From: a virus
IMG/VR virus record: IMGVR_UViG_3300042541_001125
Span: 1-35,989 of that record
Reading direction: 5' to 3' (one strand)
Length of the DNA stretch: 35,989 nt
Numbering within the stretch: the first letter of the stretch is position 1; each line of letters begins with the position of its first letter. The notes under the pieces were generated by a model that was given only the letters and a program-made list of their open reading frames with translations, had not been told where the DNA came from and did not search any database. The position numbers and the translations under genes are program-made. Of the stretch, positions 1 to 35,989 are shown one piece after another.

Positions 1-496
1 ATTCTTCTTGTAAAGCAATCATTGGTTCAGAAACTTGAAGTCTATGGTCTTTAGTATAATAGTTCTTTACATCAGTTTCATCAAGGAACAATACAGTCAT
101 TTCCATATCTCTTTCAATTGACGAATCTATACCATAAAGTGTTTCACTATGATTTTCAAGCAACCACACTAAAGGTGTCTTATTCAGTAAGTTATTGTCT
201 TTTTTAGCAAACTCTATATTAGTAGCTAACTTTGTTCCAGTAATTACAAATGGTAACGGACAATGTACCGATTTCACGAGTGTAGCACTTTCTATTTCAA
301 AGTACGTGTCCTTCACTACATTAGTTACAACAGATGAAGCATCTGCATCACTAGCGGTTTTACCAAAAATAATTTTACCTACACGAATCCATTTAGTGTT
401 ACAAGTATAAAATCTTTTGTTAGAATAAGAATTAACTTCAATCGAAGTATCAATCTTACCTACTATTTCTTCAAATAAAACACTAATATCTCTCAT
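1..496 (-). CDS. Probable head-tail junction (neck) protein, 3' end cut by the window
   Basis: The frame is open from an ATG at 496 to the window edge, giving 165 codons and no stop. The start codon overlaps the stop of the upstream connector gene in an ATGA, so the two are translationally coupled. I do not recognise the family from sequence; the protein is mixed alpha/beta with no membrane segment or signal peptide. Its role is inferred from position: it follows prohead protease and a connector-like protein in the same operon, where phages of this type encode neck or head-completion proteins. A non-structural function cannot be excluded. Confidence 0.7.
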   Translation of the reverse strand, partial: MRDISVLFEEIVGKIDTSIEVNSYSNKRFYTCNTKWIRVGKIIFGKTASDADASSVVTNVVKDTYFEIESATLVKSVHCPLPFVITGTKLATNIEFAKKDNNLLNKTPLVWLLENHSETLYGIDSSIERDMEMTVLFLDETDVKNYYTKDHRLQVSEPMIALQEE

Positions 497-996
497 ATCC
501 AATAAGCATATTGTTTCATGTATCCTCTAAAGTCTGGATAAGTACCTAATGTTTGCATTATATAATCTTGAATAGCACGATAAGTCTTTACAGATTCATT
601 GTAACGCAAATATATAGGTGTGTGCGCAGAAATAGGTGTAGAATTTTCAGTAGACTGTTTAACAACTCCTATAGGTGTAGTTTGAGTAACAGAATCCTTC
701 ATGTATTCAAAATAGATGAATCCTAAGAGCATATCTTTCATTCCTTTAGAGATAATAAGTCTAATATCCATTTCTTCCTTAAAGGGATTAAATATCTTAG
801 TAAACTTTGCTGTAACTGGTACGTTACTAACATTCAAGTCTGCTATAAACTGATTGTACAGTTTAATCCCTAACAATTCAGACAAATAAATATCTTCATA
901 CCTATCTATATACGACTGGATATTAGTATTCGCATACATTCCAGTAGAAAGTGCGAACTTGCCAGTAAAATCACTAATCGTTACAAACAACCCCAT
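493..996 (-). CDS. Head-tail connector-like protein (DUF6712-like)
   Basis: A 167-residue, mostly helical protein. The segment YIDRYEDIYLSELLG (about residues 29-43), the MLLGFIYFEYMKD segment (about 90-102) and the final YPDFRGYMKQ resemble the DUF6712 family found beside capsid genes of Bacteroidota phages, which is thought to act like the gp6 ring of HK97 at the portal exit. The family assignment is from memory of its pattern, not a search. The gene overlaps its upstream neighbour by 23 bases and its stop overlaps the next start (ATGA), so it sits inside a coupled head operon. Confidence 0.7.
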   Translation of the reverse strand: MGLFVTISDFTGKFALSTGMYANTNIQSYIDRYEDIYLSELLGIKLYNQFIADLNVSNVPVTAKFTKIFNPFKEEMDIRLIISKGMKDMLLGFIYFEYMKDSVTQTTPIGVVKQSTENSTPISAHTPIYLRYNESVKTYRAIQDYIMQTLGTYPDFRGYMKQYAYWI

Positions 997-1165
997 AACC
1001 TTGCTCTAAAAAAATATTTGCGTGTTCACCAGAAATAACTTCAATCACACCTTCATGATGATATGGTGCTTTATTATTAAATGAAAACTTTACTAATTCG
1101 TGGTTTTCAAACTTTTCGTTTAAAACAACTTTAGCTTCTTTAGTAGTGCGTTTTACTTTTTCCAT
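974..1165 (-). CDS. Small protein of the head operon, function unknown
   Basis: A 63-residue protein that starts at ATG 1165, two bases after the prohead protease stop, and overlaps the connector gene by 23 bases. The N-terminus is basic (EKVKRTTKEAK). The rest looks like a small beta-rich fold with a HHEG motif and ends GYGVVCND. Its place between protease and connector suggests a minor head or head-completion part, but I cannot assign a family. Confidence 0.65.
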   Translation of the reverse strand: MEKVKRTTKEAKVVLNEKFENHELVKFSFNNKAPYHHEGVIEVISGEHANIFLEQGYGVVCND

Positions 1166-1167
1166 GA

Positions 1168-1932
1168 TTATTTAATATTAGTTACAACTTTACTCCAATC
1201 AAAAGATTTTTCTTCTTCTGTAGGTTCAATTATTTTTTTAACGTCCATTGCTTCGATATTCATACTTGCAATTTCAGAAAGTTGTGCAGTTAAAAACTTA
1301 TGTCTCATTTCAAGTGAATATAAACTATCATCAGTACGACTTCCATTTCCTAACGCTTTAACGATAGTATCCATTTCTTTTGTGATAGTAGTGATAATCT
1401 TAGTTTTTTCTTCTGATTTACCAACTTCTAATACTGGAGTCATTTCGTTAGCACCAAATGTTACTGCTGAACCTTCCCAAAGTGCTACCTCTGAAACTAA
1501 GTAATATCCACCACCATCTTTGGCTTCGTCTTCAATCCACTTAATCTTATCAGCTAAATATTTAAAACCAATAGAATGCTCACGAATAATTCCATCTTGA
1601 TAATCGCATAAAGCATCGTTACCTAAAGTAGAACTTCCAAGTTCACCTACAGCATATAATCCGTTTTCGTCTTCCTTAAGTTCAACGAACTTTCCTATTT
1701 GTATTTTCCAATCATGGTGTCTTAGGAAAGCAATTTTTCTATTTGAAGAAGAATCACAACCTCTTTCTTGTAAAGATTTAGAAAAAGCACCTTTTACAAT
1801 CATATCTTGGTCGGAATCAATGTTCCCAAAATGCGCTAAATACATTGCTACCTTACGTGATTTAGCATCAACATCCTTAATTTCTAAAGAATGTGATTTA
1901 ATTTTATAGGTAGAATTAAGTTTATTATTCAT
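1168..1932 (-). CDS. HK97-family prohead maturation protease (U35)
   Basis: This 254-residue serine protease would cleave the N-terminal delta domain of the capsid protein inside the prohead. Motifs in order: VKGAFSKSL (about 47-54), the catalytic histidine region LRHHDWKIQIG (70-80), the serine motif REHSIGF (117-123, Ser120) and the LWEGSAVTFGANEMTP strand (151-166) that usually follows it. Length and motif spacing fit the family. It is divergent from the portal gene, and a TACATTTG promoter element on its own strand ends 20 bases before its ATG. The likely substrate is the capsid protein at the right end of the window. Confidence 0.93.
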   Translation of the reverse strand: MNNKLNSTYKIKSHSLEIKDVDAKSRKVAMYLAHFGNIDSDQDMIVKGAFSKSLQERGCDSSSNRKIAFLRHHDWKIQIGKFVELKEDENGLYAVGELGSSTLGNDALCDYQDGIIREHSIGFKYLADKIKWIEDEAKDGGGYYLVSEVALWEGSAVTFGANEMTPVLEVGKSEEKTKIITTITKEMDTIVKALGNGSRTDDSLYSLEMRHKFLTAQLSEIASMNIEAMDVKKIIEPTEEEKSFDWSKVVTNIK

Positions 1933-1939
1933 ATTTACT

Positions 1940-1960
1940 TAAATTTGTTGTACAAATGTA
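1940..1960. promoter_or_regulatory. Divergent promoter pair between protease and portal
   Basis: Two matches to the Bacteroidota -7 element TAnnTTTG lie within 21 bases. TAAATTTG on the plus strand (1940-1947) is 24 bases before the portal ATG. TACATTTG on the minus strand (1953-1960) is 20 bases before the protease ATG. Neither has a clear TTG box about 19 bases upstream. The elements face outward past each other, so each transcript would start inside or next to the other promoter, and polymerases would compete for the site. Confidence 0.5.
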
Positions 1961-1971
1961 AAAAAATTATT

Positions 1972-3201
1972 ATGAGTAACCCTTCTTTTTGGAATGCTTT
2001 TTTCGGAACACCTATAAATAATAATCAACTTAGGGAAATAAATACCCTATTAGATACAAATAGAGCATATCAACACGACTTCTATGGTAAGAAAGTGCCT
2101 ATCTGGATGAATACTGAAAAACCATTTCAAGCATACGTTGAAATACCAGAATTAAGAACTGTTGTCGATAAAAAGGCTCAAATGCTTTCTCAAGGTCGTC
2201 CAAGACTTGTAAAAGATGACGGAACGGAAGTAGAAAAACATTGGGTACTTGATTTGATTAAGAATCCTAATCCAATGCAAACTTGGCAAGACGTAATGTA
2301 TTCTATATCCGTTAACGATAGTTTATTTTCAACTGCTTTATGTTATGCGCCAAGAAGAAGTTTTGGAATAGTTAATTTATTTGTTCCACTTGCTAGACAT
2401 AAGGTTCAAATCAATACTTCTGGAAGAACTTTAAAACAAATGGATAAAGGTGGTCTTATAAAAGATTACACTTATAACTATGAAGGTGAAAAACCAGAAA
2501 CATTATTAAATGAAGAAGTAGTTATTATTCAAACTACGGATGGTGTTAATATTTTAGATTCTGTATCAAGAATTGAATCTTTAAAGTTTCCGTTATCTAA
2601 TATTAAGGCACAATACAATAAACGTAACATACTTTTAGAGAATATTGGTGCTATTGGTATCTTATCTGCCTCAAACTCTGATTTAGGTGGTGCTTTACCA
2701 ATGAGTCCAGAAGAAAAAGAACAAATACGTAAGGATTGGTACAATCGTTCTAAAGACGAAATTATTATTTCTGAAAACGATGTTAAATGGACACCAATGT
2801 CTTATCCTACTAAGGATTTAATGTTATTTGATGAACTTAAAGCTGATAAACTTGCTATTATAGATGCTTTTGGTCTTAACTACTATATTTTCTCTAATGA
2901 AAGTGGTTCGACTTACTCTAACGTGAATTATGGTGAAAGATTATGTTATACTTCTACTATCATTCCAGAAGCTGAAAGAATTTATAATAACATTACTGAA
3001 CAATTAGGATTAGACAAAGAAGGGTTGAGATTAGTTGCTGATTATACTCATTTACCAGTTCTACAGAATGATATACTTCAAGAAAGTCAATCTATAGATT
3101 ACAGAGCATCTGCTTTAATCAAAATAGAAAATGAAATAGGAATTACTTTAACTGATGATGAAAAAAAGATATTCCTTGGATTGAAAAAAGGAATTAAATA
3201 G
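1972..3201 (+). CDS. Portal protein, HK97 family
   Basis: This 409-residue protein would form the dodecameric ring at one head vertex through which DNA is packaged and ejected and to which the tail joins. The sequence has the portal features: an N-terminal FWNAFFG segment, LLDTNRAYQHDFYGKKVPIW, a central beta-rich wing, RIESLKFPLSNIKAQYNKRN (about residues 200-219, the stem and crown approach) and a late DAFGLNYYIFSNESGSTYSN loop. I chose ATG 1972 over an upstream in-frame TTG at 1945, because that TTG lies inside the promoter element. It is the only plus-strand gene of the window, with its own promoter and terminator. Confidence 0.9.
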   Translation: MSNPSFWNAFFGTPINNNQLREINTLLDTNRAYQHDFYGKKVPIWMNTEKPFQAYVEIPELRTVVDKKAQMLSQGRPRLVKDDGTEVEKHWVLDLIKNPNPMQTWQDVMYSISVNDSLFSTALCYAPRRSFGIVNLFVPLARHKVQINTSGRTLKQMDKGGLIKDYTYNYEGEKPETLLNEEVVIIQTTDGVNILDSVSRIESLKFPLSNIKAQYNKRNILLENIGAIGILSASNSDLGGALPMSPEEKEQIRKDWYNRSKDEIIISENDVKWTPMSYPTKDLMLFDELKADKLAIIDAFGLNYYIFSNESGSTYSNVNYGERLCYTSTIIPEAERIYNNITEQLGLDKEGLRLVADYTHLPVLQNDILQESQSIDYRASALIKIENEIGITLTDDEKKIFLGLKKGIK

Positions 3202-3225
3202 GTATCATACTACCTTTATTTTTAA

Positions 3226-3252
3226 GGCTCGACTAATAATCGGGTCTTTTTT
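3226..3252 (+). terminator. Rho-independent terminator of the portal gene
   Basis: The stem GGCTCGA (3226-3232) pairs with TCGGGTC (3240-3246) with two G-T wobbles and a 7-base loop. Six T residues follow (3247-3252). It lies 25 bases after the portal stop codon. Confidence 0.75.
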
Positions 3253-3258
3253 GTGCAT

Positions 3259-3297
3259 TAAAAAAGCCCTCAAGCCAAATAAATAGCGAGAGGGCTG
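3259..3297 (-). terminator. Rho-independent terminator of the terminase operon
   Basis: The inverted repeat AGCCCTC (3265-3271) and GAGGGCT (3290-3296) has A-tracts on both sides. Reading on the minus strand, the hairpin ends in TTTTTT (3265-3260). It blocks terminase transcripts from running antisense into the portal gene. The A run on the other side means it could also act as a backup in the plus direction. Confidence 0.8.
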
Positions 3298-3373
3298 AAA
3301 AAAGAATCAAAAGTAGTTAGCACCGAAAGAAAAGAAAGAAAAGCACTAATAACTGTGTAAATATACTCTTTTT

Positions 3374-4810
3374 TTATATATCAAGTCTTTTAAACAAAGA
3401 TTTAATTAACATTGACAATCCAGCTAAACAATCTGGAGCATCATCGTTTTTCATTTTACCTTCCTTACTAAAAGATAATAGGTTAGTCATAAACTGGTGA
3501 TAATCGTTGTTATTCTCATATTTTACGAAAACAAATGAGTTTATAATGGAAGCACTCTGCATTATAATTCTAGTCATTTTATTTTGAGTGTTGTGAACCT
3601 GCAATATTTTTGTCCTTGTAATTTTCTGTAAATTACGTGCATACATCGCTCCCATAGAATTACTTTCTACCCTACAATAAGACGTTCTATATCTATTTAG
3701 CTTTTCTGCAATTAAAGGAATAGTTACATCGGTGTTATTTTTATTAAAACAATAGTCTGCAATATAAATTGTACCATCAATGATAACAGCAAGCGCCATA
3801 GCCGTATAATCTGCTCCTTGGTCTGATACATCAACATAAGCAATACTTCCAGCGCTTCTACCTTTGATAAGATTAAAGTCTGCTTCACTAATAGTTCGTA
3901 AGTTAGAAAATAAACGACCTTTTAAATCGACTGGTTCTTGCATATACTCTGCACTCCAAATATCTGGATTGATTTTCTTACGGATCATCTTATATTGGTC
4001 TGTAGACATTACATCAGCACAAAAAGTTTCTTCATTTGCATCTAAAGCAGGAATAACAATAGATTCATCATAACTACCTTCTTGAAAATTCTTGCCTATA
4101 ACATCATTTGTACTCCATCTTGTGCCAATATCAATCTTAGCACACGTTCGTTCAAGACGTGAGTCGTGAGTACCTTCTTTCCATTGTAACACCCTATCAT
4201 TGGTAACATCGGATAGTGCATCCTCAATACCACGATACAAGTCATCGGTAATAGCAAGTTTTGTAGCACCAAAACCAATAATTGTTCCACCTACACCAGC
4301 ACCAAAGTAACCTACCTGACGAGATTGGTTAGTATTCCAACCATTAAGATTTGCTTTATCATTGGAAATAGTTACTTCTGGAAATACGGAGTTAAACTTT
4401 TCTGATTTTAACACTTGACGCACATCGTAAGAGAACTTTTGATATAGAGTTCCAGTACAAGTATTACGCATTACAGATTCAGAAGGATTCCTACCTAAAG
4501 TCCAAGCACAAAACAAAGTTGTTATATATGATTTTCCACCCCTTGGTGGTACTGATACAGATAAAGAGTTAATCTTACCTTCTTCGATTCTTTGGAATGC
4601 TCTAGCGACACGTTGCAAGAATTTACGTTTAAGAAAGAAATCTTTATCGTAGAACTTACAAAACTCCCAAAAGTCATCTTTACCTAACTTGGCTCTAAGA
4701 TGGTATTCCAGCGCTTTCCTCGCTTCTTCCTTCGTTGCTGTCTTCTGCTCCTTCTCCGAGGGCAAGTTCTTGTTCTCTAAAGTAGTCTGGTTCGTCATCG
4801 TCATCGTCAT
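3374..4810 (-). CDS. terL: Terminase large subunit (packaging ATPase and nuclease)
   Basis: A 478-residue motor that translocates DNA into the prohead and cuts the concatemer. Walker A is SVPPRGGKS (about 86-94). Walker B is LAITDD (185-190). The ATPase coupling region includes IDIGTRWS (226-233). The C-terminal RNase H-like nuclease shows YVDVSD (Asp327), VESNSMG (381-387) and DDAPD (456-460). The start region is odd: ATG codons at 4810, 4804 and 4798 lie in a CATCGT repeat that is also read by the small-subunit gene, giving a 116-base overlap. No later Met precedes Walker A, so the overlap is probably real. Confidence 0.95.
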   Translation of the reverse strand: MTMTMTNQTTLENKNLPSEKEQKTATKEEARKALEYHLRAKLGKDDFWEFCKFYDKDFFLKRKFLQRVARAFQRIEEGKINSLSVSVPPRGGKSYITTLFCAWTLGRNPSESVMRNTCTGTLYQKFSYDVRQVLKSEKFNSVFPEVTISNDKANLNGWNTNQSRQVGYFGAGVGGTIIGFGATKLAITDDLYRGIEDALSDVTNDRVLQWKEGTHDSRLERTCAKIDIGTRWSTNDVIGKNFQEGSYDESIVIPALDANEETFCADVMSTDQYKMIRKKINPDIWSAEYMQEPVDLKGRLFSNLRTISEADFNLIKGRSAGSIAYVDVSDQGADYTAMALAVIIDGTIYIADYCFNKNNTDVTIPLIAEKLNRYRTSYCRVESNSMGAMYARNLQKITRTKILQVHNTQNKMTRIIMQSASIINSFVFVKYENNNDYHQFMTNLLSFSKEGKMKNDDAPDCLAGLSMLIKSLFKRLDI

Positions 4811-5387
4811 TTAATAGTGCTTTAATATCTTCTTCTGAAAAGTTACTAATATCAACTGTTACGTTTTTACTTTCAACTTCTTGTGCGTGTGGTTTATACG
4901 CATTATCCATCAATGCTTTATAGGCATTTACATCACCTTTGAGTGCTTTTTGTAAAATAGCTAGTGTCATTTGATATTCTATAGGAATATATGACTCAAT
5001 ACCTGTAATAGGATCTTTTCCCCATCGTGTAGCTTCTAAAATAGCACGAACTACTGTACTTCTATTTAATCTGCCTTTAGGTCTACCACCAAGGTTTCTT
5101 TTAGGTACATCAGTTTGTTCAACTTCTATAGGTTCATCTTTTTTAGTAACATCGTCTGGTTTAGGTACTTTTAGTGGATAAAGTGCTTCTTTTACCTCTT
5201 TTTCGCTGTATTTGTTCCTAAATTGTACTTTTTCGATGAAAGAAAGTCCTTCATCACCTCGTTTTTTAGGTTTTATAACATATTTACCACGTTTAGTACC
5301 AGCTTTTACACCTCTTGGCTCTGCCTTTTTCTTTCTTGGTCTTGTAACCTTAGGTTTTTTAGGTTCAGATTCTTCGTTTTGTTCCAT
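4695..5387 (-). CDS. terS: Terminase small subunit
   Basis: A 230-residue DNA-recognition subunit of the packaging motor. The N-terminus is very basic (PKKPKVTRPRKKK). A GGRPKGRLNRSTVVRAILEA segment (about 100-119) matches the DNA-binding start common in terminase small subunits of this type. MDNAYKPHAQEV (about 160-171) matches the usual end of the oligomerisation core. The C-terminus is strongly acidic, with a run of five aspartates coded by the same hexamer repeat that holds the large-subunit start. Its ATG overlaps the upstream stop (TAATG). Order and overlap with the ATPase gene support the assignment. Confidence 0.85.
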   Translation of the reverse strand: MEQNEESEPKKPKVTRPRKKKAEPRGVKAGTKRGKYVIKPKKRGDEGLSFIEKVQFRNKYSEKEVKEALYPLKVPKPDDVTKKDEPIEVEQTDVPKRNLGGRPKGRLNRSTVVRAILEATRWGKDPITGIESYIPIEYQMTLAILQKALKGDVNAYKALMDNAYKPHAQEVESKNVTVDISNFSEEDIKALLNDDDDDEPDYFREQELALGEGAEDSNEGRSEESAGIPS

Positions 5388-5659
5388 TAGAATAAATCAA
5401 TTAATTTGTCTGCTTGAATAATATTCGTTTCGTATTTACCTCTGCCAGATTTAGTTTTCAATCCAAGGTTAAACTTTTCACGAATTAACTCGTCTTGTTC
5501 TTCGTTGGTACATATTACTATAAAGTGTGAACGCTGTTCTGTAGGTGTTTCTTGTGGTTCAAACATATTATCGAATGAATCAAAGTTTAAAGCATCTAAC
5601 TGAATATCTAAGTTCAATTCATCTAGTGAAAAACTACCAAAACTTAAATCACCTTCCAT
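5387..5659 (-). CDS. Small acidic protein before the terminase, function unknown
   Basis: A 90-residue protein read from ATG 5659. A longer frame from a TTG at 5701 exists but would overlap the upstream gene by 58 bases. The first half is acidic and rich in Leu and Phe (LNLDIQLDALNFDSFDNMF). The second half, HFIVICTNEEQDELIREKF, is a beta-alpha unit like that seen at the C-terminal ends of ParB-type or phage DNA-modification proteins. Its stop overlaps the small terminase start (TAATG). It may be an accessory packaging or DNA-binding factor; this is only positional inference. Confidence 0.65.
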   Translation of the reverse strand: MEGDLSFGSFSLDELNLDIQLDALNFDSFDNMFEPQETPTEQRSHFIVICTNEEQDELIREKFNLGLKTKSGRGKYETNIIQADKLIDLF

Positions 5660-5871
5660 AGTTTCAATGCAATTATTACGATTAACCACAACATGAAGCA
5701 AGAGGTCACGATAACCTCGAACCTCTTGTCTTTCTTTTGTTGTTTACGAACTTTAGTGTTATGTATTTCAACAATCTTAGTGCGTTTCTTTGGGTCTTTA
5801 AAATCACGCTTTAATTGTCTTTTTTGGTTTCTAGCGTAACTCATAACGTAGTTTTTTAGCTTTTTCATCAT
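5644..5871 (-). CDS. Small basic protein with one C-terminal membrane helix
   Basis: Up to 75 residues. The first 48 are highly basic (KKRTK, KVRKQQKKDKR) and the last 24 form a hydrophobic helix (VIVTSCFMLWLIVIIALKLW). This is a tail-anchored layout with the basic part probably in the cytoplasm. ATG codons at 5871, 5868 and 5844 are possible; 5844 would leave a 14-base overlap with the upstream gene, as elsewhere in this genome. An 8-base inverted repeat (5699-5728) lies inside it. Function unknown. Confidence 0.6.
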   Translation of the reverse strand: MMKKLKNYVMSYARNQKRQLKRDFKDPKKRTKIVEIHNTKVRKQQKKDKRFEVIVTSCFMLWLIVIIALKLWKVI

Positions 5872-6430
5872 ACCACCGAGCTTTCTCTAATTCACGTTCT
5901 ATAGGTTGGTCTGGTTTTGTTCCTGCTCTCATTCTATATTTAAAAGCCGTCATTTCACAATGCGTAATTAATGCTTCTGTACCCCAAAGTAGTTTCATCA
6001 TGTCAATAACTTCCATACTACCACGTTTGTAGTGTTCTGGATTCACGAAGTCGTATTCCTCTTTTTGGTCTAAGTTGTTAAGTTCATCTAGTTTTTCAGT
6101 TATTTTATCTGCTTTATCTTTACTCATTGTTCTAAAAAATTCAGTTGTGAAAGTATCTACACCTTCAATTTTACCACCACTCTTACATTGCATTATCTGA
6201 CCTAAGAAACTTTCGTAATCATCACCTAAAAAATGGTAGAATTTAACTACAAAGTTTTCTGACTCTAATAAATCTCCGCATTTAGGTTCAAACCTTCTAT
6301 ACCATGCTTTAAAGTCTTCCATAGGTAAACAATGTTTATCATTGCCAGCTTGAAGACCTACAAAATCATCAGAAGTGTAGCCCATGAATCCATAGACTAC
6401 ACCACTCTCTTTATGTTGATATGTTATCAT
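5831..6430 (-). CDS. DUF3310-containing protein
   Basis: A 199-residue protein with two parts. The N-terminal 120 residues (YQHKESGVVYGFMGY and onward) I do not recognise. The C-terminal part, from VNPEHYKRGSMEVIDMM through HCEMTAFKYRMRAGTKP to ELEKARWYDEKAKKL, is a clear DUF3310 domain, a short helical domain common in phages and sometimes linked to nucleotide metabolism. It follows a MazG-like gene whose stop overlaps its start, which fits a role in the nucleotide pool, but the activity of DUF3310 is not established. Confidence 0.85.
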   Translation of the reverse strand: MITYQHKESGVVYGFMGYTSDDFVGLQAGNDKHCLPMEDFKAWYRRFEPKCGDLLESENFVVKFYHFLGDDYESFLGQIMQCKSGGKIEGVDTFTTEFFRTMSKDKADKITEKLDELNNLDQKEEYDFVNPEHYKRGSMEVIDMMKLLWGTEALITHCEMTAFKYRMRAGTKPDQPIERELEKARWYDEKAKKLRYELR

Positions 6431-6717
6431 TAGTCCTTTATAAAAGTTCCGTTAATAGTTTTACCAGTTCGGTTTTTAATTTCTTGATAAGCAATTTCTT
6501 CACACTCGTCAATATCAAAACCTAATTGTTCAGCAAGTATTGTAATAACAACTTTTATATCTCCAAGTGCGTCAATCTGCTCTATTTTGTTTCCTTTAAG
6601 GATTGCGTTAGCTAACTCCCCAACTTCTTCGCTTAGTTTCATGAATTGTTGAGGTGCTAACTCTGGATTCAATAATCCTTTTGGCTCTCCCCATGCAAGT
6701 ATCTCTTCTTTTCTCAT
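6430..6717 (-). CDS. MazG-like nucleotide pyrophosphohydrolase
   Basis: A 95-residue all-alpha NTP pyrophosphatase. The metal-binding signature is present: EEVGE (Glu30, Glu31, Glu34) followed by DALGD (49-53). Such phage enzymes hydrolyse NTPs or (p)ppGpp-like nucleotides to NMP and pyrophosphate, cleaning the pool or damping host stress signalling. The size is that of a single MazG-type domain, and the enzyme would act as a dimer or tetramer in the cytoplasm. It is in the operon with the ssDNA-binding-like protein and DUF3310. Confidence 0.85.
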   Translation of the reverse strand: MRKEEILAWGEPKGLLNPELAPQQFMKLSEEVGELANAILKGNKIEQIDALGDIKVVITILAEQLGFDIDECEEIAYQEIKNRTGKTINGTFIKD

Positions 6718-6722
6718 TTCTT

Positions 6723-6848
6723 TTAATTTAAATCGTCATTTAACATATTCATTTCCCTTCTTAACTTTCTATAGAAGTTGAACACTCCTTTTCTATTCTC
6801 ACGAAAATCCCATCTAATAGAGAATAGTTCACTCTTAGAATATTTCAC
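6723..6848 (-). CDS. Very small basic protein (41 aa), GTG start
   Basis: A 41-codon frame starts at GTG 6848, which shares its G with the stop codon of the upstream membrane protein (TAGTG), a layout typical of coupled translation. The product starts KYSKSELFSIRWDF, carries a basic middle (RENRKGVFNFYRKLRRE) and ends acidic (NDDLN). It fills what would otherwise be a 130-base gap in a tightly packed operon. No family is recognised. An ATG inside it (6752) would leave too little to encode a protein. Confidence 0.55.
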   Translation of the reverse strand: MKYSKSELFSIRWDFRENRKGVFNFYRKLRREMNMLNDDLN

Positions 6849-7069
6849 TAGAATATCAATTTAAAGATTAATAACACAACCAAAGCAAATGCTACTCTGA
6901 TTACACTTTCTACTATAGCACTATTATTTCTTAACCATTGCATAAGTGATTCAGTCTTTAACCAAACAAATGGTACAACTACTAATCTATCTGCAACGAA
7001 TACAGAAAACATTATCGGCATCAATAAGACACCGATAAATAATTTAAAACCTTTCTTAATCTTTTCCAT
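6848..7069 (-). CDS. Small inner-membrane protein, two helices
   Basis: A 73-residue protein from ATG 7069; a GTG two codons upstream is less likely. Two hydrophobic stretches are visible, LFIGVLLMPIMFSVFVADRL near the N-terminus and VIRVAFALVVLLIFKLIF at the C-terminus, joined by a short loop with LKTESLMQWLRNNS. It overlaps the upstream gene by 14 bases. Being far from the lysis genes, it is more likely a host-interaction or membrane-association factor than a holin, but the holin option stays open. Confidence 0.6.
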   Translation of the reverse strand: MEKIKKGFKLFIGVLLMPIMFSVFVADRLVVVPFVWLKTESLMQWLRNNSAIVESVIRVAFALVVLLIFKLIF

Positions 7070-7283
7070 TATCACTTCTTAAAGAGGTTATATAATTAAT
7101 ATTTTCTCTACGTAAGAATACATCATTATCATCTGTATCATTAACCCATCTGAAATCGCCCATATCTTCAAACTGGTCTTCACTCATTATATCTTGAACA
7201 AACTTTCCAATTTCTACTGGAGAAATACAAACGATAACATCACCATCATTCATTACAATTCTATACTTATTTAAACTTTCCAT
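7056..7283 (-). CDS. Small acidic protein, function unknown
   Basis: A 75-residue protein, second in the operon after the ssDNA-binding-like gene. It has a beta-strand start (YRIVMNDGDVIVCISPVEIG), an acidic centre (MSEDQFEDMGDFRWVNDTDD) and a final strand (ENINYITSLRS). The layout looks like a small barrel or a DNA-mimic type protein, but no family is recognised. Confidence 0.6.
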   Translation of the reverse strand: MESLNKYRIVMNDGDVIVCISPVEIGKFVQDIMSEDQFEDMGDFRWVNDTDDNDVFLRRENINYITSLRSDNGKD

Positions 7284-7293
7284 AACTTACAGG

Positions 7294-7671
7294 TTAAAAT
7301 GGTAAATCATCATTAACTTCTTCTGCAATTGGCATAACACTTGCTTTAGGTTCAAAACCTTGTCCTTGTGAATTCTTTACAGCATTACTACCAACCTTAC
7401 TAATCTTCCATACATCTAGTGTATTAAAGAACTTACTCTCGCCTTTAGGATTAATCCATTCTCTACCATTAAGATTAAAACTAACCTCTACCTGATCACC
7501 AATAACCAAACTATCAATAAGATTACACTTATCTTGTGTCAACTGAAACATAATGTCTTGTGGATACATATTAGTATCATCAACAACTACAAACTCTCTC
7601 TTAGAGAACTTCTCACTAATCTGTAAAGTAGTTCCTACTACCTTAACCTTTCCTTTCATTACATAACTCAT
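7294..7671 (-). CDS. DUF3127-type OB-fold protein, probable ssDNA-binding protein
   Basis: A 125-residue protein. The first 100 residues follow a five-stranded OB pattern: GKVKVVGTTLQISEKFSKRE, then the IMFQLTQDKCNLID strand and helix, then GDQVEVSFNLNGREW. The region ending DVWKISKVG closes the barrel. This matches the Bacteroidota DUF3127 family. A flexible linker ends in NDDLPF, the acidic tip with Asp-Leu-Pro-Phe that SSB proteins use to recruit repair partners. It would coat ssDNA during phage replication and recombination. It is the first gene after the best promoter match of the window. Confidence 0.85.
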   Translation of the reverse strand: MSYVMKGKVKVVGTTLQISEKFSKREFVVVDDTNMYPQDIMFQLTQDKCNLIDSLVIGDQVEVSFNLNGREWINPKGESKFFNTLDVWKISKVGSNAVKNSQGQGFEPKASVMPIAEEVNDDLPF

Positions 7672-7695
7672 AATTCTATCTTTTTAATTATATCA

Positions 7696-7725
7696 CAAAG
7701 ATAACTTTTAAATATTTAAAAACAA
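7696..7725 (-). promoter_or_regulatory. Strong Bacteroidota-type promoter for the ssDNA-binding/terminase operon
   Basis: On the minus strand the sequence reads TTG (7725-7723), 19 bases, then TATCTTTG (7703-7696). Both boxes and the spacing agree with the Bacteroidota housekeeping promoter (TTG, about 19, TAnnTTTG). The gene start is 24 bases downstream. It would drive everything down to the terminator near 3260. Confidence 0.75.
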
Positions 7726-7775
7726 CACTTAATTTAAATAAACACAAAAATAATCTTTTTTGCATAACAAATAAT

Positions 7776-7987
7776 TTAACAAAACCTAACAAAACACTTG
7801 ACAATGTCAATTATTTCTTGTAACTTCACTTCGTCATTTAAACGTCGTTTTACGACAACGATTGACACTCCTGCCCACTCAGGTAACTTGGAGTAACTAT
7901 ATCCCAACCTTTAACAGTTTGTAATGTTCTGATTAGCTCGCTTAGAAGCTTCGCTCTGGGTATGCTATGCGTGATTGCACCATTTTA
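7776..7987 (-). pseudogene. Possible decayed or frameshifted small gene
   Basis: Two overlapping open frames look protein-like. One runs from about 7984 to a stop at 7850-7852 and contains IPRAKLLSELIRTLQTVKGW, without an ATG, GTG or TTG start. The other starts at a TTG (7907) and runs to a stop at 7776-7778; it includes LPEWAGVSIVVVKRRLNDEV and KLQEIIDIVK. The second frame has codon use like the rest of the phage. Together they suggest one gene broken by a frameshift. A structured RNA or chance are alternatives, since short palindromes (TTGAC-AAT-GTCAA, GTCGT-TTT-ACGAC) also lie here. Confidence 0.3.
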
Positions 7988-8473
7988 ATTCACATCCAAT
8001 AATTTACACGAAAATTTTTATACGTGTTTTTAAATTACAAATTATATTTTTTAGAAATTTTATAGGCAGTTTTTAAATTGCATTAGAAAAAAATCAGAAA
8101 TTTCTCAGGCAGGTCTATATACGTGAGTAGCGTTTTTCCATGAGCAAGGGGGTATGGTGTTATCCGTTGTTTATGAGCTAGTTACGTGGTTATGTTTACC
8201 AGTTGTGATCTTTAGTTGTGTCCTGGTTGTGTTGGTTTGATTGTAGTTTGTTACTCCTGGTGTTTACCTGGTGGTGGTTTGATGACTCAAAAAAAAAGAT
8301 CACGTGGTTTTTTGGTGTTTTTTTTAAATTGCATGAAGGATTGTTTTGTATAAATGGTGCGAACTTAGTTTATTTTGGTTTTGTGTAAATTCATTTATAG
8401 CTTTTGTGCAACTTGTTTAATGGTTTTTTGTAATGTTTTTCATGTGTTTTTTATTGGATTGTAATGTATGTAT
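7988..8473. other. Gene-free region with reversed GC skew; possible origin or control region
   Basis: No frame on either strand is supported here. By hand count 8161-8460 holds about 70 G and 26 C on the plus strand, whereas coding parts of the window show more C than G on that strand. The region carries three copies of a T5A3TT(A/G)CA element, G/T-rich degenerate repeats around 8195-8280 (AGTTGTG, CCTGGTG) and a long A run at 8289-8298. A replication origin or packaging site is possible; no direct evidence decides. Confidence 0.4.
8027..8334 (+). repeat. Three dispersed copies of TTTTTAAATT(A/G)CA
   Basis: TTTTTAAATTACA occurs at 8027-8039. TTTTTAAATTGCAT occurs at 8070-8083 and again, exactly, at 8321-8334. 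All are in the same orientation in the gene-free region. Chance is possible in such AT-rich DNA, but the exact 14-base match is more than expected within 300 bases. Confidence 0.4.
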
Positions 8474-8505
8474 ATAAAAAAAGCCCTTACTATTATGTAA
8501 AGGCT
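8474..8505 (-). terminator. Rho-independent terminator after the small-gene operon
   Basis: On the minus strand AGCCTTTAC (8505-8497) pairs with GTAAGGGCT (8490-8482), 9 base pairs with one G-T wobble and a 6-base loop, followed by a run of T residues (8482-8476). It lies just after the HTH gene. Confidence 0.75.
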
Positions 8506-8532
8506 TGTTAGTTTGTTTGTTAGGTTGTTTAG

Positions 8533-8835
8533 TTAGTTATATCTTTCTATTATATAATCAGGGTATTTATTTTGTATTAATTGTATTGCTTCATCATGTT
8601 GTATTATATCTTTTATTGGTATATATTCAATGGCTTGTAAACTTGTTCTGCTTATGCTTTTATATATTGTTATTGTTCTGTTTGTTATTCTGTATCGTAG
8701 TTTGATTTTGTTTAGTATTGTTGATATTGTGTTGACGCTTGTTTGATAGTCTTCTGCCATTCTTGAAATGGTTATATAGTTGTTTATGTATTCGTAGTAC
8801 ATATCTTTCATTTGTGGGAGTGTATATGTTTTCAT
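8533..8835 (-). CDS. Small helix-turn-helix-like protein
   Basis: A 100-residue protein, last gene of its operon. Residues about 10-42 (MKDMYYEYINNYITISRMAE, then YQTSVNTISTILNKIK) read as a helix-turn-helix close to the pattern of a Bacteroidota phage family that starts YxxYINNYLTxxxFAE. The second half, YRITNRTITIYKSISRTSLQ and a final helix with PIKDIIQHDEAIQLIQ, is unknown. It may bind DNA as a small regulator. Codon use and leader are like its neighbours. Confidence 0.65.
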   Translation of the reverse strand: MKTYTLPQMKDMYYEYINNYITISRMAEDYQTSVNTISTILNKIKLRYRITNRTITIYKSISRTSLQAIEYIPIKDIIQHDEAIQLIQNKYPDYIIERYN

Positions 8836-8841
8836 GTTATA

Positions 8842-8928
8842 TTATATTAAGTTTATTACTATTAGTTTCATTAGTGTATACCCTACGTATAAAAGTATTA
8901 ATGCTGTTAGTTGCTGGATATTATTCAT
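8842..8928 (-). CDS. Tiny hydrophobic peptide (28 aa)
   Basis: An ATG at 8928 lies inside the last codons of the upstream 45-residue gene (overlap 8 bases). The 28-residue product is almost entirely one hydrophobic helix (LTALILLYVGYTLMKLIVI). It fills the gap before the HTH gene. It may be a single-pass membrane peptide; given its size it could also be chance. Confidence 0.35.
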   Translation of the reverse strand: MNNIQQLTALILLYVGYTLMKLIVINLI

Positions 8929-9058
8929 ATTTATTTATAATTATGTTTAGTTCGTTAATTACGTACAATATCGCTTTACTTTCTTGCGGGTTAAAATCTT
9001 TTAATTCAATTGATAATTCGTGCAATTCAATCAATCTTTGTTTTATTTCTTCTTTCAT
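8921..9058 (-). CDS. Small helical protein (45 aa)
   Basis: A complete frame from ATG 9058 to TAA. The product is amphipathic and helical (KEEIKQRLIELHELSIELKD) with a second helix ILYVINELNIIINKY. It is preceded by an A-rich leader like that of its neighbours. Too short to assign; a coiled-coil partner protein is the simplest reading. Confidence 0.55.
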   Translation of the reverse strand: MKEEIKQRLIELHELSIELKDFNPQESKAILYVINELNIIINKYE

Positions 9059-9063
9059 TTTAT

Positions 9064-9282
9064 TTAATTTTTAATAGTATGGTAAATGTCACTTTTAAAC
9101 CACATTTTGTTATTTGGTATATTTCGCATAAATGGAATTTTACTAAAGACGTAAACAAATAAACAATCGTTAATCGTTAGTGTTTTTGATTTGTTGCAAA
9201 AATTAAAATTTGAATTAGTATAAACTTCTAGTAAAGGTTTATTGATCCAATTTTTAGCATAATTAGTTATGTAAATTTCCAT
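9064..9282 (-). CDS. Small protein of unknown function with duplicated leader
   Basis: A 72-residue protein, rich in Asn and aromatic residues (YITNYAKNWINKPLLEVY, then CLFVYVFSKIPFMRN). It has two cysteines and no signal peptide. Its ATG closes a 46-bp sequence that is repeated with two mismatches at the start of the next gene upstream, so both share one type of 5' leader. The protein itself does not resemble that neighbour. No family is recognised. Confidence 0.5.
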   Translation of the reverse strand: MEIYITNYAKNWINKPLLEVYTNSNFNFCNKSKTLTINDCLFVYVFSKIPFMRNIPNNKMWFKSDIYHTIKN

Positions 9283-9325
9283 TTTCTTTCGTTTTAAAGG
9301 TTTAAATTCTTATTTATTATAATTA
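9280..9325 (-). repeat. 46-bp leader repeat, copy 1
   Basis: This sequence ends in the ATG of the 72-residue gene and begins at the stop codon of the gene before it. It matches 9551-9596 at 44 of 46 bases. On the minus strand its core is AATTTAAACCTTTAAAAC followed by an A-rich stretch and ATG. Confidence 0.85.
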
Positions 9326-9553
9326 ATATTGAAAATTATTTGACTCACTTATATTTTTGCCGTAAAGGTCTCTGTAGATTCTATTTGCGTAATTATAAGT
9401 CACCCATTTGCTGAAAAATGGATCTTTATCATCTTGTTTAAATCTAGCAACAGCCGTTATTCTTACTAATTTATCGTGACCTTGTTTAATACGTATATTA
9501 GTGGAACAGTTGGAGTCTATAGCTTGACTAATGTTTTTTATTATGCTTTTCAT
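9323..9553 (-). CDS. Small protein of unknown function with duplicated leader
   Basis: A 76-residue basic protein: KSIIKNISQAIDSNCSTNIR, a strand-like centre (KLVRITAVARFKQDDKDPFF) and a C-terminal SKWVTYNYANRIYRDLYGKN. The pattern suggests a small alpha/beta protein. It has the second copy of the 46-bp leader. No family is recognised. Confidence 0.55.
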   Translation of the reverse strand: MKSIIKNISQAIDSNCSTNIRIKQGHDKLVRITAVARFKQDDKDPFFSKWVTYNYANRIYRDLYGKNISESNNFQY

Positions 9554-9596
9554 TTTCTTTTGTTTTAAAGGTTTAAATTCTTATTTGTTATAATTA
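9551..9596 (-). repeat. 46-bp leader repeat, copy 2
   Basis: Second copy of the sequence at 9280-9325, again ending exactly in a start codon (9553). The upstream 45-residue gene ends inside it, at 9581. The mismatches lie at one base next to the A-rich stretch and one near the 5' end. Confidence 0.85.
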
Positions 9597-9718
9597 CTCC
9601 ATACTATTTCTAAAATACGCTTATAACGTCTTATTTCTAGTATCTCGTTTGTTCTTTCTAGTTGTACTATTTTATTGTTTATACTTTCAATAAATAAAGT
9701 TATGTTTTGAGTTTCCAT
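9581..9718 (-). CDS. Small coiled-coil protein (45 aa)
   Basis: A complete frame from ATG 9718. The product METQNITLFIESINNK continues with VQLERTNEILEIRRYKRIL, a helical stretch with hydrophobic residues at heptad positions, and ends SNYNK. It fills the gap between the 120-residue gene and the leader repeat. No family is recognised. Confidence 0.55.
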   Translation of the reverse strand: METQNITLFIESINNKIVQLERTNEILEIRRYKRILEIVWSNYNK

Positions 9719-9728
9719 GTTGTTAAAA

Positions 9729-10091
9729 TTAATCGTTAAAAATTTCTTCTTGTTCTACTTCATTGATAAAGTTTATTAGTTCTTCCATTAAGTCTTCTTG
9801 TAGTAATAAACTTGCTAATATTTCAGAACTTAAGTTTTTTAATTCATAGCCGTAATTAGAGGCTATTTCTAAGGAAGTACGTAAACTATTATCATTGTCT
9901 TTAAGATAATCCATAGCAGTTGTATAATAAACTATTTCTGTTTCTCTTATTCTTTCTTCGAGATATTCTCTTAAGTATTCAGAAGTCTCAAACATATTAT
10001 CCTTTAATGTTTGACTATTAAAGTCAACATAATGTTTTAAACTATCATAGTTTTCAAATGCTTCAATTAATCTTTCGTTTCTAGTTTCCAT
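9729..10091 (-). CDS. Acidic helical protein, function unknown
   Basis: A 120-residue, strongly acidic, mostly helical protein. Visible segments are LIEAFENYDSLKHYVDFNSQ, YLREYLEERIRETEIVYY and AMDYLKDNDNSLRTSLEIAS, then a very acidic tail (LMEELINFINEVEQEEIFND). Similar proteins recur in small-gene clusters of Bacteroidota phages as far as I recall, without known function. Net charge and size would allow a DNA-mimic or anti-host role, which is speculation. Confidence 0.6.
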   Translation of the reverse strand: METRNERLIEAFENYDSLKHYVDFNSQTLKDNMFETSEYLREYLEERIRETEIVYYTTAMDYLKDNDNSLRTSLEIASNYGYELKNLSSEILASLLLQEDLMEELINFINEVEQEEIFND

Positions 10092-10123
10092 GTTTTCTTT
10101 TTTTTAGTTGTTTATATTATTAA

Positions 10124-10399
10124 TTAATTAGCTGTAATGAATAAAGTATCACTTATTACAACTATGTTTTTATTTGCTTTTGATCCTCTTAAAAATGTTC
10201 TTTCTTTCTCTATTGCTGTACTGGATAATATTCTATTTGATTCAGTTAATGAAGTAATAAAGAACTCTTTTAATTTATTTTCTTCTCTGTATTTTTCGCT
10301 TTGTTCAGTTGTGTATCTGTACGTATAATGAAACGTACTTTGTTCTTTTTTACAACTAGTAAAGGTTAAAACTGCTACTATTAAAATTATTGTTTTCAT
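10124..10399 (-). CDS. Small predicted lipoprotein
   Basis: A 91-residue protein with a short basic start (MKT), a hydrophobic core (IILIVAVLTF) and a cysteine at residue 16 in the context TFTSCKKEQ, which fits a type II signal peptide with the relaxed lipobox of Bacteroidota. The mature part is hydrophilic and helical. It is the first gene after the promoter at 10443, so it is probably expressed early. Phage lipoproteins of this size often block re-infection at the receptor; that role is inference. The residues after Cys could affect export to the cell surface. Confidence 0.7.
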   Translation of the reverse strand: MKTIILIVAVLTFTSCKKEQSTFHYTYRYTTEQSEKYREENKLKEFFITSLTESNRILSSTAIEKERTFLRGSKANKNIVVISDTLFITAN

Positions 10400-10442
10400 G
10401 GCTTTTTTGTTTTAATTAATTTCTTTGTTTCTTTCTATAAAT

Positions 10443-10476
10443 CAAAAGTACAAAACTTATTTTAAATAAAGTGCAA
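10443..10476 (-). promoter_or_regulatory. Probable promoter of the small-gene operon
   Basis: On the minus strand TACTTTTG (10450-10443) matches TAnnTTTG. A TTG (10476-10474) lies 23 bases upstream, at the long end of the accepted spacing. The first ATG (10399) is 43 bases downstream. The flanking GTGCAAAAAA is repeated twice in tandem (10471-10490). Confidence 0.5.
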
Positions 10477-10630
10477 AAAAGTGCAAAAAAGATCATTTAT
10501 TTTCATTTATTTTATTCCTTCCTGAATATCAACAACTTAACATAAATAACCTTTCTATTAATACGAACGTGCGTACACGTTTATAAAACTATTTTTTAAT
10601 TAAACAAGTTTTTTGTAGTATTTATTTTTT

Positions 10631-10701
10631 TGATCACTGGGAAAAACAATGATCACCAAGGAGAAGAATTTTTTTTGATCATGGTGTTTTTGATCATGGT
10701 G
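10631..10701 (+). repeat. TGATCA cluster with 15-bp tandem repeat
   Basis: TTTTTGATCATGGTG occurs in direct tandem at 10672-10686 and 10687-10701, followed by a partial copy (TTTTTGATTCTG). Two more TGATCA palindromes lie at 10631 and 10650. TGATCA sites are thus at 10631, 10650, 10676 and 10691, and the last two are 15 bases apart. These could be binding sites for a dimeric or iteron-binding protein. Confidence 0.7.
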
Positions 10702-10809
10702 TTTTTGATTCTGTATATACAAAAATGGAAATTCTGAAATTCAGATAGCTGGAGTAAATTTTCTAAACTGAAAAATCTACCCGAAATTTCCTACACCAAA
10801 AATCTAAAG

Positions 10810-10869
10810 TTGAAAATTCTAGTGGGCTATACCTAAAATTGTAAATTGAAAATTCTGAATGGCTATACC
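10810..10869 (+). repeat. 24-bp direct repeat, period 36
   Basis: TTGAAAATTCT, four variable bases, then GGCTATACC occurs at 10810-10833 and 10846-10869. Weaker relatives of the GAAA(A)TTCT part lie at 10727-10745 and 10768-10789. The distance of 36 bases is a little over three helix turns. Confidence 0.7.
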
Positions 10870-10883
10870 ATTTTACCAAAAAC

Positions 10884-10913
10884 AAAAAACTCCATACTAA
10901 TTAAAGCATGGAG
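10884..10913 (-). terminator. Rho-independent terminator of the recombination operon
   Basis: On the minus strand CTCCATGC (10913-10906) pairs with GTATGGAG (10897-10890), 8 base pairs with one wobble and an 8-base loop, followed by TTTTTTG and further T residues (10889 downward). Confidence 0.8.
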
Positions 10914-10952
10914 AAAAGCCTATTTAAAACAAAATTACCCCTAATGTTAATA

Positions 10953-11132
10953 TTAAACTATCGGCTTTATTTTCTTTAATTCGTGTAAACATTCACGAAG
11001 TTTTATATTATCACGTCTAACACGTTCTAAACTATCTATAATTAAATCTTTATCATAGTTTTCTAAATCGGATTCAATTACTAATTCAATTGTTTCATTT
11101 ATCGTAGGGCAAGTCATGCTTGGAATATTCAT
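10953..11132 (-). CDS. Small charged helical protein (59 aa)
   Basis: A complete frame from ATG 11132. The start MNIPSMTCPTINETIELVIE is followed by a charged helix (LIIDSLERVRRDNIKLRECL) and ends KIKPIV. Codon use is like its neighbours, and it is preceded by a TATATTTG element 22 bases upstream. It is the last gene before the terminator at 10.9 kb. It may be a coiled-coil accessory protein; no family is recognised. Confidence 0.65.
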   Translation of the reverse strand: MNIPSMTCPTINETIELVIESDLENYDKDLIIDSLERVRRDNIKLRECLHELKKIKPIV

Positions 11133-11154
11133 GTTATTGGTGTTATAATCGCAC

Positions 11155-11162
11155 CAAATATA
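11155..11162 (-). promoter_or_regulatory. TATATTTG promoter element
   Basis: A match to TAnnTTTG 22 bases before the ATG at 11132, the same spacing as at other starts in this genome. There is no TTG box at the expected distance. It could give the 59-residue gene extra expression. Confidence 0.4.
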
Positions 11163-11165
11163 CTA

Positions 11166-11393
11166 TTATTTCTTAAAGATGTATTTTATTATCTCAATAT
11201 TTCCCATTGGTATAAACACAAACTTATTGTCTAACCTATGCATTAATCCTTTATCAATTTTAGCTCTTTTAAACGTGCAAATTCTACATTGAATGCACTT
11301 TCCATTGTTAGACTTAATTTGATACTTAGAATCATCTGAATGGTACATATACATAGGTCTATTCTTACCGCAACTCCTACAATACTTTCTCAT
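11166..11393 (-). CDS. Small zinc-ribbon protein
   Basis: A 75-residue protein with a CRSCG pair at residues 5-8 and a CIQCRIC cluster at about 33-39, the layout of a four-cysteine zinc ribbon in which 26 residues separate the knuckles. The rest is basic (FKRAKIDKG) and ends with a strand and helix. Such phage proteins can bind nucleic acid or RNA polymerase. It overlaps the upstream gene by 4 bases. Confidence 0.65.
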   Translation of the reverse strand: MRKYCRSCGKNRPMYMYHSDDSKYQIKSNNGKCIQCRICTFKRAKIDKGLMHRLDNKFVFIPMGNIEIIKYIFKK

Positions 11394-11701
11394 ATCCTAC
11401 AAAATTTTACAGCATTATTATAAATCTGACGTTCGCTTATACTCAATTCTTCGAAAGTATAGTTATGCTCTTTTAACATTTCTTCCTCTGTAAAGTACGC
11501 TTCATTCTTATACCCTAAATGTAACTTAGTGCTGAACTTCTCTAGTTCTTTTTCTATTCGTTTACGACCTTCTATTTCACATTTAGAAACTCTATTAGCA
11601 CGTTTGCTTAGTTCATTAATTATAGTTTGATTAAACGGTTGTCTTTGTAGTCTATTAGTCAACATTTCCGTACTTAATTTCTTTGCTAGTGATGGTATCA
11701 T
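11390..11701 (-). CDS. Helical protein of unknown function
   Basis: A 103-residue protein: IPSLAKKLSTEMLTNRLQRQ, then KRANRVSKCEIEGRKRIEKE and a C-terminal YFTEEEMLKEHNYTFEEL with RQIYNNAVKFCRI. It is basic in the middle, with no membrane or signal segment. It lies in the recombination operon, two bases after the exported glucosaminidase gene. No family is recognised. Confidence 0.6.
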   Translation of the reverse strand: MIPSLAKKLSTEMLTNRLQRQPFNQTIINELSKRANRVSKCEIEGRKRIEKELEKFSTKLHLGYKNEAYFTEEEMLKEHNYTFEELSISERQIYNNAVKFCRI

Positions 11702-11702
11702 T

Positions 11703-12053
11703 TTAAAATTGTTTTAATTTATCAATATATGTTTTATCCGTAGCCCATTTAACCCTTACAAGGAAGTCGTACCAGTGTTCATTTATCTTCATTCTGCGAG
11801 TCTGTAAATCCTTTAGGTATGTTACACTATGCTCTAGTGTCTTAAACTTCATTAGCTTTCCGTTTAAAGTAAATCCAAGTGGATTATTTAATTGTTTAAA
11901 TCCTCTAGAAGTAAAATTACCAGTTTCTAATCTTGCTTGATTGTAAACAATTTCATGGTATTTAACCTTATGTTGTTTAAGCATTGTTTTAAAAGTAGTG
12001 TGGCTACTACATAATAACCACACTAATACTGCACTAAAAATTGATTTTTTCAT
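11703..12053 (-). CDS. Exported glucosaminidase-domain protein, peptidoglycan hydrolase
   Basis: A 116-residue protein from ATG 12053; an ATG 7 codons upstream is also in frame. A Sec signal peptide MKKSIFSAVLVWLLC is followed by a small glucosaminidase/FlgJ-like domain: VYNQARLETGNFTS (catalytic Glu43 in RLETG), NNPLGFTLNG, EHSVTYLKDLQTRR and WATDKTYIDKLKQF, the signature end of the family. It would cut peptidoglycan between sugars in the periplasm. It is unusual because it is exported without the holin and lies among early recombination genes instead of the lysis cassette. Some homologues act in virion entry. Confidence 0.8.
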   Translation of the reverse strand: MKKSIFSAVLVWLLCSSHTTFKTMLKQHKVKYHEIVYNQARLETGNFTSRGFKQLNNPLGFTLNGKLMKFKTLEHSVTYLKDLQTRRMKINEHWYDFLVRVKWATDKTYIDKLKQF

Positions 12054-12639
12054 AATATTTATTGAATTTATCAACGAACTTATTTATTTTTTGATTTACT
12101 TCTATAAGTTGGTCTTGCAATTCTTCCCTTGTAACACGTTTAATCCAGATTGGCTTAGGCTTATATCTATCATCAAAAGAAATAAAATCTAACCACTCTA
12201 ATTTCTTATTTACAAGGAAATAATTCATAACTTGTGGAAGATAATCACTCGGAACTCTATCACCAAGAATATATTTAACGTGAGTAGCTGTATTCGGTGA
12301 TTTAACTTCTACAGCACCAGTTCTATCTGCTGTAAACCCATCTGGAGATAAAGCCAACATTTCATTGTCTTCACTAATACAAAATCCAACATTATTAATA
12401 ACCACTCCAGTCATATGTTGGTAAAGTGATATTGCGATAGGTTCGCAGTCCTTTCCCCTTTGCATTGCTTTATTTACAAATGTTTCTTCTATTTCATCTG
12501 AACCTAACTCTGCAATCATTTCATAAATTGCAGGTAGATTATCAGTCTTTAAAACATCTTTTAATCTTGTGCCAGTTATCTTACCTTTTCTAGCTTCCAA
12601 CCACTCTCTTGTTCCTTGTTCTAATTTTACTTCTTTCAT
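12034..12639 (-). CDS. YqaJ/lambda-exonuclease-type 5'-3' exonuclease
   Basis: A 201-residue nuclease. Motifs are QGTREWLEARKGKITGTRL (8-26), RGKDCEPIAISLY (61-73, Glu66), LSPDGF (Asp100) and AVEVKSP (Glu111, Lys113), the full D-(D/E)xK core of the YqaJ recombinase family, then QVMNYFLV and a coiled end. It would resect double-strand ends to give 3' single strands. Together with the ERF gene upstream it forms a recombination pair. The last 20 bases overlap the exported hydrolase gene. Confidence 0.9.
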   Translation of the reverse strand: MKEVKLEQGTREWLEARKGKITGTRLKDVLKTDNLPAIYEMIAELGSDEIEETFVNKAMQRGKDCEPIAISLYQHMTGVVINNVGFCISEDNEMLALSPDGFTADRTGAVEVKSPNTATHVKYILGDRVPSDYLPQVMNYFLVNKKLEWLDFISFDDRYKPKPIWIKRVTREELQDQLIEVNQKINKFVDKFNKYYEKINF

Positions 12640-12652
12640 AATTATATTTTTT

Positions 12653-12874
12653 TTAAAATGTTAGTGTTATTCTTACACAGCCTTTATACATTTGTACCCA
12701 AACATTTTTTGAATCTAACTTAGGAATATATCCAAATTCTTTTAATTGCACAAAAGTATTTTTTGTAAATTTACCTTGTAAATCTATTTCTCTACTACGA
12801 ATTGATATGTTATAAAATATACATAAATCAATTTTAGTAGCAATAATATCTAACAATCTCTTTTCTTTTTTCAT
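12653..12874 (-). CDS. Small basic protein of the recombination operon
   Basis: A 73-residue protein between the exonuclease and the annealing protein genes: KKEKRLLDIIATKIDLCIFY, then SREIDLQGKFTKNTFVQLKE and NVWVQMYKGCVRITLTF, which looks like a beta-sheet edge. No family is recognised; position alone suggests an accessory factor. The A-rich leader AAAGAAAGAAAG fits ribosome binding in Bacteroidota. Confidence 0.55.
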   Translation of the reverse strand: MKKEKRLLDIIATKIDLCIFYNISIRSREIDLQGKFTKNTFVQLKEFGYIPKLDSKNVWVQMYKGCVRITLTF

Positions 12875-12891
12875 CTTTCTTTCTTTTTAAG

Positions 12892-12981
12892 TTAATAATT
12901 GGGAACATTTGACTGTTCCCATTCTAATTGCATCATGTATTCTGGATCTTGCATAAGCATTTCCATGTACAACTCATCCAT
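12892..12981 (-). CDS. Very small methionine-rich acidic peptide (29 aa)
   Basis: A complete frame from ATG 12981, overlapping the end of the ERF gene by 8 bases. The product begins MDELYMEMLMQDPEYMMQ and continues LEWEQSNVPNY. A perfect inverted repeat, GGGAACA-TTTGAC-TGTTCCC (12901-12920), sits in its 3' part. It could be a real mini-protein or only a leader with a hairpin. Confidence 0.45.
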   Translation of the reverse strand: MDELYMEMLMQDPEYMMQLEWEQSNVPNY

Positions 12982-13549
12982 TTGTAATAGCTTTAATTTC
13001 TAACGCTTGTTTACCAGTCAAAGTATAAGTTTTAGATAACTTATCAAATATATCTGCTTCACCACTTTCAAAACGTGCTATTGCTTTTTCAAATAATAAA
13101 TCTGAACACGTTGGTAATACTTTCTTAGGCTCGTCTTTATGTTGATTAATAGCATCTGAATCAGCAACATCATCTAGCAATAATAAACCACCTAAAGCAT
13201 ACTTTCTAGCATAAGAACTTGCAGTACCAAATGTCTGTGGAATATCCATACCTTTCTTATGAATATCAACACCTGCAGAAGCTGTAACAGAAATTTCACC
13301 AAACGGACAAATAAATGTTGCTGTACTTTCTACTACTGGAATACCACATATCTCACTTACCTTATCTGCAAGTACGATTACTGCTTCCCAACCAAGTAAA
13401 ATAGGCTTAACTGCTACTTGAATGTCCTCTACGGAACGGAACTTGTATTTACCAAAAGCATTAAAGTTGTTTTTTAATACCTTAACTTCATTTTGAACCT
13501 TACTTAATAAGTGAGATACTCCATTCATTTCTAATTCTAAACCTTCCAT
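12974..13549 (-). CDS. erf: ERF-family single-strand annealing protein
   Basis: A 191-residue recombinase that pairs complementary single strands. The family signature is clear: VLKNNFNAFGKYKFRSVEDI (about 24-43), then DIPQTFGTASSYARKYAL (102-119) and LLLLDDVADSDA (122-133). The C-terminal 55 residues form a lysine-rich linker and a helical domain. It precedes the exonuclease, so the phage has a complete recombination pair for repair, replication and concatemer formation. A second Met at residue 8 is an alternative start. Confidence 0.9.
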   Translation of the reverse strand: MEGLELEMNGVSHLLSKVQNEVKVLKNNFNAFGKYKFRSVEDIQVAVKPILLGWEAVIVLADKVSEICGIPVVESTATFICPFGEISVTASAGVDIHKKGMDIPQTFGTASSYARKYALGGLLLLDDVADSDAINQHKDEPKKVLPTCSDLLFEKAIARFESGEADIFDKLSKTYTLTGKQALEIKAITNG

Positions 13550-13555
13550 CTTTCT

Positions 13556-13753
13556 TTATTTTAATCCGATTAATAATACGTTATCTATTTTGTTTTGCTT
13601 GTGCAACTTTACCAACAACTCTAGTGCGTATGCAATTTGCTGTGGTTTTGTTTTTACTCTTTCTTTTTCTTGCTTTTGAAACCCAATTGCAAATGCAATA
13701 TCCATAGCTTCTGTTACTTCTGGAGTAAGCAAGATTGTACTTCTTTTTTCCAT
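13556..13753 (-). CDS. Small protein, possibly ribbon-helix-helix-like
   Basis: A 65-residue basic protein: EKRSTILLTPEVTEAMDIAF gives a strand followed by a helix as in CopG/Arc-type folds, then QKQEKERVKTKPQQIAYALE and a hydrophobic end LLVKLHKQNKIDNVLLIGL. The start overlaps the upstream stop (TAATG). It may be a DNA-binding regulator of the operon; not certain. Confidence 0.55.
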   Translation of the reverse strand: MEKRSTILLTPEVTEAMDIAFAIGFQKQEKERVKTKPQQIAYALELLVKLHKQNKIDNVLLIGLK

Positions 13754-14022
13754 TACGATTTTAAATTACTGATTACTAACTCTACTGTTCTATTTTGTCT
13801 TTCCTTAGCGAATAACATTTTAAATAATAACTGAACAACCATTAATTCAAATTCAGATTTCATTGCTAAAGTTGCATAATCAGGAGAATTTACTTTTGCA
13901 GTATTTTCTACTTCGGAAATAACACATCTGATTAAGTTGTGAAACTCATCAATTTTGTCTTGGGTAGCTTTACCTTCAAGATCTTCTGCGAACTCAATCG
14001 CTTTTTTAAACATTACATTCAT
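13753..14022 (-). CDS. Small helical protein, first gene of the recombination operon
   Basis: An 89-residue helical protein starting MNVMFKKAIEFAEDLEGKAT and continuing CVISEVENTAKVNSPDYATL and ELMVVQLLFKMLFAKERQNR. A second Met (residue 4) is possible. It is the first gene after the strong promoter at 14045, so it is likely the most expressed of its operon, but no family is recognised. Confidence 0.6.
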   Translation of the reverse strand: MNVMFKKAIEFAEDLEGKATQDKIDEFHNLIRCVISEVENTAKVNSPDYATLAMKSEFELMVVQLLFKMLFAKERQNRTVELVISNLKS

Positions 14023-14044
14023 AACTATTTGCCTTTTGTTTTTA

Positions 14045-14074
14045 CAAATCTACGCAACTTTTGTGGATAAACAA
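14045..14074 (-). promoter_or_regulatory. Strong Bacteroidota-type promoter of the recombination operon
   Basis: On the minus strand TTG (14074-14072), 19 bases, then TAGATTTG (14052-14045). Boxes and spacing equal those of the promoter at 7696-7725. The ATG at 14022 is 22 bases downstream. It would drive the genes down to the terminator at 10.9 kb. Confidence 0.75.
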
Positions 14075-14116
14075 TCTTTTTTGTGTAAAAATATGCAATT
14101 ATTTTATCTTTAACAC

Positions 14117-14551
14117 TTAACTTGTTGTTTTATAGAACTTTCCAAGTATATTATTATTCAAATAACTTTCATCTTCTAGTACCTCATTGATGAATTGGTG
14201 CTTAACTTCCTTGTAAGTTAGTTCAATTTTAGAATAACATATCTCCAGTATAGTACGATGTATTTCACCACCATTCTTGTAATGCTCTTTTAATACTTCA
14301 TTGGAACTATAATAATTTTTGTAAGTGAACTTTCTAACACGCTTGTATTGTTTTAATCTTTTATCGGTAGGCATTTCTTTTTTACCAAGTTTAGTCTTTA
14401 CATCTGAATAAAAATTCTTTTTACCAATATACATTACAAACTTACCATCTATTACTGCTGTCATGCGATAAACGAATCCAACTGCTTTTTCTGGGATCAT
14501 TTCCTCTGTAAATTCTACCCATGTTCTATTAATGTTTATATTCCAACTCAT
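14117..14551 (-). CDS. SegE-like GIY-YIG endonuclease domain protein
   Basis: A 144-residue protein. GFVYRMTAVIDGKFVMYIGK (about 25-44) contains the GIY-like and YIG-like strands separated by the usual length, followed by KKNFYSD and a basic helix (RLKQYKRVRKFTYKNYYSS). This resembles the SegE branch of GIY-YIG proteins of T4-like phages. The C-terminal EICYSKIELTYKEVKHQFIN carries a Glu where the family has its metal ligand. It is either a homing-type or a DNA-processing nuclease and lies at the end of the replication operon. Confidence 0.7.
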   Translation of the reverse strand: MSWNININRTWVEFTEEMIPEKAVGFVYRMTAVIDGKFVMYIGKKNFYSDVKTKLGKKEMPTDKRLKQYKRVRKFTYKNYYSSNEVLKEHYKNGGEIHRTILEICYSKIELTYKEVKHQFINEVLEDESYLNNNILGKFYKTTS

Positions 14552-14841
14552 AATCCTTCTAATAATAATTTATTTTGTTTTTCTAATAATCTAATCCTTT
14601 CTTCTAACTGCATAATATGACTGCAATAGTTGTGAGAAAGTAATCTTGCCGTTCTATACTCTTTTTCTAGCACGTCATACATCGAAACTGAAAAAACGAG
14701 TTGTCCTATGGAATCTTCCATTGAGTTCGTTAAATCGGTTCTTTGGGGGTTCTTTTCCTTTATTTCATCTGTACTTAGTTTAAGTTTTGCAATTGTAGTG
14801 TTAATATTTACTCTAGCGAGTATTAAATCTAGTTCATTCAT
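14548..14841 (-). CDS. Coiled-coil protein of the replication operon
   Basis: A 97-residue helical protein. The start NELDLILARVNINTTIAKL and the end IMQLEERIRLLEKQNKLLLE are heptad-rich. The middle holds LTNSMEDSIGQLVFSVSMY. It overlaps the GIY-YIG start by ATGA and lies two bases after the helicase. It may be a partner of the helicase or initiator; no family is recognised. Confidence 0.6.
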   Translation of the reverse strand: MNELDLILARVNINTTIAKLKLSTDEIKEKNPQRTDLTNSMEDSIGQLVFSVSMYDVLEKEYRTARLLSHNYCSHIMQLEERIRLLEKQNKLLLEGL

Positions 14842-14843
14842 AA

Positions 14844-15836
14844 TTAAAATGGAAATTGAATCCCTTTGTCAGGGTCGTTAATAATTCTTTCTGGTTCATT
14901 CTCTCTAACCCCTGCTTCGTAAAAACTTGCTACTGGAGGATATTTTGGTATTGGAAGTTCTACTGGTGCTTGATAACTTGTTTTAGGGTGCTTAATGCAA
15001 TCTATACCTCCACACTTAAATCCGTTTGCAGAATTGTAATTAAACATTATTGGTTTTTCAAGCATTGTTTGACCTCCACCATCATCCGTATCTTTAACTT
15101 TTTTAATTTCTACAAGTGTTTCAAACTTCATTGTTTCACTACCGATAAGTCTGTGAATTATAATAAAATCATCTGCTTTATTTGAAAATGCTTTACCACC
15201 TTCAATATCATCTTTAAATGGAGGTGTAATATGTCCAGCCCATGTATGTCCTTGTGGATATACAGCTTGTCTACGTCCACTTGCTGTACTTGGGTGAGCA
15301 TTTATGTATATCGTAGCATTAGTAGTCTTACAAAACATTTTTAAATCATTTAAAACATCGTAATTACTAGAATATGATAAAGCTGTCTTTAATCCGTTGA
15401 AAGGGTCGATTAAGTAAGCATCCGTTTTACTTGTTTTAAACACCTCTAATAATTCCTCTGGAGTATATCGTTTAAGATTATCTACAAACTTAAAATGGTG
15501 TTCAATTTTCATTATACCTACTTGTAATTCAGAATTTGTAAGTTCAGTTATCTTTCTTCCGAAATACATTCTAATTAAATCTCTCATTGCTTTTTGTGCT
15601 GAATTTTCATCCATAAACAAAGTAAATGTAAGATTGTGATTAGTTGCTAGTGCAAGAAAATACCATAACATCCAGTAAGATTTACCTACGTTATCATGTC
15701 CAAGTATAAAATTTAATTGACCTCTTTTAAATCTTAAATAATCATCTAAGTAAATACCCAATCCAATCCCTTGTGGTATTTTACCGTCTCTGTAGTCAAA
15801 TAGGTATTTAGTACTATGTCCGTCTTTTAAAATCAT
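14844..15836 (-). CDS. RecA/DnaB-fold replicative helicase or ATPase
   Basis: A 330-residue single-domain P-loop ATPase. Walker A is GHDNVGKS (46-53), Walker B AYLIDPFN (140-147), and TIYINAHPS matches the strand and sensor motif of DnaB-type helicases. ADDFIIIHR follows as the next core strand. An N-terminal primase domain is absent. The end (PKYPPVASFY and PDKGIQFPF) is disordered-looking. It would unwind the fork or act in replisome assembly. Its start overlaps the initiator stop by four bases, so both are made together. Confidence 0.85.
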   Translation of the reverse strand: MILKDGHSTKYLFDYRDGKIPQGIGLGIYLDDYLRFKRGQLNFILGHDNVGKSYWMLWYFLALATNHNLTFTLFMDENSAQKAMRDLIRMYFGRKITELTNSELQVGIMKIEHHFKFVDNLKRYTPEELLEVFKTSKTDAYLIDPFNGLKTALSYSSNYDVLNDLKMFCKTTNATIYINAHPSTASGRRQAVYPQGHTWAGHITPPFKDDIEGGKAFSNKADDFIIIHRLIGSETMKFETLVEIKKVKDTDDGGGQTMLEKPIMFNYNSANGFKCGGIDCIKHPKTSYQAPVELPIPKYPPVASFYEAGVRENEPERIINDPDKGIQFPF

Positions 15837-16585
15837 AATTTCCCCATTTGTTTGTAAACACTATAAACATATTGGTCTGTTACAACTTCACCATCTGCTG
15901 TTGTGCCTAAAACATTAGATTGATTATTGCTTTGCTGTACAGATACGTTTGTCATCCAAGAAGATTCAAAACCACCCCAACTTTTTTCAACGCATTTTTC
16001 TAATACTAAATTTTTATCTAGTCCAGTAAGTTCAACTTGCTTTATAAATTTATTTAATGCAGTTTCGGTATTAGTTAATCTTTTTGACTTACGAACTTTT
16101 AACCATTCAGAAACTAAATTAGAATCAAAACCTAAAGACAAAAGAGATTTTTTAAAATCGAACGACGAAGGAGTATATATCTCTTCTTTTCTTTTCTCTT
16201 CTGTATTACTATCGTAATTCTGTCGTAATACGGTTGTATTACTATCGTTATTCGTTCCTAATACTATCGTATTACGTTTTGACCACCTCTTTTCTACTGA
16301 TTCTCTGGCTTTTACAGATTTTTCTAAGGCATTTTCAAACTGTTCATCTAAGAAATATATTTTTATAAAACCACCAACTTCTTTAATCACTTTTTTAGAT
16401 AAAAGATTTTTATAATTGTCTTCATCACATTCAATAATTGCATCTTCAATAGAAAGTTTAGTTTCATTTATCCAGTACAAACAACATAATTCCATAAATG
16501 AAGATTTAGCTTCTGGAGTACATTTTTGAATTTTTCCCATCTTCCATTCCGAAATAGAGAATTTAAACCATTGCATCTTTTCCAT
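15833..16585 (-). CDS. Replication initiator / helicase-loader-like protein
   Basis: A 250-residue protein. The N-terminal 100 residues (WFKFSISEWKMGKIQKCTPE) form a winged-helix-like region seen in phage replisome organisers. A hydrophilic linker (about 105-140) carries NDSNT-type repeats. The C-terminal domain has LVSEWLKVRKSKRLTNTETA and KCVEKSWGGFESSWM, a pattern of DnaT/DnaD-like loaders. Its linker DNA holds three 13-bp repeats, which could be the origin (16208-16275). It sits just upstream of the helicase gene, the usual order. Confidence 0.8.
   Translation of the reverse strand: MEKMQWFKFSISEWKMGKIQKCTPEAKSSFMELCCLYWINETKLSIEDAIIECDEDNYKNLLSKKVIKEVGGFIKIYFLDEQFENALEKSVKARESVEKRWSKRNTIVLGTNNDSNTTVLRQNYDSNTEEKRKEEIYTPSSFDFKKSLLSLGFDSNLVSEWLKVRKSKRLTNTETALNKFIKQVELTGLDKNLVLEKCVEKSWGGFESSWMTNVSVQQSNNQSNVLGTTADGEVVTDQYVYSVYKQMGKL
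16208..16275 (+). repeat. Three iteron-like repeats inside the initiator gene
   Basis: ACTATCGTAATTC (16208-16220), ACTATCGTTATTC (16241-16253) and ACTATCGTATTAC (16263-16275) share an eight-base exact core and a similar end; the first two are also preceded by TGTATT. Distances between starts are 33 and 22 bases, close to whole helix turns. Many phages carry their origin as iterons in the initiator gene. Confidence 0.7.
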
Positions 16586-16587
16586 AA

Positions 16588-16788
16588 CTAATCTAATAAA
16601 GCAATTTGTTTACGAAGTTCTTTAGATAGCTTAATAGCCGTGAACTTATCTAGTATTACACCACAAGTTTCGTGTTCTTCATCAAAATCATCATGATTAA
16701 CTATTACGATTTCAATTCTTTGATTGTTTGCTTCTATTTCAATAAAATCTTTTGAAATTAATGAGCATTTAAATTTTAAACTTACCAT
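16588..16788 (-). CDS. Small acidic protein, first gene of the replication operon
   Basis: A 66-residue protein: two or three beta strands (SLKFKCSLISKDFIEIEAN, then RIEIVIVNHDDFDEEHETCG) followed by a helix TAIKLSKELRKQIALL. There is no promoter element between its ATG and the terminator-like structure at 16837-16882, so its expression should depend on read-through. No family is recognised. Confidence 0.6.
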   Translation of the reverse strand: MVSLKFKCSLISKDFIEIEANNQRIEIVIVNHDDFDEEHETCGVILDKFTAIKLSKELRKQIALLD

Positions 16789-16830
16789 AATACAATAAAG
16801 GTTTTTAGATTACCAGTAACTTTTAGTTAA

Positions 16831-16922
16831 ATAAAAAAGCCAAGCTAACGAAGGTGCGTGAGAAAACCTTGTTGCTTGACTTTGTGTTATAAAAAATGTT
16901 TTTCGGAGTTTCTCACGCTTCG
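16831..16922 (-). ncRNA. Putative structured small RNA or regulated terminator (pseudoknot-like)
   Basis: Two helices cross each other. Helix A: CGAAGCGTGAGAAA (16922-16909) pairs with TTTCTCACGC (16865-16856) and, after a 3-base bulge, TTCG (16852-16849). Helix B: AAGTCAAGC (16882-16874) pairs with GCTTGGCTT (16845-16837), with one wobble. The order A5', B5', A3', B3' is that of an H-type pseudoknot, and TTTTTT follows B (16838-16833). A TATATTTG element at 16929-16936 would start the RNA close to the first base of A. It may be an independent RNA of about 90 bases or a switchable terminator ahead of the replication operon. Confidence 0.55.
16837..16882 (-). terminator. Terminator part of the structured element
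   Basis: AAGTCAAGC (16882-16874) and GCTTGGCTT (16845-16837) form a 9-bp stem with one wobble around a 28-base loop that can form an inner AAGGT/ACCTT stem. A run of six T and then ATTT follow on the minus strand. If formed, it would separate the methyltransferase operon from the replication operon. Confidence 0.65.
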
Positions 16923-16928
16923 ATGGTA

Positions 16929-16936
16929 CAAATATA
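16929..16936 (-). promoter_or_regulatory. TATATTTG promoter element of the structured RNA
   Basis: A TAnnTTTG match whose expected start point is within a few bases of the first base of helix A. No TTG box is found 17-23 bases upstream, so its strength is unsure. Confidence 0.45.
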
Positions 16937-16941
16937 GTAAA

Positions 16942-17049
16942 TTATTTAATTCCTATATCTTTTTTTAATTTTTCTTCTTTTAAAATTCGTTGCATTCCAT
17001 AACAGCCTTCTAAGATTGAGTTTGCTCTTTGTGTAAGTGATATTATCAT
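16942..17049 (-). CDS. Very small protein (35 aa) after the HNH gene
   Basis: A complete frame from ATG 17049. The product MIISLTQRANSILEGCYGMQ ends RILKEEKLKKDIGIK: a helix with one Cys and a basic tail. The frame stays open upstream without another ATG. It lies 20 bases after the HNH stop and ends just before the TATATTTG element. No family is recognised. Confidence 0.5.
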   Translation of the reverse strand: MIISLTQRANSILEGCYGMQRILKEEKLKKDIGIK

Positions 17050-17068
17050 TCCTTCTATTTCATTCTCG

Positions 17069-17596
17069 TCATATATTTTTTATTTTTAATAATTCTGCTC
17101 TATATAAATAAGCCCCCTTTAATTCACAATCATAACATCCTAAATGAATATTTTTATCATTTATTCTTATTGATACTTTCCATTTGTTAGATGACTTACA
17201 CCAACTTACTCCAGTATATTTAGAAGTTTTATTTTTTTTGTCTTTACTTGAATTTTCACGTTGTGTGATAATTTGTAAATTTTCAACTCTATTATCAGGC
17301 GGGTTGCAATTTATATGGTCTACAACTAATTTACATTCATTTGGATTATGATTCAAAAATGCCATTGCAACTAATTTGTGAACTCTTAAAATTTTAGATT
17401 TTTTTTCTTTATAAAGTATTACAAAATAATATCCATGTAAATCTTTATATGGTTTTAAATTTTTTTCTTTTGAATTGAAAAATCCATAACCATTCCACAT
17501 TTTCCTAGATAATGACTTAATATTACCTAAACTACTTACTTGATACAATCCTTCATAATTAGGTATGTCTTTCCAGATTTCGTGTCCGTTTACCAT
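17069..17596 (-). CDS. Free-standing HNH homing endonuclease (NUMOD4-HNH-AP2)
   Basis: A 175-residue protein with three modules. NUMOD4: EIWKDIPNYEGLYQVSSLG (about 6-24) and NIKSLSR. HNH: VHKLVAMAF (His73), VVDHINCNPPDNRVENLQII (92-111; Asp93, His94, Asn102, Asn106). AP2-like DNA-binding end: SKYTGVSWCKSSNKWKVSIR (126-144 and on). This is the standard layout of phage homing nucleases, which nick or cut DNA at a target site. Its ATG overlaps the methyltransferase stop (TAATG). It is more likely a selfish element than a restriction partner. Confidence 0.88.
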   Translation of the reverse strand: MVNGHEIWKDIPNYEGLYQVSSLGNIKSLSRKMWNGYGFFNSKEKNLKPYKDLHGYYFVILYKEKKSKILRVHKLVAMAFLNHNPNECKLVVDHINCNPPDNRVENLQIITQRENSSKDKKNKTSKYTGVSWCKSSNKWKVSIRINDKNIHLGCYDCELKGAYLYRAELLKIKNI

Positions 17597-18636
17597 TATT
17601 TTTTATTTATAAATGAGAAAATGTGTTCAATTACAGGAAGTGTCCAACCATCACCAAGTAAACTACCAGCTTTTGATTTAGATAATATACTTGTGTATCC
17701 ATCTGGGAAACCTTGTAATCTCTCCATTTCTGTTTGGTTAACTGTTCTTACTATTCCATCTTTGTAGGAATATAAGTTATTGTTTGACTCTATTAAACAA
17801 GGGCTTTTACCTTTTGTTACTCTTCCTCGTCTTGTAGTTGATGTAGGAAAAGATAGATCCAAGCAGTCATTTTCGGTTAAAATATCAAATCCTTTAGATG
17901 TATTTGTTTTAACTCTTAATTCGTTGTTTTCATAATAAACTAAATTTGGAGTCTGTTTCCCTTTATCAATTCTATTTTTTAAATAAATATCTTCTTTTAT
18001 TGGACATTTTACCATTTGTTTATAGTCTCCTTGCAACAAACAATTTGCTTTATCTCTATCCGTGTAACCATCAGTCAATATATCTTTAAACATTATACCT
18101 CTATCTTTAGGCTGTGGTATGTCAGTCACTAAATCAAACATAGTTTCTTTTGTTCTTATGTTACTCCAATAGTATCTATCGCGTAATTGTGCTACAACTA
18201 ACTTTGAATTAATACGCACAGGATAAACACCTAATTCACGACTCATAATACCTACATCTAATTTACTTGCACTACCTACATTTTCTTGAAAAAATAATAC
18301 GTTTGGATTTAGTGATTTAATATGGTTTAATATGTCTACAAATGTAAAAAACAAACTAGACTTCTTACCATTTATTCCAGCACGTTTACCTGCTGCAGAT
18401 AAATCTTGGCAAGGTGATCCACTTAATATCAAATCAATGCTTTTCCAATCAATATCCCATTCTTTCCATTTAGTTACATCACCAACTTGTATAGTGTCAG
18501 AGAAGTGATGCTGTGTTAATTCTATTGCGTACGGCTTTATTTCACTTGAATAGTATTTATTTACTTTTATTCCGACATTTTCTAAGGCTTGTCTACCTGT
18601 GTTCATCCCGTTAAAAAGTGATATAACATTTATCAT
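17596..18636 (-). CDS. DNA (cytosine-5) methyltransferase
   Basis: A 346-residue enzyme that transfers a methyl group from S-adenosylmethionine to cytosine in DNA. Motif I ISLFNGMNTGRQAL (5-18), IV SGSPCQDLSAAG (72-83, catalytic Cys76), VI FFQENVGS (115-122), VIII AQLRDRYYWS (149-158) and a final LLGDGWTLPVIEHIF (motif X) are all present. FNGMNTG and the overall order resemble the Dnmt3-like group found in phages. I chose ATG 18636 because it forms an ATGA overlap with the gene before; a longer frame begins at TTG. It probably protects phage DNA from host restriction. Confidence 0.93.
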   Translation of the reverse strand: MINVISLFNGMNTGRQALENVGIKVNKYYSSEIKPYAIELTQHHFSDTIQVGDVTKWKEWDIDWKSIDLILSGSPCQDLSAAGKRAGINGKKSSLFFTFVDILNHIKSLNPNVLFFQENVGSASKLDVGIMSRELGVYPVRINSKLVVAQLRDRYYWSNIRTKETMFDLVTDIPQPKDRGIMFKDILTDGYTDRDKANCLLQGDYKQMVKCPIKEDIYLKNRIDKGKQTPNLVYYENNELRVKTNTSKGFDILTENDCLDLSFPTSTTRRGRVTKGKSPCLIESNNNLYSYKDGIVRTVNQTEMERLQGFPDGYTSILSKSKAGSLLGDGWTLPVIEHIFSFINKK

Positions 18637-18848
18637 GCTAGTATATATAAAAAGGTTATTACTAAACTTAAAAGAAAAAAATAAAAGAATGCTTGAATCA
18701 TTTGTAAGCAACCATAATTATTATTAAATTCTACTTTTTCTGGTTCAATAGGTTTTTTAACTTTTCTTGCTTCTAAGAACTCTGTATACTTATCTGTATC
18801 GAATCTATCGAAAAACATTATTCGGTCTATTAGATTAGGTCTTTTCAT
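18633..18848 (-). CDS. Small protein with one C-terminal membrane helix
   Basis: A 71-residue protein from ATG 18848, which follows the upstream stop by one base; a longer GTG start at 18878 is less likely. The first 45 residues are hydrophilic (KRPNLIDRIMFFDRFDTDKY, then ARKVKKPIEPEKVE) and the last 24 form a membrane helix (MIQAFFYFFLLSLVITFLYI). The stop overlaps the methyltransferase start. It may anchor a cytoplasmic domain to the inner membrane; function unknown. Confidence 0.65.
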   Translation of the reverse strand: MKRPNLIDRIMFFDRFDTDKYTEFLEARKVKKPIEPEKVEFNNNYGCLQMIQAFFYFFLLSLVITFLYILA

Positions 18849-18849
18849 G

Positions 18850-19233
18850 CTATAAAGGATAAAATAGTTCACATTCACATTCTACTTTTGCTGTACATCC
18901 GCCACAACAGTCTGACATTCTTTTAGTGCATAAATGAGTTGTATCGTCTTCATAATACCCTTTACCATCACAAGTAGTACATGCGTTTTCTTCTTTGAAG
19001 CTAACAAACTGCATTAAATCTTCTGTTTCAAAACAATATCCATTATCAAACCATTCATCATCCTCTTGCTCAATAGGACACCATTCAGTACCATACACAC
19101 AAAACTTACGTGAAATACCTCTCCAATTAATCTGTAATTCTGATTGATTTAAGAAAGTAAATACAACTTCACTTTCATCTATGTAATCAGGCTTATAACC
19201 TAATACATAACTCATTAATTTTTCTTTTTCCAT
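18850..19233 (-). CDS. Cysteine-rich zinc-binding protein
   Basis: A 127-residue protein from ATG 19233; the frame extends up to a TTG in the promoter element, which cannot be used. The N-terminal part is hydrophilic and beta-rich (YIDESEVVFTFLNQSELQIN). The C-terminal part has CTTCDGKGYYE (DnaJ-type zinc knuckle) followed by LCTKRMSDCCGGCTAKVECE, in all nine cysteines in about 40 residues. It is the first gene after the promoter at 19255. It may bind RNA, DNA or a host protein; unknown. Confidence 0.7.
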   Translation of the reverse strand: MEKEKLMSYVLGYKPDYIDESEVVFTFLNQSELQINWRGISRKFCVYGTEWCPIEQEDDEWFDNGYCFETEDLMQFVSFKEENACTTCDGKGYYEDDTTHLCTKRMSDCCGGCTAKVECECELFYPL

Positions 19234-19254
19234 TGCCAAATGTTTTAGTTTCTG

Positions 19255-19262
19255 CAAATATA
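19255..19262 (-). promoter_or_regulatory. TATATTTG promoter of the methyltransferase operon
   Basis: A TAnnTTTG match 21 bases before the ATG at 19233 and directly after the late-operon terminator. No TTG box is at the expected distance. Position strongly suggests a promoter, sequence only partly. Confidence 0.5.
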
Positions 19263-19293
19263 ACTATTCTTTTATAATAAAAATCTTTTTTAC

Positions 19294-19327
19294 ACAAAAA
19301 AACGCAAAGAAATTAATCCTTGCGTTT
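19294..19327 (-). terminator. Rho-independent terminator of the late structural/lysis operon
   Basis: On the minus strand AAACGCAAGG (19327-19318) pairs with CTTTGCGTTT (19309-19300), 10 base pairs with one wobble and an 8-base loop, followed by TTTTTGTG. It lies about 45 bases after the M15 peptidase stop. Confidence 0.8.
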
Positions 19328-19370
19328 AAACTCTGGCAAAAGTTTAGAAAAGAACGAGTAACAAATATAG

Positions 19371-19838
19371 TTATTCTTTTATCTCGAAGTGCATAAAATC
19401 ACGATTCTCTTCCCTACCTAACCCTATAAATCCATGTTTGTAAAAAATATCAATCATTTGTTTATATTCTGGTCTTGCAAAACGTGCTGTTTTTGAAGTT
19501 TCTTTCAATAGATTTCTTTCGGGATCTAAATCAATAGCCACACCCCACGAGTGTTTACTCCAATCTGTTCCGCCACGCATTTTACGATAATTAAAACATC
19601 CTCCGTAAAGGTCTATTCCTAATTCAACTATCTTATCGTACCCATAAGTAGATAAAAGTTCATTAAACACGTTTAAAAAGTTGTTTGCAACCAATCTATG
19701 GCAACTTATTCTATTCACCTTAGTTTTTTTATCCCAAGCAAGTCGCATAGGGTAAGGTAAATTAATAGTTACTAAGTATGAAGAGCCAGTTTCAGAAGGT
19801 AGTCCGTATTTTTTTATTAATTGTTTAGTTGTTAGCAT
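19371..19838 (-). CDS. M15-family endolysin (peptidoglycan peptidase)
   Basis: A 155-residue zinc peptidase of the VanY/M15 group that cuts peptide cross-links of peptidoglycan. Zinc ligands are visible: His96 in WSKHSWGVAIDLD, Asp103, and His150 in DFMHFE. The catalytic Glu is probably in the HG or late segment; the N-terminus LTTKQLIKKYGLP is the common start of these phage enzymes. There is no signal peptide, so it needs a holin. It overlaps the holin-like gene by 14 bases and ends the late operon. Confidence 0.9.
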   Translation of the reverse strand: MLTTKQLIKKYGLPSETGSSYLVTINLPYPMRLAWDKKTKVNRISCHRLVANNFLNVFNELLSTYGYDKIVELGIDLYGGCFNYRKMRGGTDWSKHSWGVAIDLDPERNLLKETSKTARFARPEYKQMIDIFYKHGFIGLGREENRDFMHFEIKE

Positions 19839-20043
19839 CTGATTCTACTTTCTGTGCGTTATAAACTGCAATAGCACCTAATTTAACTGACAATACCTCT
19901 AGTGCAATTTTAATAACTGGTCTATTATCTACTACACCACTTTCTGCTACTCCTAAAGCTATAGCACCTAATACAGCTGATACTTTTACACCTAATTTAT
20001 TTTTCTTAGGTGTTTTTGATTTGATTCTGTCTAAAATTCCCAT
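19825..20043 (-). CDS. Holin-like small membrane protein
   Basis: A 72-residue protein with a basic start (LDRIKSKTPKKNK), a hydrophobic segment (KVSAVLGAIALGVAESGV) and a second weaker one (PVIKIALEVLSVKLGAIAVY), ending hydrophilic (NAQKVESDANN). Size, two-helix pattern and the overlap with the endolysin gene fit a holin. The helices are Ala/Gly-rich and only mildly hydrophobic, so certainty is moderate. Confidence 0.65.
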   Translation of the reverse strand: MGILDRIKSKTPKKNKLGVKVSAVLGAIALGVAESGVVDNRPVIKIALEVLSVKLGAIAVYNAQKVESDANN

Positions 20044-20049
20044 AATTAT

Positions 20050-20172
20050 TTATTTATATATTTTCCATGTATTATCCGTAAAAGTCAGCATATATCCAGT
20101 ACCATCTTTAAAGACTTCCTTGACTTTCTTACCTTCTACTATCATTCCTTCGCAAAACCTTCTTTTAGCCAT
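20050..20172 (-). CDS. Very small basic protein (40 aa) in the lysis region
   Basis: A complete frame from ATG 20172, overlapping the gene before it by 8 bases. The product AKRRFCEGMIVEGKKVKEVF continues KDGTGYMLTFTDNTWKIYK: an all-beta pattern like a small SH3-type barrel. It fills the gap before the holin-like gene. No family is recognised. Confidence 0.6.
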   Translation of the reverse strand: MAKRRFCEGMIVEGKKVKEVFKDGTGYMLTFTDNTWKIYK

Positions 20173-21061
20173 TGTATTTAGTTAATTTATCTTTCTTCTT
20201 ATCTTGTAACTTCGCTGTTATCTTAACAAAGTTAGTAAAATCTATGTATTCCAATGTTGGTGATTCTTCAACAATAAGTTCCGTATCTTTAAATTCACTA
20301 CTGAAATTAAATGGATTGTGGTCGGAAGCATAAAGTTCAAATTCTGAAAGTAAGTACAAATCAATAATTTTATCTGCATATTTCTGTTTAATAGGGTCGG
20401 TAAACAATGTGTAGTTATTGATTATCTCACGTTGTACATTATATGATTTTCTGTCTTGATATACTAAGTTGTCAATTACAAAAGAAGGTTCACGTTTACC
20501 AAAGAAACCATTTAAACGTAAAGTATCTTGAACTTTAGAATTGGTAAAGTCAATATTTTCAATGTTGTTAAATTGATTTAATACTGCTCGTAATCTTATT
20601 GTTCCTTTAGCTGTGTCAGTAGAATAAGTAAGTAATTGATATTCACCCCATTCATTAGTGCCAACTACACCACTAACATTCCATTCAAGTTTATAAGTAT
20701 AACAACCTTCACCATCTGTAGATAAGACTGTTTTCCATGGAATAGTTGCGTAGAAGTCAGTTCCGTTAGGATTAACTACTACTGGAGTTTTTATAGGTTG
20801 GTAATTAGCTAAAACATCAACACCATTAACTTGTTTGTATAACTTAAACTCAATTGTATCTACTGCTGAATCGTCTAATTTGAACCATGCAGAAGTAATA
20901 TCGTTCTTCCATGTAGTGGTAGAGTCTGTAACAGAAGCTAAAACAAGTTCTGGAACGCAACATTCTTTTGGTGAATCATCGTAAACTTCTTTGGCTTTGT
21001 CTTTACGTTTTTGAATTACACGAAAACATTGTTTAGTTCGATTGTATAATGGAGTTGGCAT
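20165..21061 (-). CDS. Tail or baseplate-associated structural protein
   Basis: A 298-residue protein. Two cysteines in DDSPKECCVPELVLASV (about 29-45) are followed by Ig-like strands (WKNDITSAWFKLDDSAVDTI, then FYATIPWKTVLSTD) and a C-terminal half with YNVQREIINNYTLFTDPIKQ and FELYASDHNPF. This type of protein recurs at the end of tail operons in Bacteroidota phages as I recall them. It may be a peripheral virion part; no named family is certain. Confidence 0.6.
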   Translation of the reverse strand: MPTPLYNRTKQCFRVIQKRKDKAKEVYDDSPKECCVPELVLASVTDSTTTWKNDITSAWFKLDDSAVDTIEFKLYKQVNGVDVLANYQPIKTPVVVNPNGTDFYATIPWKTVLSTDGEGCYTYKLEWNVSGVVGTNEWGEYQLLTYSTDTAKGTIRLRAVLNQFNNIENIDFTNSKVQDTLRLNGFFGKREPSFVIDNLVYQDRKSYNVQREIINNYTLFTDPIKQKYADKIIDLYLLSEFELYASDHNPFNFSSEFKDTELIVEESPTLEYIDFTNFVKITAKLQDKKKDKLTKYNG

Positions 21062-21071
21062 ATAATTAAAT

Positions 21072-21686
21072 TTATTGTACTAAAATATTTCCTATTTCAT
21101 CTGTAAAAGACTTAAATTCATTATAGTTAAAATCATTTTGCATTTCTTCTTTTACAAAATCTAATCCTATATACGCTACAAATTTACCATCTTTAAAGTA
21201 AGGTGCTGTAAATATGCTTTTAATACCTTGCTTTTTTAAACCAATTCTAGTTGATTCTTCTTTTATTTTACTAATATTTTTATATTGCATACGTTCTAAC
21301 ATAACTTCTTGTAAGAATACTGGATATAAGCTAACGGCTAAATTTTGCAATCCATTTGCTTCTGAACTTACACCATTTGAACACACTTCAAATGTCATTG
21401 ACTGGTGATTTCTATGTGAACCATCGTAATATTTAATTGTATTATGAAATTGAAAGATATATGCCCTATCAGCTTTATAACGTAACATTAATTCATTTAG
21501 CATTTGTTGAATTAACACATTATTATTTATATCCTCTTTTACTTCATCTGTAGTTTCAATCTTTTTTTCTACTACATCAGTAATTAATGGTTTGTAGTAA
21601 AATAATACAAATGCAATTAATAGTATGATAATTACTAATGTTTTTGTCTGTCTTAATTGTTCAAGGATATTTTTTAACTCATTCAT
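21072..21686 (-). CDS. Membrane-anchored GAF-like protein
   Basis: A 204-residue protein with one N-terminal membrane helix (TLVIIILLIAFVLFYYKPLI, about 16-35), a charged stalk, then RADRAYIFQFHN-like strand and helix (KADRAYIFQFHNTIKYYDGS) and a final SIFTAPYFKDGKFVAYIGLD with a helix after it. The last 150 residues match the GAF/PAS-type alpha/beta sensor pattern. Orientation would place the domain in the periplasm or cytoplasm. It lies between fibres and lysis genes; it may be involved in lysis timing, but this is inference. Confidence 0.65.
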   Translation of the reverse strand: MNELKNILEQLRQTKTLVIIILLIAFVLFYYKPLITDVVEKKIETTDEVKEDINNNVLIQQMLNELMLRYKADRAYIFQFHNTIKYYDGSHRNHQSMTFEVCSNGVSSEANGLQNLAVSLYPVFLQEVMLERMQYKNISKIKEESTRIGLKKQGIKSIFTAPYFKDGKFVAYIGLDFVKEEMQNDFNYNEFKSFTDEIGNILVQ

Positions 21687-21687
21687 G

Positions 21688-21867
21688 TTACAAATATAAC
21701 GAACCTTCGTTTAATATCGGTTTAGCAATTGATAAAACTTCTTCATCCGTTTTATCTACAAAATGTTGACAAAATTCAAGTCTTTCTGAAAATTCACCTA
21801 TTGGAATAACAACATAATAAATTGAACCATCATCAACTCTTTTTGTTTTAATTTCTACTTCAAACAT
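21688..21867 (-). CDS. Small acidic protein (59 aa) between fibre and GAF-like genes
   Basis: A complete frame from ATG 21867. Beta start (FEVEIKTKRVDDGSIYYVVI), then helical parts (GEFSERLEFCQHFVDKTDEE) and ends ILNEGSLYL. It is two bases after the fibre stop and one base before the GAF-like gene start. No family is recognised. Confidence 0.6.
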   Translation of the reverse strand: MFEVEIKTKRVDDGSIYYVVIPIGEFSERLEFCQHFVDKTDEEVLSIAKPILNEGSLYL

Positions 21868-21869
21868 AA

Positions 21870-23636
21870 TTATAAAGAATAAACACCTAAAATTAATAAA
21901 TCAAATTGCCCAGTATTAGTTACTCCAGCACCCATACATCTACTTGCAAAGAAATTTAATCCTTGAGTAGCTAAAGGTAAATTAGTTGAAACAGTACCTT
22001 GAACACTATTTCCAGTTTCTTTATTTACAACTCTATACAATACAGACGAACTATTTGGAGCATTAAATAGTTCTATTGAATATATAGTAGTTAAAGCTGA
22101 ACCAGCTGTTCTATTTGCAGGGAAATTAGCACCTAAATCAATTTTAGTTGCTGTTCCTGTTCCATCATTATGGAAAACTTGTAAGTTTACATCTGCCGAA
22201 TCTGAACCAACTCCTATACAATTTATAAGTGAAGAAACTAAAATGCTATCCGAGTAAGCTAAATCAGTAGTAGCACCTTGCATACCATAAAATTGTCTGC
22301 ATCCCGAACCATAAGCTGTATCTGAAATATAAACATCACAAACATATTTAAAACCACCGCCAAGGTAAAACAATAATGCTGAACCTCTTGAACCAGTATA
22401 TCTACCAGCGGAAGCAACTGAACCATAAAATCCTTTACGTATTTGTTGCGTAGCATAATTAGTAGAAGCAACTGAACGTGCAATTGTCGAACCAGTTGTT
22501 GCCATTGTTATACCCCCAGAAGTAACTTCGGTAGTTGAGTTATTAGAATAATTTACACCTCTAAAAGTTTCATTTCCTTTCATGTAAGGAATGAAGTTAG
22601 CCGAATTCCATAATGCTTTTTCAGTATCCGTAGTAAATCTATAACTTGAAGTTTGAGTGATGTTTGCTGGATTTGTAGCATCTACATTTGGAACATTGCC
22701 TAAACCAACCGAAGAACTATTTATTTGTTTATTCTTCCATAAACCACTAGAAGTTTCGTAGGTTAAAAAATCGTTATTTGCTTCACTAGAAACACTAACA
22801 CCATGTAGTTCATTTAATTCGTATCCATTTTGGATATGTAAAACTATTCTACCTTGCGTTGGGTGTGCGTGTGCTACATAACCAATAAATACTGCGTGTG
22901 CGGGTTCGTTAGGCACTACATTTACAATTTCTCCAGCTGTTTCTGACAACCATAAAGCATTACCATCTGCAAAAGCCGAAGTGTTTATGTCGTGTATAGT
23001 TCCATGAGTGATTACATATCCATCTGCATTATTGGCAATAGAAGTACGTGTAACACCAATAGTTTTACTTGAAGAAATCTCAAAACTTGCATCTGCTAAA
23101 GTAATATTAGGTTTTTGTCCAGTAGCACCACTAATATAAACTACCTTAGTTTTACCGATTGTTACACCAGTAGAGTTTTTACCAATAAACTCTAGCTTTT
23201 CCGAGCTATCTACTACACCATCGTTATCAGTATCATAAACAGACTTGTTCATATCCCCACCTAATGCAGAAGGAGATACATTCTCCCATTTACCACTAGT
23301 TGAGTTGTACTCGATCACTTGTCCGTTAGAAGGTGCTGAAACAACAACATCGTTTAAATCGTTTAGTGCAATTAAAGGTTGTTGAAATCTTACTCCAGTA
23401 TTTTCGTAAATATATTCTTCAAATATAGCTTGAGTTGCATATGGTGTATTAGTTTCATCATTAATACTTGCAAAAGGTATATCTGTAAACCTTGTGTTAG
23501 AAGATTTTAGTATTATATTATAATTACTAGATTCAGTATCATTTTTATATACTAATGCGCTTTCACAATTATCAATCCAAACTAAATTGTTTGCATCAAT
23601 ATAAGTGAAGAAGTTACCTTTTACAAATACTTTCAT
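21870..23636 (-). CDS. Tail fibre / receptor-binding protein
   Basis: A 588-residue protein. The N-terminal part contains ALNDLNDVVVSAPSNGQVIE and YNSTSGKWENVSPSALGG, repeats typical of phage fibres. A DTDNDGVVDSSE loop (about 135-146) has the D-x-D-x-D-G pattern of a calcium site. VGLGNVPNVDATNP with a TDTEKALWN end is another classical fibre motif (about 308-345). The C-terminal 250 residues are beta-rich, Ser/Thr-rich and likely form the receptor-binding head. It is the last large protein of the tail block. Confidence 0.8.
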   Translation of the reverse strand: MKVFVKGNFFTYIDANNLVWIDNCESALVYKNDTESSNYNIILKSSNTRFTDIPFASINDETNTPYATQAIFEEYIYENTGVRFQQPLIALNDLNDVVVSAPSNGQVIEYNSTSGKWENVSPSALGGDMNKSVYDTDNDGVVDSSEKLEFIGKNSTGVTIGKTKVVYISGATGQKPNITLADASFEISSSKTIGVTRTSIANNADGYVITHGTIHDINTSAFADGNALWLSETAGEIVNVVPNEPAHAVFIGYVAHAHPTQGRIVLHIQNGYELNELHGVSVSSEANNDFLTYETSSGLWKNKQINSSSVGLGNVPNVDATNPANITQTSSYRFTTDTEKALWNSANFIPYMKGNETFRGVNYSNNSTTEVTSGGITMATTGSTIARSVASTNYATQQIRKGFYGSVASAGRYTGSRGSALLFYLGGGFKYVCDVYISDTAYGSGCRQFYGMQGATTDLAYSDSILVSSLINCIGVGSDSADVNLQVFHNDGTGTATKIDLGANFPANRTAGSALTTIYSIELFNAPNSSSVLYRVVNKETGNSVQGTVSTNLPLATQGLNFFASRCMGAGVTNTGQFDLLILGVYSL

Positions 23637-23866
23637 TATTGTGGAAGTTCAGAAATTACTGGATTATAAGGGATAAGTGGTAAAGTAAACCACCAAGAAA
23701 TAACACCTAATTCATTTGCTCGAACTAAAGTCAAATAATTATATTCAGTAATAGAAATAAACCATTTTCCATCCGCGTCTAAAACTGGATTAAAAAATTG
23801 TACATTATCAAATGTTTGACCTATTAAAGAGTCTTTTTGTGCTATTGTTAATTCATAAACTTCCAT
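23636..23866 (-). CDS. Small tail-associated protein
   Basis: A 76-residue protein between two fibre genes: VYELTIAQKDSLIGQTFDNV, then QFFNPVLDADGKWFISITEY and a proline-rich end. The stop overlaps the fibre start (TAATG). Similar small proteins next to fibres act as chaperones or caps; unproven here. Confidence 0.55.
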   Translation of the reverse strand: MEVYELTIAQKDSLIGQTFDNVQFFNPVLDADGKWFISITEYNYLTLVRANELGVISWWFTLPLIPYNPVISELPQ

Positions 23867-23868
23867 AA

Positions 23869-24705
23869 TTATTGTCTATTTAAAGTTGTGTTAAATGCTA
23901 ATACTGCATTTGTAAATGCTGTTGCTTCACTATCAGAAAGTCCATCCCCTATAGATGCAAATTGATGAGGCATATTATTATAATTATCAATAACACCAGC
24001 ACCATTTATTGCTGCTAAATACATATTTACATTAGGCAATCCATTTGTTTCTGACGTTGTATTGGTGCCTAATAATGTGTTATTTTGAAATAATTTTAAT
24101 GAAGTAGCAGATGTTCTAGTTCCCAATGTAAATCCCATCGTTGTAGGTGTAGATGAGTTAACATTTAATGAAGTGATACCGCCTAATGAACATCCATAAG
24201 TTGATTCACCTGTAGATTGTTTAAGAAATACTAATTGAAATATTTTAAGTGGTGGAAATTGATAACCTCCATTTACTTTATATTCTCCATTTACAGTAGG
24301 GAAAGTATTTGTATTCGTATATAATGAAAAGTGAGTCGATGCCCCATTTGAAATTCCTGTTGAAGGAATAAAATTTGTGTTTGCATAAGATGTAATTCCG
24401 TCAGGTAAATAACCTTGAGAACTATGACTACCACCACCATTAAATGTAATATAATACGCTCCAGTTACTGTTCTTGGATCTTTTAAGTTGAATCTATGTT
24501 GAGAAGCTGTACCACCTACAAATGGGTAGATTGCTTTCATTTTAGTCCAAATACTAGCAGATTTTAAATCAGTAACTAATTTATTTATAGCACTTTTTTG
24601 AGTATTATCGGTAATTGAAGCATTTGCAATAAATAATAAAGCATCTGCATCCCAAATAATAGGTGGAGTCTTACTCATTGAACTTATTAAATTATAATAA
24701 TTCAT
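23869..24705 (-). CDS. Putative receptor-binding / lectin-like tail protein
   Basis: A 278-residue protein. The N-terminal helix-rich part (IIWDADALLFIANASITDNT, then LVTDLKSASIWTKMKAIYPF) is followed by VGGTASQHRFNLKDPR and a beta-rich remainder with NTNTFPTVNGEYKVNG, which fits a jelly-roll or concanavalin-like fold. Such proteins recur in fibre clusters of Bacteroidota phages and may bind surface sugars. Start overlaps upstream stop (TAATG). Confidence 0.6.
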   Translation of the reverse strand: MNYYNLISSMSKTPPIIWDADALLFIANASITDNTQKSAINKLVTDLKSASIWTKMKAIYPFVGGTASQHRFNLKDPRTVTGAYYITFNGGGSHSSQGYLPDGITSYANTNFIPSTGISNGASTHFSLYTNTNTFPTVNGEYKVNGGYQFPPLKIFQLVFLKQSTGESTYGCSLGGITSLNVNSSTPTTMGFTLGTRTSATSLKLFQNNTLLGTNTTSETNGLPNVNMYLAAINGAGVIDNYNNMPHQFASIGDGLSDSEATAFTNAVLAFNTTLNRQ

Positions 24706-25811
24706 TATGCTTGCTGATTTAAACCTATAATATCAAATTTTGCATCCGTAGAATTGTAAATAATTCCAAGATAAAGTGTTTTACTCAACACAGTAGTAGT
24801 AGGTAAAGTAATACCTATTGCTCTATAATCAGCACCAAAAGCAATTGTTCTTGCAGTACCATTATCTTTTATTCTAATCATTAATGCTTGACCTTCTACA
24901 AAAGCACCAGTAGGATTAGCAAGTGTAAGTCCAACTGCTTGTGCTGTAATAGTTACTATATCATTTGTAGATACTGGTGTAACTGTAGCTGAACTTGCAA
25001 CTGTTTGAACCCTTGGATTAAGTGGTGATTTAGCATCTAAGCTAGTTTGCAATGAAGCAACGTCAGAAATAGCAAGTGAACCCCAATTTGCTTTACCATC
25101 AGCAGTTATACATTTTAAAAACTTACCTACTCCTTCACTACCATCTACTATCTGCATCCCATATCTACCACCACTAGTTGGATTTGCTATTGCTGAAATT
25201 GCTACGTGTAATAGATTTGAACCAGTTGCACCTTGTACTCCAGCTTCTCCTTGTAATCCTATATTTTGAACACTAGCACCATTTGTGTAAGCATAACCTC
25301 TAACACCTATATTAGTTCCAGTTGAATTAAATGCTTGACCTCCTACACCAGTATTTCCAGAAGAAGTAGCACCAGAAGAAGTACCTAAAACACCAAAACC
25401 ACCAGTCGTAGAGTTAGCCGTACTAAAAATACCATGTTTAATTGCTCCAGACGTTGTAAGCGAAAGTTTAACATCCGTATCACTAGTTCCAATACGTATC
25501 GTGCTACCATCATCAATTATTTGAGAATCACCAATTGCATTTCCATCTGGAGTGAATTTAGCTAGTCTATTCAATGTTCCGCCACCAAGTCCATAACCAC
25601 TTAAAGTAGTAGGTTTGCTTAATATTGTAGACCATGCAACGCTTAAATTACTGTTAAGAAAAGTAATTAATTGTGCCTTAGTCATTCTACGTGAAGCATA
25701 AGTTCCAGCTGAACCTTCTGTGCCACTTACGTAAACGTCAACCCAAATAAGGTTTTTAGTATTTGCTTCGGAAACATTATATAATGTTTGTTGTTTTAGT
25801 TGTTCACTCAT
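24705..25811 (-). CDS. Tail fibre with glycine repeat region
   Basis: A 368-residue protein. N-terminal EANTKNLIWVDVYVSGTEGS; a middle region (about 135-205) with repeating turns such as GGFGVLGTSSGATSSGNTGV, IGVRGYAYTNGASVQNIGLQ; then ADGKANWGSLAISDV and a C-terminal beta domain (VSTNDIVTITAQAVGLTLAN, RTIAFGADYRAIG). The repeats recall beta-helical fibre shafts. It lies between baseplate and receptor-binding genes. Confidence 0.7.
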   Translation of the reverse strand: MSEQLKQQTLYNVSEANTKNLIWVDVYVSGTEGSAGTYASRRMTKAQLITFLNSNLSVAWSTILSKPTTLSGYGLGGGTLNRLAKFTPDGNAIGDSQIIDDGSTIRIGTSDTDVKLSLTTSGAIKHGIFSTANSTTGGFGVLGTSSGATSSGNTGVGGQAFNSTGTNIGVRGYAYTNGASVQNIGLQGEAGVQGATGSNLLHVAISAIANPTSGGRYGMQIVDGSEGVGKFLKCITADGKANWGSLAISDVASLQTSLDAKSPLNPRVQTVASSATVTPVSTNDIVTITAQAVGLTLANPTGAFVEGQALMIRIKDNGTARTIAFGADYRAIGITLPTTTVLSKTLYLGIIYNSTDAKFDIIGLNQQA

Positions 25812-25818
25812 ATCTTTA

Positions 25819-28107
25819 TTATGCTGTTATAAAATTAATACTATTTGTGTTAGAAACTCCAATTCCAGTCGTATAAATAAATAAATCTCCACCTTGTGCT
25901 GAATCATCACTTATTTTTGAGGTAATACATAAATTTGTAGAAGTAACCTTAGTCATGTCTAATAAACACTCAAAAACAATAGTGTTAGTACCTAATCCAC
26001 TAGACGTAAGTTTGTTATCTGTAATACCATACAAAGGATTAATATTATCAGTATTAGTGTCTATTTCAGTAGACATTACCCATCTTGGCGAACTTTCTTT
26101 AGGTTCAATAGTTATTTGTCCGTAAATATCAGTTAACCATGCAGAAGGTGCTACGTGTGTTGCCCTAATAAGTATCTGTTTATCCTCTTTAAGGCTGTTT
26201 AATGCAGTCATTGCTGGATATTCAAACAAAGATATAGTAGATACTACTGAACTATCGTTATAATCTTTAATTGATAAATCTTTATAGAACCAATCTGTTT
26301 TATCATTACGAACAATCTCCGTTTTTATTTTCAAAGACCATGGTGCAACTTGAAAGTTAAACCAATCATTATTACTAATATTTTTAGATACAAAGTAAGG
26401 ATGTGTATTTACTAGTTTTTGCCAATAAGTCCAATTAATTAAGAATGGATAGTATAATCTCATTGTAAAATCTTCTGCATCTGGTACTGGTTTCTGCATT
26501 AAATACGCTACTTTCTTTGTAGAACTTTGAGGTAGATTGTTATTTAATGTTAATGTTTGATTTATCCAGTTGTATACATCTTGTTGTGATATGTCAAATT
26601 CAATAGAATCTAATACAAATTCAAAATTAGTAGAAGAATTTTTTACAACTATACTTGATTTTACAAGTGAATTTACATCATTAGTTGCTAATATAAAGTC
26701 TGAAACAAATCCTAAGTCATCCTCTATATTTATATCGTTACATCCAGTAGGTGTTGTAAGGTCTGAATAATCTAAATTATAAGAGTGATTGAAAACAGAA
26801 GATAATAAAGGTGTTATCTCTAATCCTACTTCATATTTATATTCTAAATCACCACCAAAAACAAGGTAATTATAGTTTTCAGCTTTTAACCATAAATAAA
26901 ATTGTCTTTCAGAATCACCTCTAGCTTCAATAAATGTACCAAATGTCAAAGGTTTAAAAGATAATACAACTGTAAAAGTTCTATTACCACCAGCATCAAC
27001 ATAAGAAAAGTTAGTTAATGTTATTGAATAAGGTGTAGTTCCTAAAGAAGTATATGTTGTACCAATATTTGCAGTACCTACTAATCCAGTTTTAAGCAAA
27101 AATAACTTTGAACTTTGATCTTCTGCTTTGTTTAAGTTGTAAGTATCATCAAAAGTTTCATAAACACTACCTATTTCTAATTGCGTAGTAGTAGTACCTT
27201 TAACTTGTATAGTTGCCGTAATATCAGTTGTTGCATTATAATACAGCTTAGCAATGTTACTACTAGATGATAACACCTTTGGAATCTCTGTGTTATAAGA
27301 TTCATTAAACCATCCAGTATCACATTCATCATCTATAGATATTGTAGTAGGTTTAATTGTTTCAGATGAAACTACTCTAAAATCTAATTGAGCAAATTGT
27401 TTAAGGCATTTTTTACCTATAAACATACTTTCAAACAACATTCCAGAGAATATTGTAGTAAATGACACTTCATAGTTTCTAACACTTCTACCTGGTACAT
27501 ATACGTTAGTAGAATCAGCTAAACGCTTAATCGTAGTGTTTGTTATTGCAAATTGCCCTGACTTCTTGCCTAATTGTGTCAAGTTAGCTGTAGAACCTAC
27601 AGACAATGCTGTAAGTCCTTGATAAGAAAACTTACTAACTTCACCATCAATTAAACTATCTGGTGTAGAAGTAGGGTTATCAATATCTGTAAAGTTTAAA
27701 CTTAAATTTATTTCATCGTGAGTAGAATTGCTATATATTACCCAAATAGAATCATTAGAACTTAAATGATTTACACTTGGCAATCCACCACTCAGACGAA
27801 TAAATAAAGCACTAATTTCTTCAATTGTAGAACTCGTATCGAAAGTAACTACGTTTGAATCATTTACGTGCTTCCAACTAATAACCATTCCTTTTCTAAA
27901 TCCTAACTCTAAAAAATCACCCTGAGTTTGTTTTAATACACCATCAAGTTTGTCAAAAGACATTTGATTTTGATTTCCAGAACGAACATAAATATCAGAG
28001 CTTATTGTTAGCTTAGAGATTATTTTATCCCCAGCATTTGCTTTATAGTTGCTACTAGAGTTACCATAAATGTCTGTGTATAACTTAGATACTAATTTTA
28101 TTGGCAT
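25819..28107 (-). CDS. Large baseplate / tail-tip protein
   Basis: A 762-residue, beta-rich protein rich in Thr, Ser and Asn. There is no clear enzyme motif. Segments such as GRSVRNYEVSFTTIFSGMLF and DECDTGWFNESYN recur in large tail-tip proteins of related phages as I recall them. Its place after the tape measure and membrane-segment tail protein suggests a hub or tip part that carries the fibres. It overlaps a small coiled-coil gene by 23 bases. Confidence 0.6.
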   Translation of the reverse strand: MPIKLVSKLYTDIYGNSSSNYKANAGDKIISKLTISSDIYVRSGNQNQMSFDKLDGVLKQTQGDFLELGFRKGMVISWKHVNDSNVVTFDTSSTIEEISALFIRLSGGLPSVNHLSSNDSIWVIYSNSTHDEINLSLNFTDIDNPTSTPDSLIDGEVSKFSYQGLTALSVGSTANLTQLGKKSGQFAITNTTIKRLADSTNVYVPGRSVRNYEVSFTTIFSGMLFESMFIGKKCLKQFAQLDFRVVSSETIKPTTISIDDECDTGWFNESYNTEIPKVLSSSSNIAKLYYNATTDITATIQVKGTTTTQLEIGSVYETFDDTYNLNKAEDQSSKLFLLKTGLVGTANIGTTYTSLGTTPYSITLTNFSYVDAGGNRTFTVVLSFKPLTFGTFIEARGDSERQFYLWLKAENYNYLVFGGDLEYKYEVGLEITPLLSSVFNHSYNLDYSDLTTPTGCNDINIEDDLGFVSDFILATNDVNSLVKSSIVVKNSSTNFEFVLDSIEFDISQQDVYNWINQTLTLNNNLPQSSTKKVAYLMQKPVPDAEDFTMRLYYPFLINWTYWQKLVNTHPYFVSKNISNNDWFNFQVAPWSLKIKTEIVRNDKTDWFYKDLSIKDYNDSSVVSTISLFEYPAMTALNSLKEDKQILIRATHVAPSAWLTDIYGQITIEPKESSPRWVMSTEIDTNTDNINPLYGITDNKLTSSGLGTNTIVFECLLDMTKVTSTNLCITSKISDDSAQGGDLFIYTTGIGVSNTNSINFITA

Positions 28108-28312
28108 CTTCTAATATTTTATTCATTTTATTAATATCCTTAGTCTCCATTGCTACTTGCAATTCGGAACACATTTCCTTTGCTCTTTCAATAACTGACT
28201 TATAATCATCACTCATTTTATTACTAAGTGCCATTAATTCAAATTTATCCTTAGCTTCTTTGGTTATAACTTCTAATTCTTTAGAGAGTTGGACTAGAGT
28301 ATCTGTATTCAT
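28085..28312 (-). CDS. Small coiled-coil tail protein
   Basis: A 75-residue helical protein (TLVQLSKELEVITKEAKDKF, then SVIERAKEMCSELQVAMETK) with heptad pattern over most of its length. It is between two large tail proteins, overlaps the next one by 23 bases, and may help assemble them. Confidence 0.6.
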   Translation of the reverse strand: MNTDTLVQLSKELEVITKEAKDKFELMALSNKMSDDYKSVIERAKEMCSELQVAMETKDINKMNKILEDANKISI

Positions 28313-28321
28313 AGAACAAAT

Positions 28322-30034
28322 TTAATATATTTTTGTTAACTTAAATTGATTTGTAAACACATTATAAGGTTCTTTGTAGTCAATTACAGCATAATTTTTT
28401 TCATCAAAATAATCTAGCTTAGTAATTTCACATAGTTTACCATCAATTATCACAAAGTTTTTGTTTAAAATACCTACAAATTCAGCACTAGTTATTTTTA
28501 TTTTAACACCTTTTTTAATTATGTATTGGTATATTTCTGGATTATTAATGTAATGAAACTTATCCCAAAGATATGTAGGTGTAAGAACTTCTTGATTTTC
28601 TCTAGCACCAAATGCTTTATCCCACATAAATATTTTAGTAGTGGAAAAGAACGCATCTGTAATCTGTATTGCACCATATTTATTTTTCTTAGCAACAAGT
28701 CCAGTTTTACCAAGTGATAATTTGTCTATAGCCTTGTATAGCCCCAAGAATTGCTTTTCTAACCATGTTAGCTTATCTTTTCTCTTAGCAAGTGCAAATG
28801 GTATCGTTTTTTCTTGAAGTCCTTTTATAAGGTTTAATTTAGGGTCTGTAGGTTTAGTTGTATCTAGTGAGTATTCTGCTAAGTTATGCTCAAAAGCATC
28901 AAGTGTGTTATAATCTGAATAGTCAGTTAAATAATGGATGTAGTATCTTTTGAATAGTTTACTAAAGTCATACTCGAAGGCATTAACCCTATCTGCTTGA
29001 ACTACAAGTGAAGACGATAATTGTTGGTTAGCATTTACACCCCAATAATCCCATCTTTCTAATTGTACAAGTCCATTTTGTACTTTAGTTTTAGCATTAA
29101 ACATATTTTCCATTGCATATATTAAACTACCTAAAGTTCCAACTGTATCACTTGCTTGTGGGAACGCTTTGTTTAATCCAGTACCAAAATCACCAGAGAA
29201 TACATCGTACCATTTTACATTTGTTCTATTTTGTGGAACTGGAAGTATTACCATGTCTTTATAATCACCTTCTAAGATTGAAGATTTAAACGTAAATCCT
29301 AAGTGGTTACAACCTTTTTTAAGTAATTCTATTGCTGTACTTGCTTTTAGTATGTTTAATGGTGGGTTTAATAATCTATATATTTCAGCACCTAAAACGC
29401 CTGCTTGATAAAGTAATATAGCAAAAAATGCTAGTGCGATAATTAATCTAGCCGCCGCTATAAGTATGCTTTTATAATCTGGACTAATTACGGGGCCTAC
29501 TGCTGAAATACCAATAAAAGGTAATGTTAAGAAACCAAGGTCGGAAGCTCTTTCTTTTACCTCTCTAGCTTGTTGTGCAATAGACATAGATATAGTAAAT
29601 AGTCCTAAAGAAGCCATTAAAGCGCGCGCATTTGCATCTTGTGGCAATATCTGATACTTTATATCAATACCAGTAATTGGATTAGATAAATGAACTAAAT
29701 CCCATATTAAAGTTTCTGCTTTATCAAAGAATTGGTCGTGTCCTAAGTAGTTTTTAAGTGTAACGTGTACTTTATTGTCGTATATCTTTAATTCGCTAGT
29801 TAAGTCTATAAAGTATTCAATAGATTGTTGTGCAAATTCAATTTCATAAGGTATTCCTTCTAATAGTTTGCCTTGACTAATATGGTCTTTTACAATCTTA
29901 TTTCCTTCCCTTGAAAGTACAACTGTATCAGTAGTCATCTTTTGTTGATCTACACGTGCATCAAAGTCAATAGAAACACCAATATCGAATCTATTATCTG
30001 GAGATATTTCTTGTCCTTTTATTTTATGCTTCAT
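28322..30034 (-). CDS. Distal tail / hub-like protein with internal membrane segment
   Basis: A 570-residue protein directly after the tape measure, the place of distal tail or hub proteins. The N-terminal part is beta-rich (FDIGVSIDFDARVDQQKMTT). Residues about 135-225 contain several hydrophobic helices, including SILIAAARLIIALAFFAILL. The remainder is mixed with many aromatic residues (YYIHYLTDYSDYNTLDAF). The internal hydrophobic block is unusual in a tail hub and could enter the host membrane during DNA entry. Family not certain. Confidence 0.65.
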   Translation of the reverse strand: MKHKIKGQEISPDNRFDIGVSIDFDARVDQQKMTTDTVVLSREGNKIVKDHISQGKLLEGIPYEIEFAQQSIEYFIDLTSELKIYDNKVHVTLKNYLGHDQFFDKAETLIWDLVHLSNPITGIDIKYQILPQDANARALMASLGLFTISMSIAQQAREVKERASDLGFLTLPFIGISAVGPVISPDYKSILIAAARLIIALAFFAILLYQAGVLGAEIYRLLNPPLNILKASTAIELLKKGCNHLGFTFKSSILEGDYKDMVILPVPQNRTNVKWYDVFSGDFGTGLNKAFPQASDTVGTLGSLIYAMENMFNAKTKVQNGLVQLERWDYWGVNANQQLSSSLVVQADRVNAFEYDFSKLFKRYYIHYLTDYSDYNTLDAFEHNLAEYSLDTTKPTDPKLNLIKGLQEKTIPFALAKRKDKLTWLEKQFLGLYKAIDKLSLGKTGLVAKKNKYGAIQITDAFFSTTKIFMWDKAFGARENQEVLTPTYLWDKFHYINNPEIYQYIIKKGVKIKITSAEFVGILNKNFVIIDGKLCEITKLDYFDEKNYAVIDYKEPYNVFTNQFKLTKIY

Positions 30035-30044
30035 AATATTTTAT

Positions 30045-32939
30045 TTAAGAGAATCTTGAAATGTTACGAACTTTTGTATTACCAGACTTCTTAGTTTCTA
30101 CAATGTGCATTACACCATTCAATATTTCAGCTACTTCTACTTGGTTCTCTGGTTTGTTTTTAATTACATTTTTTAAGTCTTGTAATTCAGAAATAATCAT
30201 ATCCGTCCCCCATGAACCAACATTTAATTGCATTGCACCCTCACCTTTACGCATTACCTCACCTCTACGGAAGTCTTCTGCTAATTTAGCAATTTCATAC
30301 GTAGTCATGTTACCAGTCATTGCAGAAAGTTTAGGATTCAATACTTTTTCAGAGCCATCTACGCGTACAATGTAACCATCTTGACCTTGCATATGTGCTT
30401 TACCTAAAGATTCAGCAATATTAGTTTCAGTACCATCAATAAATGTAGGTAAACTAGCGACAAATTGATTTAGTAAAGTAACATCAGTAAGTGTTTTTGT
30501 AAATGGATTCTCTCCTACCTTAGCATTTTGAATGTTATTAGAATACGCTTGGAATACAGCCATTGCCATTTGAAGTCTTTGTATTGACCTTTGCTCGTTT
30601 ATTCTTTGTTTTTCATTCTCTATTTGTTGTTTATCAATAACAGCCAAAGACTCTTGCGCTTGAATACTTCCAGATACAGCTTTTTGACGTAAGAAGTCAG
30701 CTTGTGTAGACATACGTTGCATACGCTTATCTAACACATCCATTCTACGTTCTGCTAACTTCACATAATATTCTAAAGACTTTTGAATAATATTATTTAC
30801 TGCTTCTGCGGTAGTTTTAATTCTGTCAAGTCTTTCTTCTTCTTTTTTTGTTTTTTTATCTTCTTCAGCTTCATAATATTTAGTCCATTCTGCATCTAAT
30901 TGTTGCATTATATTATTACGTTTTTTTATTTCAGATGAAGTAATAGCAGTCTTTTCTTGTTCATTTGCAAGTGTATTAACTGCACCTTGTATTTTGTAAT
31001 CTTTTTCTAAATCTTTTATTGCATTTTCATATTGCTTTTTCTTATCAAGAAATTTTTTATCTTTTTTATCTAAAGCATTCATATCTTTCTCTAAATCTTT
31101 CTTTTTAGATTCAAATTCTGATTTTCTAGCATTTTCATTTGCTACATACTCTTTTTCTCTCGCTTCTTGACGCAATTTTCCACTTTCTTTTAAAAGTCTT
31201 TCAATCTCTTTTAATTCTCCATCACCAACTTGACTAATATTATCTAATTGTTTTTGAACTTCACTTTCTAAATCACTTTCATTTTTAAGAACTCTTGCTT
31301 TTTCGTGTAATTCAATTAATTTAGCTACTATCTCTAAATATTTTGAAGTATATAAATTAAGGTCTTTTTGACTTAAAATTTGTTTTTCATTATTTGTATT
31401 TGTTTTTTCTTGGGGTACTAATCCATTTTTCCTAATCTCATTTATTTGTTGATCTAATTCTAAATTTTGTTTTGACAAAACCATTTTTCTGCGTTCTGTA
31501 TAATCCAAAACTTCTTCATTATTTCTTATAGATTCTAATATTTGAGTTTGTTTTACTCTTAAATTAGCTTCATCTTCATATCTATATTTGCCAAAATTTG
31601 TTCTTCTTAAAATTTCTTGTTCATCAATTTGTTTATTAACATCAATTAAATCTTTATTTAATTTAATTAAATTTTGTTGTGCTTTGTATGCTTTTTCTTG
31701 CACAATCTCAAATCTTTCTAATTTCTTTTTTCTATCAAATTCATAATCTTTTAATAATATATATTCACGCATAGCAGTATTTACTTGCATTTGAAAATCG
31801 GCTTCATCTTTAATGTTTTTTAAAGTAGTGCCGTAATCATTATTCATTGTTTTAATTAATTCAGCACGTTCTTTACTTCCATTATTTGTTTGCCTTAATG
31901 CATATAAAAGACTTATATATAAAGAAGTTTCTTTGCTTATATATTCACCATGTTCTTTTTGCTCCTTACTTAATCGTTTTTGTTTTTTATTCATTTCTTC
32001 TAACTCCTTGTTTGCAGGATTTAAAGCATTAGAAACCCAATCAATCATTTTAGCACCATATAATGTCAATAAAGTAACACCTAAACTTAATGCTGTACCC
32101 CATGAAAATATAGAAGCACCTAATTGAGATAAAGCAGATTTTGTTTCTAAACCTTGTGATTTTAAATCTACATTTGCTTTTTTTATTTTTTGCAATTCAT
32201 CAAAAAATATTGGTAAATTGTTGGAAATTGCCATAAATCCAGTTTGAACTGAATTTGCAAAGGCTGGAAATTCACGTGTAAGTTGATTTACCGAATTGCT
32301 TAATCCATTCCACCCACTTGCATAATTACCTACATTTCTTTGGTGATTTCCCATAGATACATCAACCTTTTTTAAAGCTGAATCGTAAGTATTTATACGT
32401 TTTTCAAGTACACTATAACGAAATTCTTCTTTTGCTGTTAATTGTGCGCCTAATTCTTTTTTTATTGCTAAATCTCTATATTCAGAACGTAGTTTACCAA
32501 GAAAACCATTTACTCTTGCATATGCAGATGATAAAGCTGTAGTTGCTTTTATTTCACGTTCTGTAGCTTTTGTTTTTCGTTCTTGCTCACGAGAAGATAT
32601 TGCATTTGCTTTTGCTTCTTCCGTTTTTGTTTTTGCATTTAATAAATTTGCTTTTGCTTCAGTTTCTGTTCTTATCTTAATAACCTTTTCTAATTCTTGC
32701 TCAATTTTAACTTGTTCTTTAAGCATTTTATTAGCTTGTTCACTTGCTTTTAAAAATTCATTTATTGATTTTGTATCACTAAATTTTGAAGATTTTAATA
32801 TTTCTTGTGTTGCTTTTGCGGTAGTAACATATTCTGCATTCAAAGATTTTAATTGCTCCTCTAATTTTTGCGCAGATTTAATAGTATTTTCAAATATATT
32901 TTGTTCAATTATATCTGAACTTTGTATTTTTTCACTCAT
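30045..32939 (-). CDS. Tail tape measure protein
   Basis: A 964-residue protein, the longest of the window. It is helical and Lys/Glu/Gln-rich with long coiled-coil blocks, and has one hydrophobic stretch (SWGTALSLGVTLLTLYGAKM, about 270-290). The C-terminal FIDGTETNIAESLGKAHMQG and GYIVRVDGSEKVLNPKL are a recurrent ending in tape measures of Bacteroidota phages. It sets tail length; at about 0.15 nm per residue, a known rule for siphophages, the tail should be near 145 nm. Confidence 0.9.
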   Translation of the reverse strand: MSEKIQSSDIIEQNIFENTIKSAQKLEEQLKSLNAEYVTTAKATQEILKSSKFSDTKSINEFLKASEQANKMLKEQVKIEQELEKVIKIRTETEAKANLLNAKTKTEEAKANAISSREQERKTKATEREIKATTALSSAYARVNGFLGKLRSEYRDLAIKKELGAQLTAKEEFRYSVLEKRINTYDSALKKVDVSMGNHQRNVGNYASGWNGLSNSVNQLTREFPAFANSVQTGFMAISNNLPIFFDELQKIKKANVDLKSQGLETKSALSQLGASIFSWGTALSLGVTLLTLYGAKMIDWVSNALNPANKELEEMNKKQKRLSKEQKEHGEYISKETSLYISLLYALRQTNNGSKERAELIKTMNNDYGTTLKNIKDEADFQMQVNTAMREYILLKDYEFDRKKKLERFEIVQEKAYKAQQNLIKLNKDLIDVNKQIDEQEILRRTNFGKYRYEDEANLRVKQTQILESIRNNEEVLDYTERRKMVLSKQNLELDQQINEIRKNGLVPQEKTNTNNEKQILSQKDLNLYTSKYLEIVAKLIELHEKARVLKNESDLESEVQKQLDNISQVGDGELKEIERLLKESGKLRQEAREKEYVANENARKSEFESKKKDLEKDMNALDKKDKKFLDKKKQYENAIKDLEKDYKIQGAVNTLANEQEKTAITSSEIKKRNNIMQQLDAEWTKYYEAEEDKKTKKEEERLDRIKTTAEAVNNIIQKSLEYYVKLAERRMDVLDKRMQRMSTQADFLRQKAVSGSIQAQESLAVIDKQQIENEKQRINEQRSIQRLQMAMAVFQAYSNNIQNAKVGENPFTKTLTDVTLLNQFVASLPTFIDGTETNIAESLGKAHMQGQDGYIVRVDGSEKVLNPKLSAMTGNMTTYEIAKLAEDFRRGEVMRKGEGAMQLNVGSWGTDMIISELQDLKNVIKNKPENQVEVAEILNGVMHIVETKKSGNTKVRNISRFS

Positions 32940-32940
32940 A

Positions 32941-33384
32941 TCAATTAATATTACTTTGTTTTTCGTATTCTTCTAGTATTGAATAAAACTCTGCTACAGT
33001 TATAACTTTCCAATCTAATCTATAACCTAACCATTTCCCTAAGTATATCAATGTTTTATCTATACTTAACCCTACTTCCGAAGTCTTTTGTAAAGATACA
33101 ATTTTTGCATCTTCTATTTCTATTTGTGTTAACTTGAAATCATCTTTTGTAATCAAAAACTCACATTGTAACAATGCTTTCTTTTTTATAACATCCAAAT
33201 ACTTCTTGTATTCTTTATTTATTCCACGTTTTTGCAATAATTCATCATGTAATTTACTAAAAGCAATATGATTATCTTTTTCTTCTTTAAGTTCTAAATG
33301 AATATATTTTACATCACCTTCAAGGCACTTTTGCCAATTAAACAATGGTATTTCTTCAATCGATTGATAGTGTCTTTCTTGCAT
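32941..33384 (-). CDS. Probable tail assembly chaperone
   Basis: A 147-residue helical protein (HLELKEEKDNHIAFSKLHDE, then KYLDVIKKKALLQCEFLITK) one base before the tape measure, the normal place of G/T-type chaperones. I found no slippery sequence for the usual frameshift; the 29-base overlap with the upstream gene is in a different frame and looks like simple overlap. No strong family match. Confidence 0.55.
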   Translation of the reverse strand: MQERHYQSIEEIPLFNWQKCLEGDVKYIHLELKEEKDNHIAFSKLHDELLQKRGINKEYKKYLDVIKKKALLQCEFLITKDDFKLTQIEIEDAKIVSLQKTSEVGLSIDKTLIYLGKWLGYRLDWKVITVAEFYSILEEYEKQSNIN

Positions 33385-33826
33385 ACTTAATCATTCTTAT
33401 TTTTATTTCATTCTTTAACGCTGTCATACTTTCTTCCGTTAAACCTACAATATCATTACCATATTGCTCAAATAGGTTTGTAGTGCCTAAAAAGTTGGTT
33501 TTATCTGCATCTGCATCAACTACAAATCCATCGTCCATTACTTTTATAAACATAGAGTTAAAAAACTCTCCAGTATCAAATAATGTGTAATGACTTCCAG
33601 CCTTTTTTGTAGGATTAATTTGTTCCGTAAGTTGTGAATACCTACCAATTACATTTCCTTTAGCATTTACTCCTAAGTCAATTAACTGGTGCTTTTGAAT
33701 TAAATATTCAATTACATATTCTTGAACTTCCTTATCAAATGAATAAAACCACGCATCAACTTGTTTGAGTAGTTTAACTTGTTTTAGTTTTTTACCTAAG
33801 TCAGTTTTAGCAAAAAGGTCTTTCAT
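33356..33826 (-). CDS. Tail completion / neck-type protein
   Basis: A 156-residue protein. Basic helical start (KTDLGKKLKQVKLLKQVDAW), then LTEQINPTKKAGSHYTLFDT and GEFFNSMFIKVMDDGFVVDA, then ADKTNFLGTTNLFEQYGNDI and a helical end. The sequence LFDTGEFFNSM is like the RDTGELxxS motif of Mu G / HK97 gp10-type tail completion proteins. It is between the major tail protein and the chaperone. Confidence 0.65.
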   Translation of the reverse strand: MKDLFAKTDLGKKLKQVKLLKQVDAWFYSFDKEVQEYVIEYLIQKHQLIDLGVNAKGNVIGRYSQLTEQINPTKKAGSHYTLFDTGEFFNSMFIKVMDDGFVVDADADKTNFLGTTNLFEQYGNDIVGLTEESMTALKNEIKIRMIKYARKTLSID

Positions 33827-33837
33827 AATTCAAAGGT

Positions 33838-33870
33838 AAAAAAAAAGAGGTACAAATTAATGTACCCCTT
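33838..33870 (-). terminator. Rho-independent terminator after the major tail protein
   Basis: On the minus strand AAGGGGTAC (33870-33862) pairs with GTACCTCTT (33853-33845), 9 base pairs with one wobble and 8-base loop, followed by about nine T residues. It would cut transcription between the major tail protein and the rest of the tail operon. Confidence 0.8.
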
Positions 33871-33891
33871 CCTTAAATGTTTACTTAAAAA

Positions 33892-34797
33892 CTAAGATAA
33901 CGGAGTAGTCAACTCTCCAGTATAGCCAGTTTTTGTAACAGTAGCAATAACAAAGTGTCCTAATGTTTGAGCAGAAAAGTTCAAAGTATATTCATCATTG
34001 CTATAAGTAGAACTTGTTATAGTAACTGTACTATTAGTGTTTCTATTTTTCAATGTAAAATTAGGTGCAATTAATCCTAATACTTTAATTGGATTTTTAG
34101 CCGTACCATAATTAAGCTCTGCTTTTAAAACTAAGGTAGTTGCAGTTGCACTTACTTTTGTTAATACTACATCTAATAATCCTTCAAGACTATTAAAGTC
34201 AAATGAATCAGTCGTATCAGATGGAGTTAATAACCACATTGTAGATTCATCAAATAATCTGTAGAAGTCAAATCCTACCATGATTTTTTGTACAGCAGAA
34301 TCTGTAGCAAACATCATTTTTGCTTCAAAAGATTCGTTATCTACTGGAATTGGGTATAATTTAGTTCCCTCTTTAGAACCAACTAAGTTTCCGTTAACAT
34401 CAACAATATATACACCAAAATCAACACAACGATTGTCGTGAATTTTACCTAATAATTGTGGAGTTTCGTTCCATAATTGTCCAGCAAAAGAACGCTTACC
34501 TTGTTTGATAAATACTTTACGTCCAGATGGTGCTTCTTCAAATGTAGAATCAGCTTTAGCTAACTCAACATTTTCAAATTGTGGAAGTGGAAACCATCTT
34601 TTAGAAGCATCAACTTGATTAATTAAAGCACTAAATACACTTGTATCAAAAGTAGTTGTTAAATCTAAAGAGTTTTTAGCACCAGTTGAATCTTGCAACG
34701 GAACTAAGATAAGTTTTGAGGTAACTGATTGAATCGTTACACAGCTTGGTCTACCAGTATTTGATAAACCAGAATCGCATTTACAGCCTAATGACAT
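33892..34797 (-). CDS. Major tail protein (tail tube)
   Basis: A 301-residue beta-rich protein. It starts SLGCKCDSGLSNTGRPSC with four cysteines, then LILVPLQDSTGAKNSLDLTT and strong strands; PQFENVELAKADSTFEEAPS and GRKVFIKQGKRSF match the N-terminal part of tail-tube proteins. The last 80 residues form an Ig-like domain (VTLKN-type strands, STYSNDEYTLNFSAQ). It lies after the capsid gene and is set apart by two terminators, as expected for an abundant virion protein. Confidence 0.75.
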   Translation of the reverse strand: MSLGCKCDSGLSNTGRPSCVTIQSVTSKLILVPLQDSTGAKNSLDLTTTFDTSVFSALINQVDASKRWFPLPQFENVELAKADSTFEEAPSGRKVFIKQGKRSFAGQLWNETPQLLGKIHDNRCVDFGVYIVDVNGNLVGSKEGTKLYPIPVDNESFEAKMMFATDSAVQKIMVGFDFYRLFDESTMWLLTPSDTTDSFDFNSLEGLLDVVLTKVSATATTLVLKAELNYGTAKNPIKVLGLIAPNFTLKNRNTNSTVTITSSTYSNDEYTLNFSAQTLGHFVIATVTKTGYTGELTTPLS

Positions 34798-34817
34798 ATT
34801 TTTAAAGTTTTAATGAT

Positions 34818-34846
34818 TAAAGAAAAGAAGGGGAGTTGCCCTCCCC
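34818..34846 (-). terminator. Terminator after the major capsid gene
   Basis: On the minus strand GGGGAG (34846-34841) pairs with CTCCCC (34835-34830) around a 5-base loop, followed by the T-rich stretch CTTCTTTTCTTT (34829-34818). The stem is short but GC-only at its base; termination may be partial and let the tail gene be read. Confidence 0.6.
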
Positions 34847-34853
34847 ATTCAAA

Positions 34854-35989
34854 TTATGGTTTTAATAATGCAGTTTTTGCAGTAGAGAAAGTTCCTTTAA
34901 CAAAAGCATTGTAGTGATTAGATTTCACATAATGAACCGCACGTGCTTCACACAAGATTGTCATTAAGTTTTTAGTGAAGTCATCATTTACATAACCAAC
35001 TTGGATATTCAAGTCTTCACGAATACGTAAGTTAGATTTAGTAAAGTCACCAACTAAGAAAGTACCAGCAGTCATACCAACATTTTCGATAACTGGAATA
35101 CCTTTAACTCTAGTAACTCCGTTAGCATCAACATATTGCATTGCATAAGTGTACTCACCAGTAGTTGTTTTAGTTAATTGCATTTTTACTGCATCTTCTG
35201 GATGAAGAACAATATAGTTAGCATTAAACAATCCAGTTTGGATTTGTGCGATTGCTACAGATAATACATCAAACTCATTAGGTAAAACATAAGCTAAAGC
35301 AAAGTTACCAGCCGCCCAAGCAACAGCATTTTGTAAGATACCAGTTAAGTTATCTCCAGCACCATCACCAGAAAGAATTTGAGAATCTAATTTCAATTCA
35401 ACGATTTCCATCAACTCATTGTTAATCTCATTACGCATGAATGGTAAATCAGCAATCATTTCTTTAGAAACTTTAATCCATGCTGTAACTTTTTTAACTG
35501 CTACAGAAGTTTCAACTACATTGAAGTCAGCTTGTGATTTCAAAGCACCCTCTGCTGTCATATCAGCACCACCTTCTTGTCCGCTAGACTGAATGTAAGT
35601 GATATACTTAGAAGTTGTACCAGAAGCATTAACTAATTGACGCAAGAAAGGCATTCTACGTGCAATACGAGTAACACCAGCTTCTAATTGCGATAAAGCA
35701 ACTGTACCACCAGAGTAGTTGTTCGTAATTGACATTGTACCTACTGCTTTCACATCAAGGTTCATCAAACCACCTTTTTCAGCAATATCCTTGATTTTGT
35801 CAATAGAGTCAGAGTAAGCATCAGCAATAGCTTGTCCGATAGATTTCAAACTAACATTTTTAGAAGTTTTTTCTTCTTTCATTCCTTCTACTAAACCTTC
35901 CAATTTTGCAATTGCAGATTTAACTTCGGAGTTGTCAGATTTACCTTCTAAGTCTGTTAATTGATTTTTCAACGCTTCTAAGTCTGTTT
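34854..35989 (-). CDS. Major capsid protein, HK97 fold, 5' end cut by the window
   Basis: 377 residues are visible and the frame remains open at the right edge; the first potential start inside the window is a TTG at 35972, too late to be convincing. The visible N-terminus is a coiled coil (LKNQLTDLEGKSDN, AIAKLEGLVEG) as in the delta/scaffold domain that the prohead protease removes. The mature domain has GGADMTAEGALKSQADFNVV, KKVTAWIKVSKEMIADLPF and LDSQILSGDGAGDNLTGIL, all typical of HK97-fold capsids. The missing part is probably the first few tens of residues. Confidence 0.93.
   Translation of the reverse strand, partial: TDLEALKNQLTDLEGKSDNSEVKSAIAKLEGLVEGMKEEKTSKNVSLKSIGQAIADAYSDSIDKIKDIAEKGGLMNLDVKAVGTMSITNNYSGGTVALSQLEAGVTRIARRMPFLRQLVNASGTTSKYITYIQSSGQEGGADMTAEGALKSQADFNVVETSVAVKKVTAWIKVSKEMIADLPFMRNEINNELMEIVELKLDSQILSGDGAGDNLTGILQNAVAWAAGNFALAYVLPNEFDVLSVAIAQIQTGLFNANYIVLHPEDAVKMQLTKTTTGEYTYAMQYVDANGVTRVKGIPVIENVGMTAGTFLVGDFTKSNLRIREDLNIQVGYVNDDFTKNLMTILCEARAVHYVKSNHYNAFVKGTFSTAKTALLKP

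Follow-up and report, generated by a model that had tools for sequence, protein, structure and literature searches.

A candidate leader RNA of phage replication operons in which a 5' hairpin loop is predicted to pair with the loop of the terminator

Results

The replication locus and the architecture of the element

The window studied here, which is the whole 35,989-nucleotide stretch of the viral record IMGVR_UViG_3300042541_001125, carries a replication operon on its minus strand. The first gene of this operon (16588 to 16788) encodes a 66-aa protein with a predicted beta4-alpha fold and is followed by the genes of an O-like replication initiator (15833 to 16585; PHROG 6451/678) and of a replicative helicase (14844 to 15836; PHROG 18375/239). 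The first gene starts 44 nt past the U-tract of the element described below; a 35-aa ORF, an HNH endonuclease gene and a C5 cytosine methyltransferase gene are located upstream of the element.

The initial annotation had placed two crossing helices, a promoter-like box and a U-tract at this position, and read-back of the minus strand bore out all of their coordinates to the base. The order on this strand is TATATTTG, a hairpin (H1), an A/U-rich linker, a terminator of the form AAAGUCAAGCAACAAGG[UUUUCUCACGCA]CCUUCGUUAGCUUGGCUUU and UUUUUU. The TATATTTG box (16929 to 16936) is a promoter -7 element of the Bacteroidota TAnnTTTG type. H1, CGAAG[CGUGAGAAA]CUCCG (16904 to 16922), has one A-C mismatch in its stem in the window copy, which alone is weak (+0.5 kcal/mol), while most relatives of the type A defined below have a perfect GAAG/CUUC stem. 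The terminator hairpin H2 (16836 to 16883) consists of a 5' arm (16883 to 16867), a loop (16866 to 16855) and a 3' arm (16854 to 16836) and ends in the U-tract TTTTTT (16833 to 16838). Its apical loop contains UUUCUCACGC (16856 to 16865), the exact complement of GCGUGAGAAA (16909 to 16918) in the first hairpin; both kissing strands were identified by read-back and by the covariation presented below.

Helix 1 is formed by CGAAGCGTGAGAAA (16922 to 16909) and TTTCTCACGC-ACC-TTCG (16865 to 16849), which pair over 10 bp and, past a bulge of 3 nt, over another 4 bp, and helix 2 by AAGTCAAGC (16882 to 16874) and GCTTGGCTT (16845 to 16837), followed by TTTTTT. The 9-bp helix reported initially is thus present but is longer than was claimed, its stem continuing up to GG/CC around a 12-nt loop, so that the 3' strand of helix 1 sits inside the terminator loop. 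A hairpin of its own, GAAG[...]CUUC, presents the 5' strand of helix 1 as its loop in most relatives, so that what is conserved is a loop-loop (kissing) helix of 7-8 bp. The 14-bp helix exists in the window as described, but we rejected its extension as a conserved feature, since the CGAAG:CUUCG extension is absent in several backbones, such as CCUAUU and CCAAUU. On sequence comparison, the 10 bp of the window and its extra CGAAG:CUUCG are lineage-specific extensions of the 7-8-bp kissing core.

Covariation of the kissing helix in two sequence types

Relatives were collected from IMG/VR with exact and degenerate patterns and with protein searches, which gave about 150 viral loci. The pattern for the first sequence type, type A, names the promoter and the first hairpin only (TATATTTG N2-9 GAAGC N4-9 ACTYC N AAA). 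It returned 66 instances, 65 of them long enough, and a perfect complement of the first 7 loop bases was located 30-95 nt downstream in 61 of these 65, compared with 0.6 on average for scrambled heptamers. The remaining four instances had neither a complement nor a recognisable element. The type A helix is 7 bp long and all seven positions are Watson-Crick in 21/21 distinct loop pairs, with three or four pair types at each of positions 3, 4, 5 and 7. Positions 3-7 gave 105 paired cells out of 105, whereas the maximum in 5000 permutations was 78.

The second type, type B (GUUC[GCUCUCACACUAUA]GAAC ... ACCC...GGGGU), has its architecture in common with type A, but not its sequence. In a structure-blind MAFFT alignment of type B elements (n=31), the pairing between two sets of eight columns reaches 98.4% and ends at the helix ends; 62 cells are double changes. 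The covariation score was 0.709 versus 0.194 for shuffles and at most 0.163 when the strands were slid by 1-3 columns; because the type B members were gathered by a detector of complementary loops this test is partly circular, whereas the type A test is not. Many type B elements had first been spotted by eye upstream of the helicase, with no complementarity filter. The linker is A-rich in both types, and both arms of the terminator stems change together between backbones. Compensatory changes among relatives, the absence of which would have counted against the element according to the initial annotation, are abundant in both helices. The covariation in types A and B indicates that the loop-loop helix is real, with a core of 7-8 bp, and on these comparative grounds we take the kissing helix as proven in two sequence-unrelated types. 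The first suggestion of a knotted small RNA with its own promoter-like box and terminator is supported.

The terminator stem of type B contains a conserved asymmetric internal loop (AAUGA on one side, GGAU or GAAA on the other) with a kink-turn-like look (e.g. L015:3648-3739 and L077:3010-3103), which could bend the hairpin back toward H1. A hammerhead-like reading of type B (UGAUGAG...GAAA) was rejected, as the motif is not kept across the type.

Distribution across phages

We then used a detector combining the promoter, H1, the loop-loop match and the terminator, with a score cut-off of at least 34. It gave 177 matches across all loci and none in dinucleotide shuffles; as the loci overlap in part, the matches represent 103 distinct elements. 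Among 69 contigs with enough upstream sequence that were chosen solely for a related helicase gene, 65 carried the element upstream of the helicase, at a median distance of 1.0 kb. Two others of this set (L055 and L057) have an element that was recognised by eye and has a short T-run, and a copy about 3.2 kb upstream of the helicase was found in L067 with an RNA model. Six cultured phages also carry the element (Polaribacter phage P12002L, Flavobacterium phages FCL-2, 11b, morran9-1 and elemoA, and Cellulophaga phage phi13:2); in each of them it immediately precedes the gene of the replication initiator or the small gene in front of that gene. No element was detected in Panino (first 30 kb), P12024S, RAP44 or 6H. 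To judge from these sequences, the element is near-universal in this phage group and lies between a promoter and the replication genes.

There is usually one copy per phage. A role as a switch between early operons, suggested initially, is not what the comparison points to; it suggests instead the 5' leader of one operon. A second element was present in eight independent records, several of the second copies leading HNH endonuclease genes. Element copies directly lead NUMOD4-type HNH endonuclease-like genes in L017, L051, L105, L111, L127 and L151, as if the leader travelled with, or were captured by, homing endonucleases.

When 84,980 species genomes were scanned with a pattern, 26 matches were obtained, of which only L160 and L170 were real. 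These two contigs had been assigned to a Bacteroidetes and a Campylobacterales MAG, respectively, and the ORFs that follow their elements resemble those of the phage loci; they are probably phage contigs, L170 being mis-binned. The RNA model R1 gave no match in 296 Flavobacteriales genomes, searched with a lossy first pass. Both searches suggest that the RNA is not host-encoded, and we rejected a host origin.

Promoter and predicted transcript

Flavobacterium promoters have a -7 element of consensus TAHHTTTG, the G of which is at -5 (PMC6847099). From the position of the box, this predicts a +1 at A16924 of the minus strand, two bases ahead of H1, and, together with the terminator, a terminated RNA of 93 nt (16924 to 16832). 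Among the 103 distinct elements, the predicted transcript has H1 starting at a median of +1 and is about 92 nt long when terminated; the median distance from the U-tract to the first ATG is 22 nt. The box of the element is the sole TAnnTTTG on either strand of 16500-17700, in agreement with the original view that the downstream operon has no recognisable promoter of its own. A second TAnnTTTG between the terminator and the start codon was found in 0/103 elements, promoters being recognised by the -7 box alone, so that a phage-specific promoter past the terminator would escape detection. The terminator separates the operon from the sole recognisable promoter and often lies 10-20 nt ahead of the start codon, which implies, on the sequence, that the operon would be reached by read-through. 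A promoter-agnostic search (score of at least 36) gave 41 matches versus 4 in shuffles, and a TAnnTTTG was directly upstream in 31 of the 41 and in none of the 4.

Positions 19369-19279 of the minus strand of the window comprise another TATATTTG and, within about 90 nt of it, a terminator-like hairpin and a T-run, just ahead of an ORF (18850 to 19257). This arrangement, which has no convincing loop-loop match, is conserved in L004, L012, L014 and L024 and is perhaps a second kind of leader.

Folding of the growing transcript

Growing transcripts were folded as nested structures only, with elements that the detector had preselected for loop complementarity. The minimum free energy fold contained the loop-loop helix in 102/103 elements once its second strand was out, and still in 100/103 just before the outer 3' strand of the terminator emerged. 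The full-length fold was the terminator in 100/103, and the median energy went from about -15 before to -21 kcal/mol after this change. The change-over in the window occurs between 88 and 92 nt, when the polymerase is at the U-tract. In this model the energy profile is that of a kinetic attenuator. The folding order predicted for about 100 of the 103 elements is in line with the initial suggestion of a helix 1 in competition with the terminator, a possibility in this nested model, and the kissing may also coexist with the terminator. The linkers are short, the 7-8-bp kissing core being flanked by a 5' linker of 2-3 nt and by one 3' base. In known kissing dimers both stems are closed while the loops kiss. 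Such a short-linker core could likewise coexist with both stems closed, and the kissing fold might then leave the terminator entirely unhindered, or even reinforce it, instead of opposing it.

Discussion

A proposed transcription attenuator ahead of the replication genes

The element is, on the sequence evidence, the 5' leader of a phage replication operon, in which an intrinsic terminator, located just ahead of the first start codon, is paired through its apical loop with the loop of a 5'-end hairpin. We infer its function, and consider it reasonably probable, and the most likely of the mechanisms weighed here, that the leader is a transcription attenuator that decides whether the replication genes are expressed. 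As the RNA polymerase advances, the H1 loop would capture the terminator-loop sequence upon its emergence, and this capture would hold or delay the terminator, so that the two folds are proposed to compete over a few nucleotides of transcription. If the loop-loop fold persisted, the polymerase would escape into the replication operon; if the terminator closed in time, an RNA of about 93 nt would be released. The balance might be set by a phage protein, by the speed of transcription or by the released RNA itself.

Diversity of the kissing sequences and a possible role in trans

The 103 elements contain 49 different kissing sequences, extensions being counted apart. Comparison of near-identical backbones (1-2 differences in about 60 nt) showed that the helix differs by two base pairs in several cases, the pairs compared not being independent, and the kissing sequences differ in 8/8 of the independent records with two elements. 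This suggests selection for non-matching loops. We tentatively raise, with limited credence, the idea of a class of regulatory RNA new to phages, in which the kissing pair of a 5' hairpin and a terminator loop would control entry into replication and a diversified 7-8-bp code would block cross-control among co-resident elements or co-infecting phages, as a phage counterpart of plasmid incompatibility.

It is rather unlikely that the released RNA of about 93 nt is the main product, an abundant, knotted and stable molecule acting in trans, and that the operon is expressed by leaky read-through. The kissing loops could bring such an RNA into contact with the leaders of sister genomes or of superinfecting ones, in a manner resembling plasmid copy control, or the RNA could bind a protein. 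Its own promoter and strong terminator speak for it, and the number of kissing sequences, their two-bp changes in near-identical backbones and their differences within records all fit a pressure against cross-talk. However, the loops are predicted to be satisfied intramolecularly, and the diversity can also come from drift with compensation; the comparisons between backbones are not independent.

Comparison with known RNAs and other readings

The first reading of the window had not recognised the element as a described RNA, and a search of the whole window against Rfam 15 likewise gave no family at or above the gathering cut-off. Yfr10 (RF02362), with which the element shares an AAACUCC motif and a 3' terminator hairpin, scored 26.4 bits against a cut-off of 43; among 20 related records, 3 gave a match with E<=1 and none exceeded the cut-off. 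As unrelated control genomes also give matches, we rejected Yfr10 as a chance resemblance, as we did a MIR156-type match on the plus strand. In the open-access literature we found no account of a leader in which the 5' hairpin kisses the loop of the terminator that follows it, and these RNAs are apparently a large, undescribed class of phage leaders.

The closest mechanism is that of plasmid pT181, where a leader terminator of the replication gene repC is controlled by the kissing of hairpins (PMC3753616). The leader terminator ahead of a replication gene and the kissing hairpins are common to both, but the partner in pT181 is a separate antisense RNA, whereas both loops of the phage leader are in the same RNA and one of them is the terminator loop. 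A promoter for an antisense RNA was searched for as TAnnTTTG only, and none was present on the plus strand of 16500-17700. Type III toxin-antitoxin systems (ToxIN) consist of a promoter, a pseudoknotted RNA, a terminator and a gene reached by read-through, with an antitoxin made of a repeat array and an endoribonuclease as the toxin. The order of the features is alike in the phage leader, which differs in being usually single copy, with no repeat array and no toxin; it is followed by the genes of the 66-aa protein, which has no Pfam match, of the initiator and of the helicase.

The put RNAs of phage HK022 and the LoaP dual-hairpin leader have two hairpins near the 5' end of the transcript, which influence later terminators; the put RNAs let the RNA polymerase pass distant terminators with no need of a phage protein. 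The phage leader resembles them in this placement but differs in that its second hairpin is a terminator, the loop of which pairs with the first. A put-like or LoaP-like processive antitermination, in which the RNA would modify the RNA polymerase or bring in an antiterminator and the elongation complex would then ignore the present and later terminators, would agree with the placement of two hairpins right at the 5' end of the phage operon transcript and with the A-rich linker of types A and B. We nevertheless hold it improbable, given that the second hairpin, with its U-tract, makes up a complete terminator of its own and that most of the sequence is not conserved between the two types.

A passive role has a similarly low probability. 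Here a fixed partial terminator would lower expression of the operon, and the kissing fold would merely protect the 5' end of the mRNA or shape the terminator; the geometry permits both hairpins to be closed, and 5'-terminal structure can stabilise an mRNA. This role, however, needs no perfectly kept loop-loop match in nearly every phage and leaves the diversification unexplained. The chance occurrence of two complementary stretches, favoured by an AT-rich genome and by the modest z-score of the nested minimum free energy of the element region folded as a single sequence (-2.26), is refuted by the compensatory changes in types A and B; the absence of matches in the shuffles and the presence of the element in 65/69 helicase-selected phages also speak against it, and we consider it extremely improbable.

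A strongly covarying and apparently unannotated RNA thus precedes the replication genes in nearly every phage of a large aquatic group and in phages of Flavobacterium, Polaribacter and Cellulophaga. To our knowledge, little is known of the timing of early and replication genes in Bacteroidota phages, and the attenuator proposed here would be a short, testable control point in culturable phages. If it is true that the kissing code limits cross-talk, these leaders would in addition offer a naturally occurring set of orthogonal RNA regulators.

First genes of the operon

The gene of the 66-aa protein is one of a family of first genes seen in many loci (34 aligned; ...LDKxTAIKLSKELRKQIALLD), although this member had no Pfam or PHROG match above threshold. 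Its model is a beta4-alpha fold (pLDDT 84, pTM 0.65). Among the best structural neighbours were MRP1/2 and, with a Z of about 5-7, PUR, PC4 and Whirly proteins, the PUR-alpha repeats giving a Z of 7.2 (rmsd 1.7, 56 aligned); values of Z below 8 may merely mirror a common fold arrangement. These four are nucleic-acid binders, but unrelated proteins such as KhtT were also among the best neighbours. A role in binding the leader or ssDNA is a lead from modelling, not a result. This family may be related to another set of first genes, MIYKF...YHLIGALHLLHKEM. Two conserved short 5'-UTR modules, of the AAAAGUUACUGGUAAUCUAAAAACCUUUAU and AACUUUUGUUUGUUUUUAUAAAACAUUCACAAAUU types, are located between the terminator and the start codon in different phages (e.g. 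16832-16789 of the minus strand of the window) and go with the small first-gene family.
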